A DNA stretch of 64,000 bases from Ralstonia sp. UNC404CL21Col (GTDB lineage Bacteria > Pseudomonadota > Gammaproteobacteria > Burkholderiales > Burkholderiaceae), in contig NZ_KK211140.1 in the NCBI RefSeq assembly GCF_000620465.1, forward strand, positions 62,001 through 126,000, read 5' to 3'. Below the pieces are notes generated by a model. The model was not told the DNA's origin. It was given only the letters and a program-made list of their open reading frames with translations, and did no database searches. Shown here one piece after another: positions 1-64,000 of the stretch (the stretch's first letter is position 1; the number at the start of each line of letters is the position of its first letter). The translations under genes and the position numbers were made by a program.

Positions 1-1013
1 CGCCGATCTCTCAGCAGCCGCTGAATGCCCAGCAGGCCCTCGGTCTGGTCAAGTCGATCATGAACGAGAAGCAGCTGCGCGAGTACGAAGACAGCTCGGA
101 ATGCAACTTCGCCATCACGGCGCCGGGTGCCGGGCGTTTCCGCGTGTCGGCGTTCATGCAGCAGGGCCGCGCCGGCATGGTGCTGCGGACCATCAACACG
201 AAGATCCCGACGCTGGGCGAGCTGGACCTGCCGCCGATCCTGAACGAGATCGTGATGAGCAAGCGCGGCCTCGTGATCGTCGTGGGCGCCACGGGCTCGG
301 GCAAGTCGACCTCGCTGGCGGCGATGGTGGGCTATCGCAATGCGAATTCGTACGGCCACATCATCACCATTGAAGACCCGGTGGAATACGTGCATGCGCA
401 CCAGAACTGCGTGGTGACGCAGCGGGAGGTGGGCGTGGATACCGAGTCGTGGCACGTGGCGCTGAAGAACACGCTGCGCCAGGCGCCGGATGTGATCCTG
501 ATCGGCGAAATCCGGGATCGCGACACGATGGAATACGCCATCCAGTATGCGGAAACCGGCCACCTGTGCCTCGCCACGCTGCACGCCAACAGCTCGAACC
601 AGGCGATCGACCGGATCATCAACTTCTTCCCGGAAGAGAAGCGTCAGCAGCTGCTGATCGACCTGTCGCTGAACCTTCGCGCAATGATCGCGCAGCGCCT
701 GCTGCCGCGTCAGGGCAAGAAGGGGCGCGTACCGGCCGTCGAGATCATGCTGGCGACCCCGCTGGTGCAAGACCTCATCTTCAAGGGCGAGGTGCATGAG
801 CTGAAGGAGGTCATGAAGAAATCCCGCGAGCAGGGAATGATCTCGTTCGACCAGGCGCTGTTCGAGTTGTACGAACAGAACAAGATCACCTATGAGGATG
901 CGCTGCGCAATGCCGACTCGCTCAACGATCTGCGCTTGCAGATCAAGCTGCACAGCAAGCGGGGCGGCCAGACCGACCTGTCGGCCGGCACCGAGCATCT
1001 GAACGTCGTCTGA
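1..1013 (+). CDS. pilU: PilT/PilU-type twitching motility ATPase, 5' truncated by window edge
   Basis: This is a hexameric secretion-type ATPase that powers retraction of type IV pili at the cytoplasmic face of the pilus machine. The reading frame is already open at base 3, so the N-terminus lies outside the window; 336 residues remain and the internal ATG at 60 is not the true start. Visible motifs are the Walker A GATGSGKST, the Walker B-type segment DVILIGEIRD, and the ETGHLCLATLHAN His box of the PilT family. The C-terminal tail (LHSKRGGQTDLSAGTEHL) extends beyond the PilT core, as is usual for PilU. The TGA is at 1011-1013. pilU normally follows pilT, which would lie just upstream. The minor-pilin operon behind it fits the same function. 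PilU rather than PilT is inferred from the tail and context. Confidence 0.88.
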   Translation, partial: PISQQPLNAQQALGLVKSIMNEKQLREYEDSSECNFAITAPGAGRFRVSAFMQQGRAGMVLRTINTKIPTLGELDLPPILNEIVMSKRGLVIVVGATGSGKSTSLAAMVGYRNANSYGHIITIEDPVEYVHAHQNCVVTQREVGVDTESWHVALKNTLRQAPDVILIGEIRDRDTMEYAIQYAETGHLCLATLHANSSNQAIDRIINFFPEEKRQQLLIDLSLNLRAMIAQRLLPRQGKKGRVPAVEIMLATPLVQDLIFKGEVHELKEVMKKSREQGMISFDQALFELYEQNKITYEDALRNADSLNDLRLQIKLHSKRGGQTDLSAGTEHLNVV

Positions 1014-1102
1014 TGTGGCCCACGCGCTACACCATTTGAGGTAATTTGCGGCGCACAACGTTTGCGCAGCCTCCTGCACCCACCTGTCTTCATTAACTTT
1101 CC

Positions 1103-1131
1103 TTAATATTTGCTGAGAATTGCCGTATAAA
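1103..1131 (+). promoter_or_regulatory. Putative sigma-70 promoter of the minor pilin operon
   Basis: A -35-like TTAATA (1103-1108) and a -10 TATAAA (1126-1131) are separated by 17 bases, in an AT-rich patch between pilU and pilE. This gives an untranslated leader of about 70 bases before the chosen pilE start. It is a motif match only, with no transcript evidence. Confidence 0.4.
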
Positions 1132-1210
1132 CCGGCGAGCACGCCTGTCGAGTCACTTGACGGGCGTGAATAACAAAGAATTGCCTCAGCAAATACGGGT
1201 GGGTGGAAAC

Positions 1211-1648
1211 GTGGCAAGCAGGCCGATACGCCAGCGCGCGCAAGCGGCGCGGGGCTTTACGCTGATTGAGCTGATGATCACGGTGGCCATTGTTGGCATC
1301 TTGGCGATCATTGCTTATCCCAGCTACGTCAAATACATCGTCCGCTCCAATCGGGCAGCGGCGGAATCCTTCATGCAGGAAGTGGCGGCCGCGCAGGAGC
1401 GCTTCCTGCTCGACAACCGCGCCTATGCGCCTGACATGACAACGCTGCAATACGCCAGCAACGTCCCGGCCAACGTTTCGCCCAATTACACCTTCACGCT
1501 GAGCGCCAGCAGCGTGCCGCCGTCTTACCAACTGGCGGCGACTCCGCAGGGCTCGCAGCAGGCGAACGACGCCGCCTGCGGCACGCTCACGCTGACGAAC
1601 ACCGGTGCCAAGGCGGCTTCCGGCGGCGCCTCCAACTGCTGGAAGTGA
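1211..1648 (+). CDS. pilE: Type IV pilin, PilE-type minor pilin
   Basis: A type IV prepilin. A 15-residue basic leader ends in G, followed by FTLIELMITVAIVGILAII, the class III signal: prepilin peptidase cuts between G and F, and Glu5 of the mature protein is present. The GTG at 1211 is chosen as start because it gives a normal leader length and sits behind a purine-rich stretch (GGTGGAA). Longer in-frame starts exist (TTG 1157, GTG 1166) but would give an atypically long leader. The two C-terminal cysteines (AACGTL and SNCWK) match the usual pilin disulphide loop. It heads a tightly packed cluster with fimT, pilV, pilW, pilX and pilY1, so it is probably a minor pilin of the initiation/tip complex rather than the major PilA subunit. 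Confidence 0.82.
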   Translation: MASRPIRQRAQAARGFTLIELMITVAIVGILAIIAYPSYVKYIVRSNRAAAESFMQEVAAAQERFLLDNRAYAPDMTTLQYASNVPANVSPNYTFTLSASSVPPSYQLAATPQGSQQANDAACGTLTLTNTGAKAASGGASNCWK

Positions 1649-1656
1649 GGCGAGCC

Positions 1657-2130
1657 ATGAACACTCTGCGCAAGCCCACCCAAGGTTTCACGCTCACCGA
1701 GCTGATGGTCACGCTGGCCGTGCTCGCCGTCCTGGTGACGATTGCCGTGCCGTCGTTCTCGGGCATGATCGCGACACAGGCCACGCGCAATGCGTCGTTC
1801 GACCTGTCGTCTGCCGTGTCGTTGGCGCGTGCCGAGGCGGTGAAGCAAAACGCCGTGGCCACCGTCTCGACCACCAGCAACTGGGCGACCGGCTGGACGC
1901 TGACCGTAGGCACGCCCGCCACCGTGATCCGCACATTCGGCCCCTACAGCGGCGTGACCATCGCGGCGAGCAGCGGCAACACGCTGTCGTTCGGCAACGA
2001 TGGCCGACCCACTGCAGGCGGCGTCACGTTCCAGGTCACGCCGACGAGCGCGTCGCAATCCGTTTCCTCGAGCTGCGTGCAGGTGGGCGGCACCGGCCGC
2101 GTCGCGGTGGTGTCGGGGACGTGCTCATGA
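1657..2130 (+). CDS. fimT: Minor pseudopilin FimT/GspH family
   Basis: A small prepilin-like protein of 157 residues. The leader ends PTQG and is followed by FTLTELMVTLAVLAVLVTIAVP, a prepilin cleavage site with Glu5, then a soluble domain rich in Thr and Ser. The ATG at 1657 is preferred over an in-frame GTG at 1645 because GTGAGG just before it serves as ribosome binding site and the leader is then short. FimT/GspH proteins join PilV, PilW, PilX and PilE in the priming complex of type IV pili, and some FimT homologues bind DNA during natural transformation. It starts 8 bases after pilE and overlaps pilV by four bases (ATGA), indicating translational coupling. Confidence 0.82.
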   Translation: MNTLRKPTQGFTLTELMVTLAVLAVLVTIAVPSFSGMIATQATRNASFDLSSAVSLARAEAVKQNAVATVSTTSNWATGWTLTVGTPATVIRTFGPYSGVTIAASSGNTLSFGNDGRPTAGGVTFQVTPTSASQSVSSSCVQVGGTGRVAVVSGTCS

Positions 2131-2729
2131 GCGGCGCCGCAGGCTTTCGCCATCGCAGGTCGCGCAAGGCCGCGCAGCGTGGGTCGACCCTGATCGAAAT
2201 CCTGATTTCGGTCGTGATTCTGCTGGTCGCGCTGCTGGGCGCAGCGGGGATGATGGTCCGCTCCAACCAGTCGGAGATGGAGTCCTACCAGCGTGTGCAG
2301 GCCCTGACGTTGTTGCAGGACATGGCCGCGCGGCTCAATGCAAACCGCCAGGTGGCCCCTTGCTACGCCGTGGCCGGCGCGATGACGACGGTCGGCACGG
2401 GCGGTGTCTCGGCGCCCAGCTGCACGATGGGCACGGCCACGCAGCAAGCCACGGTCACCACCGATCTTGCCGCGTGGAACAACGCGCTGCTCGGCAATAC
2501 CGAAACCGCTGCGAGTGGGGCCGTCGCTGTGGGCGCCATGATCGGTGCGCGCGGCTGCATCGAAGCCGTCGACACCGTCAACCAGATCTACCGCGTGACT
2601 GTCGCGTGGCAGGGCCTGGTGCAGACCGTGGCGCCGGCCTTGCCCTGCGGCAGCGGCACCGGCAATTACGGAAACGACGCCTACCGGCGTGCCATCAGCG
2701 TGCAGGTGCGCATGGGGGTGCTGTCATGA
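2127..2729 (+). CDS. pilV: Type IV pilus minor pilin PilV
   Basis: A 200-residue minor pilin. After an unusually basic leader (RHRRSRKAAQRG) comes STLIEILISVVILLVALLG, so the mature N-terminal residue is Ser rather than Phe, with Glu5 kept. The body ends in the PilV-typical pattern of a cysteine pair (ARGCIEAV and ALPCGSG) and a C-terminal beta strand (AISVQVRMG). The start ATG overlaps the fimT stop (ATGA), and its own stop overlaps the pilW start in the same way. PilV is a component of the pseudopilus-like tip initiation complex; assignment rests on the prepilin signal, size and gene order. Confidence 0.82.
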   Translation: MSGAAGFRHRRSRKAAQRGSTLIEILISVVILLVALLGAAGMMVRSNQSEMESYQRVQALTLLQDMAARLNANRQVAPCYAVAGAMTTVGTGGVSAPSCTMGTATQQATVTTDLAAWNNALLGNTETAASGAVAVGAMIGARGCIEAVDTVNQIYRVTVAWQGLVQTVAPALPCGSGTGNYGNDAYRRAISVQVRMGVLS

Positions 2730-3790
2730 CGACGCCTTCCACACATCGCACACATCGCACACGTCGCACGCTGCGGCCTCTGCAGCGCGGGATGTCGCTG
2801 GTCGAATTGATGGTCGGCATGGCGCTCGGGCTGCTGCTGCTGACCGCGTTGGCGAGCTTGTATGCATCGACCTCGCAATCGCGCGTGCAACTCGGCAACA
2901 GCGCCACGCAGATCGAGAACGGACGCTATGCGCTCGACATCATCAGCCAGGAAGTCGGGCTGGGCGGCTTTCTCGGCGATCTGAACCTGCTGGGCACCTC
3001 CGCCGTTGCCACACCCGATGTCTGCGCCGCGGCCATCAATGCGCTCGGCTTCAGCACCGGCCCGGCAACGGTGCCGGTGGCCATCTACGGCTACGTGCCC
3101 GGCGCGAATGCGGCGCCGTGCTTGCCCAACCTGTCCCCCAACTCGGAAATCCTGGTGGTGCGCCGCGTGTCGAGCACCGTCACCTCGGCGAGTGCCGTCG
3201 CGGCAGGGCAGGCCTATCTGCAGGACTCGTTCTGCAGCACTGACACGTCGCCCTTTGTGTTCAGCGCCACCGCAACGGATTTCACGCTCAAGGACAAGAC
3301 CTGCACCAATCTGGCAGACCTGCGCCAGGTCAGCGTGCGTGCGTTCTATCTGGCCACGTGCGACCGTTGCGGCACGGGCGGCGACAGCATTCCGACGCTC
3401 AAGATGGTCGAGTTTTACAGCGGTGCAATGCAGCCGCCCAACTCGATCGCGCAGGGCATCGACGACGTGCATTTCGCCTATGGCGTGGACATGGACGGCA
3501 ACGGTTCGCCCGATTGCTACGTCGCCAATCCCGGCATCGACAACAGCGCCGCGTGTACCAACGTCGGCGGCTACAACTGGCTCGCATCCGCCGCGACCAA
3601 CTGGAGCAACGTGACGGCGGTGCGCATCAACGTGCTCGCGCGCACGCTGGGCGTGTCACCGGGCTGGACGGATACGCGGTCTTACGACCTCGGCCGCGGC
3701 ACGCTCACCCCACCTTTCAAAGATGGCTACAAACGGCACGTCTACGCGGAAGTCGCGCGCGTCGCCAATGTGGCCGGCCCACGGGAGTAG
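2726..3790 (+). CDS. pilW: Type IV pilus minor pilin PilW
   Basis: A large minor pilin of 354 residues. The leader contains a short Thr-His-Arg repeat (THRTHRTRRT, encoded by a near-perfect repeat of the nonamer acacatcgc around 2742-2770) and ends LQRG; the mature helix follows as MSLVELMVGMALGLLLLTAL, with Glu5. The C-terminal part holds several cysteines (CDRCG; CYVANPG; AACTN) and the LRQVSVRAFYLA segment typical of PilW. It is coupled to pilV by an ATGA overlap. PilW acts with PilV, PilX and FimT/PilE at the pilus tip, supporting PilY1. Confidence 0.85.
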   Translation: MTTPSTHRTHRTRRTLRPLQRGMSLVELMVGMALGLLLLTALASLYASTSQSRVQLGNSATQIENGRYALDIISQEVGLGGFLGDLNLLGTSAVATPDVCAAAINALGFSTGPATVPVAIYGYVPGANAAPCLPNLSPNSEILVVRRVSSTVTSASAVAAGQAYLQDSFCSTDTSPFVFSATATDFTLKDKTCTNLADLRQVSVRAFYLATCDRCGTGGDSIPTLKMVEFYSGAMQPPNSIAQGIDDVHFAYGVDMDGNGSPDCYVANPGIDNSAACTNVGGYNWLASAATNWSNVTAVRINVLARTLGVSPGWTDTRSYDLGRGTLTPPFKDGYKRHVYAEVARVANVAGPRE

Positions 3791-3792
3791 CC

Positions 3793-4362
3793 ATGCGGCG
3801 CTTATCGGTTCGCCAATCGGCACGTCAGTCGGGCGTGACCCTCGTTGTCACGCTGATCTTCCTGGCGATCTTCATGGGCATCGTCGTGATGATGATGAAC
3901 TCGGGCGTGATCAACACCAAGATCGCCGCCAACCAGCAATACGGCCTCGAAGCACGCAGCGCGGCGCAGCAGGGTATTGAGCAGGTCATCAGCGTGGATT
4001 TCACCTCCAACCCGGTCGCGACCAGCGTGCCGGTCGATGTGAACGGCGATGGCAAGGCGGACTACACCGCACAAGTGGCGGCACCCGCCTGCGTGGCCAC
4101 CAAGCCGATCGCCAATACGCAGCTGACGACAGATACGACCAGCCCCAACTTTGCTGCCGACTCGTCCTGCTTCAGCGGCGTGAACAACAACTCCGACACC
4201 GGCATCCTGACCGCTGCCGGCACGCCCGGCGGCATGTCGAATTGCAGTGCGACGCAGTGGGATGTCGCTGCCACCGTCAACGATGCCAATGGCACGGCCG
4301 TGAACACCACGCTGCATCAGGGTGTGGCCGTTCGCGTGCTGACCGGCGCCGCGTGTCCGTAA
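3793..4362 (+). CDS. pilX: Type IV pilus assembly protein PilX
   Basis: A 189-residue PilX-type minor pilin. It has a basic N-terminus (RRLSVRQSARQSG) and a hydrophobic segment VTLVVTLIFLAIFMGIVVMM that lacks the canonical Glu5, as PilX proteins commonly do. A SAAQQGIEQ helix then follows, and the C-terminal half is Cys-containing and low in charge. It begins two bases after the pilW stop and is followed 28 bases later by pilY1, so the gene order pilW-pilX-pilY1 is conserved. PilX is thought to help place PilY1 at the pilus tip. Confidence 0.8.
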   Translation: MRRLSVRQSARQSGVTLVVTLIFLAIFMGIVVMMMNSGVINTKIAANQQYGLEARSAAQQGIEQVISVDFTSNPVATSVPVDVNGDGKADYTAQVAAPACVATKPIANTQLTTDTTSPNFAADSSCFSGVNNNSDTGILTAAGTPGGMSNCSATQWDVAATVNDANGTAVNTTLHQGVAVRVLTGAACP

Positions 4363-4390
4363 GCCAACGCGCAAGCAAGGAACAACTCAT

Positions 4391-7300
4391 ATGCGCTCAT
4401 TTGCTCAACGATTTGCGTTTGCCGCGACGGCCACCGCCGCGCTCGCGCTGGCGTGTGTCCAGCCTGCCGGGGCCGAGGATATTGATCTGTACACCGGGCT
4501 GCAACCGCAGGCGGGCAAGCCCAACGTGCTGATCATCATGGACAACGCGTCCACATGGAATGCATCCGCAACGTTCACCTGCGACACCAGCGGCGTCGTG
4601 TCGAGCAACAATGCGAACACCGATGTGGGTGCCGAGCAGTGCGCGCTCTATGACGCGGTGAACGCGTTCAAGAATTCTCCGTCGTTGCTGGGCAACCTGA
4701 ATCTGGGCCTGATGATGTTCGGCTCCGGCAACAACGTCGGCGCGCAGTTCCAGTTTCCGGCAACGCCGCCCGCGCAGTTGCCCCTGATGGACCTCAACGG
4801 GATCAACAGCTTTCTCAACTACGTGTTGACGATCGACCGTCAGGCAAACAACTCGAACAACTCGCAGGTTGGCGGCGGCATGGAGGAGGCATGGGCCTAC
4901 TTCAACAGCGGAACCGGCCCATCCGGAACGTCATACACGTCGGCCAATCCGATCAACAACCCGTGTCAGCGGAATTACGTCATCTACATCGGCAATGCCG
5001 TCAACAACGGCAAACCACAGGACACCGGCAAGAACATCCAGAGCGATCTGGCATCTGCACTGGGCCTTTCTGCCAACACGACGCCGCCGCAGATCGTCAT
5101 ACCGTCGCCCTACAACAAGTACCAGGCCAACTGGGGCGACGAGTGGGCGCAGTTCATGTACCGCTATGACCTGCAGACGAAGACGATCCCCAAGGATCAT
5201 CCGCCGCAGAACATCATCACCTACACGATTTCCGTCACGGACGGAAACAACCCCGACTACGTGGCGTTTGACCAAAGCATGGCCACGAACGGCGGAGGCA
5301 AGGCGTATGTTGCCCAGCTTGGCAAACCGGACCAGCTGAAAGACATCCTGCTGCAGATCTTCAACGAAATTCAGGCTGTGAACAGCGTGTTCGCCTCGGT
5401 CAGCTTGCCGGCCGCCGTGAATGCGCAGGGCCAGTTCCTGAACCAGGTCTATGTCGGCATGTTCCGTCCGGACGCGAGCGCCGCGCCGCGCTGGATGGGG
5501 AACCTCAAGCAATACCAGGTGGGCTACGACGCCAACGGCACCCTGCAATTGCTGGATTCCGTCGGCAAACCGGCGCTCAGCAGCGCAGGCACCGGCTTCA
5601 TTTCGCCCAACGCCGTCAGTTTCTGGTCGGCCGATCCACCGCTGGCTTTTGGCACCAGCGGCTACGGGTCGGGCGTGACCAACTGGCCGAAGAACGGATT
5701 CTGGATCAACAGCCCCTCCGGCGTCGGAGGCGCAAGTGACTCCCCTGACGGCGAGGTGGTCGAGAAGGGCGGCGCCGGTGAAATGCTGCGCGCCCAGTTC
5801 CTGACCGATCAAAGCACCCGTGTGCTCTATACCTGCAACGGCGTCGGCACGTGCCCGACCAGCGGTGCCATGCCGACGTTCGACACGTCGAACACGTGGC
5901 TGACCGGCGGTGCAGGGAAAGGGCTGGACGCGATCAACTCCTACAACAGCGTGAACGGCGCCCCGGCCATCACCTCGAGCGAGCAGAACTACTTCATCAA
6001 CTGGGTGCGCGGCCGCGACGTCTACGCGATGGACGGAAGCACCAAGGCACCGACGGTGGGGCAGGAAGCTGAGACAGGCCCGGGGTCTCCGGTGACGATC
6101 CGCCCGTCGATCCACGGCGACGTGTTGCACTCGCGCCCCGTGGTGATCAACTACGGAACATCGACCGCGCCCAACGTCGTCGTCTATTACGGCACCAATG
6201 ACGGCGTGTTCCATGCCGTCAACGGCAACCAGGCAACCGGCATCAAGACCTCGTCGACGAACATCGTGCGTCCGGGCGGCGAGCTGTGGGGCTTCATCCC
6301 GCCCGAGTTCATCGGCAAGCTGAGCCGGCTCTATGCCAACACGCCGGAGGTTGCGCTCTCCACCACGCCGGGCGGCATCACACCCAAGCCGACACCACGC
6401 GACGACTTCTTCGACGGCAGCACGACCGTCATGCAGGATCAGCGCGTGACCGGCAGCCCGCGCACGGTCATCTACCTGACAGCGCGTCGTGGTGGCAGCC
6501 TTGTGTATGCGCTCGATGTGACCGACCCCGTGAATCCGCGCTACCTCTGGTCGCGAAGCAACACCGACATTCCCGAACTCGGTCAGACGTGGTCCAAGCC
6601 CCGGCTGATGCGCGTGGCGGGCTATACCAATCCCGTGCTGATCATGGGCGCGGGCTACGATGCCGCCTCCGAAGACAGCGACCCGGCACCCGGCACCGAC
6701 ACCGTCGGCCGCGGCATTGTCGTGCTCGATGCGTACAGCGGCGTGCCGGTGTGGAGCGCCTTGGCCAACTGCAGTGGCGTCGCGGGCGTGTGCGTGAAGA
6801 ACACCAGCCTCACGCGCTCGATTGCCTCCGACGTCACCACGGTGGACCGCACGGGCAGCGGCTACATCCAGATGGCCTACGTGGGCGATGTGGGCGGCAA
6901 CATTTGGCGCGTCGATTTCCAGAGCGCTGCCGGCAACACCCCCGCCAACTGGGCACTGACCCAATTCGCGACGCTGGGCGGCGCAGCCAACACCAACAAT
7001 GCGCGCAAGTTCTTCTATGCGCCCGATGTGGTGCCCACGGCCGGCTTCAATGCGATCCTCGCCGGCACCGGCGATCGCGAGCATCCGCTGTATTCGGCGT
7101 CGAACGCGCCCGGTACCGCATACAACGTGGTCAACCGGTTCTACATGCTCAAGGATCCGAACCTCGGGCCGGTGCCCGCCGGCTGGACGCCGCTGACCGA
7201 GGCCAACCTCGTCGACGCGACCTCGGGCGCGTACAACGGCACGGGCTCCGGCTTCTTCATCACGTTGCCGAATGCAGGCGAGAAGGTGGTGAATGCACCG

Positions 7301-7660
7301 CTGACCGTTGCGGGCTATACGACGTTCGGCACCAACACGCCGGCAGTGCCGAAGGCCGGCATGTGCTATCCGAACCTCGGCGTGGCGCGTACCTACTCCG
7401 TCAGCTTCCTCACCGGTGCGGGTCAGAACCCCGACCGGTCCGTCATGCTCGATGGCGGTGGCTTTCCGCCGTCGTCGGTGTATGGCGTGGTGCTCGTCAA
7501 CAACGGCAATGGCGGCACAACGCCGGTGCCGGTGTGCTTTGGCTGTGGCAACCAAACGGGCACGGGTGGTGGATCGTCACTCGCTCCGATCAAGGTCTCC
7601 CCGACGGGCCTCGGCAAACGCAAGCGCACGTTCTGGTTCTCAGAAACCGACAAGCACTGA
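4391..7660 (+). CDS. pilY1: PilY1-type pilus tip adhesin
   Basis: A 1089-residue secreted tip protein of type IV pili. It has a Sec signal peptide (about residues 1-28, ending AGA), an N-terminal von Willebrand A-like domain starting near residue 40 (NVLIIMDNAST, where DNAST replaces the classical DxSxS metal motif), and a C-terminal PilY1 beta-propeller from about residue 560, with the family hallmarks RPSIHGDVLHSRPVVI, YGTNDGVFHAVNG and GDVGGNIWRVDF. The usual calcium loop before that last motif looks eroded: residues 819-827 read DRTGSGYIQ instead of an Asp-rich DxDxDG loop. PilY1 homologues promote adhesion, surface sensing and control of retraction. It is the last gene of the minor pilin operon and is followed by a strong hairpin. 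Confidence 0.9.
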   Translation: MRSFAQRFAFAATATAALALACVQPAGAEDIDLYTGLQPQAGKPNVLIIMDNASTWNASATFTCDTSGVVSSNNANTDVGAEQCALYDAVNAFKNSPSLLGNLNLGLMMFGSGNNVGAQFQFPATPPAQLPLMDLNGINSFLNYVLTIDRQANNSNNSQVGGGMEEAWAYFNSGTGPSGTSYTSANPINNPCQRNYVIYIGNAVNNGKPQDTGKNIQSDLASALGLSANTTPPQIVIPSPYNKYQANWGDEWAQFMYRYDLQTKTIPKDHPPQNIITYTISVTDGNNPDYVAFDQSMATNGGGKAYVAQLGKPDQLKDILLQIFNEIQAVNSVFASVSLPAAVNAQGQFLNQVYVGMFRPDASAAPRWMGNLKQYQVGYDANGTLQLLDSVGKPALSSAGTGFISPNAVSFWSADPPLAFGTSGYGSGVTNWPKNGFWINSPSGVGGASDSPDGEVVEKGGAGEMLRAQFLTDQSTRVLYTCNGVGTCPTSGAMPTFDTSNTWLTGGAGKGLDAINSYNSVNGAPAITSSEQNYFINWVRGRDVYAMDGSTKAPTVGQEAETGPGSPVTIRPSIHGDVLHSRPVVINYGTSTAPNVVVYYGTNDGVFHAVNGNQATGIKTSSTNIVRPGGELWGFIPPEFIGKLSRLYANTPEVALSTTPGGITPKPTPRDDFFDGSTTVMQDQRVTGSPRTVIYLTARRGGSLVYALDVTDPVNPRYLWSRSNTDIPELGQTWSKPRLMRVAGYTNPVLIMGAGYDAASEDSDPAPGTDTVGRGIVVLDAYSGVPVWSALANCSGVAGVCVKNTSLTRSIASDVTTVDRTGSGYIQMAYVGDVGGNIWRVDFQSAAGNTPANWALTQFATLGGAANTNNARKFFYAPDVVPTAGFNAILAGTGDREHPLYSASNAPGTAYNVVNRFYMLKDPNLGPVPAGWTPLTEANLVDATSGAYNGTGSGFFITLPNAGEKVVNAPLTVAGYTTFGTNTPAVPKAGMCYPNLGVARTYSVSFLTGAGQNPDRSVMLDGGGFPPSSVYGVVLVNNGNGGTTPVPVCFGCGNQTGTGGGSSLAPIKVSPTGLGKRKRTFWFSETDKH

Positions 7661-7685
7661 CCCGCATCGCCCCGCATCGCTCCCA

Positions 7686-7710
7686 AACGGCCCGCCCAGC
7701 GCGGGCCGTT
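7686..7710 (+). terminator. Hairpin terminator after pilY1
   Basis: A perfect 10-bp stem (AACGGCCCGC / GCGGGCCGTT) with a five-base loop lies 25 bases after the pilY1 stop. No clean U-tract follows (ACAATT), so it is a moderately convincing intrinsic terminator separating the pil operon from the peroxidase gene. Confidence 0.6.
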
Positions 7711-7767
7711 ACAATTCCGGCCAGATGCCGGAGCATTCCCGTTCCCGCAACCATCCGGAGAGTAGCC

Positions 7768-8265
7768 ATGACTGACGTTTATGCATTCGAGGCCGATTCG
7801 CTGACCGGCCAGCGCGTGCCGCTGTCGCAGTACAAGGGCAAGGTCCTGCTGATCGTGAACACGGCCAGCAAGTGCGGATTCACGCCGCAGTACGCGGGGC
7901 TGGAGGCGGTGTACAAGCGGCTGCACGACAAGGGGCTGGAAGTGCTCGGCTTTCCCTGCAACCAGTTCGGCAAGCAGGAACCGGGCGGCGAAGACGAAAT
8001 CGGCGCGTTCTGCGAGAAGAACTACGGCGTCTCGTTCCCGATGTTCGGCAAGATCGACGTGAATGGCTCAAGCGCGCATCCGCTCTACAAGTGGCTGACC
8101 TCGGAAAAGCCCGGCGTGCTCGGCATCGGAGCCATCAAATGGAACTTCACCAAGTTCCTGCTGCGCCGCGACGGCACGGTGTACAAGCGCTACGCGCCGA
8201 TGACCAAGCCGGAAGAGATTGCCGGCGATATCGAGCGGCTGCTGGCGGAGCCCGATCCCGCCTGA
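7768..8265 (+). CDS. Glutathione peroxidase family protein (Cys type)
   Basis: A 165-residue thiol peroxidase of the glutathione peroxidase (BtuE/GPx) family that reduces hydrogen peroxide and organic hydroperoxides. The catalytic tetrad is visible: Cys36 in NTASKCGFTPQY (Cys in place of selenocysteine), Gln66 in FPCNQFGKQEPG, and Trp-Asn in IKWNFTKFLL. A second cysteine (EIGAFCEKNYG) sits where the resolving Cys of thioredoxin-dependent GPx enzymes lies, so the physiological reductant is more likely thioredoxin than glutathione. There is no signal peptide, so it is cytoplasmic. The ATG at 7768 follows a GGAGAGTAGCC ribosome binding region. It appears to be a single-gene unit, convergent with the WYL regulator. 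Confidence 0.9.
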   Translation: MTDVYAFEADSLTGQRVPLSQYKGKVLLIVNTASKCGFTPQYAGLEAVYKRLHDKGLEVLGFPCNQFGKQEPGGEDEIGAFCEKNYGVSFPMFGKIDVNGSSAHPLYKWLTSEKPGVLGIGAIKWNFTKFLLRRDGTVYKRYAPMTKPEEIAGDIERLLAEPDPA

Positions 8266-8289
8266 CGTTGCGTTCGTCGGTTACGGTTG

Positions 8290-8988
8290 TTAATCCGACG
8301 AGCCCCGCACCTTGCGCATGAAGTCCGCCAGCGAGCGCTCGGCGGATTCGGCAAAGTGGCGCTCCAGAATGTCCACTTTGACGCAGCGGTCGAGGCGGAA
8401 GGTGCGGTAGTCCTGGCGGTGTTCGCACCAGGCGGCCACCAGCCAGACTTGCCCCCAGAAGAACAGACCGAGCGGCTGGATGCAGCGTTCGGTCAACTGG
8501 CCCTGCGCGTCGCGGTAGGACAACCGCGCAACGGCGTGGCGGCCCAGCGCGGCATGCAGCGTATCGAACACCTGCTTGACCTCGCTGCCCATGCCGTAGC
8601 CGGGCGCGAAGATGCGTGTGGTCTCGGCTTCGGCGCGGCGTTCGGCGGGCAGGGCGCCCATCAGCTTTTCCAGTGCGGCTTCCACGGAGTCGGCCATGGT
8701 GCCACCGCTCCACGCCTTGATCATCCGCGCGCCGGCCACCAGCGCTTCGACTTCGTCGGCGGTGAACATGAGCGGCGCGAGGTCGTAGCCGGCACGCATG
8801 CGGTAGCCGATACCGGCTTCGCCTTCGATCGGCACGCCAGAGACAGACAGATCGCGGATATCGCGATACACCGTGCGCTCCGACACGCCGAGGCGGTCGG
8901 CCAGCATCGCCGCCGTGGTCAAACGGCGGCCTCGCAGGATCTGGGCAATCTGGAACAGGCGGTCGGCGCGGCGGGTCATGCGCGGCAT
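8290..8988 (-). CDS. YafY-type transcriptional regulator (HTH_11 + WYL)
   Basis: A 232-residue DeoR-like regulator. An N-terminal winged helix (ADRLFQIAQILRGRRLTTAAMLADRLGVSERTVYRDI) is followed by a WYL-type ligand domain with a C-terminal extension. WYL domains sense small ligands or nucleic acids. The start at 8988 (MPRMTRRAD) is chosen for family length; an alternative Met lies at 8979. It is the last gene of a three-gene minus-strand run (VOC protein, cupin, regulator; gaps of 67 and 43 bases). YafY-family regulators are often encoded beside VOC proteins, so it plausibly controls this small operon. The ligand cannot be read from the sequence. Confidence 0.82.
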   Translation of the reverse strand: MPRMTRRADRLFQIAQILRGRRLTTAAMLADRLGVSERTVYRDIRDLSVSGVPIEGEAGIGYRMRAGYDLAPLMFTADEVEALVAGARMIKAWSGGTMADSVEAALEKLMGALPAERRAEAETTRIFAPGYGMGSEVKQVFDTLHAALGRHAVARLSYRDAQGQLTERCIQPLGLFFWGQVWLVAAWCEHRQDYRTFRLDRCVKVDILERHFAESAERSLADFMRKVRGSSD

Positions 8989-9031
8989 TGTAGTGGGCTT
9001 CTTGCCGCGCGCAATCCGCACAATCTTTCCC

Positions 9032-9511
9032 CTACGCGCCGAAGGGCGTCAGCTCGCGCTGCGGGTGGATGTCGACGATATCCACCTGCTCGCCACGGCG
9101 CAGCATGCGCTTGCCCAGTCGCGGGAAATCGGCAATCTCGATGTTGAGATGTTCGCCGCCGCACAGGTAGACGAGATCTTCCTTGCCGCAGTTGCGCAGG
9201 TGGTGCGCGACGCCTGTGGGGAAGGCCATGAAATCACCGCTACGCACGGTGAAGATGTTGTCGTCGATCTCGGCCTGCGCTTCGCCGGAAAGGATGTAGA
9301 TCCATTCCTCTTCGCGCTGGTGCGAGTGATAGACGAACGACTCCTTGCCCGGCGGCACGCGCGCAAAATTCACGCCGGTGCGCTTGAGCCCGAGCAGCCG
9401 GCCCATCATCGTGCCGTGAATTTCCGACAGGCTGTTCCAGGGGTGCGAAAACGACTGCGTGCGCGCGGTGACATCCGCGGCACGCATGAGATACGGGGAT
9501 TGGCTCGGCAT
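9032..9511 (-). CDS. Cupin domain protein
   Basis: A 159-residue single-domain cupin. The metal-binding motif 1 is clear: YHSHQREEEWIYILSGEAQAE gives the HxH...E pattern, and motif 2 is GDFMAFPTGVAHHL with the last His ligand. The small barrel probably binds one metal ion. Such stand-alone cupins include isomerases, dioxygenases and sugar-binding proteins, and the substrate is not deducible here. The start at 9511 (MPSQSPYLM) is chosen because it gives the normal cupin N-terminus; upstream frame-open sequence overlaps the VOC gene and looks non-coding. It lies between the VOC protein and the WYL regulator on the same strand. Confidence 0.8.
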   Translation of the reverse strand: MPSQSPYLMRAADVTARTQSFSHPWNSLSEIHGTMMGRLLGLKRTGVNFARVPPGKESFVYHSHQREEEWIYILSGEAQAEIDDNIFTVRSGDFMAFPTGVAHHLRNCGKEDLVYLCGGEHLNIEIADFPRLGKRMLRRGEQVDIVDIHPQRELTPFGA

Positions 9512-9578
9512 GGTGTTCTTCTCTGTCTCATGGTGAAGGCCGGCGCCCGCGCACCGGCTTTGGGGAGCGTTACTGCTA

Positions 9579-9974
9579 TTACTGCTGCAGCAGGTACGCC
9601 TGCGTCTTGGCATCCGGCTCGTGCAGGCCGACGCGGTTGCCTTCGGTGTCGACGATGTGGGCGATGCGGCCCATGTGGTCGGGCAGCGTCATGGGGCCGA
9701 ACACGCATTGGCCGCCGCTGCCGTTCACGCGCTCGAGCACGGCATCCAGGTTGGGCGCGTTCAGGTAGACCACACTGCCCTTGTCGGACGGCGCAAAGCC
9801 CTCGCCCTTGACCAGCGCGCCGTGGATGGTCGTCTCGCCCGCCGGAAACACGCCCATGGTCAGGTCGCCCATGTCTTCCTGCTTGAGCTGCGTGTCGAAG
9901 ACGTTCTCGTAAAACTTCACCGCGCGCGGGAAATCGTTGGCGGGGATTTCAAACCAGTTGATGACGCTTGCCAT
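9579..9974 (-). CDS. VOC (glyoxalase/bleomycin resistance) superfamily protein
   Basis: A 131-residue VOC-fold protein. It begins with INWFEIPANDFPRAVKFYENVF, the standard first beta-alpha-beta module, and ends IAHIVDTEGNRVGLHEP, which carries the Glu/His-type ligand of the second module. Family members are usually metal-dependent lyases, dioxygenases or binding proteins. Here the first metal-ligand position is not obviously His, so catalytic activity is uncertain. It is the first gene of a minus-strand run leading to a cupin and a YafY-type regulator, which suggests co-regulation. Confidence 0.8.
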   Translation of the reverse strand: MASVINWFEIPANDFPRAVKFYENVFDTQLKQEDMGDLTMGVFPAGETTIHGALVKGEGFAPSDKGSVVYLNAPNLDAVLERVNGSGGQCVFGPMTLPDHMGRIAHIVDTEGNRVGLHEPDAKTQAYLLQQ

Positions 9975-10145
9975 GGTGTTCGCTCCGGTAGGTGGCTCAG
10001 GCGGTTGGGAGTGCCGTTGCCGGTTAAGTTGGAGCGATTCTGGCGGGGGGCTCCTGACAGCGTTCTGTCAGGAGCATTCAGGAGGACGGAGGATCGTGTT
10101 GCTGGTTGCCCAGGCAGTAAATGCCGGGGCGGAGGGGAAGGCGGC

Positions 10146-10877
10146 TCAGTGGGGAATCCAGCCCGCCAGCAGCGGCACCAGCACCGCTGTCAGCACGCCG
10201 TTCAGGCCCATGCCCAGCGCCGAGAACGCACCCGCTTCCGGGTTGACCTGAAACGCGCGCGCGGTACCAATGCCATGCGCCGCAATGCCGGTGGCAAAGC
10301 CGCGCACGCTGTACTCGCGCACGCGCAGCAGGTTCAGCAGCCGCGTCGTGGTCGTCGCGCCGACAATGCCGGTAATGAGCACCAGCACCGCCGTGATGGT
10401 CGGCGCACCGCCGATCTTCTCCGAGATGCCCATGGCGATCGGGATCGTCACCGATTTCGGCGCCATCGAGCGCAGCGTTTCCGGCGATGCGCCCAACAGC
10501 CACGCGATGCCCACGGCTGACACCACCGCCACGACCGACCCCGCAAGCAGCCCGGCCATGAGCGGCAACGCGTGGCGGCGCAGCTTCGCCCATTGCTGAA
10601 ACAGCGGCACCGCCAGCGCCACCGTGGCCGGCCCCAGCAGGAAGTGCACGAACTGCGCGCCGTCAAAGTAGGTCTTGTATGGCGTGCCTGTCACGGTCAG
10701 CAGCGTGCCCAATATGACGACCGCAATCAGCAACGGATTGACCATCGGATTGAAGCGACTGCGCTCATGCAGACGCACGCCGATCAGGTAGGCGATGAGC
10801 GTGGCGGTCAGGCCCAGCAGCGGGCTGGCGGCCAGGTAGACCCAGAGTTGATGCAGGTTCGGAGCCATCGCGTTCAT
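10146..10877 (-). CDS. lrgB: LrgB/CidB family membrane protein
   Basis: A 243-residue polytopic inner-membrane protein of the LrgB (YohK/CidB) family with about seven hydrophobic segments. It has the conserved PKSVTIPIAMGISEKIGG motif and the ATGIAAHGIGTARAF segment. It works with LrgA, and the two genes overlap by four bases. Family members were first described as antiholin-like murein hydrolase regulators; in Bacillus subtilis the homologous pair (PftAB) imports pyruvate, and in plants the LrgA-LrgB fusion PLGG1 exports glycolate and glycerate from chloroplasts. Since glycolate oxidase genes lie directly upstream on the same strand, a carboxylate transport role is attractive here, but that is inference. 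Confidence 0.87.
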   Translation of the reverse strand: MNAMAPNLHQLWVYLAASPLLGLTATLIAYLIGVRLHERSRFNPMVNPLLIAVVILGTLLTVTGTPYKTYFDGAQFVHFLLGPATVALAVPLFQQWAKLRRHALPLMAGLLAGSVVAVVSAVGIAWLLGASPETLRSMAPKSVTIPIAMGISEKIGGAPTITAVLVLITGIVGATTTTRLLNLLRVREYSVRGFATGIAAHGIGTARAFQVNPEAGAFSALGMGLNGVLTAVLVPLLAGWIPH

Positions 10878-11251
10878 GGGGCCAGCTCCTCGTGGGCTTC
10901 GCCGTGGTCACCCATCCGGCGCATCAGCGCGCGAGTGACGAGCGCACCGGCGGCAATCGACAGCCACGTCGATACGACGGTCGCCACCACGATCGGCAGC
11001 CATTCCTGCCCGATGCGGTTCAGTTGCGTCATGACGCCCACGCCGGCCGGCACGAACAGAATGGTCAGGTGCCGCAGCAGTTCACTCACGGTGCCCTGCA
11101 TGACTTCGAGCACGCGGCCCTTGTCCACCAGCAGGTAGATGACCAGCAGCACCATGCCGATCACCGGACCGGGCACCGGCAGGTGCATCGAATACGTCAA
11201 CAGCTCACCCACCGACTGGAACGTCAACAGGATCGCGAAGGTTTGCAGCAT
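10874..11251 (-). CDS. lrgA: LrgA/CidA family membrane protein
   Basis: A 125-residue holin-like LrgA family protein with four hydrophobic helices and the conserved LPVPGPVIGMVLLVIYLL motif. The ATG at 11251 (MLQTFAILL) has a good ribosome binding site (GGAGG, six bases upstream), so it is preferred over a start five codons earlier. It overlaps lrgB by four bases (ATGA) and begins 51 bases after the glcF stop, on the same strand. A -10-like TATACT (minus strand, 11279-11284) in that gap could give lrgAB a promoter of its own. Confidence 0.86.
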   Translation of the reverse strand: MLQTFAILLTFQSVGELLTYSMHLPVPGPVIGMVLLVIYLLVDKGRVLEVMQGTVSELLRHLTILFVPAGVGVMTQLNRIGQEWLPIVVATVVSTWLSIAAGALVTRALMRRMGDHGEAHEELAP

Positions 11252-11302
11252 GGGGCCTCCGGGCAAAACGAAGCGGCCAGTATAGAACCGGGTGCGTTCG
11301 TT

Positions 11303-12547
11303 TCAGACGAGCATGCGGTCGACCAGCTCGATCCAGTGTTCGACCGGCGTGTCGGTGCCGCTTTGCAGATGCGTGACGCAGCCGATGTTGGCGGTGACGA
11401 TGCGCTCGGGCTGTGTCGCTTGCAGCTTGGCGAGCTTGTCGTCGCGCAGCCGGTAGGCGAGTTCCGGTTGCAGCACCGAATACGTCCCCGCCGAGCCGCA
11501 GCACAGGTGGCTGTCGGCGCAGAGCTTGACGTCCACACCCAGCGAGCCGAGCAGCGTTTCCACCGCGCCGCGGATCTGCTGGCCATGCTGCAGCGTGCAC
11601 GGCGGGTGCCACGCCACGCGCGGGCGTTGCGCTTCGGGTTTGGCCTTCTGCAGAAGCTGCTGCGAAAACGCCGGCAGTACCTCGCACAGATCGCGCGTCA
11701 TGGCGGACACGCGTGCCGCGCGCTCGGCATAGGCCGGGTCGTCGCGCAGCAGGTGGCCGTATTCCTTGACCATCGCGCCGCAGCCGGAGACCGTCATGAC
11801 GATGGCCTCGGCGCCCGCTTCGATGTGCGGCCACCACGCGTCGATGTTGGCGCGCATGTTGCCCAGGCCGCCCGCATGGTCGTTCATGTGATACCGGATC
11901 GCCCCGCAGCAGCCCGCACGGTCTGCACTGATGAGCTGCACGCCCAGCTTGTCGAAGACACGCGCCGTGGCGGCATTGATGTTGGGCGACATGGCGGGTT
12001 GTACGCAGCCTTCCAGCAGCAGCATCTTGCGTGCGTGCGTGGTGCTTGGCCGCACGCCGGCGTGGGGTTGTTTCGCCGGAACCTTGTTGCGCAACACCGG
12101 CGGCAACATCGGCCGCACCGCCTGTCCGAGCCTGAGCGCGGAGCCGAACAGCGCCGGCCGCGTCAGGCCCTCGCGCAGCGCCCAGCGTATGGCGCGTTCG
12201 CCGAGCGGGCGTGATTCGCCTTTCGCGTCGAGCTGGTCGTCGACGATCTTGCGACCGATCTCGACCAGGCGCCCGTAGGTCACGCCGGACGGGCACGTCG
12301 ATTCGCAGTTGCGGCAGGTCAGGCAGCGGTCCAGGTGCAGGCGCGTCGCGGCGCCGGCGGGCTGGCCCTCCAGCACCTGCTTCATCAGGTAGATGCGCCC
12401 GCGCGGGCCGTCCAGTTCGTCGCCGAGCAGTTGGTAGGTCGGGCAGGTGGCGGTGCAGAAACCGCAGTGCACGCACTTCTGCACGATGCTTTGGGCTTCT
12501 TCGCCGTCGGGGGTGTTGCGCAGGAACGCCGCGAGCGTGATTTGCAT
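11303..12547 (-). CDS. glcF: Glycolate oxidase iron-sulfur subunit
   Basis: A 414-residue subunit of membrane-associated glycolate oxidase, which oxidises glycolate to glyoxylate and passes electrons to the respiratory chain. Two 4Fe-4S motifs are present near the N-terminus (CVHCGFCTATCPT and CLTCRNCESTCPS), followed by two CCG-type domains (RAGCCGAIRYH and LCCGSAGTYS) as in heterodisulphide reductase-like subunits. It lies 26 bases after glcE and is followed by lrgAB. The length and motif order are typical of GlcF. Confidence 0.93.
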   Translation of the reverse strand: MQITLAAFLRNTPDGEEAQSIVQKCVHCGFCTATCPTYQLLGDELDGPRGRIYLMKQVLEGQPAGAATRLHLDRCLTCRNCESTCPSGVTYGRLVEIGRKIVDDQLDAKGESRPLGERAIRWALREGLTRPALFGSALRLGQAVRPMLPPVLRNKVPAKQPHAGVRPSTTHARKMLLLEGCVQPAMSPNINAATARVFDKLGVQLISADRAGCCGAIRYHMNDHAGGLGNMRANIDAWWPHIEAGAEAIVMTVSGCGAMVKEYGHLLRDDPAYAERAARVSAMTRDLCEVLPAFSQQLLQKAKPEAQRPRVAWHPPCTLQHGQQIRGAVETLLGSLGVDVKLCADSHLCCGSAGTYSVLQPELAYRLRDDKLAKLQATQPERIVTANIGCVTHLQSGTDTPVEHWIELVDRMLV

Positions 12548-12573
12548 GATGGGCTTGCGTTAGAAGTCGGCAG

Positions 12574-13707
12574 TCAGAACGCTGAATACAGGCGGCCCGG
12601 GTTGAAGATGCCGTGCGGATCGAAGCTGTCTTTCAGGCGTTTGTGCACGGCCATCAACGGCGCGGCGACGGGCGTGAAGATGTCGCTGGTGCGGTCGCCA
12701 TTGCGGAACAGCGTGGCGTGGCCGCCGGCCTTGCGTGCTGCATCGCGGATGACATCCGCGGAGGTGTTGGCGGTGTCGATCCACCAGCGCTGGCCGCCGC
12801 CCCATTCAACGAGTTGCTCATCGGCCGACGCATGGCCCAGCGCCAGCGGCGGCGTGGCGGGGGGCAGGGCGATGCGCCACAGCGGGAGACCGCCTTGCAC
12901 GGCGCGCGCGAAAAACGCATGCGATTGTTCGCGCAGGTCGCGCCAGAACGCCGCCGCTTCTGCGTCGTCAACACGCTCGCCGCCAAGCTTGGCGATGGCT
13001 GCGCGCACCGCCGCATCGGCACCGCTCAGGCGCACCCACAGCGCACCGTCGATCCACGCAGACGCCGCGATCGGCAGCGGCTGGCCGCCCCAGCGGTTGA
13101 GGGTATCGATGGCCCCGCCCTGCGCCATGGCAAAGCGCAGCGTTGCATCGCAGAACGGCATCGGCAGCACCTTGAGCGACACCTGCACGATCAGGCCCAG
13201 CGTGCCGAGCGCGCCGGCCATCAGGCGCGAGACGTCGTAGCCGGCCACGTTCTTCATCACCTGGCCGCCGAAGTTCAGCATGTCGCCGCGGCCATCCATG
13301 ACGACGGCGCCGAGCACGAAATCGCGCAATGCGCCCACCGATTGCCGACGCGGCCCGGACAGGCCCGATGCAAACGCACCGCCCACGGTGGCCTGTTGGC
13401 CATTCGCAGCAAAGTGCGGCGGCTCGAACGCCAGCATCTGCTTGTGCTCGGCCAGCGCAGCTTCGATCTCGACGAGCGGCGTGCCGCTGCGCGCGGTAAC
13501 AACGAGTTCAGCGCAGTCGTAGTCGACGATGCCGGACCATTCGCGTGTGTCGAGCACGGTGCCGTTGGGCTGCGGGGCGCGGCCGTAAAAATCCTTTGTA
13601 CCGCCGCCGCGCAAGGTCAGCGGCGTGTGGCTGTCGGCCGCGTGCGCAATGGCGTCGCGAAAACGTGCGAGCGTTGGCGAAAGGGCGGTGTCTGGCGTGC
13701 TTGGCAT
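12574..13707 (-). CDS. glcE: Glycolate oxidase FAD-binding subunit GlcE
   Basis: A 377-residue FAD-binding PCMH-type protein that forms the second flavin subunit of glycolate oxidase. The FAD-binding core is visible as PLTLRGGGTKDFYG at the N-terminus and TVGGAFASGLSGPRR, with NVAGYDVSRLMAGALGTLGLI, shared with vanillyl-alcohol oxidase family flavoproteins. The C-terminus ends DPHGIFNPGRL, the usual signature. It is transcribed with glcF; upstream on the same strand, 22 bases away, is a K+ channel gene rather than glcD. Confidence 0.92.
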   Translation of the reverse strand: MPSTPDTALSPTLARFRDAIAHAADSHTPLTLRGGGTKDFYGRAPQPNGTVLDTREWSGIVDYDCAELVVTARSGTPLVEIEAALAEHKQMLAFEPPHFAANGQQATVGGAFASGLSGPRRQSVGALRDFVLGAVVMDGRGDMLNFGGQVMKNVAGYDVSRLMAGALGTLGLIVQVSLKVLPMPFCDATLRFAMAQGGAIDTLNRWGGQPLPIAASAWIDGALWVRLSGADAAVRAAIAKLGGERVDDAEAAAFWRDLREQSHAFFARAVQGGLPLWRIALPPATPPLALGHASADEQLVEWGGGQRWWIDTANTSADVIRDAARKAGGHATLFRNGDRTSDIFTPVAAPLMAVHKRLKDSFDPHGIFNPGRLYSAF

Positions 13708-13729
13708 GGCGAACCTTCGGGTGCGCAGC

Positions 13730-14674
13730 TCACTGGCTGGGCGCGGTCTCGGTGGGGGGAAGCGGAAGCCTGGTGCCGCAGCGCTTGCAGAATGCGGCGT
13801 CGATGTCGTGACGGTCGAACGTGCAGCCTGTGCAGGCGCGCGTCGACGGCGAGGGTGGGGTGGGGCTCGGGGTTGAGGACGAACCGTCGCGCATGGTGTT
13901 CACCAGTTCCGCGCCGATGATGCCGGTGGGGAACGCGATGATGCTGTAGCCGAGCAGGATGGTCATCGACGTGATGAACTGGCCCAGCGGAGTTTTCGGC
14001 ACGAGGTCGCCGAAGCCCGTGGTGGTGAGCGTGACCACCGCCCAGTACATGCTGACCGGAATGCTGGTGAAGCCATGCTGCGGCCCCTCCACGACGTACA
14101 TCACCGTGCCCAGGATGATGGTGATGATGAACACCGTGCCCAGGAACACGAAGATTTTGCGTCGGGCGTTGACCAGCGCGCGCAGCAGGATCTGCGCTTC
14201 TTCAAAGTACACCGTGATCTTCAGGATCCGGAAGATCCGCAGCAGGCGCAGCAGCCGCACATCGAGCAGGTAGGCCAGTTCGGGCACAAAGATCGCCAGC
14301 CACGTTGGCAGGATCGAGATGAAATCGATGACGCCGTAAAAGCTCAGCACGTAGCGCCAGGGCTTGCGCACCACGAGGATGCGCATGACGTATTCCGCCG
14401 TAAACAGCAGCGTGAAGAGCCACTCGAGCACCGTGAAGAGCGTGCCCGCGCGGCCGCTTACGCTCGGCAGGCTGTCGAGCATCACCACCAGCACGCTGGC
14501 GAGGATGGCCCCCAGCAGGGTCAGGTCGAATAGCCTGCCGGATCGTGTTTCGGCTTCAAAGATGATGACGTACCAACGGCGGCGCCAGCCGTCCTCTTCA
14601 GGCTTGCCGAGGTACGCCGCCAGCCGCGTGTTATGCGCGTGCCATCGGCTGGTACGGGAGGGGTTCTGACTCAT
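13730..14674 (-). CDS. Voltage-gated K+ channel-like protein with C-terminal zinc ribbon, inside the glc gene run
   Basis: A 314-residue six-helix potassium channel. It has a voltage-sensor S4 with arginines every third residue (R140, R143, R146, R149, then K152) and a pore loop carrying the selectivity filter TTTGFGD (about residues 217-223). The C-terminus is a Ser/Pro/Thr linker followed by a CxxC...CxxC zinc ribbon (C281, C284, C296, C299) instead of an RCK or cyclic-nucleotide domain. It sits 17 bases after glcD and 22 bases before glcE, so it is very likely co-transcribed with the glycolate oxidase genes. A K+ flux channel could balance charge during electrogenic transport, but no direct link is shown. 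The channel assignment is firm; the role in glycolate metabolism is inference. Confidence 0.9.
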   Translation of the reverse strand: MSQNPSRTSRWHAHNTRLAAYLGKPEEDGWRRRWYVIIFEAETRSGRLFDLTLLGAILASVLVVMLDSLPSVSGRAGTLFTVLEWLFTLLFTAEYVMRILVVRKPWRYVLSFYGVIDFISILPTWLAIFVPELAYLLDVRLLRLLRIFRILKITVYFEEAQILLRALVNARRKIFVFLGTVFIITIILGTVMYVVEGPQHGFTSIPVSMYWAVVTLTTTGFGDLVPKTPLGQFITSMTILLGYSIIAFPTGIIGAELVNTMRDGSSSTPSPTPPSPSTRACTGCTFDRHDIDAAFCKRCGTRLPLPPTETAPSQ

Positions 14675-14691
14675 GACAACGCTGAGCGGCT

Positions 14692-16191
14692 TTAGAAGCG
14701 CGGCAGGTCGGGATGCGGCAGCAAGCCGTTGCGCACGTGCAGCTTGCCGTATTCGGCGCAGCGCGCGAGCGTGGGGATGGCCTTGTCGGGGTTCAGCAAA
14801 CGCGCCGGGTCGAAGGCCGCCTTGACGCGCAGGAAGGCGTCACGCTCTTCGGTCGAGAACTGCACGCACATCGAGCTGAGCTTTTCCACGCCCACGCCGT
14901 GTTCGCCAGTCACGGTGCCGCCCAACTCCACGCAGGTCTCGAGGATGTCGGAGCCGAACAGTTCGGCGCGGTGCCATTCGTCCTGGTCTTCGCCGTTGAA
15001 GAGGATGAGCGGATGCATGTTGCCGTCGCCGGCGTGGAACACGTTGATGCAGCGCAGGGCGTACTTCTGCTCCATCGCCTGGATGCGTCGCAGCAGTGTG
15101 CCGATGTGCTTGCGGGGGATGGTGCCGTCCATGCAGTAGTAGTCCGGCGAGATGCGCCCGGCTGCCGGGAAGGCATTCTTGCGTCCGCTCCAGAACTTCA
15201 GGCGCTCCGCCTCGCTTTGCGAGACCTGGATCCGCGTGGCACCCGAGGCGCGCAGCACTTCGCTCATGCGCGCGATTTCTTCGGCCACTTCTTCGGGCGT
15301 GCCGTCGGATTCGCACAGCAGGATGGCGGCCGCGTCCAAGTCGTAGCCGGCGCAGACGAATTCCTCCACGGCGGCGGTGGCGGGCTTGTCCATCATCTCC
15401 AGCCCGGCCGGGATGATGCCCGCGGCAATCACATCGGCCACGGCGTTGCCGCCCGATTCCACATCGTCGAAGCTCGCCATGATCACCTGCGCCAGTTGCG
15501 GCTTGGGGATCAGGCGCACGGTCACTTCGGTCACCACGGCCAGCATGCCTTCGGAGCCGATCACCGTGGCCAGCAGGTCCAGGCCGGGGGCGTCGGGCGC
15601 TTCGCTGCCGAATTCGACGACCTCGCCGTCCATCATCACGGCGCGCACGCGCAGCACGTTGTGCACGGTCAGGCCGTATTTCAGGCAGTGCACGCCGCCC
15701 GAGTTTTCATTCACGTTGCCGCCGATGGTGCAGGCGATCTGCGACGACGGATCGGGCGCGTAGTACAGGCCGTGCGGGTTGGCGGCTTCCGAGATGGCAA
15801 GGTTGCGCACGCCCGGCTGGACCACCGCCGTGCGCGTGTACGGGTCGACCTTCAGGATGCGCTTGAACTTGGCCAGCGACAGCACCAGCCCACCCGGGGT
15901 CGGCATCGCACCGCCCGACAGGCTCGTCCCCGCGCCGCGCGGCACCACGGGCACGCCCATGCGGTGGCACACGCGCAGGATTTCGACGACCTGCGCTTCG
16001 GTGTCCGGCAGCACCACGGCCAGCGGCACCTGCCGGTAGGCGGCCAGGCCGTCGCATTCATACGGAGTGGTGTCTTCGCGCTCCCAGAGCAGCGCGTCGT
16101 CGGACACGATCTGGGACAGCGCGGCGGTCAGCTCGGCCTGCAGGGCGGTCAGATCGCGGGCGGTGGCGGACGACGACGATGGCGCATTCAT
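14692..16191 (-). CDS. glcD: Glycolate oxidase FAD-linked subunit GlcD
   Basis: A 499-residue FAD-linked oxidase, the catalytic subunit of glycolate oxidase. It has the FAD-binding segments VPRGAGTSLSGGAMP and GCIGGNVNENSGGVHCLKYG-like (read here as TIGGNVNENSGGVH), and the C-terminal signature NVFHAGDGNMHPLI followed by GEHGVGVEK. The start at 16191 (MNAPSSSSATARD) follows GAGAGACACCCC; an upstream Met 17 codons earlier lies in poorly conserved sequence. It is the first gene of the glc run, in the order glcD, K+ channel, glcE, glcF. Confidence 0.93.
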   Translation of the reverse strand: MNAPSSSSATARDLTALQAELTAALSQIVSDDALLWEREDTTPYECDGLAAYRQVPLAVVLPDTEAQVVEILRVCHRMGVPVVPRGAGTSLSGGAMPTPGGLVLSLAKFKRILKVDPYTRTAVVQPGVRNLAISEAANPHGLYYAPDPSSQIACTIGGNVNENSGGVHCLKYGLTVHNVLRVRAVMMDGEVVEFGSEAPDAPGLDLLATVIGSEGMLAVVTEVTVRLIPKPQLAQVIMASFDDVESGGNAVADVIAAGIIPAGLEMMDKPATAAVEEFVCAGYDLDAAAILLCESDGTPEEVAEEIARMSEVLRASGATRIQVSQSEAERLKFWSGRKNAFPAAGRISPDYYCMDGTIPRKHIGTLLRRIQAMEQKYALRCINVFHAGDGNMHPLILFNGEDQDEWHRAELFGSDILETCVELGGTVTGEHGVGVEKLSSMCVQFSTEERDAFLRVKAAFDPARLLNPDKAIPTLARCAEYGKLHVRNGLLPHPDLPRF

Positions 16192-16393
16192 GGGGTGTCT
16201 CTCATGGTTCTGCCCGCCAGCGGTGGCCGGGGTGGGAGGCACTATAGCCCGGCCGCCGTGCCGCGCGGCGTGTTAAGGACTTTTGCGGCGATGAATTTGG
16301 CTCGCCGGGGCGGCCAATGCGGTTCATCGCGGTGCAGCAAGGTTTCGCCGCCCGTTGGTGGAGGTCCGATCTTCACGATCGAGCCTTTGACTA

Positions 16394-16446
16394 CCAACGG
16401 CGGGGTTCAAAACACCGACCTTCACACTAAAAGTTTCGAATCTGAG
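16394..16446. repeat. Direct repeat unit, copy A
   Basis: The unit shares an exact 17-base core (ACTAAAAGTTTCGAATC, 16426-16442) and about 70% identity overall with copy B at 16585-16637. Read on the minus strand both copies encode a similar peptide: FETFSVKVGVLNPAV here and FETFSIDVDVRNPTV in copy B. There is no start codon or ribosome binding site, so a repeat element is more likely than a gene. Confidence 0.6.
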
Positions 16447-16482
16447 GTTCGGATACCTCACGCGTGAGGCAAATACAGTCGG

Positions 16483-16590
16483 CGTTGATGAAAAAAACAG
16501 CAACGATGACGTTCGGAACGTCGACTTCGAGGCTCAGAGGGTCGACCTATGACGCTTTTTGCTCCGACGTTGCTGCTTTTTTCATCAACG
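16483..16590. repeat. Inverted repeat element (23-bp arms)
   Basis: Arm 16483-16505 (CGTTGATGAAAA...CAACG) is the reverse complement of 16568-16590 with a single mismatch, around a 62-base centre. The right arm runs directly into direct repeat copy B. The arms would form a long stem in RNA or a cruciform in DNA. No transposase is present, so this resembles a MITE-like or REP-like intergenic element. Confidence 0.65.
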
Positions 16591-16637
16591 GTGGGGTTCC
16601 GAACGTCAACGTCGATACTAAAAGTTTCGAATCCGGT
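16585..16637. repeat. Direct repeat unit, copy B
   Basis: Second copy of the unit at 16394-16446, with the identical core at 16617-16633. It overlaps the right arm of the inverted repeat. See copy A for the shared peptide pattern on the minus strand. Confidence 0.6.
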
Positions 16638-16689
16638 GGTTTGAGGCCCGGCGACGCGCCTCCACTGCCCACGGCGGGCGGCCGACGGC

Positions 16690-17580
16690 TTACCAATCCA
16701 GCCCGAGCAACCAGTCCACAAAATGCTGCGCCTCGGGCTTCATCGGTGCCTGCTCGCGCTGCACGATGTAGTAAGCATGTGGCGACGTCGATTCGATGTC
16801 CAGCAGCCGCACGATCTGCCCCGAGGCCAGCCAGTTGCGCGCCATCGCCTGCCGCACCAGCGCCACGCCCTGGTTGGAGGCGACGGCTTCCAGCATCAGC
16901 CCGATGTCGTTGAAGAGCGAACCCGTGGCAGGCTCCGGCGCATCGAGCCCCGCTGCCTCGAACCACGGGCGCCACGGCTCCAGCGGGCTGCGCAGCAGCG
17001 TGAGGTTCAGCAGTTGCGATGCCTCGGTGATGGTGCTGCCGCTGATCTGCTCGAAGTAGCCGCGTCCGCATGCGGGAAACACCGGCTCGTTGAGCAGGAG
17101 CGTGGTCTTCAGGTCGGGGTAGCGGCCGGTGCCGTAGCGGATCTCGACGTCGGCGTCTTCGGCCTTCACGTCGAGAAACGGGATGGCGAGGTGCAGCTCC
17201 ACGTCGATGTGCGGATACAGCGCGTTGAACTCCGGAATGCGCGGCACCAGGTGCTGACGCCCGAACGTGGGCGGGATTGCCACACGCAGCCGCGCGCGCT
17301 GTTTGCTGAATTCCGGGCGGGCCAGCTCATGCAGGCTCTTGAGCGCGTCCTGCACGCTGCGCAGGTAGCGCGTGCCGGCGGCGGTCAGCCGCAATGCCGT
17401 GCCGGTGCGCACGAACAGGTCTTCGCCCCACAGCTCTTCGAGGTTCTTGATGCGGTGCGAGACCGCGCTGGGCGTGACGGACAGCTCCTCGGCCGCGCGC
17501 GCGAAGCTCGCATGGCGTGCGCCCGCTTCAAAGGCAATCAGCAGGTGCAGCGGAGGAACGCGCTTGAAGACGGAGGCCAT
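16690..17580 (-). CDS. LysR-type transcriptional regulator, GcvA-like
   Basis: A 296-residue LysR regulator. The N-terminal winged helix (LHLLIAFEAGARHASFARAAEELSVTPSAVSHRI) carries the 'LxxFEAxARHxSFxxAAxEL' pattern typical of the GcvA subgroup, followed by a two-lobe effector domain. Its ATG overlaps the stop of the upstream FAD-linked oxidase by one base (TAATG), so the two are translationally coupled and the regulator probably controls that oxidase and perhaps the nearby glc genes. The effector is unknown; GcvA itself regulates glycine cleavage, but this subgroup is broad and the name should not be taken literally. Confidence 0.87.
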   Translation of the reverse strand: MASVFKRVPPLHLLIAFEAGARHASFARAAEELSVTPSAVSHRIKNLEELWGEDLFVRTGTALRLTAAGTRYLRSVQDALKSLHELARPEFSKQRARLRVAIPPTFGRQHLVPRIPEFNALYPHIDVELHLAIPFLDVKAEDADVEIRYGTGRYPDLKTTLLLNEPVFPACGRGYFEQISGSTITEASQLLNLTLLRSPLEPWRPWFEAAGLDAPEPATGSLFNDIGLMLEAVASNQGVALVRQAMARNWLASGQIVRLLDIESTSPHAYYIVQREQAPMKPEAQHFVDWLLGLDW

Positions 17581-18998
17581 TACAGGTGGAAGATTTTGCC
17601 GGGGTTGAGGATGTGCTTCGGGTCCAGCGCGAGCTTGACGCTGCGCATCAGGTCGATCGCATCGTTGCCGTGTTCGGCGATGAGGAAGTCCATCTTGTGC
17701 AGGCCCACGCCATGTTCGCCCGTGCAGGTGCCGTCCATGGCAATCGCCCGCGCGACGATGCGCTGGTTGATGCGCTCGGCTTCTTCCAGTTCTTCGGGCT
17801 TGTTCGGATCGATCAGCAGCGCGACGTGGAAGTTGCCGTCGCCGACGTGGCCGACGATGGGGGCGGGCAGTTGCAGCGCGCTGGCGAGCAGGTCCTTCTC
17901 GGTCTCGACCACGCATTCAGCCAGGCGTGAGATTGGCACGCACACGTCGGTGGTGACGGCGCGGCAGCCCGGCTTGAGCTGCAGGAACGCGAAATACGCG
18001 TTGTGTCGGGCGTTCCACAGGCGGCTGCGGTCTTCGGGGCGTGTTGCCCATTCGAAGCCCTGGCCTTTATGTTCGGCGGCGATCTGCTGGACGGTCTCGG
18101 CCTGTTCCTGCACGCCGTGCTCCGAGCCGTGAAACTCGAAGAACAGCGTCGGCATCTCGGGCAGCGTCAGCTTGTCGTATTGGTTGATCGCCCGGATGGC
18201 CAGCGCATCGACAAACTCCACGCGCGCAATCGGCACGCCCATCTGGATGGTGTCGATCACGGCCGACACCGCATCCCCCATGCTCGGGAAGGCGCACACC
18301 GCCGCGGACACCGCTTCCGGCTGCGGATACAGCTTCAGCGTGATCTCGGTGATGATGCCGAGCGTGCCTTCGCTGCCGATGAAGAGGCGCGTGAGGTCAT
18401 AGCCCGCCGACGATTTGCGCGCGCGGTTGGCCGTCTTGATGATGCGGCCGTCGGCGGTGACGACCGTCAGGTTCAGCACGTTCTCGCGCATCGTGCCGTA
18501 GCGCACGGCGTTCGTGCCGGACGCGCGCGTCGCGCACATGCCGCCGATGGACGCATCCGCGCCCGGGTCGATCGGGAAGAACAGACCGGTATCGCGAATC
18601 TCGGTATTGAGCTGCTTGCGCGTGACGCCCGGTTCGACCGTCACCGTCAGGTCTTCCGGGTGCACCGACAGCACGTGGTTCATCTGCGAGAGATCGAGGC
18701 TCACGCCGCCGGCTACCGCCAGCAGATGGCCTTCGAGCGATGAGCCGGCGCCATACGGGATCAGCGGAATCTCGTGCTCGAAGCAGAGCTTGGCGACGGC
18801 CGCGACTTCCTCGGTGGTCTGCGCGAAGACGACGGCGTCGGGCAGCATCGGGTCGTAGGCGGATTCATCGCGGCCGTGGTGGGCGCGCACGGCTTCGGTG
18901 GTGGAGACGCGGTCGCCGAAGCGGGCACGCAGCGCGTCGAGCATGACCGGGGGGATCGGCTTGCGCACCAATCCGGGATGGGGAATCGGGTGGTTCAT
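17580..18998 (-). CDS. FAD-linked 2-hydroxyacid dehydrogenase (D-lactate dehydrogenase/GlcD-like)
   Basis: A 472-residue FAD-binding PCMH plus FAD_oxidase_C protein. The FAD-binding motif IPLIPYGAGSSLEGHLLAV and the ADASIGGMCATRASG segment are clear, with the C-terminal GHVGDGNFHVALLID and CTGEHGVGLHKM signatures. This set matches cytochrome-linked D-lactate dehydrogenases and related D-2-hydroxyacid dehydrogenases, which oxidise D-lactate to pyruvate or similar substrates. It is a paralogue of GlcD, which lies 1.4 kb away, and is coupled to the GcvA-like regulator. D-lactate is the likeliest substrate; 2-hydroxyglutarate cannot be excluded. Confidence 0.87.
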   Translation of the reverse strand: MNHPIPHPGLVRKPIPPVMLDALRARFGDRVSTTEAVRAHHGRDESAYDPMLPDAVVFAQTTEEVAAVAKLCFEHEIPLIPYGAGSSLEGHLLAVAGGVSLDLSQMNHVLSVHPEDLTVTVEPGVTRKQLNTEIRDTGLFFPIDPGADASIGGMCATRASGTNAVRYGTMRENVLNLTVVTADGRIIKTANRARKSSAGYDLTRLFIGSEGTLGIITEITLKLYPQPEAVSAAVCAFPSMGDAVSAVIDTIQMGVPIARVEFVDALAIRAINQYDKLTLPEMPTLFFEFHGSEHGVQEQAETVQQIAAEHKGQGFEWATRPEDRSRLWNARHNAYFAFLQLKPGCRAVTTDVCVPISRLAECVVETEKDLLASALQLPAPIVGHVGDGNFHVALLIDPNKPEELEEAERINQRIVARAIAMDGTCTGEHGVGLHKMDFLIAEHGNDAIDLMRSVKLALDPKHILNPGKIFHL

Positions 18999-19119
18999 GG
19001 GGGTCTCGCAATGTTGTGCGGCTCTCGGCGGGCCAATGGATCATTCTAACGCCGGGGTTGCACGCCGCTTGCGATAATGGCGGCTTGCAACGCGCCAATA
19101 CAGCTACAGGAGACGCACC

Positions 19120-19677
19120 GTGGGCAATCGCCTATCCAAAATCGCCACCCGCACCGGCGACGACGGCACCACCGGCCTCGGCGACGGCAGCCGCACGGCC
19201 AAGGACAGCCTGCGCATCGCCGCCATCGGCGACGTCGACGAGTTGAACTCGCATATCGGCGTGCTGCTGACGGAATCGCTGCCCGACGGCGTGCGCGCGG
19301 CGCTCACCGCCATCCAACACGACCTGTTCGATCTGGGTGGCGAACTCTGCATTCCCGGCTACACGATGGTGACGACCGCGCACGTGTTGCGGCTCGATCA
19401 ATGGCTGGCCGATTACAACGCCGATCTTCCGCGGCTGGCCGAATTCATCCTGCCAGGCGGCAGCCGCGCCGCGGCACAGGCGCATGTGTGCCGCACCGTC
19501 GCGCGCCGTGCCGAGCGGAGCATCGTCGCGCTGGGCCGCGCAGAGACCATCGGCGAGGCGCCGCGCCAGTACGTCAATCGCCTGTCGGACCTGCTGTTCG
19601 TGCTGGCGCGCGTGCTGAATCGCGCAGATGGCGGCACGGACGTCCTCTGGAAACGCGACGAGCACAAGCCGGCGTAA
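19120..19677 (+). CDS. Cob(I)alamin adenosyltransferase, PduO type
   Basis: A 185-residue ATP:corrinoid adenosyltransferase making adenosylcobalamin from cob(I)alamin and ATP. The N-terminal ATP-binding motif KIATRTGDDGTTGLGDG and the helical core with RTVARRAERS and YVNRLSDLLFVLAR are typical of the PduO/MMAB fold, unrelated to CobA/BtuR. The start is a GTG at 19120 behind CAGGAGA. It is a single-gene unit ending in a strong bidirectional hairpin. PduO-type enzymes commonly supply methylmalonyl-CoA mutase or similar B12 enzymes, none of which is in this window. Confidence 0.92.
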   Translation: MGNRLSKIATRTGDDGTTGLGDGSRTAKDSLRIAAIGDVDELNSHIGVLLTESLPDGVRAALTAIQHDLFDLGGELCIPGYTMVTTAHVLRLDQWLADYNADLPRLAEFILPGGSRAAAQAHVCRTVARRAERSIVALGRAETIGEAPRQYVNRLSDLLFVLARVLNRADGGTDVLWKRDEHKPA

Positions 19678-19696
19678 TCGCCGTCCGCATCAAACA

Positions 19697-19736
19697 AAAC
19701 GGCCCGGCGAGGTGACCTTACCTCGCCGGGCCGTTT
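19697..19736. terminator. Bidirectional hairpin terminator
   Basis: A perfect 17-bp stem with a six-base loop lies between the convergent adenosyltransferase and mscS genes. A-rich sequence precedes it and TTTGCTTTT follows, so it can terminate both units. Confidence 0.88.
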
Positions 19737-19755
19737 GCTTTTGCGGCGCGCAGAA

Positions 19756-20658
19756 TCAGTTCACGATCGTTGGCGTCGTCGTGCTTTGCGCCACGGCGGC
19801 CAGCCCCGCCAATTGCCCTGGCGTGGTGATCGTCAGCGCCTGCGATGGCGTGGGCGCCGGGAAGCCGGCTTCGGCCAGCGCTTCCTTGATGGTGCGGTTG
19901 GTGTCGAAATAGACCTGCCAGTAGTTGTCGTTGTGCGTGTACGGGCGCACGGCCAGCACGGGCCCGACCAGGTTGAACTCCAGAATCTCAACATCGACCG
20001 CCGGATCGGTCAGCACGTTCGGAATGGCGGCCACCTTTTCCTTGAGCAGCGCGATGGCGGCGCGGTGATCGGCGCTGCCGGCCAGTTGCGCCTTCAGCTC
20101 GACGCGGCGGAACGGGTTGGAGGTGTAGTTCTGGATCGTGTCGGCGAAGATTTTGCCGTTGCCGACAATCGTGACGACGTTGTCCGGCGTGTTGATGGTC
20201 GTGGCAAACAGGCCGATCTCCTTGATCGTGCCCGTCACGCCACCGGCCGTCACGAAGTCGCCCACCTTGAACGGCCGCAGCACGATCAGGAACGCGCCCG
20301 CCGCAAAGTTGGACAGCAGGCCCGACCACGCCATGCCAACCGCCACGCCGGCGGCGGCAATCAGCGCAGCGAACGTCGTCGTCTGAATGCCGAAATAGCC
20401 CAGGATGCCGATCACCAGCAGCACGTTCAGCGTAACGGTGATGATTGACCCGACGTAGCGAAGCACGGTCGGATCGACCTTCTGCCGGGTCAGCGAGCCT
20501 TCCACCATGCGTACCGCCAGATGGATCAGCCAGCGGCCGACCACCCAGAAGACGATGGCGGCGAGGATCTTCATGCCGACGTCGGTGGCGTACTGCGCCA
20601 CGATTGCCTGGTACTTGCTTGCGGTGTTGACGGCGGTGTCCGCCAGGTTGTCTGCCAT
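19756..20658 (-). CDS. mscS: Small-conductance mechanosensitive channel MscS
   Basis: A 300-residue MscS channel that opens on membrane tension to release solutes during hypo-osmotic shock. Three transmembrane segments are visible; TM3 (AALIAAAGVAVGMAWSGLLSNFAAG) shows the Gly/Ala-packed pore helix, followed by FLIVLRPFKVGDFV and the beta domain. The C-terminal tail, past residue 260, is longer than needed for the minimal fold. The start at 20658 has GGAG seven bases upstream. It is transcribed alone, downstream of the aroG terminator. Confidence 0.9.
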   Translation of the reverse strand: MADNLADTAVNTASKYQAIVAQYATDVGMKILAAIVFWVVGRWLIHLAVRMVEGSLTRQKVDPTVLRYVGSIITVTLNVLLVIGILGYFGIQTTTFAALIAAAGVAVGMAWSGLLSNFAAGAFLIVLRPFKVGDFVTAGGVTGTIKEIGLFATTINTPDNVVTIVGNGKIFADTIQNYTSNPFRRVELKAQLAGSADHRAAIALLKEKVAAIPNVLTDPAVDVEILEFNLVGPVLAVRPYTHNDNYWQVYFDTNRTIKEALAEAGFPAPTPSQALTITTPGQLAGLAAVAQSTTTPTIVN

Positions 20659-20784
20659 GGGTGCCTCCGAAAGAGCAGGGGGGGAACCCACCTACGATAT
20701 GTCAAAGACAACGCACTTGTGTGGCTTTGATACGTTTCGCTCACATTTGTTATAGATCTGCGCGTTGATGCGCGCGCAAAGAAA

Positions 20785-20806
20785 AAGGACGCCCGCAGGC
20801 GTCCTT
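20785..20806 (-). terminator. Terminator of aroG
   Basis: On the minus strand a 9-bp stem (AAGGACGCC / GGCGTCCTT) with a four-base loop is followed by TTTCTTTG, about 20 bases after the aroG stop. Confidence 0.82.
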
Positions 20807-20828
20807 CCCAAATCACGCTGATGGCGTC

Positions 20829-21908
20829 TCAGTTGCCGCTGCCCGGCACCAGACGGCGCTTGCGCACGGCGTCGGCCAGCGTTTCCAGCACCTTCACCGA
20901 ATCGTCCCAGCCGATGCAGGCGTCGGTCACGCTCTGGCCGTAGGCCAGGTCGGACACGGGCGTGCCTTGCACGTGGTCCTGGCGCCCGGCGTTGATGTGC
21001 GATTCCACCATCACCCCGACGATGCGGTTGTCGCCGGCAGCCATCTGGCGGCCGATGTCTTCGCACACCGGAATCTGGTTCTCGTGTTTCTTGCTGCTGT
21101 TGGCGTGCGAGGCGTCGATCATCAGGCGCGCGGCCAGGCCCGATTTGGAGATGGCGTCGCAGGCTTCCTGCACGCTGGCCGCGTCATAGTTGGGCGCCTT
21201 GCCGCCGCGCAGGATGATGTGGCAATCCTCGTTGCCGGCCGTCGACACGATCGCCGAGTGGCCGCCCTTGGTCACCGACAGGAAGTGGTGCGGCTGCGAT
21301 GCGGCCTTGATGGCGTCCACGGCGATCTTCACGTTGCCGTCGGTGCCGTTCTTGAAACCGACCGGGCACGACAGGCCGGACGCCAGCTCGCGGTGCACCT
21401 GGCTTTCGGTGGTGCGCGCGCCGATGGCGCCCCAGCTCACCAGATCGGCGATGTACTGCGGGCTGATCACGTCGAGGTATTCGGTGCCGGCGGGCAGGCC
21501 CAGCTCGTTGATGTTCATCAGGAGCTCGCGTGCGGTGCGCAGGCCGTCGTTGATCTTGAAGCTGCCGTCCATGTGCGGGTCGTTGATCAGACCCTTCCAG
21601 CCGACCGTGGTGCGCGGCTTCTCGAAGTACACGCGCATCACGATTTCCAGCTCGTTCTTGAAGCGCTCGCGCTGCTCGACCAGGCGGCGGGCGTAGTCCA
21701 TCGCTGCCTTGGTGTCGTGGATGGAGCAGGGGCCGATGATGACGATCAGGCGGTCGTCCATGCCGTGCAGGATGCGGTGCATCGCGTTCCGGCTCTGGTA
21801 GATCAGGTCGGACACGGTGTCGCTGCACGGGAATTCGCGGATCAGATGCGACGGCGGCGTCAGCTCTTTCAGTTCGCGAATGCGCAAATCGTCGGTGTTC
21901 TTCGGCAT
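20829..21908 (-). CDS. aroG: 3-deoxy-7-phosphoheptulonate (DAHP) synthase, class I
   Basis: A 359-residue DAHP synthase, the first enzyme of aromatic amino acid synthesis, condensing phosphoenolpyruvate and erythrose 4-phosphate. Family signatures include LIVIIGPCSIHD, YFEKPRTTVGWKGLINDP and MIDASHANSSKKHENQ, with the metal-binding Cys of IGPCS. The N-terminal extension resembles AroF/AroG/AroH enzymes, which are feedback inhibited by Tyr, Phe or Trp; the isozyme type cannot be fixed from sequence alone. Upstream lies an attenuator with a leader peptide rich in Phe and Tyr (separate entries), so the gene appears to be controlled by charged tRNA for these amino acids. A terminator follows the gene. 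Confidence 0.94.
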   Translation of the reverse strand: MPKNTDDLRIRELKELTPPSHLIREFPCSDTVSDLIYQSRNAMHRILHGMDDRLIVIIGPCSIHDTKAAMDYARRLVEQRERFKNELEIVMRVYFEKPRTTVGWKGLINDPHMDGSFKINDGLRTARELLMNINELGLPAGTEYLDVISPQYIADLVSWGAIGARTTESQVHRELASGLSCPVGFKNGTDGNVKIAVDAIKAASQPHHFLSVTKGGHSAIVSTAGNEDCHIILRGGKAPNYDAASVQEACDAISKSGLAARLMIDASHANSSKKHENQIPVCEDIGRQMAAGDNRIVGVMVESHINAGRQDHVQGTPVSDLAYGQSVTDACIGWDDSVKVLETLADAVRKRRLVPGSGN

Positions 21909-22010
21909 GGAAAGCTCCGGGGATGTGTCTTGAGTTCTATTGGAAACGTCTACTGTGTTCGGATCATGTTTCGCGTCGGTGCCGGGGTGGGGCAGGTGAC
22001 AGGGCGAAAA

Positions 22011-22037
22011 AAAACCGCCAGGGTCGCTGGCGGTTTT
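22011..22037 (-). terminator. Attenuator terminator hairpin upstream of aroG
   Basis: On the minus strand the 11-bp stem AAAACCGCCAG / CTGGCGGTTTT with a five-base loop is followed by a run of eight Ts, a classic intrinsic terminator. It lies 20 bases after the leader-peptide stop and 103 bases before the aroG start. Its first arm (CCGCCAG) can alternatively pair with CTGGCGG at 22086-22092 inside the leader, which would prevent termination. It could also simply end tldD, but the leader arrangement favours attenuation. Confidence 0.85.
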
Positions 22038-22056
22038 CGGTATCTGCTGGGTGCTT

Positions 22057-22140
22057 TTATTTTTGCTGCAAGCGCCCCTCTCCTTCCGCCAGCGGTGCGA
22101 GATGCCAAAAGTAAAAGTAAAAAAACTTGGCGAAGGACAT
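22057..22140 (-). CDS. Aromatic leader peptide of the aroG attenuator
   Basis: A 27-residue open frame (ATG 22140, TAA 22059-22057) beginning MSFAK and then reading FFYFYFW at residues 6-12: seven consecutive aromatic codons, with five Phe, two Tyr and one Trp in the first twelve residues. This is the composition of amino-acid attenuator leaders such as pheL. Codons 2-4 (CCTTCGCCA, 22136-22128) can pair with TGGCGGAAGG (22091-22082) except for one bulged base, and that second segment can pair instead with the terminator arm. A ribosome stalled on the aromatic codons would cover the first segment and free the second. No strong Shine-Dalgarno sequence precedes the ATG, which is the main weakness of the call. 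Confidence 0.8.
   Translation of the reverse strand: MSFAKFFYFYFWHLAPLAEGEGRLQQK
22082..22092 (-). promoter_or_regulatory. Antiterminator arm (region 2) of the aroG leader
   Basis: On the minus strand this reads CTGGCGGAAGG. CTGGCGG is exactly complementary to CCGCCAG of the terminator 5' arm (22033-22027); TGGCG and AAGG also pair with CCTTCGCCA at 22136-22128. It can therefore switch between protecting and releasing the terminator. Confidence 0.72.
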
Positions 22141-22220
22141 GAGAGGAAAACGAGGCAATGCAGGAAAAATTGTGGCGCTCAGTTGGCTTGAACCTACTGC
22201 GCCGCACCAATCGAACCGTC

Positions 22221-22249
22221 TTTATAAACCCTTTTTTTGAGGGCCGCAA
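22221..22249 (-). promoter_or_regulatory. Putative promoter of the aroG leader
   Basis: On the minus strand TTGCGG (22249-22244) and TATAAA (22226-22221) are separated by 17 bases. Transcription would start about 70 bases before the leader peptide, well clear of tldD. Confidence 0.5.
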
Positions 22250-22297
22250 GCGCGGATTTTCCGGGCCTGCGGCGTCAAAACGACGGTTTCAGGGCAA

Positions 22298-23761
22298 TCA
22301 GGCGGTGCCGCCCACGGTCATGTTCTCCATGCGCAGGGTCGGCTGACCGACACCCACCGGCACGCTCTGACCTTCCTTGCCGCACACGCCGATCCCCGAA
22401 TCGAGGCGCATGTCGTTGCCGATCATGGTCACGTGCTTGAGCGATTCCGGGCCGCTGCCGACCAGTGTCGCGCCCTTGACCGGAGCGGTGATCTTGCCGT
22501 CTTCGATCAGGTAGGCCTCGCTGGCCGAGAACACGAACTTGCCGTTGGTGATGTCGACCTGGCCGCCGCCAAAGTTGACCGCATACAGCCCCTTCTTGAC
22601 GCTGGCGATGATCTCTTGCGGGTCCTTGTCGCCGCCCAGCATGTAGGTGTTGGTCATGCGCGGCATGGGCAGGGCGGCGTAGCTCTCGCGGCGCGCGTTG
22701 CCGGTCACGGGCATCTTCATCAGGCGCGCGTTGAGCGTGTCCTGCATGTAGCCGGTGAGGATGCCGTCTTCAATGAGCGTGTTGCACTGCGTGGGGTTGC
22801 CCTCGTCGTCGAGGTTCAGCGAGCCGCGGCGGTTGGCCAGCGTGCCGTCGTCGACCACGGTGACGCCCTTGGCCGCCACGCGCTCGCCCATGCGGCCGGA
22901 AAACGCCGACGAGCCCTTGCGGTTGAAGTCGCCCTCCAGGCCGTGACCGATGGCCTCGTGCAGCAGCACGCCGGGCCAGCCCGGGCCGAGCACCACCGTC
23001 ATCGTGCCGGCCGGTGCCGGCTTGGCTTCCAGGTTGACGAGCGCGGAAGAGACCGCCTCGTCCACGTATTCGCGCAGCAGTTCGTCGGTGAAGTAGCCGT
23101 AGGCATAGCGGCCACCGCCGCCGGAGCTGCCCATTTCGCGGCGACCGTTCTGCTCGGCAATGACGGTGACGGAAATCCGCACCAGCGGGCGCACGTCCGC
23201 AGCGATCACGCCGTCGCTGCGCGCAACGAGCATCACGTCGTATTCACCGGCCAGACCGGCCATCACCTGCACCACGCGCGGGTCTTTGGCGCGGGCGAGC
23301 TTTTCGATCCGCTCGAGCAGGGCAACCTTTTCGGAGGCCGTCATCGAATCGAGCGGGTCGTTCGGTGCATACAGCGAGTGGCTGCCCGGGGTGCTGGCCA
23401 GGCTGTTCGCCACCTTCACGCGGCCGGCGCCGGCTTTGCCGATCGTGCGCGTGGCACCGGCGGCCTGCATCAGCGCGGGCAGGCTGATGTCGTCGGAATA
23501 CGCGAACGCCGTGCGGTCGCCCGACACGGCACGCACACCCACGCCCTGGTCGATGCTGAAGCTGCCGGATTTGACGATGCCTTCTTCCAGGCTCCACGCC
23601 TCGTTACGGGTGTACTGGAAGTAGAGGTCGGCGTAGTTCACGCGGTGCGTGAAGATGTCGGCCAGCGCGCGCTGCAGGTGCGCTTCATCAAGGCCGTACG
23701 GATCGAGCAGCACGCGGCGCGCGATGGACAGATTCTGGATGGCGATGTCGCCTGCGTTCAT
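22298..23761 (-). CDS. tldD: Metalloprotease TldD
   Basis: A 487-residue TldD, which with TldE/PmbA forms a cytoplasmic zinc protease degrading small unfolded peptides and maturing some peptide toxins and cofactors. The zinc-binding motif [11 protein letters not shown] (HExxxH type) is present, with the downstream [19 protein letters not shown] segment and the C-terminal [17 protein letters not shown] characteristic of the family. The gene follows the amidase gene by 30 bases and the giant yhdP before it; yhdP-nit-tldD is a conserved order in this group. Its partner pmbA/tldE is not in the window. Confidence 0.94.
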
Positions 23762-23791
23762 GATCGGTTCTCGTAAAAAAATTCGATTGGC

Positions 23792-24661
23792 TTACATCAC
23801 GCGGTGCTTGAGCGCGGGCAGGTCTTGGCGCACCTGCGCGAGGCGGGCGGGGTCCATGTCGCCGATAGCGACGCCTTCCCCCTCGGGCACGGAGGCAATG
23901 ATCTCGCCCCACGGATCGACCAGCATGGAATGGCCCCACGTGCGGCGGCCGTTTTCATGGCGCCCGCCCTGCGCGGCGGCGAGCACATAACACTGGTTCT
24001 CGATGGCGCGGGCGCGCAGCAGGATTTCCCAGTGGGCGGCGCCCGTCACATAGGTGAAGGCCGCCGGCATCAGAATCAAGTTCAGGTTGCCCTGTGCCGC
24101 CAACGCCCGGTACAGCTCCGGAAAGCGCAGGTCGTAGCACACCGACATGCCCACGCGGCCGCACGGCGCATCAAAGGCGACCGGCGTGGCGCCGGGTTCG
24201 ATGGTGCGGGCTTCGTCGTAGCGTTCTTCACCGCGCACGAAGTTGAACAGGTGGATCTTGTCGTAGCGTGCGACCCGCAATCCGGCCGGGTTGAATGCGA
24301 GCGACGTATTGCGCACGCGCTGTTCGTCTTCGCACCACATCGGCAACGTGCCGCCGACGAGCCACAGCTTGTGGCGGCGCGCGGCATCGGCGAGAAAGGT
24401 CTGGATGGGGCCGTCTTCGTCGGCTTCGCGGATGGCGACCTTGTCGGTGTCCTTGCGGCCCATCATGCAGAAGTACTCGGGCAGCAGCGCGAGTTGCGCA
24501 CCTTGGGCGGCGGCCTCGGCGAGCAGGGCGTCTGCCCGTGCCAGGTTGACGTCCACGTCGATGGCCGTCACGGTCTGGATGGCGGCGACGCGAAAAGGTG
24601 CATCGAAAGGCGCATCCATACCGGATGCGACGGGGGCCGGAGCAACGGTGGTCGAGGTCAT
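23792..24661 (-). CDS. Carbon-nitrogen hydrolase (Nit-type amidase)
   Basis: A 289-residue nitrilase-superfamily amidase. The Glu-Lys-Cys catalytic triad is visible: Glu in LLPEYFCM, Lys in RYDKIHLFNF, Cys in GMSVCYDLRFPELYR. This combination and length match the Nit1/YbeM branch, whose best-known activity is deaminated glutathione amidase (repair of a transaminase side product). The N-terminal 20 residues are low complexity (MTSTTVAPAPVASG), so a later start such as Met15 is possible. It lies five bases downstream of yhdP and upstream of tldD, on the same strand. Confidence 0.87.
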   Translation of the reverse strand: MTSTTVAPAPVASGMDAPFDAPFRVAAIQTVTAIDVDVNLARADALLAEAAAQGAQLALLPEYFCMMGRKDTDKVAIREADEDGPIQTFLADAARRHKLWLVGGTLPMWCEDEQRVRNTSLAFNPAGLRVARYDKIHLFNFVRGEERYDEARTIEPGATPVAFDAPCGRVGMSVCYDLRFPELYRALAAQGNLNLILMPAAFTYVTGAAHWEILLRARAIENQCYVLAAAQGGRHENGRRTWGHSMLVDPWGEIIASVPEGEGVAIGDMDPARLAQVRQDLPALKHRVM

Positions 24662-24666
24662 GGCGC

Positions 24667-27600
24667 CTATTTTGCCGAGGTTTGCGATTGGCTGCCCGAA
24701 TTACCGTTGGAGGCCACTTTTTCGATCTTCGGATCGGCCCAGCTGCCGGTCACGTGGTATTGCGTGACGAAGGCCTTCGACAACTGGTCGCCCAGAACCA
24801 GTTGCGCGGCCAGCGTGCCCAGCCCGATGGCCGGGTTGATGAACGCCGCGGCCAGCGAGGCCGATGTGGCGTCCACCTTGGGCGTGACCTTGACGCGCAG
24901 GTCCTGCGTTTCATCGAGGATGTTGGCCGAGCCCTGCATGGCCACCTGGAATTGCGGGCCCTTCACGGCGAAATCTTCGGTGTGGGCGATGCCGCTGGCG
25001 ATGGTGCCGGTGGCTGCCACGCTCTCGAACGGCGTGCCGCGCCCGGTGGCGCTGCGCAGGTCGGTCGCAAAATGCAGCAGCCCCTGCAGGCTCAGCACCC
25101 CGGCCAGCTTGGCCAGGCCCGGATCGACGGGCAGGAACTGGCCGCGCTCCAGGTTCAGCGCCATGCGGCCGTTGAGCGTCGGGTAGTCGATCGACATGGG
25201 CGAGCCGCGCCAGACCACGCGGCCTTCCAGCTTGCCCTTGGCACCGTCGATGACCTTGGCGAAGCCCATCTTCTGCAGCAGGTCGCCGGTGTCGCGCAGG
25301 TCGAGGTTGAAGTCGAGCAGCGTCCGGCGCTCTGGATCATCGCCGCCGCCGCGCAGGCGTCGCGGGATGCGCCACGTGCCGTGCGCCGTGAGCGTGGCGG
25401 CCGGCTGCTCGATCTTCAGCGTTTCGAGCGTCCACACCGGCGCGCCGTCGGTGATCTGGCTGCGCGCCTTGATTTCCAGCTTGCCGAGCGCCTTGCCGCG
25501 CAGGTCGAACTTGTCGGCGACGAGGTCGAGCGACGGAATTTCCTGCGAGCTGCTGGCCAGCGATTCGGTGAGCGCCGTCTCTTCCTTGGCGTCGGGGATG
25601 CTCATGCGCGACAGGCGCATCGTCAGCTCGCCGAAGGGCACGGCGGCGCTTTCGGCGTGCCAGCGCGCGCTGCCGGCAATTTCGCGCGATTCGATGGTCG
25701 ATTGCCAATTGGCACCGTCGCGCGTGGCGTCGATGCGCACGGCGTTGAAGTCGCGGCCCAGGATGCGCAGCGTTTGTGCGCGGGCGTTCAGGTGGCTGGG
25801 CAGATACGCGCTGTGGTTGCTGGAGGCGTTGGCCGCATTGGCTGCGTTGGCGGCATGTTCGGCGGCAATCTGCGTGGCGCTCTTGTCAGGGGCGGGTGCA
25901 GCAAAGGCATGGCGCCAGGCGTCGACGTCCAACTGATCCAGCGCCAGATTCGCCTGGACGCCTTCCTGCGGCTGCGGCACCGGTTGCCGTATGCCGATGC
26001 CGCCGCGCAGCACCTCGACGCCGTTGCCCGTGTTGCGTTGCTCGTAGCGCGCGCTGACGATGTTGCCGACCTGCAGAACGATTTCGTCGATAGCGTTGTT
26101 GGATGCCAGCGGCTGCATCTCGAAACGCACCGGCAGCGGCTGCCCGGCCGCCTTGTTGAGCGGCGCCGGCAGACGCACCGTCATCGGCGTCAGATCAGAC
26201 TGCACCTGGATGAGAGGCCGATGCTGCTTGACGCTGATGGTCGCGCTGTACGGTGCGCTGCCCTCCAGCGAGCGGGCGACGGCGGCCACGGGGCTGTTTT
26301 CGGGCGTCGTCTCGCGCAACCCTTGCGCCGACGCGGTGCCCGCCACCTGGATGCGGATCGTACCGTCGGGCGCGGTGCCGCCCGTGGGACGGATTTCGCC
26401 ACCGGCAAAGCGTGCGCGCAGATTGTCGAAACCGATGCCCTTTTGCGTGAAGGTCAGCGCGCCGGTCACATCGGTGAGCGGCGGCGCCTGGGGAACCAGC
26501 GTGACGTCATTGCGCAGGAACGTGACGCTGCCCTGGGCGCGCGTCGAGTGCATCTCGTGCAGCGGCAGGTCCAGCTTGAGCGCCAGCGTCGCGTTGCCCT
26601 GGGCGCGCGCGTCCTTGGTGAAGTGGCCAATCCACTGGCTGATCGGGCTGGCCTCGATGTATTGCAGGAAGTTTTGCGTAGCCCCGTCGCCCCGGCCCTC
26701 GATGGTGAGCAGCGGGTTGTGGTCGCCCATGTCGGGCAGGCTGCCGCTCACGTCCTGCAGGTTCACGCCCATCACCTTGGCGCGCGCCACCTTGAACGCG
26801 AGCGATGCCCGATCGAACGTCACGGTGCCGTCGATGTTGGTGAACGCCGGCCAATCGCCCGGGTGCGTGGGCACCCGACCCGGCGGGTTGTGCGCGGCTT
26901 CCGGAGGCGCCGATTGGTACGTCACATCCTGGATCGGCACTTCCACGCGGAAGACGCCCTTGTGCGGCGGACGGAACGGAAAGTCGTGCAGATCGCCCGC
27001 CAACGCGAAATTGACATTGTTAGCCGTGCCGGCCTGCAGTGCCCCGCCGAGGTAGTCGCGCAGATGCTGCCCGATCGACAGCGGGAGATAGCGCGGCACA
27101 CGCGGCACGTTCGCGCGTTCCAGCGTGCCCTTCAGGTCGATGGTGCCGAGGTGGCTGGTGTCTGGCGCGTGACGATAGCTGCCCGTGATGCGCGCCGAGA
27201 GGTCGTCGTTGGAGAACGCAAGGTTGTCGCTCGTGACGACCAGTTCCTGCTTGCGATACGTCCAGCTGAACGTGCCTTGCAGCCGGTCCAGCGACACGCG
27301 GGCATCGGCAAAGGTGCCGGGCAGCAGCAGCGCGGTGTCGTTGGACTCGATGCGCAGCGTCCCCTTGTCGTCGGAGAAGACGGCGTTGCCGGAGAGGTTT
27401 TCAACGCCCGGCACGGCCGGCTCGGGATGCTGGCCCGGCGGCACCGCAGGCAGCGCGCCGGGGCCGAACGACACCTGGCGCATCGTGGCGCGGCCAGTGA
27501 AGTGCACGGGCGCCGGTGTATTGGGCCGCCAGCGGGAGACATCGCGCTGCCAGTTGATGTCCAGATCGTCGATGCGGCCGGACGGTTGCTTTGTGCGCAG

Positions 27601-28956
27601 GGGTTCCAGCACGCCGCTGGGCAGCGGCAGCGCGGTGGCGATGTTGCGCAGGTCGGCCAAATCCAGTGTCGTGGCCTTGACTTGCAGGTTGCGCAGGGCG
27701 TCGCGCGAGTCCAGCGCCCACCCCACGGTGACATTGCGCAAGCCGCGCGGCGTGCCCGCCGGGTTGGCCGGCGTCTGGATGCCGGGGCCTGCCAGCTCGG
27801 GGACCGACAGCGGCTGGGCGGGCAGGTTCAGCGGTTGCCAGAGCAGCGTGTCGACGCGCAAGGTGTGCTCGCCGCGCGCATTGCGCTGATGGGTCGCCAG
27901 CGCCTGGAGGCTGCGCAGCTGCAGCGGGTCAAGATCCTTGCGGACCTGCAGATCGAGCTGCTGCCCCGTCAGGCGTGCCTGGCTGCGGGTGAACACGCCG
28001 TCGGCAAACTCCACCGAACCATCGGACGTGAGCGTGCCGCTTGTGGCCGCGGCCAGCACGGGCACGTAGCGCTGCACGGACGCCAATTGCAGCGTATCGA
28101 CCTGCCAGGACGCCTGGCCATGCCAGTGGTGCCAGTCGCCGGGGCGGGCAAGCAGGTCGTGGCGGAAATCGGCATGCAGCTTGATGGGGCCGCTGAACAG
28201 CGTGGGCGATGTGCCGCTGGCCTCCAGCCGATGGCGCGTCGGTCCGCTGCGCAGCTGCACGCGCACGTTGCCCAGGGCGACTTCGGGCAGCTTCTGCTGT
28301 TCGTCGAGCCAGCGGACCTCGCCTTGCTGAAAGTCGATGTTGCCCTGGGAAAGCAGCTGGTCGAGGAAATTGCTGTCGCCGCCGGCGTCGGGGTTGAGCG
28401 GCATGCCGGCGACGGAGAGCGCGCCTTGCGGGTCGCGCCGTACCAGCACGTCGGCCTGGCTGGCGTGCAGGGCGGCAAAGGTGATCTGCACGCGCAGCAG
28501 TGAGCGCCAGGACAGCCGCGCCTGCACGTCCTGTACCGCGAAGGTGCGGCGGCCTGCGGTGTCGTGGGCATCGATGCGTTGCGCGCGGAAGGCCGGGTGC
28601 CAGCCTTCCCAGTAGGTTTCGAGCGAGCCGATTTCGACCTTGGCGTGCAGTGCGCTGGACGCCTCGCGCTCCATCCACTCGCGCGCCACGCTCGCGCGCG
28701 GCCACAGAATGAAGCGCACTGCCAGCATGCCCACGACGGCCAGAATGGCCAGCGCCGCCGCCGTTTTCCACAGCACGCGCCACAGCTTGCGCCAGATCGG
28801 GGCGCGGAAAAAAGCCCCGATGCCCGCGCCGATGCGGCTGACGAGTCGGACCGACCGCGCCCAGGCCGAGGGCCGGCTCACCCCGCGTGTGGACAGGGTG
28901 CTGGCGTGTCCACCATCGGACTTCGGCGATTCTGGGGGCTGGGACGGGCGGGGCAT
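24667..28956 (-). CDS. yhdP: YhdP family AsmA-like envelope protein
   Basis: A very long protein (1429 residues from the chosen start) with one N-terminal membrane anchor (AALAILAVVGMLAVRFILW, around residues 50-70) and a large periplasmic part built from AsmA-like/DUF3971 repeats, seen as recurring short beta-rich segments such as LEGRVVWRGSPMSIDYPTLNGRM. YhdP, TamB and YdbH are the AsmA-like proteins thought to bridge the two membranes and carry phospholipids to the outer membrane. The start at 28956 (MPRPSQPPESP) gives the usual short cytoplasmic tail; the frame stays open further upstream, into the glnE promoter region. It is the first gene of the yhdP-nit-tldD unit and is divergent from glnE. 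Confidence 0.92.
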   Translation of the reverse strand: MPRPSQPPESPKSDGGHASTLSTRGVSRPSAWARSVRLVSRIGAGIGAFFRAPIWRKLWRVLWKTAAALAILAVVGMLAVRFILWPRASVAREWMEREASSALHAKVEIGSLETYWEGWHPAFRAQRIDAHDTAGRRTFAVQDVQARLSWRSLLRVQITFAALHASQADVLVRRDPQGALSVAGMPLNPDAGGDSNFLDQLLSQGNIDFQQGEVRWLDEQQKLPEVALGNVRVQLRSGPTRHRLEASGTSPTLFSGPIKLHADFRHDLLARPGDWHHWHGQASWQVDTLQLASVQRYVPVLAAATSGTLTSDGSVEFADGVFTRSQARLTGQQLDLQVRKDLDPLQLRSLQALATHQRNARGEHTLRVDTLLWQPLNLPAQPLSVPELAGPGIQTPANPAGTPRGLRNVTVGWALDSRDALRNLQVKATTLDLADLRNIATALPLPSGVLEPLRTKQPSGRIDDLDINWQRDVSRWRPNTPAPVHFTGRATMRQVSFGPGALPAVPPGQHPEPAVPGVENLSGNAVFSDDKGTLRIESNDTALLLPGTFADARVSLDRLQGTFSWTYRKQELVVTSDNLAFSNDDLSARITGSYRHAPDTSHLGTIDLKGTLERANVPRVPRYLPLSIGQHLRDYLGGALQAGTANNVNFALAGDLHDFPFRPPHKGVFRVEVPIQDVTYQSAPPEAAHNPPGRVPTHPGDWPAFTNIDGTVTFDRASLAFKVARAKVMGVNLQDVSGSLPDMGDHNPLLTIEGRGDGATQNFLQYIEASPISQWIGHFTKDARAQGNATLALKLDLPLHEMHSTRAQGSVTFLRNDVTLVPQAPPLTDVTGALTFTQKGIGFDNLRARFAGGEIRPTGGTAPDGTIRIQVAGTASAQGLRETTPENSPVAAVARSLEGSAPYSATISVKQHRPLIQVQSDLTPMTVRLPAPLNKAAGQPLPVRFEMQPLASNNAIDEIVLQVGNIVSARYEQRNTGNGVEVLRGGIGIRQPVPQPQEGVQANLALDQLDVDAWRHAFAAPAPDKSATQIAAEHAANAANAANASSNHSAYLPSHLNARAQTLRILGRDFNAVRIDATRDGANWQSTIESREIAGSARWHAESAAVPFGELTMRLSRMSIPDAKEETALTESLASSSQEIPSLDLVADKFDLRGKALGKLEIKARSQITDGAPVWTLETLKIEQPAATLTAHGTWRIPRRLRGGGDDPERRTLLDFNLDLRDTGDLLQKMGFAKVIDGAKGKLEGRVVWRGSPMSIDYPTLNGRMALNLERGQFLPVDPGLAKLAGVLSLQGLLHFATDLRSATGRGTPFESVAATGTIASGIAHTEDFAVKGPQFQVAMQGSANILDETQDLRVKVTPKVDATSASLAAAFINPAIGLGTLAAQLVLGDQLSKAFVTQYHVTGSWADPKIEKVASNGNSGSQSQTSAK

Positions 28957-29132
28957 GATGCGGATTATCCGATATTCAGGAGGCGGCGCCACATTTGGAG
29001 GCCGGGCGCCGCGCTTGCTGAGCGGCAAGCACGGGCAAGCACACCCGATGCCCGCGAAGCCGGAGACCGCTAGCCGGCTTTGCCTGCATTTCAGCGAGAA
29101 TGGATGCTTCCGCCAATGCCCGATGGGTTCGC

Positions 29133-31976
29133 ATGACCGATTCCGCCTTGTCCGCCCAGCCATTTCTGAAAGCCCCGGCCCGCCGGCCTGAGACGCCTGC
29201 GCCTGCGCTGCCCTTTGCGCTGGCGTATTCCCGCTACCTCCAGCGCCAGGCGCAAGCGCGCCAAGGTTGGGCCGAGCGCGTGCAGGCCAGCGCCGACCGT
29301 CCGGTTGACGGCGCGTGGCTGTCGGCGCGCTTTGCCGAACTGTTCGACACGAAGGCCGTGGAGGTCGAGGTCGCGCTCAAGCGGGCGTTGCGCCTGCTGC
29401 GCAATGAAGTGTTCGGCGTACTGGTCGAGCGCGATTTGTCCGGCGCCGCGACGCTCGATGAGGTCACGGGCACGATGACCGACCTGGCCGAGTTTGCCGT
29501 GCGCACAGCCATTTCCGTGATCGGCCAGGAGCTGAGCGCACTGCATGGCCAGCCGATCGGGCAATCCACCGGCGAGGTGCAGGAACTGGTGGTGGTCGGC
29601 ATGGGCAAGCTGGGCGGGCGCGAGTTGAACGTCTCGTCCGACATCGACCTGATCTTTCTCTACGACGACGACGGCGACACCCAGGGTGGCTCGCGACCGC
29701 TCTCCAATCATGAATATTTCACGAAGCTTGGCCGGCGGCTGATCAACGCGCTGGCCGATGTGACGGAGGACGGCTACGTCTTCCGCGTCGACATGCGCCT
29801 GCGCCCAAACGGCGATGCGGGGCCGCTCGCCTGCAGCCTGGGCATGCTGGAGGAGTACTTCGTCGTGCAGGGCCGCGAGTGGGAGCGCTACGCCTGGATC
29901 AAGGGCCGCGTCATCACCGACCCGGCCAGCCCGTATGCCGGCCGCGTGATTCAGCAGTTGGAGCGCGTGACGGGGCCGTTCGTGTTCCGGCGCTATCTGG
30001 ATTACGGCGTGATCTCGGCCATTCGCGCGCTGCATGCGCAGATCCGCAGCGAAGCGGCCAAGCGCAGCAACGGTGCCAACCAGCAGCGCGACGGCGAAGG
30101 CCACCTGCAGGCGCGCTCGCCCAACATCAAGCTCGGGCGCGGCGGCATTCGCGAGATCGAATTCGTGGCGCAGGTGTTTCAGCTGATTCGCGGCGGGCAG
30201 GATTTCGGCCTGCGTGTACGGCCCACGCTGGAGGTGCTTCGGGCGGCGTCCGAGCGCGGCCTGATCGACGCCGAAGCCGTGGCGCGCCTGACCGAGGCTT
30301 ACCGCTTCCTGCGCCAGCTGGAACATCGCCTGCAGTACATCGAAGATGCGCAGACGCACAACCTGCCGGGCTCGCCCGAAGATCAGCTGCGCGTGGCGCG
30401 CATGATGGGCTTTGACGATTACGCGGCGCTCGTCACCAAGCTCGAGGCGTATCAGGACGAAGTCGCCCAGCATTTCGAACAGACCTTCTCCGACAAGCAG
30501 GACAGCCAGCCGCCGTGTGCCGCCGTCTGGCACGCCGACCTGCTCGACGACGAGCACACGGAAACCGCTCGCGCACAACTCGCCGAACTCGGCTATGCAA
30601 ATCCGGAGAGCGTGCTGGAGCGGCTGCGTGCGACGCGCAATTCGCCGCGTTACCGCGCGTTGTCCGAAGTCAGCCGCCAGCGTTTCGACTTGCTGATCAA
30701 CCGCGCGCTGGACCAGGCTTCGCGGCAGACCGATGCCGATGTCACCATCGCGCGCTTTCTCGATTTCTTTGATGCGATCAGCCGGCGCTCGTCGTATCTC
30801 TCGCTGCTGAGCGAATACCCGCAGGCCATGGAGCGCGTGGCCCACACGCTGCATGCATCGCGCTGGGCGGCGGACTACCTCACGCGCCATCCGCAACTGC
30901 TCGATGAGCTGCTCGACGTGGAGGCGCTGTCAGCCGAGCCCGACTGGCCGGCGTTCAGGGCGCGCGTGCGGGAACGCCTGGAGGCCGCGTCCGACCATGT
31001 CGAGATGCAGATGGACATCCTGCGCCAGGAGCACCATGCGGAAACCTTCCGCGTGCTGCTGCAGGACCTGCAGGGCATGCTGAGTGTCGAGCACATCAGC
31101 GACCGGCTTTCTGACCTGGCCGACGCCATGCTGGACCTCACGCTGGAAACGGTCTGGAAGCAGGTCGCCACGCGCCACCGGGAGGTGCCGCGCTTTGCCG
31201 TGGTTGCCTACGGGCGGCTGGGCGGCAAGGAACTCGGCTATGCGTCGGACCTCGACATCATCTTCCTCTACGACGACGATGACGAGCGCGCGCCGGACGT
31301 GTACGCGTCATTCGCGCGCAAGCTCATTACCTGGCTGACCAGCCATACCGCCGCCGGCACGCTGTTCGACGTTGATACGCGCTTGCGGCCGAACGGTGCG
31401 GCAGGTCTGATGGTCACGCACTTCGAGGCCTTCCGCCGCTATCAGATGCGCGAAGGCGACAACGCTGCGTGGGTGTGGGAGCACCAGGCGCTGACGCGGG
31501 CACGCTTCTGCGCGGGCGATGCGGAAATCGGCGAGCGCTTTGAGGCACTGCGTACGGCCGTGTTGCGCCAGCAGCGCGAACGCGGCCCGCTGCGCGACGA
31601 GATCGTGGCGATGCGCGAGCGCGTGGCGGAAGGCCATGCGAATCCGACTGCGCTGTTTGATCTCAAGCACGACCGGGGCGGCATGGTGGATATCGAATTC
31701 ACCGTGCAATTCCTGGTGCTTTTGCATAGCGCCGCGCACGCCGAGCTGACACGCAACAAGGGCAACATCGCACTGTTGCACATGGCCGGCGAGTTGGGCC
31801 TGATCGATGCGACGGCGGCCGCGCAGGTTGCCGATGCCTACCGTGATTTCCGCGCGCGCCAGCACAAGTTGCGGCTCGATGGGCACTCGGCCGCGCGCGT
31901 TCCGGTTGATACCTGCGCGCACGAGGCCGCCCACGTGCGTGCGCTCTGGACGCAGGTGTTCGGGCCCGAGCAATGA
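29133..31976 (+). CDS. glnE: Bifunctional glutamine synthetase adenylyltransferase/deadenylase
   Basis: A 947-residue nitrogen regulator that adds AMP to, or removes AMP from, glutamine synthetase according to PII and glutamine. Both nucleotidyltransferase domains are seen: the first with GMGKLGGRELNVSSDIDLIFLY and the second with AYGRLGGKELGYASDLDIIFLY, each carrying the GxGxxGxxE/DxD pattern, linked by a regulatory domain. The ATG at 29133 (MTDSALSAQPF) is chosen; an in-frame ATG at 29100 would add eleven residues. It overlaps the rhombosortase gene by four bases, so the two are coupled. Confidence 0.95.
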   Translation: MTDSALSAQPFLKAPARRPETPAPALPFALAYSRYLQRQAQARQGWAERVQASADRPVDGAWLSARFAELFDTKAVEVEVALKRALRLLRNEVFGVLVERDLSGAATLDEVTGTMTDLAEFAVRTAISVIGQELSALHGQPIGQSTGEVQELVVVGMGKLGGRELNVSSDIDLIFLYDDDGDTQGGSRPLSNHEYFTKLGRRLINALADVTEDGYVFRVDMRLRPNGDAGPLACSLGMLEEYFVVQGREWERYAWIKGRVITDPASPYAGRVIQQLERVTGPFVFRRYLDYGVISAIRALHAQIRSEAAKRSNGANQQRDGEGHLQARSPNIKLGRGGIREIEFVAQVFQLIRGGQDFGLRVRPTLEVLRAASERGLIDAEAVARLTEAYRFLRQLEHRLQYIEDAQTHNLPGSPEDQLRVARMMGFDDYAALVTKLEAYQDEVAQHFEQTFSDKQDSQPPCAAVWHADLLDDEHTETARAQLAELGYANPESVLERLRATRNSPRYRALSEVSRQRFDLLINRALDQASRQTDADVTIARFLDFFDAISRRSSYLSLLSEYPQAMERVAHTLHASRWAADYLTRHPQLLDELLDVEALSAEPDWPAFRARVRERLEAASDHVEMQMDILRQEHHAETFRVLLQDLQGMLSVEHISDRLSDLADAMLDLTLETVWKQVATRHREVPRFAVVAYGRLGGKELGYASDLDIIFLYDDDDERAPDVYASFARKLITWLTSHTAAGTLFDVDTRLRPNGAAGLMVTHFEAFRRYQMREGDNAAWVWEHQALTRARFCAGDAEIGERFEALRTAVLRQQRERGPLRDEIVAMRERVAEGHANPTALFDLKHDRGGMVDIEFTVQFLVLLHSAAHAELTRNKGNIALLHMAGELGLIDATAAAQVADAYRDFRARQHKLRLDGHSAARVPVDTCAHEAAHVRALWTQVFGPEQ

Positions 31977-32593
31977 CGGCACAGCGGCACACGTTGCACA
32001 CGTGGAGCGCGTGCGTTGGTGTGGCGGCGCTGTCGGCCGCCTTCTCGTTCGTGCCGTGGCTGTACGCGGTCGGTCTGTATCAACGCGACGCTGTGCGCGC
32101 CGGGCAGTGGTGGCGCATCGTGACCGCCATGTGGGTGCATCTGGACACGTGGCATTGGTTGGCCAATGCGATGGCGGCAGCAGGGCTCATCTTGCTGCTC
32201 GCGCGCGTGGTGCGGCCGCAGGTCATTGTTGGAGCGTTGGTGGTGTGCGGGGTGCTCGTCCAGGTGGCGCTGCTCAATCAGCCGGCGGTGCAGTGGTACG
32301 GCGGGCTGTCCGGCGCGCTCCATGGCCTGGCGGCATGGGGCGGGCTGCGGCTGCTGAAGCCGTCTGTGAGCGATGCCGAGGATGGCTTCTCGCGCTGGAC
32401 TGGCGTGGCGCTGTGCGTGGGCGTGCTGGTGAAAGTGTGGCTCGAGCAATCCTGGCTGTCGCCCATCGCCTTTGACCCGCACTGGGGGTTTGGCGTGGTA
32501 CGCATTGCGCATGCCTTTGGCGCGGTGAGCGGATTGCTGATCTGGGTGCTGGGGGAGTGGCGCGCGCAAGGGAGCAGGCAGACGCCACGCTGA
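31973..32593 (+). CDS. rrtA: Rhombosortase (rhomboid-like GlyGly-CTERM protease)
   Basis: A 206-residue inner-membrane serine protease of the rhomboid superfamily, with about six hydrophobic helices. It has the rhombosortase hallmark WYGGLSGALHG, in which Ser113 of GLSG is the nucleophile, and VRIAHAFGAVSGL with His180 as the base; the TM2 HxxxN motif is H61-WLA-N65. Rhombosortases cleave proteins bearing a C-terminal GlyGly-CTERM tail after transport, and can attach a lipid-like group. Exactly such tails are found on the two convergent protease genes just downstream. The start overlaps the glnE stop (ATGA). It is a known family, recognised by motif and context. Confidence 0.92.
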   Translation: MTAQRHTLHTWSACVGVAALSAAFSFVPWLYAVGLYQRDAVRAGQWWRIVTAMWVHLDTWHWLANAMAAAGLILLLARVVRPQVIVGALVVCGVLVQVALLNQPAVQWYGGLSGALHGLAAWGGLRLLKPSVSDAEDGFSRWTGVALCVGVLVKVWLEQSWLSPIAFDPHWGFGVVRIAHAFGAVSGLLIWVLGEWRAQGSRQTPR

Positions 32594-32620
32594 TCGGCAG
32601 AGAAGTCACGTGCCGATGCA

Positions 32621-32659
32621 AAAAACGGACACGCTGGCGGGGCCAGGGTGTCCGTTTTT
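32621..32659. terminator. Bidirectional terminator between rrtA and the subtilase gene
   Basis: Outer stem of 12 bp (AAAAACGGACAC / GTGTCCGTTTTT) plus an inner 4-bp CTGG/CCAG stem, with A-rich and T-rich flanks on both sides. Confidence 0.9.
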
Positions 32660-32687
32660 GCGTTGAAACGATCGCGAGAGTACTCGA

Positions 32688-34742
32688 TCAGCCCTTGCGA
32701 CGGCGGGAGGCCAGTGCACCGCTGATGAATAGCAGGGCCGCCAGTCCCAAGGGGAAAGCGCCACCGCCACCGCTCTGGTTCAGCGAGCCCGTTCCGCTGG
32801 TGCCGCCACTGAAGGGCAGCGTGCCCGTGCCGGTGCCGGTGCCAGGCGTGGTCGTCGGCGGCGCCGTTGCGGTGACGGAAGTCGACGCCGAAGCCGTGCC
32901 GCCCAGATTGTTCGTCACTGTCACCGTGAAGCTGTAGGTGCCGGCGGCGCTGGGCGTGAAGGTGGCGGTGTAGTTCCCGTTGCTGTCCGGTCCTGCGGTA
33001 GTGGGGTTCACACCGGGGCCGGCAGTTTGTGCCCACTGGACGCCACCGCCAGACAGCGTGTTACCAAAACCCGCGCCGACCACGGCTGTAAGCGTGACTG
33101 CGTTATTGGCTACAACCGTGCTGGCCGAACTCGACACGGTGACCGTCGGGGTGCCGACCGACAGCGCGATGGCCGCGCCGGCATCCAGCATGCCGGCTCC
33201 GCAAGCGCCCGGGTTCTGCGCGCAGAACGTACCGGCCGGGAAGGCGCGTGCCGATTGTGTCAGGATCGCCTTGATGTCGTCCACGCTCAGCGTTGGCTTG
33301 TGGGACAGCAACAGGGCCGCAACCCCGGCCACGTGCGGCGTCGCCATCGAGGTGCCCATCTCGGTGGTGTAGTAGCTGGTGCCGGTGTCCGGGGTGGTCA
33401 AGCTGGCGTTGGACAGCGAGACGATCTTGTCGCCGGTGCCTGTGACGACCTGACCCGGGCCGCCGCCCGGTGCGCTGATCGTTGTACCGGTACCGACGTT
33501 GGCGTAGAACGCGTTGTCGCCATCGATCGTGTGGGCTGTCACGGCAATCACGCCGTTGCAGTTGGCTGGTGAGCCAATGAACGGTGCGCCGTCGTTGCCG
33601 GTTGCCACCACGATGGTGGCGCCGCGGTTGCGGGCGGCGGTAATGACCGCCTGTTCCGCCGAGGAGCACGCGCCCGCGCCGCCCAGGCTCATGTTGACCA
33701 CCTGCGCCATCGGCGAATTTGCGGTCAAGGCCGTGCCGCCGGCACCGGGGACGCCGCTGGCGCCAGTGACCCAGGCCAGAGCGTCGAGGATGTCCGATGT
33801 GGTGCCGCCGCATTTGCCCAGTGCGCGAGCCATCTGGATCGTCACGTTGGGCGCAATGCCCGCGATGCCGACCGAGTTGTGCTGCGCGACGATCTGGCCC
33901 GTGACGAAGGTGCCGTGCCAACTACTGTCGCTGTGAGTCCCTGCGGTGCCGCAGTAGCTGGGGTAGTTGGTGGTGTCTTGTGCCGACACCCAGTCACCCG
34001 GATCAGACGGGTTAGTGTCGCGGCCGGCGGGTGTGTCCAGCGGGTCGTTCTCGACAAAGCCCAACGGCACCGTTTTGTTGGTGGCGGGGTCGGGTGTGCC
34101 GTGGTACGCGTCGCTGCTGATGAAGTCGTAACCCGGGCGGATATTCGCGCCCACGAAATCCTCGTGATTGGTCAGCAGGCCTGTGTCGATGACAGCCACA
34201 TTGACCGAGGGCGCGCCCTTGGTGCTATCCCAAGCGGTGGTGATATTGGCGCCACCTGCAGATGGGGTCGGGGGGCCGTTGGCCACCACGGTGCTCGGCC
34301 ACAGGCTCCACTGCTGAGTGAACTTCGGATCGTTCGGCACGGAAGTCGGCCGCATGATGCGATCCGGCGAGACGTACTCGAACTGGCCACTGGCTTCCAT
34401 CCGCTGCGCAACCGTTTGTGCATCGGCCAGCGACATCCCGTTAGGCAGGGTGACCACGTGCGCACCGCCCGACATGGCGCGCTTGTACATCACCGGCAGT
34501 TGTGCGGCGACTGACCAACGTTGCACCGCCGCAACGTCAGCGCGCGCAATGGGGGTTCCCGGCGCAACCGATTGCGTCTTCAGGCTGCTGTTTTTCTCTT
34601 TAACGATGAGCTGCATCACCCATTGCAACTGCGGTGCCGGCGTGGTGGTTTTGCCCACTGCCAGCGCCGGCATTGCGTGATACGACAACAGCCCGAGCGC
34701 CACCAGCGCGCGAGCCACACCCCCTGAGACCCCTGTCTTCAT
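32688..34742 (-). CDS. Subtilisin-like serine protease (S8) with GlyGly-CTERM tail
   Basis: A 684-residue secreted subtilase. Order: signal peptide (residues 1-28), an I9-like propeptide ending EYVSPDRIMRP near residue 131, a catalytic domain with Asp186 (AVIDTG), His276 (SWHGTFVTG) and Ser465 (MGTSMATPHVAG), an Ig/PKD-like domain (about 530-630), a Thr/Gly-rich linker, and a C-terminal GGGGAFPLGLAALLFISGALASRRRKG-type tail, that is, Gly-Gly, a hydrophobic helix and basic residues. The tail is the GlyGly-CTERM sorting signal recognised by rhombosortase, encoded on the other strand nearby. It shares gene organisation with the second subtilase upstream, which points to tandem duplication. Confidence 0.93.
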   Translation of the reverse strand: MKTGVSGGVARALVALGLLSYHAMPALAVGKTTTPAPQLQWVMQLIVKEKNSSLKTQSVAPGTPIARADVAAVQRWSVAAQLPVMYKRAMSGGAHVVTLPNGMSLADAQTVAQRMEASGQFEYVSPDRIMRPTSVPNDPKFTQQWSLWPSTVVANGPPTPSAGGANITTAWDSTKGAPSVNVAVIDTGLLTNHEDFVGANIRPGYDFISSDAYHGTPDPATNKTVPLGFVENDPLDTPAGRDTNPSDPGDWVSAQDTTNYPSYCGTAGTHSDSSWHGTFVTGQIVAQHNSVGIAGIAPNVTIQMARALGKCGGTTSDILDALAWVTGASGVPGAGGTALTANSPMAQVVNMSLGGAGACSSAEQAVITAARNRGATIVVATGNDGAPFIGSPANCNGVIAVTAHTIDGDNAFYANVGTGTTISAPGGGPGQVVTGTGDKIVSLSNASLTTPDTGTSYYTTEMGTSMATPHVAGVAALLLSHKPTLSVDDIKAILTQSARAFPAGTFCAQNPGACGAGMLDAGAAIALSVGTPTVTVSSSASTVVANNAVTLTAVVGAGFGNTLSGGGVQWAQTAGPGVNPTTAGPDSNGNYTATFTPSAAGTYSFTVTVTNNLGGTASASTSVTATAPPTTTPGTGTGTGTLPFSGGTSGTGSLNQSGGGGAFPLGLAALLFISGALASRRRKG

Positions 34743-34922
34743 GCGAATCGCCTCGATTTTTTTGTGAGGATTGCGAAATTTGCCGAGGCATTTTCCTAAA
34801 GGATTTCCATGTCGCGAATGTTCGTTAGGTTTAAGTAGAAACCCTAGTATCGCGAGCCTGGGCTGCTATGGACCGGGCAACGCCCGCTGAAAGGCGACGC
34901 ATGTCTGCGTCGAGCCATAAAA

Positions 34923-34947
34923 AAACCGCCTCGCAGGGAGGCGGTTT
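34923..34947 (-). terminator. Terminator of the second subtilase gene
   Basis: On the minus strand a 10-bp stem (AAACCGCCTC / GAGGCGGTTT) with a five-base loop is followed by seven Ts. It lies 20 bases past the stop of the upstream subtilase, so the two protease genes are separate transcription units. Confidence 0.88.
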
Positions 34948-34966
34948 CGTGCACCGTATGACGGTG

Positions 34967-36616
34967 TCAACGCGAAAGCGGACGTCGTTTGCGGCTGGCT
35001 AGCCCCAGCGCCAACAGCAGCGCAGCCCCAATCAGCGGCACGGCCCCACCACCGCCGCCACCGCCGCTGCTGGTACCGCCGGTCGACCCAGTGGAGCCGC
35101 TCGACCCCGAGGTGCCGCTGCCCGCGCCTGCCGGCGCCGTGTTCTGCGCATAGCTGACGGCACCGGCGGCGTCCAGCAGGCCCGCGCCGCAGACGCCTGT
35201 GTTCACAGCGCAAAACGTGCCGCCCGGATGCGGTCGCGCAGTCTGCTTCAGCCCTGCGAGCACCTGCACGTTCGACAACTGTGGCTGCACGCTCAACATC
35301 AGCGCGATGGTGCCGGCTGTTTCTGGCGTCGAGAAACTTGTACCTGCGACCGACTTGACCGTGGGGTTGCCGACACTCTGCGTACCGTCGTTGGAGTCGG
35401 CCTGGATGACCGACGTTGTGCCCGAGCAGCCGGCGCTGGTGGCCTGCGAGTTGCCGCAGCCACCGCCGGGCGCGGACAGCGCGACCTGCGGCCCCACGTT
35501 CGCGTAGCTGGCGTTCTCGCCGCTGTCGACGTGCGCGGTGACGGCGATCGCACCCGTGCAATTGGCCGGTGCGTCAACGGTTTGCGCGGCCTCATTGCCG
35601 GCGGCGGCCACCACGATGGCGCCGCGTGCGGCCAACTGGTTCACCGCGTCCTGTTCTGCTGCAGAGCACTGCGTGGTGCTGCCCAGGCTCACGTTCACCA
35701 CCCGCGCCGGGTTGGCGTTGGCCGGCACGCCAGACACGTTGATGCCGCCCGCCCACAGCATGCCGTCCACGGTGTCCGACAGCAGCGCGCCGCACTTGCC
35801 CGACACGCGGACCGGCACGATCGGCGTGTTCCAGCCCACCCCTGCGATATCGAGCACATTGTTGGTCTGCGCGGCGAGCACGCTGCTGACCTCGGTGCCG
35901 TGCCAGCTGCTGTTGCCGACGTCGTTGCTGGTGCAGCCCGGAATGTTCTGCCATTGCGTGCTGGTCACGCCGTCGCCAAGGTCATGCGCATCCGTTCCCC
36001 GGCCGAATGAGTTGCCCGCGCGCGCCGGGTCCGAAATGAAGTTGTAGCCCGGCAGGATCTTGCTCGACAGATCGGGGTGATCCGTGTAGCCGGTATCGAC
36101 CACCGCCACCACGATGCTCGTCGAGCCCTGCGTGATGTTCCAAGCCGCAGCCGCGTTGATGCCGCCCGGCACCAGCGCCGGCGCGGCCAGATTGTTTTGC
36201 GTAGCGAACAGCGGGTCGTTCGGAACGGTGTTGGGCCGCAGGATGCGGTCCGGCACCACGTAGGCCACGCGGGCGTCCTGCGCGATCTTGTTGACGGTGG
36301 CCTGGATGCTGGCGGCATCGGTCAGGCCGGTGTGCATGAGTTGCGCGTTCGTCGCCAGCGTGCGCTTGACCTGCAGCGTGCTGCCCGCCGCTTGCGCCAC
36401 CGACAGCAAGCGGTTGCTTGCCTCGCTGGCCGAGAGCGTCTTGCGCGTGCCACTCGTGTCGTCGCGCCATTTGATGATCAGGTCACCGGTGTACTGCGGT
36501 TGCGGCGTGGCTGCTGCGGCCGCTGTGGCGACTTGGCCGCCCACCATCCAGGCAAGACAGGCAAGGCTGGCGCCTGCGCGGCGCCAAGACTTCAACCGGA
36601 AGAGGGAGGGGGTCAT
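34967..36616 (-). CDS. Subtilisin-like serine protease (S8) with GlyGly-CTERM tail, second copy
   Basis: A 549-residue secreted subtilase. It has a signal peptide (about residues 1-35), a propeptide (TGDLIIKW near residue 43 through YVVPDRILRP near 127), and the catalytic triad Asp174 (VVDTGYTDHPDL), His239 (SSWHGTEVSS) and Ser427 (AGTSFSTPETAG), with the oxyanion Asn341 in AAGNEAA. A Ser/Gly/Thr linker leads to the C-terminal tail GGGGAVPLIGAALLL followed by a basic end (SRKRRPLSR), a GlyGly-CTERM signal. It is shorter than the neighbouring copy because it lacks the Ig-like domain. Its propeptide is strikingly similar to the lipoprotein encoded just upstream. Confidence 0.93.
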   Translation of the reverse strand: MTPSLFRLKSWRRAGASLACLAWMVGGQVATAAAAATPQPQYTGDLIIKWRDDTSGTRKTLSASEASNRLLSVAQAAGSTLQVKRTLATNAQLMHTGLTDAASIQATVNKIAQDARVAYVVPDRILRPNTVPNDPLFATQNNLAAPALVPGGINAAAAWNITQGSTSIVVAVVDTGYTDHPDLSSKILPGYNFISDPARAGNSFGRGTDAHDLGDGVTSTQWQNIPGCTSNDVGNSSWHGTEVSSVLAAQTNNVLDIAGVGWNTPIVPVRVSGKCGALLSDTVDGMLWAGGINVSGVPANANPARVVNVSLGSTTQCSAAEQDAVNQLAARGAIVVAAAGNEAAQTVDAPANCTGAIAVTAHVDSGENASYANVGPQVALSAPGGGCGNSQATSAGCSGTTSVIQADSNDGTQSVGNPTVKSVAGTSFSTPETAGTIALMLSVQPQLSNVQVLAGLKQTARPHPGGTFCAVNTGVCGAGLLDAAGAVSYAQNTAPAGAGSGTSGSSGSTGSTGGTSSGGGGGGGAVPLIGAALLLALGLASRKRRPLSR

Positions 36617-36877
36617 CAGCGCGGGCTCCGTGGTGTCTCGTTGTGATGAGAAACGTCGTCAGGATGTGATCGTTGACAGACCGTTACACAAAAACAAAGG
36701 TAGCACGCGACTCGTCCGCTTGGTGTGGTGGCGAATGGCGATGACGTTTGCGCGGGGAATGGGCCTGCCAATGCGCCGCCATCGCAGCAGAATACGGACC
36801 CGGCTGCGACGAAGAACCGGAAATCGGACGCCGCGTGGCACCCGATGATTCACAGTGTGGAGCGGTGTTGCGGTGGC

Positions 36878-37333
36878 TCAGCGTTGGATCTTCACGACGC
36901 GATCCGGATCGGCTGAAGCAACGCCTGGCGTGTTGCGCAACGCGGTTACCGCGCCGTCCACCGTGGCCGATGCATCGCCCGAGGTGGCGCGCACCAACCA
37001 GAATCCGCCCGACATCGGGCGTACTACCGCAAAGGCCAGTCGCGGTGTTGCGCGCGCGCCCGCGGCATCCAACAGGCCTTGCACGGTGGCCGATGACGTG
37101 GTCGGCGTGCTCAGCCCGATGATGACATCGCCCACGCTGTGTGCGGCGGACACCGAAGCCGGCGGCTGGGTGTTAGTCGATGCCGGGTCCATGGCAGGCG
37201 GCTTGCCGGGATCAATCGCCGGCACGGACTTGCATGCGGCCAGCAGGCACAACCCAAGAGCCACCGCCAGCGCAGATTTGGCAGACGACAACAGCGATCG
37301 AGGGCGGGCGGCCGATTGGATCATGCGGGCCAT
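36878..37333 (-). CDS. Lipoprotein resembling the subtilase propeptide (I9-like); putative inhibitor
   Basis: A 151-residue exported lipoprotein of no recognised family. The signal peptide ends with a lipobox (LLAAC, Cys34); residues 35-60 are a Pro/Ser/Thr linker. Residues 67-151 align by eye with the propeptide of the subtilase encoded downstream: VGDVIIGL versus TGDLIIKW, VQGLLDAAGA versus NRLLSVAQAAG, ATVDGAVTALRNTPGVASADPDRV versus the equivalent helix ending VAYVVPDRI. Subtilase propeptides fold the enzyme and inhibit it, so a separate copy tethered to a membrane may restrain or chaperone the protease. The start at 37333 has AAGGAG eight bases upstream. It precedes the second subtilase on the same strand with a 261-base gap. 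Similarity is judged by eye, not by a search. Confidence 0.72.
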   Translation of the reverse strand: MARMIQSAARPRSLLSSAKSALAVALGLCLLAACKSVPAIDPGKPPAMDPASTNTQPPASVSAAHSVGDVIIGLSTPTTSSATVQGLLDAAGARATPRLAFAVVRPMSGGFWLVRATSGDASATVDGAVTALRNTPGVASADPDRVVKIQR

Positions 37334-37426
37334 GAAGTTCTCCTTGGATTCGGTAGACGACGTTTGCGTCGGGTGCAGCCGGAACCTTCGTGCCAACGAC
37401 GGCAGCCATGGTTCCGGTATAGGCGA

Positions 37427-39133
37427 TCACTGCGCCACGCGGCGGGATTTCCGCGTGGAGGTTTCCGGCGCCGATTGCGCGCGGCCGGCAGCGAGCATTT
37501 CGTCCGCATGGCGGCGCGTGGTGTCGGTTAGCGACGCGCCGCCCAGCATGCGGGCGATCTCGTCCACGCGGCCGGTGGCGTCCAGCACCACGAGGTCGGA
37601 ACGCGTGCTGCCGGCCACCGTTTGCTTGGCGACCTGAATGTGGTGATTGGCCAGCGCGGCTACTTGGGGCAGGTGCGTGACGCACAGCACCTGGCGGCGC
37701 ATGCCGAGTTCGCGCAGGCGTCGTCCCACGACCTCCGCCACCGCACCGCCGATGCCGGAATCCACTTCGTCGAAGATCAGCGTGGGGGTTGGGCTGGCCT
37801 CGCTGGCAATCACCGAGATGGCCAGGCTGATGCGCGCCAGCTCGCCGCCCGAGGCGACCTTCGCCAACGGCCGCGGCGAAACACCTGCATGCCCGGCAAC
37901 GAGGAATTCGACCTGTTCCAGCCCCGCCGCGCCGCCTTGGTCCAGCGCGTGCAGCGCGATGTCGAAGCGCCCGCCGGCCATCGACAGGCCTTGCATGGCG
38001 CCGGTCACGGCATCGGCCAGCTCGCGTGCGGCCTTGGCGCGGTCGCGCGACAGCGATTGCGCCACCGTCATATAGGCAGCGTGGGCTTGGGCTTCCTGAG
38101 CCTGCAGCGCGTCAAGGTCGGACGCGGCTTGCAGCGCCGCCAGTTGCGCCTGGCGTTCAGCCAGTTCGGCAGGCAGCGTTTCAGGGGCGACGCGGTATTT
38201 CCGCGCCATGGTGTGCAGCGCCTGCATGCGCGCATCGACTTCGGCCAGCCGATCCGGATCCAGCTCCGCGCGGTCGGCATAGCGCGCGAGCGTGTGCACG
38301 GCTTCCTGGATTTGCACCTCGGCCGGCTCAAGCGCAGCCAGCACATCGGCAAGCGCGGGGTCGATCTCGGCCAGTTCGCGCAGCGTATGGAGCGTCGCGC
38401 CCAGTTGCGTGAGCACCGCGCCTTCGGATTCGGACAAACCGTCCAGCGCCGCGCGCGTGCCTTCGATCAGGCTGGCCGCGTGCGACAGGCGGTGATGCTC
38501 GGCCTGTATCTCCTCCCACTCGCCGGGTTGGGGGCCAAGCTTCTGCAATTCGTTGACCTGCCATTCGATGCGCTCGCGTTCGAGCTGGGCTTCGCGCGAC
38601 TGCTGCTCGGCAGCTTCGCGTGCGCGCACCACGGCGTGCCACTCTCGGTAGCGCTCGCCCACCATGCGCACGGCGCTTTCCAGGCCCGCATGGGCGTCGA
38701 GCAAGCTGCGCTGGGCGTCTGTTTTGAGCAGCAGTTGATGCGCGTGCTGGCCGTGGATGTCGACCAGTTGCTCACCCACTTCGCGCAGTTGCGCCAGCGT
38801 AACGGCCGCCCCGTTGATGAAGGCCTTGCTGCGGCCGGCGGCATCGACCGTCCGACGCAGCAGGATCACGCCCTCGTCGTCGTGCAGTTCATGCGCTTCT
38901 AGCCATGCGACCACGTGCGGATGCACGTCGAACTCGGCGGTGATGTCGGCGCGCGGCGCCCCTTCGCGGACGACGGCCGCATCGGCGCGCTCGCCCAGCG
39001 TCAGGGCAAGTGCATCGATCAGGATGGATTTGCCCGCGCCGGTTTCGCCCGTGAATACGGTAAAGCCGTCGGCCAGATCGAGATCCAGCGCGTGAACGAT
39101 GACGAAATCGCGGATAGTGAGACTGCGCAGCAT
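37427..39133 (-). CDS. recN: DNA repair protein RecN
   Basis: A 568-residue SMC-like ATPase of double-strand break repair. The N-terminal Walker A (TGETGAGKSILIDAL), the central coiled coil, and the C-terminal VASGGELARISLAI signature with Walker B TPTLIFDEVDSGIGG are all present. The start at 39133 (MLRSLTIRDF) gives the expected N-terminus; the frame is open upstream within nadK but is not coding there. It lies ten bases after nadK on the same strand, so the pair probably forms one operon. No LexA box is evident. Confidence 0.94.
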   Translation of the reverse strand: MLRSLTIRDFVIVHALDLDLADGFTVFTGETGAGKSILIDALALTLGERADAAVVREGAPRADITAEFDVHPHVVAWLEAHELHDDEGVILLRRTVDAAGRSKAFINGAAVTLAQLREVGEQLVDIHGQHAHQLLLKTDAQRSLLDAHAGLESAVRMVGERYREWHAVVRAREAAEQQSREAQLERERIEWQVNELQKLGPQPGEWEEIQAEHHRLSHAASLIEGTRAALDGLSESEGAVLTQLGATLHTLRELAEIDPALADVLAALEPAEVQIQEAVHTLARYADRAELDPDRLAEVDARMQALHTMARKYRVAPETLPAELAERQAQLAALQAASDLDALQAQEAQAHAAYMTVAQSLSRDRAKAARELADAVTGAMQGLSMAGGRFDIALHALDQGGAAGLEQVEFLVAGHAGVSPRPLAKVASGGELARISLAISVIASEASPTPTLIFDEVDSGIGGAVAEVVGRRLRELGMRRQVLCVTHLPQVAALANHHIQVAKQTVAGSTRSDLVVLDATGRVDEIARMLGGASLTDTTRRHADEMLAAGRAQSAPETSTRKSRRVAQ

Positions 39134-39143
39134 GGAAGAGGTG

Positions 39144-40082
39144 TTAGAGCCGGTTGTCTTCGGTCGGGTACTCGTGCCAGTGCAGCTTCTTGCGCAGCGT
39201 GGCGTAGTAGTTGTAGCCGATCGGGTGCAGCAGCCGCACCGTGCGCTCGGAGCGGCGCACGACGATGCGGTCGCCGGGCAGCAGGGACGTGAGCGACTGC
39301 ATGTCGAAGTTGACGCTGGCATCACGCCCGCTGGTGACCTGGATGACCACCTCGGCGTCGTGCGGAATGACGATCGGCCGGTTCGACAGCGAGTGCGGCG
39401 CGATGGGCACCAGCACCAGACCCGACAGCGCCGGATGCAGGATCGGGCCGCCCGCGGACAGCGCATACGCCGTCGAGCCGGTCGGCGTGGAAACGATCAA
39501 GCCGTCCGAACGCTGGTTGTACATGAAGAAGCCGTCGACCGACACGGCCAGTTCCACCATCCCCGAAGTGCCCGAGCGGTTGACCACCACGTCGTTGAAG
39601 GCGAGGGCGGAGAAGATGACCTCGTCGTCGCGCACGACCTGGGCCTGCAGCAGCGTGCGGGTTTCGGCCTCGTAGCGGCCCGCCAACATGTCGGGCAGCA
39701 CGGTGTGCACGTCGTCGAACGGGATGTCGGTCATGAAGCCGAGGCGCCCGTGGTTGACGCCGATCACGGGGACGCTGGCGCCAGCCAGGTGACGCCCGAT
39801 GCCGAGCAGCGTGCCGTCGCCGCCGAGCACGACGGCCACATCGGCGTGGCGCGCCATCTCTTCGGGCGGCAGGGCGGGGTAGTCCTGGACGCCGATGTTG
39901 AGCGCCGTTTCGCGCTCGAACACAATGTCATGCCCGCGCCCGGCGATGCAGGATGCCAGCTCCATGAGCGGGCCGGCAATGTTGGCGGCCGAATACCGGC
40001 CGACCAGCGCAACGGTCTTGAAAGGCGAGACAGGCGAGGCGGCGGGAGCTTGCGGGGCCACGGCGGACGGGGAAGTCGACAT
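39144..40082 (-). CDS. nadK: NAD kinase
   Basis: A 312-residue NAD kinase making NADP from NAD with ATP or polyphosphate. Conserved segments: [16 protein letters not shown] (GGDG motif), [10 protein letters not shown], and [16 protein letters not shown]. The start at 40082 (MSTSPSAV) follows weak ribosome binding sequence; a low-complexity Ala/Pro N-terminus of about 20 residues precedes the core. It is divergent from hrcA and upstream of recN, a common betaproteobacterial arrangement. Confidence 0.94.
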
Positions 40083-40193
40083 GCGCGCATTACACCATAT
40101 CGATATGACCGTCGCCACGTTAGCGCGAGTTTCGTGGAGAAACGCCGACATCACCCGCAGACAGGCGCCGATTTTGCGTAAAATTGACGAATC

Positions 40194-41252
40194 ATGGACA
40201 AGCGCGCAACCATCCTCCTCAAGACCCTGATCGAACGGTATATCGCCGAGGGCCAGCCCGTGGGCTCGCGCACCTTGTCGAAATATTCGGGGCTCGATCT
40301 GTCGCCGGCCACCATCCGAAATGTGATGTCGGACCTGGAGGAGATGGGCTTCATCGCCAGCCCGCACACCTCCGCCGGCCGCGTGCCGACGCCGCGCGGC
40401 TACCGGCTCTTTGTCGATACGATGCTGACGGCCAGCCCGCTTGACGTGCTGAGCACGCAAGACCGCATGGCCCAGCAGATGGTTGGGGCGATTGCGGAGC
40501 AGGTCCGCACGCAGCTGGCCTCGCATGGGTCGGAATCGTCGCAGCGGGTGATTGCGGCGGCGGCGCAAACCTTGTCCAACCTCTCGCAGTTTGCCGGCAT
40601 CGTGATGACGCCGCGCCGCACGCATGCGTTCCGGCAGATCGAATTCCTGCGGCTGTCGGAGTCGCGCATCCTGCTGATCGTCGTCACCCCGGAAGGCGAC
40701 GTGCAGAACCGCATCATCCATACCGATACCCCCTACACCCCGTCGCAGCTGGTGGAAGCGGCTAACTACATCAACGCGCACTACGGCGGCCAGACGTTCG
40801 ACGCGGTGCGCGAAAGCCTGAGGGGCGAACTCTCTGCGCTGCAGGCCGACATGACGGCGCTGATGCAGGCGGCTGTGGAGGCGGGCAGCAGCGCCGTGTC
40901 GGAAGAAGAACCAGTCGTCATCTCGGGCGAGCGCAAGCTGCTGGATGTGGAAGACCTGTCTTCATCCATGGATAAGCTGCGCCGGCTCTTTGCCGTGTTC
41001 GAGCAGAAGACCGGCCTGCTGCAACTGCTCGACGTATCGAGCCGCGCCGAGGGCGTGCAGATCTTCATCGGCGGCGAAAGCAGCCTCGTCCCGCACGAAG
41101 ACATGGCGGTCATCACCGCACCGTACGAGGTGGACGGCAAGATCGTCGGCACGCTCGGCGTGATCGGGCCGATGCGCATGGCATATGAGCGCGTGATCCC
41201 GATTGTGGATATCACGGCCAAGCTGCTGTCCAGCACGCTCAGCCAATATTGA
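40194..41252 (+). CDS. hrcA: Heat-inducible transcription repressor HrcA
   Basis: A 352-residue HrcA, the repressor that binds CIRCE operators of chaperone genes and is itself tuned by GroEL. The N-terminal winged helix ([36 protein letters not shown]) and the C-terminal GIVGPYRM-like [19 protein letters not shown] are clear. No CIRCE inverted repeat (TTAGCACTC-N9-GAGTGCTAA) was found in front of hrcA, grpE, dnaK or dnaJ in this window, so its targets are probably elsewhere, for example groESL. It stands alone and divergent from nadK. Confidence 0.94.
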
Positions 41253-41377
41253 TCTCCCGGTTGTTCTGTCTGCGAGCTGCATAAGCTCAGCCGATTTTCT
41301 TCGACGACAGCCCACGCTGCCGTCTCTCACAATCGACTCCGGCGCATGTGCGCGATTCTTTTCTGCCGGAGTCTTTC

Positions 41378-42442
41378 ATGGCTGGTTCTTCCTTCTCCCG
41401 TTTGCTGGCTGCAGCGATGTCTGCGGCCATTTCGTTCGCCTTGTTTGGCGCTGCTCCTGCACGCGCGGCCGACCGCGAGGTTGTGATCGCCTATCAGGAC
41501 ATGGTGCTGCCCTGGCGCTACGCCCAGGCCACGGGCGAGGTCGAGCGTGCCACCGGCTATAAGGTGACGTACCGCCAACTCGCCAGCGGCGCCGACGTGG
41601 TGCGCGCCATCGCGTCGGGTTCCGTGCAGATCGGCGAAGCGGGCTCCAGCCCGATTGCGGCCGGCGTGTCGCAGGGCGTGGACCTGTCGCTGTTCTGGAT
41701 TCTCGACAACATCAACGATGCAGAAGCGCTGGTTGCCCGCAACGGCAGCGGCGTGTTGCGCGTGGCGGACCTGAAGGGCAAGACCTTGGGCGTACCGTAT
41801 GTCTCGACCTCGCATTTCCATGCGCTGGTGGCGCTGCAGCAAGCCGGGCTCGAGCCGCGCGACGTGAAGGTCGTCAACCTGCGGCCGCAGGAGTTGTCGG
41901 CCGCGTGGGACCGGGGCGATGTCGATGCCGCCTTTATTTGGGATCCGGTGCTCGCCAAGGTGAAGAAGAACGGCACCGTGCTGACCACCTCCGGCAAGAT
42001 CGCCGCCGCCACCGGCAAGTCGACCTTTGATGGCTTCGTGGCGGACCGCAAGTTTGCGCGCGACCATGCCGAGTTCATCGCCAAGTTTGTTGAAGTGCTG
42101 TCCAAGGCCGATGCAGCTTATCGCGACAACAAGGCCGCGTGGACGGCGACGTCGCCGCAGGTGGCAGCCGTGGCCAAGACGTCGGGCGCGACGGCGGCGG
42201 ATGTGCCGGCAAGTCTTGCGCTGTATGCCTTCCCGGATGCGGCGGAGCAGGCTTCCAAGCGCTGGCTGGGCGGCGGCGCGCAGTCGGGCGCAGCGCAATC
42301 GCTGCTGGCCACGGCGCAGTTTCTGAAGACGCAGGGCACGATCCAGACGGTGCTGCCGGATTACGGTGCCACCATCGACTCGCGCTTTGTCCAGCGCGCG
42401 GCCAATGCTGGCAACAAGGCCGTCGCCACCGCAGCGCGATGA
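41378..42442 (+). CDS. tauA: Taurine ABC transporter substrate-binding protein
   Basis: A 354-residue periplasmic binding protein with a Sec signal peptide (MAGSS to ARAA). The mature part shows the TauA fold with [34 protein letters not shown] and [12 protein letters not shown], close to E. coli TauA. TauA binds taurine or related sulphonates. The ATG at 41378 has GGAG seven bases upstream. It is coupled to tauB by a four-base overlap; tauD is not present in the window, so desulphonation must occur elsewhere or by another route. The substrate is inferred from family similarity. Confidence 0.87.
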
Positions 42443-43230
42443 GCCGCATCGATGTGCGCGGCCTGGGCGTCGACTACATCGACGCGCACGGCCGCACCAC
42501 CCGCGCCCTGGCCGGTGTGGATTTGTCGATCAACGCCGGCGAGTTCGTCGTGGCCCTGGGGGCTTCCGGGTGCGGCAAGACCACGCTGCTGAACTGCCTC
42601 GCGGGTTTTGTGGCGCCCACGTCGGGGCAGATTCTCCTGGACGGCCGCGAAATCGATGGGCCGGGCGCGGACCGCGGCGTGGTGTTCCAGCGCTATGGGC
42701 TCATGCCGTGGCTGAACGTGCGCGACAACGTGGCGCTTGGCCTCAAGCTGCGCGGTGTCGACCGCAAGACGCGGCATGCGCGTGCGCTGGAGTTGCTCCG
42801 GCTGGTCGGCCTTGAAGCGCATGCCGCATCGCCCGTCTATGCCCTGTCCGGCGGTATGCAGCAACGCGTTGGCATTGCCCGCGCGCTGGCGACGGAGCCC
42901 CGCGTGCTGTTGATGGACGAACCGATGGGCGCGCTCGACGCGTTCACGCGCGAGACCATGCAGACGCTCGTGCTCGATGTCTGGCAACGCACCGGCACGA
43001 CCGTTTTCTTCATCACGCACGACGTGGAGGAGGCGCTGTTCCTGGCAACGCGCCTGATCGTGATGTCGCCATCGCCGGGGCGCATCGTGCAGACATTCGA
43101 TCTGCCGTTCTCGCGGCAGGCGCTGGCAGGCGGCGACGCCCGCGCGGTGAAATCGTCGCCGGACTTCATTGCCTGGCGCGAGCGTGTACTGGCGCTGATC
43201 CACCATGCCCCCGAGGAGCTGCTCGCATGA
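42439..43230 (+). CDS. tauB: Taurine ABC transporter ATP-binding protein
   Basis: A 263-residue ABC ATPase. Walker A is [12 protein letters not shown], the signature [16 protein letters not shown], Walker [13 protein letters not shown] and the H-loop FITHDVEEA. The TauB-typical segments [22 protein letters not shown] and [13 protein letters not shown] are present. It overlaps tauA and tauC by four bases each, so the three genes are translationally coupled. Confidence 0.91.
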
Positions 43231-44096
43231 GCGCGCTCGAAACTCCCGTGCTGCAGCGCGCCTCGGCCGATGCAGCGCCGCCTTCCAGCAGGCCGGCGCG
43301 CAGGCTGCGCGGCTATCGTCTGCCGGGCGAGGGCAGCGCATTGGGGCTCAGCGTGTTGTCCGTAACTGCGCTGCTCGTGCTTTGGTGGGCCGCGACCACC
43401 TTCCATTGGGTGCCGCCGTTGTTCCTGCCTTCACCGCAGGCCGTCGGGCGCGCATTCATCGATGCGTGGCATGGCGATATTCAAGGCGGCCAGCCGCTGG
43501 CGTCGCATCTGGGCTGGAGCGCGTTGCGCGTGTTCGGTGCGTTTGCGCTGGCTGCCGTGACGGCCATACCGATCGGCCTTGCGATGGGCGTTTCCCGCAC
43601 CGCGCGCGGCTTGCTGGATCCGCCCATCGAGTTTTATCGCCCGCTGCCGCCGCTGGCATACCTGCCGCTCGTGGTCATCTGGCTGGGCATTGATGAGCGC
43701 GCCAAGATTGTCGTCATCTATCTTGCCTGCTTCGCACCGATTGCCATGGCCGCGCGTGCCGGCGTGCGCAGCGCCACGCTTGAGCAGATCAACGCCGCGT
43801 ATGCGCTTGGCGCGAGCTTCACGCAGGTGGTGCGACATGTGATCCTGCCGGCGGCGCTGCCCGAGATCCTGACCGGCTTGCGCATCGCCATCGGCTTCGG
43901 CTGGACCACGCTGGTGGCAGCGGAAATGGTGGCGGCCACCGTGGGCGTGGGGCAGATGGTGCTCAATGCGTCGAGCTTTCTGCGCACCGACCTCGTGGTG
44001 ATGGGCATCGTGCTGATCGGCGCGATTGCATGGGCGTTCGACTTGGCCATGCGCGCCATCGAAGCGCGCGTGGTGCCCTGGAAGGGCCGCAGCTAA
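43227..44096 (+). CDS. tauC: Taurine ABC transporter permease
   Basis: A 289-residue permease of the BPD inner-membrane family with about six transmembrane helices and the EAA-type loop [28 protein letters not shown]. An N-terminal extension of some 45 residues rich in Pro/Ala/Arg precedes the first helix. It completes the tauABC transporter and ends seven bases before the convergent hutC stop. Confidence 0.88.
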
Positions 44097-44103
44097 CCGA
44101 GAC

Positions 44104-44817
44104 TCAGAAGCTGCCCGTGAACTGATAACGCCCGCCCGGATGCCACATGGTCGCCACGGACGCGACCTGACCCTGCGACAACGTTTTTCGCCGCAGCATC
44201 AGGCAGGGCTCGCGCACGTCCATGTGCAGCATTTCGGCGATCTCACGGGTGGGCAGGCGCGCCTCGATGCCGTAATCCACGCCCTGCAACGGGGCGGCAC
44301 GCATGAGGTACGCGTTTGGCGTGGTCTGCGTGAAATCCTGCTCCATGTATTCCGGCGCCAATGCCGCGTTGACCCAACGGTCTTCCACCTGGATCGGCAG
44401 GTCGTTTTCAAAGTGCACGATCAGTGAATGAAAGAGCACGCGGCCGGCGGGCACGCCAAACGAAGCTGCCATCGCTTCGTTGGCGCGGGCGCGTTCCAGC
44501 TTGTGCAGTTCGGCGCGGTGCCGATGGCCGCGCGCTGCAATTTCCTCGGCGATATTGCGGATCGCCACCAGCGTCGCCTGGTATTTCTGCTGCGCGACGA
44601 ATGTTCCCAGCCCCTGCACGCGCGTGAGGATCTGCTCGGCGGTCAACTCACGCAGCGCGCGATTGACCGTCATGCGCGACACGCCAAAGGTCTGCGCGAG
44701 CGTCGTCTCCCCCGGAATCATTTCCCCTTCCTGCCACTCCCCGCTACGAATGCGCGTGAGGATGTCTTCCTTGATGCGCTGGAAGGCGGGCGTGCTGGCG
44801 GACGGGTCGTGTGACAT
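44104..44817 (-). CDS. hutC: Histidine utilisation repressor HutC
   Basis: A 237-residue GntR-family repressor. The winged-helix domain (PAFQRIKEDILTRIRSG, TTLAQTFGVSRMTVNRALRELTAEQILTRVQGLGTFVA) is followed by a UTRA domain that in HutC binds urocanate and releases the operator. It is divergent from hutU and reads away from it; a HutC-type palindrome lies in the intervening region. This arrangement gives induction of the hut genes by urocanate. Confidence 0.93.
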   Translation of the reverse strand: MSHDPSASTPAFQRIKEDILTRIRSGEWQEGEMIPGETTLAQTFGVSRMTVNRALRELTAEQILTRVQGLGTFVAQQKYQATLVAIRNIAEEIAARGHRHRAELHKLERARANEAMAASFGVPAGRVLFHSLIVHFENDLPIQVEDRWVNAALAPEYMEQDFTQTTPNAYLMRAAPLQGVDYGIEARLPTREIAEMLHMDVREPCLMLRRKTLSQGQVASVATMWHPGGRYQFTGSF

Positions 44818-44906
44818 GGGCGTGGCTTGCAGTGCGGTGGTGGCCGCGGATGTGATGTGCGGATGGCGGTCATCATCAGGGTTTGCTCTTAGCTTGTAAA
44901 GTTTTC

Positions 44907-44935
44907 TTGCCTAAGTTGTATATACAACATAAGAT
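44907..44935 (+). promoter_or_regulatory. hutU promoter
   Basis: TTGCCT (44907-44912) and TAAGAT (44930-44935) are 17 bases apart, about 35 bases before the hutU start. The HutC palindrome lies wholly in the spacer. Confidence 0.6.
44915..44928. promoter_or_regulatory. HutC operator palindrome
   Basis: A perfect 14-base palindrome GTTGTATATACAAC, matching the TTGTATATACAA core known for HutC operators. Binding here would block RNA polymerase by occupying the promoter spacer. Confidence 0.85.
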
Positions 44936-44971
44936 GCGCTCCATGACAAAGGAGTTCGCAGGAGACCTCAC

Positions 44972-46690
<1,719 letters not shown>

Positions 46691-46715
46691 GTTAAAGACA
46701 TCCTCTCGCATTGCT

Positions 46716-48272
46716 ATGAACACCATGACCACGCCCCCCATCATCACGTTGCAGCCGGGCGCAATGTCCTTCGCCGACCTGCGCCGCGTCTGGCTCGCCC
46801 CGACGCCTGTTGCGCTGTCGGGCGATTGCGCGGCCGCCATCGAAGCGTCTGCGGCCACCGTGCAGGCCATCGTTGCCAAGGGCGACCCGGCCTACGGCAT
46901 CAACACCGGGTTCGGCCTGCTGGCCAAGACGCAGATCCCCACACACGAGCTGGAGCGCCTGCAACGCAACCTCATCCTCTCGCACGCCGTCGGCACGGGT
47001 GAAGACCTGAGCGACAACGTCGCGCGCCTCGTGCTGTTGATGAAGGCTGCCAGCCTGGCGCGCGGCTATTCGGGCGTGCGCCGTGTCGTGATCGACACGC
47101 TGCTGGCACTGCTGAACGCCGGCATCGTGCCGTGCATTCCGTCCAAGGGTTCGGTGGGCGCGTCGGGCGATCTGGCGCCGCTCGCGCACATGACGCTGGC
47201 CCTGCTGGGCGAGGGCGACGTGCGCGTGAACGGCGTGCGCACGCCGGCGCGTGCCGCATTGGCCGCCGCCGGAATCGAGCCGATCGCGCTGGCCGCCAAG
47301 GAAGGCCTGGCACTCATCAACGGCACGCAGGTGTCGACCGCGCTGGCGCTCAACGGTCTGTTCTTGGCCGAGCGACTGCTGCAAGCCGCTACGGTGTCGG
47401 GTGCGTTGTCGGTGGATGCTGCCAAGGGCAGCGATGCCCCGTTCGACCCGCGCGTGCACACCGTGCGTGGCCAAGCCGGCCAGATCGCGACCGCGGCCGT
47501 GTACCGCAACCTGCTGGCCGGCAGCGCCATCCGCCAATCGCACCTCGTCGGCGACAAGCGCGTGCAAGACCCGTATAGCCTGCGCTGCCAGCCGCAAGTC
47601 ATGGGCGCATGTTTCGACCTGATCCGCCAAGCCGGCGCCACGCTGCTCACCGAAGCCAACGCCGTCACCGACAACCCGCTGGTCTACGCCGACGCCGGTG
47701 AAGTGATCTCGGGCGGCAACTTCCACGCCGAACCGGTGGCGTTTGCTGCCGACATGCTTGCGCTGGCGATTGCCGAGATCGGTGCGCTGTCGGAGCGCCG
47801 CATCGCGCTGCTGATCGACTCCACGCTGTCGGGCTTGCCGCCGTTCCTGGTCGAGCAGCCGGGCCTGAACTCGGGCTTCATGATCGCGCACGTCACGGCC
47901 GCGGCGCTGGCTTCGGAAAACAAGACGTTCGCCCACCCGGCCAGCGTCGACAGCCTGCCGACTTCGGCCAACCAGGAAGACCACGTCAGCATGGCGACCT
48001 TCGCGGGCCGCCGTTTGCAGGACATGGCCGAGAACACCGCCACCATCGTCGGCATCGAAGCGCTGGCGGCGGCGCAGGGCATCGACTTCCACAAGCCGCT
48101 GGCGACGTCCGACACCCTGCAGAAGGCACATGGCTGCATCCGCGCGCGCGTGGCCTACTACGGTGAAGATCGCCTGTTCGCCCCCGACATCGAAGCCGCC
48201 CGCCGCCTCGTGCTCGACGGTGCCCTCGGCGATTCGTGCCGGGCGCACGTCGGCGAACTCGCACTCGTCTGA
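46716..48272 (+). CDS. hutH: Histidine ammonia-lyase
   Basis: A 518-residue histidase that deaminates histidine to urocanate. The Ala149-Ser150-Gly151 triplet ([15 protein letters not shown]) forms the MIO prosthetic group, and the fold-typical INTGFGLLA near residue 62 and [10 protein letters not shown] are present. Two in-frame ATGs (46716 and 46725) are possible starts. It follows hutU by 25 bases and hutG begins two bases after its stop. Confidence 0.96.
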
Positions 48273-48274
48273 CC

Positions 48275-49252
48275 ATGCTTGCCCAAGCCGAACCGAACGT
48301 CTGGCAAGGCCGTGTCGATGCGGAGGAAGGCCCGCTGGGCTTGCGTTGGCACCAGACGGTGCGCCGCATCGACGCATCGACGCCGCTGGCCAACACCGTC
48401 GCCCTGGCGGGCTTTGCCTGCGATGCGGGTGTGGCGCGCAATCACGGGCGAACCGGTGCGCAGGCGGGCCCGGCCGCCATCCGCAAGATGCTCGCGAACT
48501 TGCCCGCGCGTGCCGGCCGTGTGGTCGTCGACGCGGGCGACGTGACTTGCCAGGGCGATGCGCTGGAAGACGCGCAGAGCGCATTGTCGGGTGTGCTCCA
48601 CGATCTGCTCGACCGCGGCGCATTTCCGATCGCGCTCGGCGGCGGGCACGAGATCGCGTGGGCTTCGTTCGGCGGCTTGGCGCGGCATCTGGCGGCGAAA
48701 TCCGACCAGCCCCCGCGTATCGGCATTCTCAATCTGGACGCGCATTTCGATTTGCGTGCCGGCGAGCGCGGCAGCTCGGGCACGCCATTCCGCCAGATCG
48801 CCGAAGACTGCGCGCGGCGCGGATGGCCGTTCCACTACGCTTGCCTCGGCGTGAGCACTTACGCCAACACCGAGGCACTGTTCGCGCGTGCGCGTCAGCT
48901 CGGCGTGCGCTGGATGCACGACGATGAGATGGACGTCACGCAACTCTCGCACGTGTTGAAGGTGGTGGAGGTGTTCCTGAGCCAGGTCGACCACGTCTAT
49001 CTGACGATGTGCCTCGACGTGCTGCCGGCCGCCGTGGCCCCCGGCGTGAGCGCGCCGTCCGCACGCGGCGTGGGGATGGACGTGATCGAACCCATCGTCG
49101 ATCTTGTGGTCAGCTCGGGCAAGCTGCGGCTGGCGGATGTGGCGGAACTGAACCCGTCGCTCGACATCGACAACCACACGGCGCGTGTCGCCGCCCGTCT
49201 CGTGGCGCGCGTGGCAGACGGCATTGGCCTGCAGGGAGCCGCACATGACTGA
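48275..49252 (+). CDS. hutG: Formimidoylglutamase
   Basis: A 325-residue ureohydrolase-fold enzyme converting N-formimino-glutamate to glutamate and formamide. The Mn-binding motifs of the arginase family are present: [18 protein letters not shown] and [13 protein letters not shown]. The gene choice (hutG and not hutF) means histidine is degraded by the direct route, with formamide as a product. It overlaps hutI by eight bases. Confidence 0.93.
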
Positions 49253-50480
49253 TCCGGCCAACCCGCACTGGGACGCGCTCTGGACCAACGTCCACCTCGC
49301 CACGCTCGCCGCCGATGCCGACGGCTACGGCGAAATCCGCGACGGGGCCATCGCCATCAAGGATGGCCGCATTGCTTGGCTTGGCTACCGCGCCGATCTG
49401 CCTGCGAACGCTCACGCCACACGCGAACACGATGGCGGCGGCGCGTGGCTCACGCCCGGCCTGATCGATTGCCACACACACCTCGTCTACGCCGGCAACC
49501 GCAGCAATGAATTCGAAGCGCGCCTGAACGGCGTGCCATACGAAGAGATCGCGCGCGCGGGCGGCGGCATCCTCTCGACCGTTCGCGCCACGCGGGCCGC
49601 CAGCGAAGACGCGTTGGCCGACGCCAGCCTGCCGCGCCTGAATGCCCTGCGCGCCGAAGGTGTCACCACCGTCGAGATCAAGTCCGGCTACGGCCTGAAC
49701 CTGGAAACCGAGCGCTGCATGCTGCGCGTTGCACGGCGCTTCGGCCAGTCATTGCCGGTGCGCGTGCGGACAACATTCCTCGGCGCGCATGCCGTGCCGC
49801 CCGAATTCGCCGGCCGTGCGGATGACTACATCGATCATCTCTGCGCCGATGTGCTGCCCGCGCTCGCTGCGGAAGGTTTGGTCGATGCCGTTGACGCCTT
49901 CTGCGAAACCATTGGCTTTACGCCCGCACAGACGGCGCGCATGTTCGACGCGGCGCAGCGCCACGGCTTGCCGGTCAAGCTGCACGCCGAGCAGCTCTCG
50001 GATCAGGGCGGCGCTGCGCTGGTGGCTCGCTACGGCGGCCTGTCAGCGGATCACCTCGAATGCCTGACCGAGGCCGGCATCGCAGCCATGGCGCAAGCCG
50101 GCACGGTGGCCGTGCTGCTGCCCGGCGCGTTCTACTGCCTGCGCGAAACGCGCCTCCCGCCGATGGCCGCGCTGCGCGCCGCCGGTGTGCCCATGGCCGT
50201 GTCGACAGACTGCAACCCTGGTACCTCGCCGTTGTCGTCACTGCTGCTGGCGATGAACATGGCGTGCACGCTGTTCCGCCTGACGCCGCTGGAAGCGCTG
50301 ACCGGCGCCACGCGTCATGCTGCCGCAGGGCTGGGCCTGTCCGGCACGTGTGGCGTGCTGGCTCCGGGCTGCGCGGCCGATTTCGCTCTGTGGCGCATCG
50401 ACCGGCCCGCCGATCTGGCGTACGCGATGGGGCTGAACCCGTGTGTGGGCGTGGTCAAGGATGGCACCGTGGTGGCGTAA
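49245..50480 (+). CDS. hutI: Imidazolonepropionase
   Basis: A 411-residue amidohydrolase opening imidazolone propionate to formiminoglutamate. Metal ligands appear as [15 protein letters not shown] (HxH), KLHAEQLSD and ADHL, plus the catalytic Asp in [12 protein letters not shown]. Its start overlaps the hutG stop. It is the last gene of the hut operon; hutD is absent from the cluster. Confidence 0.95.
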
Positions 50481-50509
50481 GGAACACGCGATGACGCGGC
50501 TCGTATAAT
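50481..50509 (+). promoter_or_regulatory. Putative hemH promoter
   Basis: A perfect -10 hexamer TATAAT (50504-50509) lies 28 bases before the hemH start, with a poor -35 (GGAACA) 17 bases upstream, immediately after the hutI stop. Confidence 0.5.
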
Positions 50510-50536
50510 CGGCCGGTCTATCGCGAACCCGCGCCC

Positions 50537-51652
50537 ATGCCCTTCTTGCCCGAACCCCTGTTCCAGCACGGCCAGCCTGATCGCACGGCGATCCTGCTCG
50601 TCAACCTCGGTACGCCTGACGGCACATCGCCGCGCGAGGTCGGCCGCTACCTGCGTCAGTTCCTGTCCGACCCCCGCGTTGTGGAAATTCCGCGCGCGGT
50701 GTGGTGGTTCATCCTCAACGGACTGATCGTGCCGCTGCGTTCGCGCACGTCGGCGCACAAATACGAAAGCATCTGGCTGCGCGAGGCCAACATGACCGGC
50801 TCGCCGCTGCTCGTCTACAGCGAGCGCCAGGCGCATGCGCTGCAGCAGCTGCTGAACGCGCAGGGCCACGATGTGGTGGTCGCCTGTGCGATGCGCTATG
50901 GCAATCCGTCGATTCCGTCCGTCATGCAGGCGCTGCGCAAGCAGGGCGTCGAGCGCATCCTCGTCTTGCCGATGTATCCGCAGTATTCCGGCACCACCAC
51001 CGCGACGGCCTTCGACGAGGTCTTCCGTGTGCTGGGCGAGATGCGCAATCAGCCGGAGTTGCGGCTGGTCAAGCATTTCCACGATGACCCTGCCTACATC
51101 AATGCGCTGCACCAGCAGGTGGGGGCGTATTGGGCACAGCACGGCGCTCCAGATTTTGCGCACGGCGACAAGCTGGTGCTGTCCTTCCATGGTGTGCCGC
51201 GACGGACGCTGGAATTGGGCGATCCGTATCACTGCGAGTGCCTGAAGACCGGCCGCTTGCTGGGCGAAGCGCTCGGCCTGCAGCCGGGTCAGTACCTGGT
51301 CACGTTCCAGTCACGCTTTGGCCGCGCCGAATGGTTGCAGCCGTACACCGCGCCCACGCTGGAAGAGCTGGGCCGCGTCGGCACCCATCGCGTCGACGTG
51401 TTCTGCCCGGGTTTTCCGGCCGATTGCCTGGAAACGCTGGAAGAGATCGCCATGGAAGGGCAGTCGACCTTCCGTGTCGCCGGCGGCAAGGAATTCCATT
51501 ACATCCCGTGCCTGAACGACAGCGAAGCCTGGATTGCCGGCATTGCCGACATCGCGCTGGCGCATCTGCAGGGCTGGCCGCTCACGCTCACGCATCCGCA
51601 TGTGCTGGAGGCCAGCCGCACGCGTGCGCAGAGCAAGGGAGCCGCCGCATGA
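50537..51652 (+). CDS. hemH: Ferrochelatase
   Basis: A 371-residue ferrochelatase inserting Fe2+ into protoporphyrin IX, the last step of haem synthesis. Signatures: [11 protein letters not shown] at the N-terminus, [11 protein letters not shown] with the catalytic His, and the acidic CLNDSEAWI. It overlaps hslR by four bases (ATGA). Confidence 0.95.
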
Positions 51653-52047
51653 AGGTGAGCACCGACGCGGCCGATCGCGTTCGCATCGACAAATGGCTGT
51701 GGGCTGCGCGCTTCTTCAAGACGCGCTCGCAGGCGACGGATGCAGTGGAGCGCGGTCGCGTGCAGATCAACGATCAGGCGGTTCGCCCCGCCAAGGACGT
51801 CAAAATCGGTGATCACGTGCGCGTGCACGCGCATGAACAGCAATGGGAAGTGGAGGTGTTGGCGCTGGCGGAAGTGCGCGGCCCCGCCTCAATCGCGCAA
51901 ACCCTCTATGCCGAGACGGACATCAGCCGCTTAAAACGCGAAGAGAGTGCGGACAAGCGCCGACTGTATCGGGAGCCGGCCACACAAATCGCCGGCCGGC
52001 CGACCAAGCGGGACCGGCGGCGCATCGACAAACTCGGCGGAGAATGA
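51649..52047 (+). CDS. hslR: Heat-shock protein 15 (S4-domain RNA-binding protein)
   Basis: A 132-residue S4-domain protein of the Hsp15 family. The S4 fold is at residues 10-60 ([30 protein letters not shown]), followed by a basic C-terminal tail ([16 protein letters not shown]). In E. coli Hsp15 recycles stalled 50S subunits that still carry nascent chain. It is translationally coupled to hemH. Confidence 0.9.
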
Positions 52048-52068
52048 CGCAATCCGCGCGAGTGTGTG

Positions 52069-52266
52069 CTAACTTGATACGCTCATCAAGCCGCGCGGCA
52101 TCTGCTGCATCTGTGCCGGCTTGATGATGTAGTGCTTGAAGAATGCCTTGCCGCTGCCGTACTCCGTATAACGCGGCGTGACGGCACCCGACAGGCAGAT
52201 GAACGTTGTGGCTGCGGTCAAAGTCAACAGCAGGAGCACGGTCAGAACGGGCAATTTGTTGTGCAT
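52069..52266 (-). CDS. Small predicted inner-membrane protein
   Basis: A 65-residue open frame on the strand opposite to its neighbours, of no recognised family. It opens with a hydrophobic segment (LPVLTVLLLLTLTAATTFICL) after a short basic N-terminus, followed by a polar tail (GSGKAFFKHYIIKPAQM). TGAGGG lies nine bases before the ATG at 52266. It occupies the otherwise empty space between hslR and grpE. Confidence 0.5.
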   Translation of the reverse strand: MHNKLPVLTVLLLLTLTAATTFICLSGAVTPRYTEYGSGKAFFKHYIIKPAQMQQMPRGLMSVSS

Positions 52267-52422
52267 GGTACGAACCCTCAAAGAAGCTCGCGCCCCCCAA
52301 TTTTTTCTTGCATCATAGGCGGCCAATTGGGGCCTCGCAATTGCTGTGCCGTTGCAGTCTGATGAAAGTTGTAACCCCATATTTCGTGATGCACGACGCA
52401 CAGTTGTCGCGCATCCGGCGCC

Positions 52423-52450
52423 CTTGAAAAGCGCGCCAATTGCCCCATAA
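52423..52450 (+). promoter_or_regulatory. Sigma-32 heat-shock promoter of grpE
   Basis: CTTGAAA (52423-52429), a 14-base spacer, and CCCATAA (52444-52450): an excellent match to the sigma-32 consensus, about 80 bases before grpE. Confidence 0.82.
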
Positions 52451-52528
52451 CGGGGACAAATCGTTTGTAAAAATCCAGCGGATCGATTCCGGGCACATAC
52501 CGTGCGTCGATCCCGTTTATCCAGCGCT

Positions 52529-53176
52529 ATGAAACACACTTCGGACACCCAATCGAACTCGGACATGTCAGCGGACAGCCAAGCCACCCAGCCGAACGCA
52601 TCGGCGACGGGCCAAGCGGCCCATGCCTATTCGAGCCAGGCGCAGCGCGCAAGTGCAGACGCCCAGGCTGTTGCCGGTGACGAAGCCGCCGTGGCGGAAG
52701 CCGTGGCTGACGTGGACGTCGCTGAACTGCGCCGTCAACTCGAAGCCGCAGAAGAAAAGGCACGCCAGAACTACGAAAACTGGGCCCGCGCCACGGCCGA
52801 AGGCGAGAACATCCGCCGCCGTGGTCAGGACGACGTGGCCAAGGCCCACAAATTCGCCATCGAAGGCTTTGCGGAATATCTGCTGCCCGTCATGGACAGC
52901 CTGCAGGCCGCCTTGGCCGACACGTCGGGCGACGCCACCAAGCTGCGTGAGGGCGTTGAACTGACGCTCAAGCAGCTGTACGCCGCATTCGAAAAGGGCC
53001 GCGTCACCGAGCTGAACCCGGTGGGGGAAAAGTTTGACCCGCATCGCCATCAAGCCATCTCGATGGTGCCGGCCGATCAAGAGGCCAACACCGTGGTCGC
53101 CGTCCTGCAGCGCGGCTACACGCTGGCCGATCGCGTGCTGCGGCCGGCCCTGGTGACGGTGGCAGCGCCCAAGTAA
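52529..53176 (+). CDS. grpE: Nucleotide exchange factor GrpE
   Basis: A 215-residue DnaK co-chaperone. A 55-residue disordered acidic/Ala-rich N-terminus leads to a long coiled coil ([33 protein letters not shown]) and the C-terminal four-stranded domain with the signature [19 protein letters not shown]. The start at 52529 lies downstream of the sigma-32 promoter; an earlier TTG is less likely. It is separated from dnaK and dnaJ by about 2.7 kb, unlike the common compact grpE-dnaK-dnaJ order. Confidence 0.94.
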
Positions 53177-53189
53177 GCTGACGCGCCCC

Positions 53190-53615
53190 ATGATCCAAAG
53201 CACAGTCACTTCGCACGACGCCCACGGCGCGATCCCGGTCGACAAGACCGCGTTCGCGGCGTTCGGTATGCGCGAGGTGAACACCGAGACGTTCGACGCG
53301 GCCATTGCGGCCGCGGGCGATGCGCTCGTGTGCGTGTTCTTCTGGGGCGTCGATTGCTTCAACTGCGAGATGGCCAAGAAGGCCATGCTCGCGCAACCGG
53401 CCGCCGTGCGTGAACTGGGGCTGACCTGGCTGCATGCCGACGTCTATGCCCACCCGGAGCTGGGCCAGTGCTTTGGCCTGCACGGTATTCCGGTGTTCAT
53501 GTTCTTCCATCGTGGCAAGAAGCTTGGCCGGGCGACCGGCTGGCACGGCCATGCGCAGTTTGCCGCCGCGGTTGCCAATGCGCGCAACAAGCTGGCCGGC
53601 AAGCCGCTCCTCTGA
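53190..53615 (+). CDS. Thioredoxin-like protein
   Basis: A 141-residue thioredoxin-fold protein lacking a signal peptide. The active-site-like motif is FFWGVDCFNCEMAKK (CxxC as CFNC), followed by HADVYAHPELGQCFGLHGIPVFMFFHRGKKLGRATGW with the cis-Pro of thioredoxins. It starts 13 bases after grpE, so it probably belongs to the heat-shock unit and may serve redox repair. The specific partner is unknown. Confidence 0.85.
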   Translation: MIQSTVTSHDAHGAIPVDKTAFAAFGMREVNTETFDAAIAAAGDALVCVFFWGVDCFNCEMAKKAMLAQPAAVRELGLTWLHADVYAHPELGQCFGLHGIPVFMFFHRGKKLGRATGWHGHAQFAAAVANARNKLAGKPLL

Positions 53616-53625
53616 GGCTGCGACC

Positions 53626-53769
53626 ATGATGACGTCGACGCCCATGGCTGCGGCCTTCTTTCTTGCTTCGCCTTCCCGTGCTGTGCGCCCCAAGCGCATG
53701 GCGCGCACCTTGCCGCGCGCCGCTCAGGCGATGACCGCGGCCCTTGCCGCCGCCCGGCGGTCGTTCTAG
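53626..53769 (+). CDS. Short uncertain open frame
   Basis: A 47-residue open frame (MMTSTPMAAAFFLASPSRAV...) starting ten bases after the thioredoxin-like gene. It has a mixed Ala/Arg composition, no hydrophobic helix and no recognisable homology. Its position in the operon is its only support; it may be non-coding. Confidence 0.25.
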   Translation: MMTSTPMAAAFFLASPSRAVRPKRMARTLPRAAQAMTAALAAARRSF

Positions 53770-53944
53770 TGCCCCTGCGGCACGTTGCCGCCGGGCTCGC
53801 TCTCTTTCACCAGCAGTTTTAGTGCGTATTACCGCCGGCCGGCCTGTGTGCCCGCCGGTTTCCTTGTCGCTGCTTTGCGTTGGCCTGCGGGGCCATCGGC
53901 AGCGGCTTTGCTTCGTGTTGAACACAGACTTGTAGGAGATCGTC

Positions 53945-54352
53945 ATGTCCAAAGCAGCCGCCATCTACTTGACCGAGCTGGACCTCACCCGCCTGGAAAA
54001 CGCTGCCACGCGCGCGGGCAGCAATTCGCCGCTGGCCGATCTCGTCGATGACCTGATCGCCCGCGCCAACGTGGTCCCCGGCAACAAGATTCCGGCCGAT
54101 GTGGTCACCATGAACTCCGTCGTCTGCGTGGTGGACGACGCCGGCGCGGAGCAGGAGTGGACGCTCGTCTACCCCGAGGAGGCCAACGTTGCGTCGGCCA
54201 AGCTGTCGGTGCTTTCGCCGATGGGCGCGGCGCTGCTCGGCGCGCGGGCAGGTAAGTCGGTCAAATACTCCGCGCCCAATGGTGCACAGCGTTCGTTGCG
54301 CATCGATCGCGTGGCGTTCCAGCCCGAGGCCGCCGGCCAGCATACGCTGTAA
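53945..54352 (+). CDS. Rnk-like GreA/GreB family protein
   Basis: A 135-residue protein with an N-terminal region (LTELDLTRLENAATRAGS, helical) and a C-terminal GreA/GreB-type domain (KLSVLSPMGAALLGARAGKSVKYSAPNG). This matches Rnk, the regulator of nucleoside diphosphate kinase, which resembles Gre factors but lacks the acidic coiled-coil tip. TAGGAGA precedes the ATG. It is convergent with pldA, with a 12-base gap. Confidence 0.83.
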   Translation: MSKAAAIYLTELDLTRLENAATRAGSNSPLADLVDDLIARANVVPGNKIPADVVTMNSVVCVVDDAGAEQEWTLVYPEEANVASAKLSVLSPMGAALLGARAGKSVKYSAPNGAQRSLRIDRVAFQPEAAGQHTL

Positions 54353-54364
54353 GCCGGCTGCGTC

Positions 54365-55660
54365 CTATCGCGAGAGGCTGTAACCGACGCGCAACTGCGA
54401 GCCCAGCTTGTGGTTGTAGTCGAGCAGGCTCTCGCCGTAACCGGTGAAATACTGGATGAACAGATAGCCCGCCGTGCCAGTGAAGATCCGGCTCATCGGA
54501 TACGTCAATTGCGCGTCGACGCTGCCATAGGCCTTGCGGGTGCCCTTGCGCAGCGTGGCGGCCAATTCCCAGCCATTGGGCGCGCCGTACGACACGCGGA
54601 AATCCCCAAAGCCGCGGTAGTGCGCGATATCGGTGTTGCCCGTGCGCGTGAGGTAGGCGTAGAGCTTCGGCTCGAACTTCCAGTGGTAATCGTTCAGGTC
54701 ACCAAAGTGGAACGTCGGCCGGACGAAGACGGTGTTGATGGCGCGTGAGGCATCGCCGTCGCGGCCGTTCGATTCGTGCTCGATGCCGCCAGCGAACGAC
54801 AGCCGGGTGAGCGCGCCGCCATGGATGCCCGTGTCGGGGCGGTAATAGAAGATGCTTGGCCGGTAATTCGTATCGCGGAACGGCGCGGATTCCTTGCCCA
54901 GATCCCACAGCGAGAACTGCGTGTAACCGAAATACAGGTTATCGAGCAGCGCTGCAGATGCCGGATTCTCTGGCTGAAAAATCCGGAACTTGAAGCTCAA
55001 CTGGAACTTGGCGTTCAGGCCTTCGTGCGCCCCGATGGCGGCGAACATGGGTTCGTGGAATGTCAGGCGCGCGGTCTCTTCGGGCGGGCGGGCGGCTTCG
55101 CCGTTGCCGGCCACGGCGATGGGAACGGCAGGCGTAGCCGTTGCATTGGCAGCGGGAGCGCTCGGGTTGGCGCCCAGCGCGCCGCCGGGCCTCGTCGCCT
55201 CGGCGGCGGCGTTGCGGACGGCGCCATTGGGCGCACCTTCCGCAGCGATCTGCGGGGCGTCGGGGCCGCGCACGAGCGTGACCAGAACGGGCGCCGCATC
55301 CAGATCCGGAACATCGATCCGGACGGTACCGCGCAGCACCTCGGGCAGCGTGCCCGTATAGGCGACGGTGCGGACCTGCCCCGGGCGCAGATGCAGGGTC
55401 TCCGCCCCGGCGTTATGTCGATTGAGAATCACTTCCACCGCGCCTTGCAGATCGGCGGTGGCCGTTGCACGCAGCTTGGCCGGCACGGCATAGCTGCGCT
55501 GGGCGGCATCGCCAGAAATGACGAGGGTCAGGGTGAAAGGCTGGTTGGCATCGATGCGGCGGGAAGGCTGCAGCAGGGCCACAGCGGCATCGGCGGAGGG
55601 CACGGCGCATGCGGCAAGGAGCGCAGCGCCAAGAATGGATCGAAGCGGATGCAAAGGCAT
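54365..55660 (-). CDS. pldA: Outer membrane phospholipase A with N-terminal extension
   Basis: A 431-residue outer-membrane phospholipase A1. The catalytic motif HESNGRDGD (His and Ser of the OMPLA dyad) and the beta-barrel strands with alternating aromatics up to the C-terminal YSLSR are clear. The length exceeds E. coli PldA (about 290 residues): an N-terminal Ig-like beta domain (residues about 25-130) and a disordered Ala/Pro-rich linker (ANPSAPAANATATPAVP) precede the barrel. It has a signal peptide (residues 1-25). OMPLA destroys membrane lipids when activated by dimerisation and calcium. It is divergent from dnaK. The start has only a weak ribosome binding site. Confidence 0.88.
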   Translation of the reverse strand: MPLHPLRSILGAALLAACAVPSADAAVALLQPSRRIDANQPFTLTLVISGDAAQRSYAVPAKLRATATADLQGAVEVILNRHNAGAETLHLRPGQVRTVAYTGTLPEVLRGTVRIDVPDLDAAPVLVTLVRGPDAPQIAAEGAPNGAVRNAAAEATRPGGALGANPSAPAANATATPAVPIAVAGNGEAARPPEETARLTFHEPMFAAIGAHEGLNAKFQLSFKFRIFQPENPASAALLDNLYFGYTQFSLWDLGKESAPFRDTNYRPSIFYYRPDTGIHGGALTRLSFAGGIEHESNGRDGDASRAINTVFVRPTFHFGDLNDYHWKFEPKLYAYLTRTGNTDIAHYRGFGDFRVSYGAPNGWELAATLRKGTRKAYGSVDAQLTYPMSRIFTGTAGYLFIQYFTGYGESLLDYNHKLGSQLRVGYSLSR

Positions 55661-55841
55661 GGGCGCAAAAGCCGGGTTGGCGTCCGGCGAGTGGCAATGC
55701 GCGCAAGGGTAACACCCAGACCTTTTGTGCCCGGTTTGCGGCGGTGAACGTTCGAAACGGACGTTTTTGCCTGGTAGCGCACGTTTTCGGGTGCTTTCCC
55801 AAGAAAAACCGGCCAAAATGCTCAACTTTTCAAAATTCGGC

Positions 55842-55869
55842 CTTGAAAAGCCGGACGGCACTCCCACAT
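55842..55869 (+). promoter_or_regulatory. Sigma-32 heat-shock promoter of dnaK
   Basis: CTTGAAA (55842-55848), 14 bases, then CCCACAT (55863-55869), about 55 bases before the dnaK start. No CIRCE element overlaps it, so control is expected to be by sigma-32 rather than HrcA. Confidence 0.8.
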
Positions 55870-55924
55870 CCGATCCAAGTTTGTATTCAGTGCAGTCCTG
55901 ACACCAGATTCGAGGAGCAAGAAC

Positions 55925-57877
55925 ATGGGCAAAATCATTGGTATCGACCTTGGTACCACCAACAGCTGCGTCTCCATCATGGAGGGCAACACCCCCAAGG
56001 TGATCGAGAACGCCGAAGGCGCTCGCACCACCCCGTCGATCATCGCCTACATGGAAGACGGCGAGATCCTGGTCGGTGCCCCGGCCAAGCGCCAGGCGGT
56101 GACCAACCCGAAGAACACGCTGTACGCCGTCAAGCGCCTGATCGGCCGCAAGTTTGAAGAGAAGGAAGTCCAGAAGGACATCGGCCTGATGCCGTACACC
56201 ATCACCAAGGCCGACAATGGCGACGCCTGGGTGGAAGTGCGCGACAAGAAGATGGCGCCGCCGCAGATTTCGGCTGAAGTCCTGCGCAAGATGAAGAAGA
56301 CCGCCGAGGACTACCTGGGCGAGGAAGTGACCGAAGCCGTGATCACGGTGCCGGCCTACTTCAACGATTCGCAGCGCCAAGCCACCAAGGATGCCGGCCG
56401 CATCGCCGGTCTGGACGTCAAGCGCATCATCAACGAGCCGACTGCCGCTGCGCTGGCATTCGGCCTGGACAAGAACGAGAAGGGCGACCGCAAGATCGCC
56501 GTGTATGACCTCGGCGGCGGTACGTTCGACATCTCGATCATCGAGATTGCCGACGTGGACGGCGAGAAGCAGTTCGAAGTGCTGTCGACCAATGGCGATA
56601 CGTTCCTGGGCGGCGAAGATTTCGACCAGCGCATCATCGATTACATCATCGGCGAGTTCAAGAAGGAGCAGGGCGTCGACCTGTCGAAGGACGTGCTCGC
56701 GCTGCAACGCCTGAAGGAAGCCGCTGAAAAGGCCAAGATCGAGCTGTCGAGCACGCAGCAGACCGAAATCAACCTGCCGTACATCACGGCGGATGCCTCG
56801 GGTCCGAAGCACTTGAACCTGAAGATCACGCGTGCCAAGTTGGAAGCGCTGGTCGAAGACCTGATCGCCCGTACGATCGATCCGTGCCGCACCGCCATCA
56901 AGGATGCTGGCGTGAAGGTGTCGGACATCCACGACGTGATCCTGGTCGGCGGCATGACGCGTATGCCGAAGGTGCAGGAAAAGGTGAAGGAGTTCTTCGG
57001 CAAGGAAGCCCGCAAGGACGTGAACCCGGACGAGGCCGTTGCCGTGGGCGCTGCCATCCAGGGTCAGGTGCTGGGCGGTGACCGTACCGACGTGCTGCTG
57101 CTGGACGTGACGCCGCTGTCGCTGGGCATCGAAACGCTGGGTGGCGTGATGACCAAGATGATCGGCAAGAACACGACCATCCCGACCAAGTTCTCGCAGA
57201 CGTTCTCGACCGCGGACGACAACCAACCGGCCGTGACGATCAAGGTCTACCAGGGCGAGCGTGAGATGGCCTCCGGCAACAAGCTGCTGGGCGAATTCAA
57301 CCTCGAAGGCATTCCGCCGGCACCGCGCGGCACGCCGCAGATTGAAGTGTCGTTCGACATCGACGCCAACGGCATCCTCCACGTGGGCGCCAAGGATAAG
57401 GCGACCGGCAAGGAAAACAAGATCACGATCAAGGCAAGCTCCGGCCTGTCGGAAGCCGAGATCGAGCGCATGGTGAAGGACGCCGAGGCCAACGCCGAAG
57501 AAGACAAGAAGCTGCGCGAACTGGTCGACTCCCGTAACCAGGGTGAAGCGCTGGTGCACTCGACCAAGAAGGCACTGGGCGAGTACGGCGACAAGCTGGA
57601 AGGCGGCGAGAAGGACAAGATCGAAGCCGCGATCAAGGAACTTGAAGAGACCCTGAAGGGGACCGACAAGGCCGCGATCGACGCCAAGACCGAAGCGCTG
57701 GCGACCGCCTCGCAGAAGCTCGGCGAGAAGGTCTATGCCGACATGCAGGCCAAGGGCGAGGCGGGTGGCGCTGAACACGCTGCCGGTGCCCAGGCAGGCG
57801 CGCAAGCCGGACAAGGCGCTCCGCACGACGATAACGTCGTCGACGCCGAGTTCAAGGAAGTGAACGACAAGAAGTAA
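55925..57877 (+). CDS. dnaK: Chaperone DnaK (Hsp70)
   Basis: A 650-residue Hsp70 chaperone. The N-terminal ATPase domain has [34 protein letters not shown] and [13 protein letters not shown]; the substrate domain begins near residue 390 with [16 protein letters not shown] and ends in a Gly/Ala/Gln-rich tail and the final DAEFKEVND. The ribosome binding site is AGGAGCAAGAAC. It is followed 136 bases later by dnaJ. Confidence 0.97.
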
Positions 57878-58012
57878 GCCAACTCGTCCGCCAGGCGGAC
57901 GTTACGGTACGCCGGGCAGTGGTCATCGGGTTGTGCGGGACGCACCTGATGTCACGCTCGGCTTTTTTGCTATTCGACACGCAGTAAAAAACAGGCGACG
58001 ACTGAAGCCACC

Positions 58013-59161
58013 ATGGCAAAACGTGATTACTACGAAGTGCTCGGGGTGGGCAAAAACGCGAGCGACGACGAGATCAAGAAGGCGTATCGCAAGCTCGCGA
58101 TGAAGTACCACCCGGACCGCAATCCGGACAGCAAGGAAGCGGAAGAGAAATTCAAGGAGGCCAAAGAGGCCTACGAGATGCTCTCCGATGCAGAAAAGAA
58201 AGCGGCCTACGACCAGTACGGCCACGCGGGCGTCGACCCGAACATGGCCGGCGGCTTTGGCGCGGGCGGTGCAGGCTTTGGCGGGGGCTTTGCCGAAGCC
58301 TTCGGCGACATCTTTGGCGATATCTTTGGCCAAGCCCAAGGCCAGGGCGGGCGCCGCGGTGGCGGCCCGCAGATGTATCGCGGCGCTGACCTGCGCTACA
58401 GCATGGAAATCACGCTGGAGCAGGCCGCGCATGGCTACGATACGCAGATCCGTGTGCCGCACTGGGACGAGTGCGACCACTGTCACGGCAAAGGCGCCGA
58501 GCCCGGCTCCAGCGTGGAGACGTGCCCGACCTGCCACGGCGCTGGTCAGGTGCGTGTGTCGCAGGGCTTCTTCACGATGCAGCAGACGTGCCCGAAGTGC
58601 CACGGCAGCGGCAAGTACATCCCCAAGCCGTGCACCAAGTGCCACGGCCAGGGCAAGCTGAAGAGCCAGAAGACGCTGGAAGTGAAGATTCCGGCCGGCA
58701 TCGATGAAGGCATGCGCATCCGTTCGTCGGGTAATGGCGAGCCGGGCATCAACGGCGGGCCGCCGGGCGACCTGTATGTGGAAATCCACATCAAGCCGCA
58801 CCCGGTGTTCGAGCGCGACGGCGACGACTTGCATTGCCAGATGCCGATTTCGTTTGCGACGGCAGCCATCGGCGGCGACATCGAAGTGCCGACGCTGGGC
58901 GGCCGCGCCTCGTTCACGGTGCCGGAAGGCACGCAGGCCGGCAAGACGTTCCGCCTGCGTGGCAAGGGCATCAAGGGCGTGCGTTCCGGCTATGCGGGCG
59001 ATCTCTATGTGCACATCAACATCGAGACGCCGGTCAAGCTGACGGAGCACCAGAAGGAGCTGCTCAAGCAGTTCGACAAGTCCGTGCACGAAGGCGGCTC
59101 GCGGCACAGCCCGCAAGAGCAGTCGTGGATGGACAAGGTAAAGAACTTCTTCTCCTCGTAA
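58013..59161 (+). CDS. dnaJ: Chaperone DnaJ (Hsp40)
   Basis: A 382-residue co-chaperone. The J domain has the HPD motif (YHPDRNP), the Gly/Phe-rich linker follows at about residues 77-120, and the zinc domain has four CxxCxGxG repeats ([32 protein letters not shown]). A palindromic element follows the stop directly (59160-59280). Confidence 0.97.
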
Positions 59162-59280
59162 GAAGCCGCGTAAAGCTACTGCGCGGCCAGAGGTTGGTCC
59201 TGCGATACTCGCCGTACTCATGTACGGCTGCGTTTCTCGGACCAACCTCTGGCCGCTCGCTACGCTTTTCGAGGCTTCTT
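59160..59280. repeat. Long palindromic (cruciform-type) repeat element after dnaJ
   Basis: The arms 59160-59200 and 59239-59280 are inverted copies of one another with about 85% identity and an exact 17-bp segment (CGGCCAGAGGTTGGTCC). Inside them is a further perfect 7-bp hairpin (GCCGTAC / GTACGGC, loop TCAT). The whole folds as one long stem that could act as terminator for dnaJ, or be a repeated intergenic element of the genus. No protein-coding content. Confidence 0.72.
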
Positions 59281-59311
59281 AAACACCACCTTTTCAATCA
59301 AGGACATCGTC

Positions 59312-61210
59312 ATGCAGCCGCTCCAAGCGCCAGAAGCCGGCGCGCCGTTCGCGCTGCTGGACGATGCCACCTCGGGCGGCGCGCCGTGCTCGCGCTGGTA
59401 CACCGATTATGTCGGCGAGTTCTTCCGGCCGGTGGGCATCCTGGATGGGCTGGACGATGACCTTCGTGCCGCCTGGCGCCAGGGCTTGCATGCCCTGATC
59501 GTTGCGCCGTACGAGTTTGGCGAGCCGCTGGTTGGTCTGCCGGCTTCCACTGAAATCTCTTCGTCCTTGCCCGGCCACGATGGCCGCCTGCGCGTGCTGC
59601 TGTTCCGCACGATGCAGGTGCTGTCGCCCGCAGAGGTCGACACGCTGTTCGGAGCTTGGCCTGAAGCGGCCGGGGCGGCCGGTCTGTTCGACTGTGCTGC
59701 CAGCGTTGATTACGCCACCTATACCAACGCCATCGCACGCATCCACGACTGGATTGCGGCGGGCGACACCTACGAAGTCAACTACACGTACCGCCTGCGC
59801 ATGACGGCGTTCGGCGCGCCGGCGGCGTTGTATCGGCGCCTGCGCGCGCGCCAGCCGGTGCCGTACGGCGCCTTCATCGGGCTGCCCGAGGGCGGCGCGA
59901 TTCTGTCGTGCTCGCCGGAGCTGTTCTTCTCGCATCACGCCGGCAAGCTTGTTGCGCGGCCGATGAAGGGCACCGCGCCAGCCTCCGGCGACGTCGAAGT
60001 CGACGAAACCCGCGCCATCGCGCTCGCAGCTGACGAGAAGAACCGCGCCGAAAACCTGATGATCGTCGATCTCTTGCGCAACGATCTGGGCCGACTCGCG
60101 CGTGCGGGGTCGGTGCGTGTGCCGGCGTTGTTCGAGGTGACGCCGTTCGGCAGCGTGCTGCAGATGACGTCAACCGTGGAGGCCGAGATTCCGCCTTCCA
60201 CTGGCTTGGCCGATTGCCTGCGAGCGCTGTTCCCGTGCGGCTCCATCACGGGCGCGCCCAAGCGGCGGACGATGGAAATCATCAAGGCGCTGGAGCCTGA
60301 GCCGCGCGGCCTGTACACCGGCGCGATCGGCTGGATCGATGCGCCTGCCGATGATCGCGCGATGGGCGACGCATGTTTCTCCGTGGCGATCCGCACGCTG
60401 GTGCTGAGCGCGCCCGGCACCGATGGCCTGCGCCGCGGTGAACTCGGTATCGGCTCCGGCATCGTGCACGACAGCGTCGCCGATGAGGAATACGCGGAGT
60501 GCCAACTGAAAGCGCGCTTCGTGACGGCGCTTGACCCGGGGTTGTCGTTGTTCGAGACGATGCGCGCGACGCGCGACGGCGTGCCACTGCTGGATTGGCA
60601 TCTGGCGCGGCTGGAGCGTTCTGCTGCTGCCTTTGGTTTCCCATTCGATCGGACTGCGCTGACGAACGAGGTGGCACGTGCCTGCGCAACGCTGGACGGT
60701 GATGGCGCCTATCGCATGCGCCTATTGCTCACACCGGACGGTGGAGCCAACGTATCGGCCGTGCCGTTATCGCCACTGCATGCGAGCTGGGATGCGCCGG
60801 TCCGCCTGCTCGTCGCACCGCAATCGCGCGAGATCACGCACAGTCTGCCGACGCACAAGACCACGTTGCGCGAAGGCTACGATGCTGCGTGGCAGGCCGC
60901 CGAGCGCGAAGGTGCGTTCGATGCCGTGTTCTTCAACGCTGATGGCACCTTGGCCGAGGGCGGGCGCAGCACGTTGCTGGTCAAGCTCGATGGTGCGTGG
61001 TGGACGCCGCCGCTGTCAGCGGGGGTCTTGCCGGGGGTGATGCGCGCCGTGCTGCTGAAAGATGCTTCGCCGTGGCTGGGTGGGCCGCTGCAAGAGCGTT
61101 TGCTCACCCGCGCCGATGTTGCCCGCGCCGAGGCCGTCGCCGTATGCAATGCCCTACGCGGCGTGGTGCCCGCGCATTTCGAGCCGGCCCTGACCGTCGA
61201 CGTGCTCTAG
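59312..61210 (+). CDS. pabBC: Aminodeoxychorismate synthase component I fused to 4-amino-4-deoxychorismate lyase
   Basis: A 632-residue fusion catalysing two steps of p-aminobenzoate synthesis for folate. Residues about 1-400 are a chorismate-binding PabB domain, with GAPKRRTMEII and EKNRAENLMIVDLLRNDLG. From about residue 415 comes a class IV PLP aminotransferase-fold PabC domain (SLFETMRATRDG, LLDWHLARLE, and THKTTLREGY with the PLP lysine). AAGGA lies upstream of the ATG. The glutaminase pabA is not in this window, so ammonia or a distant PabA is needed. The 3' end overlaps the convergent tupC by 57 bases. Confidence 0.92.
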   Translation: MQPLQAPEAGAPFALLDDATSGGAPCSRWYTDYVGEFFRPVGILDGLDDDLRAAWRQGLHALIVAPYEFGEPLVGLPASTEISSSLPGHDGRLRVLLFRTMQVLSPAEVDTLFGAWPEAAGAAGLFDCAASVDYATYTNAIARIHDWIAAGDTYEVNYTYRLRMTAFGAPAALYRRLRARQPVPYGAFIGLPEGGAILSCSPELFFSHHAGKLVARPMKGTAPASGDVEVDETRAIALAADEKNRAENLMIVDLLRNDLGRLARAGSVRVPALFEVTPFGSVLQMTSTVEAEIPPSTGLADCLRALFPCGSITGAPKRRTMEIIKALEPEPRGLYTGAIGWIDAPADDRAMGDACFSVAIRTLVLSAPGTDGLRRGELGIGSGIVHDSVADEEYAECQLKARFVTALDPGLSLFETMRATRDGVPLLDWHLARLERSAAAFGFPFDRTALTNEVARACATLDGDGAYRMRLLLTPDGGANVSAVPLSPLHASWDAPVRLLVAPQSREITHSLPTHKTTLREGYDAAWQAAEREGAFDAVFFNADGTLAEGGRSTLLVKLDGAWWTPPLSAGVLPGVMRAVLLKDASPWLGGPLQERLLTRADVARAEAVAVCNALRGVVPAHFEPALTVDVL

Positions 61211-61852
61211 TTTCCAGCGCGCCACGCCGGGCAGGTTGATGAGTTCGCGGTCGTGGCAGACCATCAGCAGTGTGCGGCCCTCCGCTGCCAGCTCGCCGAC
61301 CAGCGCAATGACTTGCTCGCGCGCAGCGCCGTCCAGATTCGACGTCGGTTCGTCGAGCAGCAGCACATCCGTGTGCAGGGCGCGCGCCCGCGCCAAGGCA
61401 AGACGTTGCGTTTCGCCGCCGGACAGTCGCTCGGGCGGCACATCCACCACGTGCTGCAGCCCCGCCCAGCGCAGCGCATCGTCGACGCGCGCAGCCAACG
61501 CTGCATGCGCCACGCGGTGTGGGCCCGTCGTCAGCCCATAAGCGAGATTCCCGCGTACCGACGTGCGAAACAGATACGGATGCTGGTGCACGTAGGTCAG
61601 CCGCGCGCGCAGCTCGGCCGGATAGGGCGACAGCGCCTGCCGCCCCCGACCCATGTCAACGGTCGCACCATGGGCGGGCGCAAGCCCGGCCAGCATGCGC
61701 AGCAGCGTTGTCTTGCCGACTCCGTTTGCGCCGGTGATGACGATCGCGTGCCCCGCGGACAGCGCCAGGCGCGGAATCTCGAACAGAACGCGCGCGCCGT
61801 GCTGGCAGCGCAGGCCTTCAAACACCATCGTGGGCTGCGACGACGCGCTCAT
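61154..61852 (-). CDS. tupC: ABC transporter ATP-binding protein, tungstate type
   Basis: A 232-residue ABC ATPase. Walker A GANGVGKTT, signature LSGGETQRLALARARA, Walker B DVLLLDEPTSNLD and an H-loop-like MVCHDRELI are present. The start at 61852 overlaps the permease stop by four bases, and both size and partner match TupC of tungstate importers. Its last 19 codons overlap the end of the convergent pabBC gene. Molybdate or another anion cannot be excluded. Confidence 0.82.
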   Translation of the reverse strand: MSASSQPTMVFEGLRCQHGARVLFEIPRLALSAGHAIVITGANGVGKTTLLRMLAGLAPAHGATVDMGRGRQALSPYPAELRARLTYVHQHPYLFRTSVRGNLAYGLTTGPHRVAHAALAARVDDALRWAGLQHVVDVPPERLSGGETQRLALARARALHTDVLLLDEPTSNLDGAAREQVIALVGELAAEGRTLLMVCHDRELINLPGVARWKLEHVDGQGRLEMRGHHAA

Positions 61853-62556
61853 GCCGGCTCCCTGCGATAGTTGCCAGCCCCTTGCAACCACGCCAGCACA
61901 AGGTTGACGAGCAGTGCCAGCCCGATCAGCACGATGCCCAGCGCGATGCCCTGTGCGAACTCGCCCTTGCTGGTTTCCAGCGCAATCGCCGTGGTCATGG
62001 TGCGTGTGACGCCTTCGATGTTGCCGCCGACCATCAGCGCCGAGCCCACTTCGGCGATGACGCGCCCGAAGCCGGCCACCACCGCCGCCATGAGGCCGAA
62101 GCGCAATTCACGAAACACCGTCAGCAGCAGCCGGACGCGCCCGGCGCCCAGCACGCGTGCGGTTTCGGCGAGACGCGGATCCGCGCGCTCCAGTGTCGTC
62201 AGTGCAAATGCGACGATCACCGGCAGGCCAAGCACCGCTTGCCCGAGGATCATCCCGCCTTGCGTGAACAGCAGCCCGAAGCCGCCCAGCGGCCCCTGGC
62301 GCGACAGCAGCAGATACAGCAGCAGCCCGATCAGCACGGTCGGAAACGACAGCGACGCCTGCGCCAGCACCACGAGGGCACGGCGCCCCGCAAACCGGTG
62401 CATGGCGATGAGATAGGCGATGAGCAGGCCGGGAGGCGCCGCCAGCAGCAGCCCCGCGATCGCCACCTTCAACGACACCCAGACGATCCGCCACAACGCC
62501 GCATCGCCGCCGGCAAGCAGGGCGAAGGCGTCGACGGTGGCCGACCAGATTTCCAT
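61849..62556 (-). CDS. tupB: ABC transporter permease, tungstate type
   Basis: A 235-residue permease with about five to six helices and the TupB-typical conserved segment GRVIAEVGSALMVGGNIEGVTRTMTTAIALETSKG. The ATG at 62556 gives a normal N-terminus (MEIWSATVDAF). It lies 11 bases after panB on the same strand and is coupled to tupC. The binding-protein gene tupA is not in the window. Confidence 0.84.
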   Translation of the reverse strand: MEIWSATVDAFALLAGGDAALWRIVWVSLKVAIAGLLLAAPPGLLIAYLIAMHRFAGRRALVVLAQASLSFPTVLIGLLLYLLLSRQGPLGGFGLLFTQGGMILGQAVLGLPVIVAFALTTLERADPRLAETARVLGAGRVRLLLTVFRELRFGLMAAVVAGFGRVIAEVGSALMVGGNIEGVTRTMTTAIALETSKGEFAQGIALGIVLIGLALLVNLVLAWLQGAGNYRREPA

Positions 62557-62567
62557 GCGGAGGCCGC

Positions 62568-63386
62568 TCAGGCGAAGGTGTGTTCCGGGCCGGGGAACGT
62601 GCCGTCCTTGACGGCCGCCACATAGGCCGCGACGGCGCCGTCGATAGTGGCTTGCCCGTCCATGAAGTTGCGCACGAACTTCGGGCGGTGGCCGGGGAAC
62701 ACGCCCAGCATGTCGTGCATGACGAGCACCTGGCCCGAGCATTCCAACCCCGCGCCGATGCCGATGGTCGGAATGGCCAGCAGACGCGTCACCTCGCCGG
62801 CCAGCGCCGCAGGAATCGCTTCCATCACGACGAGTTGCGCGCCGGCGTCCTGCACGGCCAGCGCGTCAGCTTTCAGTTGCGCAGCCGCTTCATCGCCGCG
62901 GCCCTGCACCTTGAAGCCGCCGAACGCATGCACCGATTGCGGCGTCAGGCCGATGTGCGCACACACCGGAATGCTGCGTTCAACGAGAAACTTGATCGTC
63001 GGCGCGAGCCACACGCCGCCTTCGAGCTTGACCATCTGCGCGCCGGCCTGCATCACGCGCACGGCGCTGTGGAAAGCCTGTTCGGGCGTGCCATAGGTGC
63101 CGAACGGCAGGTCGGATACGAGCAGCGCTTTCTCGATGCCGCGCGATACGCATTCGGTGTGATAGACGATGTGATCGAGCGTGACCGGCAGCGTGGTCTT
63201 CTGGCCCTGCATCACGTTGCCGAGCGAATCGCCGACGAGCAGCACGTCGGTGCCGTTGCGGTCCATCAGGGCGGCGAAACTGGAGTCGTAGGCGGTCAGC
63301 ATGGCGATGCGCTCGCCGGCGGCACGCATGGCCTGCAGCGAAGTCACCGTGACGGCCTTGCGGTTCGATTCCTGGAGATAGCTCAT
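62568..63386 (-). CDS. panB: 3-methyl-2-oxobutanoate hydroxymethyltransferase
   Basis: A 272-residue ketopantoate hydroxymethyltransferase, the first committed step of pantothenate (CoA) synthesis, using methylene-tetrahydrofolate. Signatures: [47 protein letters not shown] and [20 protein letters not shown]. It lies between the kinase and the tup genes on the same strand. Confidence 0.95.
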
Positions 63387-63446
63387 GGACTGAGACTCAT
63401 TGGGGCATCGCGAGCGCCCACGCAGACCATGCGGTGCGTCGACTGA

Positions 63447-64000
63447 CTAGCGCGTTGCCAGCTTGATGAATTCCTTGGGTCCGCGCATCGCGTCGATGCG
63501 GGCGAGCAAGGTGCGGAAATCGTCGTCGTTGCCTGCGGGGTCGAAGGCAGCGGTGTCGACGATCATCGTCGGTGCGGCATCGTAATACAGAAACAGCTCG
63601 CCGTACGCGGCGCAGATGCGTTCGAGATACTCCGCATCGATGCCTGTTTCGTAAGGAACGGCGCGACGGGTGATGCGCGGCAGCAGGTCCTCGGCGCGCG
63701 CCTGCAGACAGATGACGAGGTCGATGCGCTGTTGCGGCAGGGCCAGCGCATTGGCCATCGCGTCGTACAACGCGAGTTCATCGGCGGGCAGCGTGAGCTG
63801 GGCGAACAGCCGGTCGCGCGGCAGGAAGCTGTCGGCGACGATGCGCTCGCCGGCGAGCGTCGCCTTGTGCCACGCCTTCAGACGCTCGGCACGTTGCAGC
63901 AGGAAGCGCAGCTGCACCGGCAGCGCATAGCGCGCGGGGTCTTCGTAGAAGCGGGCGATGAAGGTGTTTTCGGCGGGCGTCTCGAATGACGTCGACGCGC
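63447..64000 (-). CDS. Deoxynucleoside kinase family protein (dAK/dGK type), 5' end beyond window
   Basis: The frame continues through the right edge of the window, so the N-terminus, including the Walker A motif, is missing. The visible part shows GERIVADSFLPRDRLFAQLTL (ERxxxDS...F, the deoxyribonucleoside kinase substrate motif), LVICLQARAEDLLPRITRR with the lid arginines, and YLERICAAYGELFLYY. This is the family found near panB and folK in this group. It phosphorylates purine deoxynucleosides in salvage. It lies upstream of panB on the same strand. Confidence 0.82.
   Translation of the reverse strand, partial: ASTSFETPAENTFIARFYEDPARYALPVQLRFLLQRAERLKAWHKATLAGERIVADSFLPRDRLFAQLTLPADELALYDAMANALALPQQRIDLVICLQARAEDLLPRITRRAVPYETGIDAEYLERICAAYGELFLYYDAAPTMIVDTAAFDPAGNDDDFRTLLARIDAMRGPKEFIKLATR

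Follow-up and report, generated by a model that had tools for sequence, protein, structure and literature searches.

A propeptide-like lipoprotein encoded beside putatively anchored subtilases in Ralstonia and other bacteria

The window analysed here is a 64,000-nucleotide stretch of the genome of Ralstonia sp. UNC404CL21Col (NZ_KK211140.1, positions 62,001 to 126,000), which carries a rhombosortase gene, two subtilase genes that each encode their own propeptide, and a gene for a propeptide-like lipoprotein. There is a 4-base overlap between the ATG of the rhombosortase gene rrtA (31973..32593, plus strand, 206 aa) and the stop of glnE, and the rrtA product scores 144.3 bits on TIGR03902 (curated cut-off 84) and matches Pfam Rhomboid (9.1e-08). 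On the minus strand lie S8a (32688..34742; Peptidase_S8, E 4.8e-43), which is variable in copy number, S8b (34967..36616; Peptidase_S8, E 2e-38), which has the lipoprotein as a constant neighbour, and the lipoprotein gene itself (36878..37333, 151 aa), with AAGGAG ahead of its ATG. An earlier note on this DNA had placed a rhombosortase gene beside two subtilases, and both its coordinates and its gene order are borne out. A promoter and terminator scan gave signals no higher than in shuffles, and a search of the window's own genome for the sorting enzyme MrtJ yielded no NF033192 match.

Both subtilases had been credited with a GlyGly-CTERM tail. This stands for S8b, in which residues 521-545 (34982..35056, minus strand) score 20.2 bits on TIGR03867 against a cut-off of 19.7, whereas the GlyGly-CTERM-like tail of S8a (residues 658-682; 32697..32771, minus strand) narrowly misses it at 18.8 bits; by eye the S8a tail has a Gly-rich motif, a hydrophobic helix and a basic cluster, as in S8b. 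TIGR03501, the general GlyGly-CTERM model named in PMC3237569, is absent from the matches of the window proteins. The own propeptide of S8b occupies about residues 42-128 (36233..36493, minus strand), as judged from alignment A3 and a low-confidence model in which the elements follow a beta-alpha-beta-beta-alpha-beta order; the S8b structure model is poor (mean pLDDT 51.5). Residues D174, H239, N341 and S427 of S8b show no variation across 20 aligned sequences.

The lipoprotein consists of a signal peptide, a linker and a single domain. Its lipobox, LAAC at Cys34 (codon 37232..37234, minus strand), is where the earlier note had read it, in a gene upstream of the second subtilase. A relaxed lipobox pattern is matched in 27/27 related loci, and lipidation is predicted; three copies from outside the family (L095, L096 and L129) have unusual lipoboxes. 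An Asp directly after the lipobox Cys (position +2) bears on the sorting of lipoproteins between the inner and outer membranes. Residue +2 is Lys in the window and Asp is absent from this position in 28/28 lipoproteins, which suggests that the protein is probably located in the outer membrane. The propeptide-like domain, supported by hhalign, AlphaFold2 and VIA-align, comprises residues 66-151 (36881..37138, minus strand) and ends approximately at the point where subtilase propeptides are cut. The C-terminus stops at about this point in Ralstonia and in seven lipoproteins from outside the family, and runs past it in two sister genera; in the second genus and g5 the tail reaches 18-19 residues beyond a conserved D (two sequences counted).

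Profile-profile comparison indicates that this domain is homologous to subtilase propeptides, with an hhalign score of 67.7 (E 1.3e-11) for residues 66-151 against a best score of 21.7 from 150 column shuffles. The resemblance reported previously for residues 67-151 is thus real, and appears only when profiles are compared. In pairwise BLASTP the lipoprotein had no significant propeptide match in either S8b or S8a, one piece at E 1.2 falling inside the S8a propeptide, and the window lipoprotein reaches 13.9 bits on PF22148 (Fervidolysin_NPro-like), below the curated cut-off of 21; the best single lipoprotein score seen on this model was 20.4 bits (L095). Ralstonia-only lipoproteins scored 17.9 by hhalign against Ralstonia S8b propeptides, less than the top shuffle score obtained in the full comparison, and the domain has therefore drifted from its present neighbour. 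Phylogenetic analysis places the family's lipoproteins in a well-supported set (99/99) that is separate from their S8b propeptides. A single origin of all lipoproteins is neither demonstrated nor rejected (p-AU 0.33), and the deep branches are weak. When profiles were run against solved structures, A1 gave just 4 chance matches at E up to 10, A3 gave none at E up to 0.01, and the best match of A6 (E 0.046) was not significant, 5/9 of the A6 structure matches at E up to 1 being S8 propeptides or zymogens. A second match in the window's own genome (L002, E 0.0186) was dropped after profile searches gave nothing for it up to E 1.

The predicted fold is consistent with propeptide homology. The AlphaFold2 core of the lipoprotein (residues 71-140) has a pLDDT of 92-95 and a propeptide-like topology, with residues 144-150 modelled as a helix at falling confidence rather than as an extended tail; three of the five models were poor (44.8, 44.4 and 38.8, compared with 71.5). 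VIA-align pairs residues 67-151 of the model with a prosubtilisin propeptide (chain 3cnq_P, residues 9-75), and its list is headed by a prodomain in a tie with unrelated ferredoxin-like folds. A Foldseek search gave no match at E up to 0.001.

Other genomes were surveyed as samples drawn from larger groups, with counts taken among the matches listed per genome and rhombosortases counted only when over the cut-off. Among 150 family genomes, the lipoprotein and a rhombosortase were found in the identical set of 28; sub-cut-off rhombosortase-like matches (E up to 0.001) occur in 47/150 family genomes and in 14/14 control genomes too. The lipoprotein adjoins S8b in 27/27 loci representing three genera. 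S8a occurs in 12/13 Ralstonia loci (copy number 0-2) and in 0/14 loci of the other two genera, so that the pairing proposed for both subtilases holds for S8b but not for S8a. In the survey of 369 class genomes, 55/369 matched at E up to 0.05 and open frames of up to 310 aa were taken. The lipoprotein was found in seven more of these genomes outside the family, and the resulting 8/369 is a lower bound because larger frames were assumed to be S8 propeptides and not all were read; a rhombosortase is present in 126/369, and the lipoprotein was found in 7 of those 126. The seven outside-family lipoproteins always lie beside a subtilase with its own propeptide, accompanied by a rhombosortase in three cases and by MrtJ in two (G321 and G175). 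In the latter genomes MrtJ, over its cut-off, directly follows the S8 gene and the lipoprotein directly precedes it, and the G321 subtilase passes JDVT-CTERM (35.4 bits, cut-off 27). The supposed tie of the module to rhombosortase is broken by these two loci, which carry MrtJ instead.

Relative to the S8 gene, the lipoprotein is mostly upstream. Exceptions are G454 and G363, with a downstream position, G183, where an S8 gene flanks it on either side, and G530 and G536 (one genus), where it is an orphan with no S8 gene within about 6-7 kb. A tblastn search against plasmids produced no match (E up to 1e-3). On the question of co-occurrence raised by the earlier note, the lipoprotein recurs in several families, beside putatively anchored subtilases far beyond the window's genome. 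All four stretches of the first retrieved set encoded lipoproteins (L094-L097), as did 3/12 in another set (L128-L130) and 3/6 in a further one (L145-L147). The remaining candidates were rejected: L131 is a fragment of an S8 gene, six are unrelated (L132, L133, L135, L136, L138 and L139), L134 and L137 contain nothing recognisable, L148 and L150 are chance matches, and L149 is an anti-sigma-like protein.

Homology to the propeptide and a position beside subtilase genes could also mark a drifting relic, the remnant of a propeptide from a duplicated subtilase gene, without function today. Such a reading is already contradicted by sequence constraint and appears very improbable: the Ralstonia lipoprotein gene is under purifying selection (median dN/dS 0.091; 66 pairs, 12 sequences), the lipobox is retained in all 27 loci, the gene recurs in several families, and the family's lipoproteins form their own well-supported set in the tree.

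By a set rule, anchored tails were scored in 41/42 S8 ORFs in the family loci and in 6/8 lipoprotein-adjacent S8 ORFs outside the family, compared with 5/18 control S8 ORFs that have a complete C-terminus and no lipoprotein. The controls were 20 of the best-scoring S8 loci without the lipoprotein from the survey of 369 genomes, in which 19 ORFs were scored (none in L153). Since this control set is non-random and three tails escape the rule, L095 despite passing JDVT-CTERM and both L094 and the control L155 despite looking anchored by eye, the enrichment of anchored tails beside the lipoprotein is suggestive only.

Our preferred reading, to which we give a probability of roughly 0.55, is that the lipoprotein is a lipid-anchored second copy of the subtilase propeptide that acts in trans on surface-anchored S8b as a product-like inhibitor. 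S8b would be exported with its own propeptide, which would aid folding and then be removed by S8b itself; rhombosortase would cut off the C-terminal tail, S8b would be attached to lipid, and the type II secretion system would carry S8b to the cell surface. The lipoprotein, for which the outer membrane is the probable location, would display its propeptide-fold domain on a linker of ~30 residues and, because this domain terminates close to the cut point, it could fill the S8b active site as an uncut, product-like inhibitor. As the anchored inhibitor and the anchored enzyme would occupy the same membrane zone, S8b that activates too early, or that adjoins the cell's own surface proteins, would be restrained. 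The Vibrio protease VesB, which lies outside the S8 family, is believed to become active only after arrival at the surface (PMC6219818), and this weakens the argument from early activation. Several observations also count against the inhibitor: the propeptide that each S8 partner already carries, the drift of the domain from its neighbour, the longer tails of the second genus and g5, the helix modelled at the C-terminus, the tied fold matches, the orphan genes, the varying gene order and the fact that most rhombosortase genomes, as far as found, are without the lipoprotein.

The nearest alternative is a foldase or chaperone role exerted through the same contact, and the two could coexist. The lipoprotein would then mainly assist folding of the anchored subtilase or keep it ready for export in the periplasm, inhibition being secondary. 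Membrane-bound lipase foldases provide a model for this, and subtilase propeptides serve as folding catalysts as well as inhibitors. According to PMC5638518, ORF2 of the Aeromonas sobria subtilase ASP is likewise a separate gene with a subtilase partner, encoding a chaperone whose C-terminus inhibits at the active site, and Acinetobacter type II effectors rely on membrane-associated chaperones (PMC4713064). The comparison with ORF2 is one of description, not of fold, and its client is described there as propeptide-deficient, whereas the S8 partners read here have propeptides of their own, so that a second propeptide would in principle be dispensable for them. Sorting to the outer membrane, as the lack of Asp at +2 suggests, would moreover separate the lipoprotein from an inner-membrane folding site. 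We consider a predominant foldase role unlikely, if still deserving of attention. It is less likely again that the domain is a substrate-like bait, the cutting of which by the subtilase reports or buffers envelope protease activity, since the signal peptide, linker and single domain of the lipoprotein include no visible signalling part. This idea draws on G720, in which the gene directly upstream of an S8 gene encodes L149, a zinc-finger protein resembling anti-sigma factors that carries a prodomain-like domain (24.7 bits on PF22148, cut-off 21); propeptide domains may therefore be displayed near S8 genes on other anchors.

Returning to the inhibitor, recurrence of the lipoprotein-subtilase pairing in distantly related bacteria suggests a dedicated brake or folding helper. 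Rhombosortase is a rhomboid serine protease and MrtJ belongs to the CPBP family, the two being unrelated. Because the kit is assembled with either enzyme, it is possible, at a little under even odds, that the brake goes with envelope anchoring as such and not with one pathway: a lipid-anchored, uncleavable propeptide twin in a three-part kit, made up of a protease and a brake that are both anchored plus an enzyme for processing the tail, that uses at least two unrelated sorting enzymes.

Stand-alone inhibitors of MEROPS family I9, such as yeast Pbi2/IB2, Pleurotus POIA1 and plant SPI-1, act in trans via a product-like C-terminus. To our knowledge these are not lipoproteins and have no genetic linkage to one protease, in contrast to the bacterial lipoprotein described here, a putative inhibitor that is linked to one anchored subtilase. 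The sorting enzymes and tails are already known, and the propeptide-like lipoprotein appears to be the new part. As in the rhombosortase/GlyGly-CTERM systems (Haft 2011, PMC3237569; Gadwal 2018, PMC6219818), the rhombosortase lies beside its target, and Ralstonia and Cupriavidus genomes already figure among those tabulated in 2011 with a single GlyGly-CTERM target (PMC3237569). Cupriavidus necator H16, under the name Ralstonia eutropha H16, is recorded there as having both a rhombosortase and a target. The main text of that paper contains 0 mentions of lipoprotein, propeptide or subtilisin, and the third gene is absent there. The MrtJ/JDVT-CTERM system (Haft 2024, as cited in PMC11980579) is given as a neighbourhood of two genes only; G321 and G175 share MrtJ right after the S8 gene but have three genes, with the lipoprotein before S8. 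As far as the available texts go, both modules are presented as consisting of a sorting enzyme and its target (PMC3237569, PMC11980579). Among the matches listed in open-licence PMC text there is no description of a propeptide-like lipoprotein partner, in agreement with the earlier note, which had taken it to be undescribed.

The finding bears on the means by which Gram-negative bacteria withstand an aggressive protease attached to their own envelope. If the preferred reading is true, the lipoprotein would be a missing regulator of envelope-anchored proteases, conserved and constrained, and a directly testable bacterial counterpart of the eukaryotic stand-alone I9 inhibitors. It would also offer, in laboratory strains, a handle for the safe production of surface-displayed proteases.

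In the 5.09-Mb genome that contains the window, rrtA, encoding the rhombosortase RrtA (31973-32593, forward strand), follows glnE with a 4-base overlap, and on the reverse strand recN is followed 93 bases on by the lipoprotein gene (36878-37333), then after 261 bases by the subtilase gene S8b (34967-36616) and after 224 more by a second, S8a (32688-34742). RrtA matches the rhombosortase model at 144.3 bits against a cut-off of 84, and inspection by eye shows in both subtilases a tail that is Gly-rich, hydrophobic and basic, besides a signal region, propeptide and subtilase domain. The earlier note had placed the rhombosortase beside two GlyGly-CTERM subtilases; S8b passes the tail model TIGR03867, and S8a misses its cut-off by 0.9 bit. 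Residues D174, H239, S427 and N341 of S8b, taken to have the catalytic roles usual in subtilases, show no variation across 20 aligned sequences. Just past S8b, at 34918-34948, a GC-rich inverted repeat precedes a T run on the reverse strand; the arrangement is terminator-like by eye and is absent from the list of our promoter and terminator scan.

Among 150 genomes of the family the lipoprotein is encoded in 28 and a rhombosortase over cut-off in 28, and these are the same genomes (14 of genus g1, 13 of g3, taken to be Cupriavidus, and one of g5). The 27 loci compared (13 of Ralstonia type and 14 of g3 or g5) share the order GlnE-RrtA-(S8a)-S8b-lipoprotein-RecN-NadK-HrcA as far as each extends. 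RrtA is found in 24, the remaining three stopping short of its position, and S8a is present in 12 of the 13 loci of Ralstonia type, four of which have two copies, and in none of the 14 others. The duplicated S8a genes form a tandem pair after S8b (loci L036, L037, L038 and L056), and the Ralstonia locus L039 has no S8a. In L047 (genome G131; 7606-9342, forward strand) one in-frame stop breaks the S8b frame, and the lipoprotein and RrtA frames are open.

Profile searches of 369 class genomes led to short lipoproteins of the same kind in at least eight (the window's own, G175, G183, G234, G321, G358, G363 and G454), which represent seven genera and six families. The earlier note had proposed a survey of co-occurrence with GlyGly-CTERM subtilases, and the lipoprotein does recur next to subtilase genes: S8b adjoins it in 27/27 family loci, and an S8 gene does so in all eight class-sample genomes. 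Relative to the S8 gene, that of the lipoprotein lies upstream in the family loci and in G175, G234, G321 and G358; it lies downstream in G363 and G454, and in G183 two S8 genes flank it. The partner S8 proteins have their own propeptide-like N-terminus, detected by profile in six of the seven outside genomes and by eye only in G175. A phylum sample of 398 genomes, overlapping with the other samples, added the lipoprotein in three genomes of one further genus. In G633 it adjoins an S8 gene truncated at the contig end, and in the stretches read from G530 and G536 no S8 gene lies within about 6-7 kb. These orphan propeptide-like lipoproteins are at 6375-6824 of locus L145 (G536) and 6327-6842 of L147 (G530, forward strand).

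A rhombosortase over cut-off lies within the lipoprotein stretch in G358 (135.1 bits), G234 (128.1 bits) and G183 (159.3 bits), and on another contig in G454 and G363; the neighbour gene in G454 encodes a GlpG-like rhomboid that does not reach the cut-off for rhombosortase. In G321 and G175 the S8 gene is followed by that of an unrelated sorting enzyme, MrtJ (127.1 and 111.9 bits, cut-off 75). The G321 S8 protein passes the JDVT-CTERM model, and the G175 tail is JDVT-CTERM-like by eye and not among the model's matches. The three-gene set of lipoprotein, S8 and MrtJ occupies about 5614-8050 of L095 (G321, reverse strand) and about 7390-9790 of L097 (G175, forward strand). Since rhombosortase exceeds the cut-off in 126 of the 369 class genomes, and seven of these belong to the eight found with the lipoprotein, the latter is not a general rhombosortase companion and accompanies particular subtilases. 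The rhombosortase-like matches of G633, G530 and G536 score 70.6-81.8 bits, short of the cut-off, and lie on contigs other than those of the lipoprotein genes; in G536 two such genes are in tandem.

A relaxed lipobox pattern is matched in 27/27 family loci. Lipoproteins without Asp at +2 go to the outer membrane in E. coli, and under this rule the absence of Asp from all 28 family proteins (Lys 14, Gln 6, Ala 5, Ser 3) points to an outer-membrane location. The mature lipoprotein has a median dN/dS of 0.091 (12 Ralstonia sequences), and the propeptide of S8b one of 0.131 (11 sequences). In the tree one supported set (nine rows, 99/99) unites the family lipoproteins, and the propeptides of S8b stand outside it (10 rows, 92/92, not starred), pointing to a divergence that predates the three genera; a single origin for all lipoproteins was neither established nor rejected.

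The window protein ends seven residues after a conserved Asp, and the seven class-sample lipoproteins from outside the family end five to seven residues after this position, where L096 has Gly; the subtilisin propeptide has six residues at the equivalent place. In alignment A1, 12 other Ralstonia-type rows (from L030-L040, L055 and L056) and a thirteenth share the window protein's end column. Copies from g3 and g5 are longer (18 and 19 residues past the Asp in the two counted), as are two from the genus g369 (14 and 17). A propeptide domain that stops at the cut point would occupy the active-site groove like a product, and the longer tails of g3, g5 and g369 would need trimming or another binding mode.

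The nearest functional parallel that we know of is ORF2 of Aeromonas sobria, described in PMC5638518 as a separate chaperone and inhibitor with its C-terminus at the active site; its client is propeptide-deficient, whereas the partner S8 proteins here keep their own propeptide. A rhombosortase with a neighbouring target was reported in Ralstonia and Cupriavidus in 2011 (PMC3237569), in a main text containing neither 'lipoprotein' nor 'propeptide'; for the MrtJ pair, PMC11980579 cites a report of 2024. The available part of a 2026 GlyGly-CTERM paper (PMC13393428) shows no such lipoprotein partner. The earlier note regarded this partner as apparently undescribed, and our literature searches gave no account of it among the matches listed from open-licence papers, although an earlier mention elsewhere is possible. 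In L149 (G720; 4902-6811, reverse strand) a zinc-finger (zf-HC2) anti-sigma-factor-like protein is encoded directly upstream of an S8 gene; at 24.7 bits against a cut-off of 21, the C-terminal region of this protein matches PF22148, a model of the subtilase prodomain, and so represents a propeptide-like domain on an apparent signalling anchor.

In Vibrio cholerae, according to PMC6219818, rhombosortase exposes a glycine that then bears a glycerophosphoethanolamine-containing moiety, and the type II secretion system delivers VesB to the surface, where its activation is presumed to take place. The window's genome encodes a type II secretin (638 bits). S8 enzymes cut their own propeptide upon folding; their activation could occur earlier than that of VesB, inside the envelope, and a lipid-anchored, uncut twin of the propeptide would restrain the enzyme at its anchoring site.
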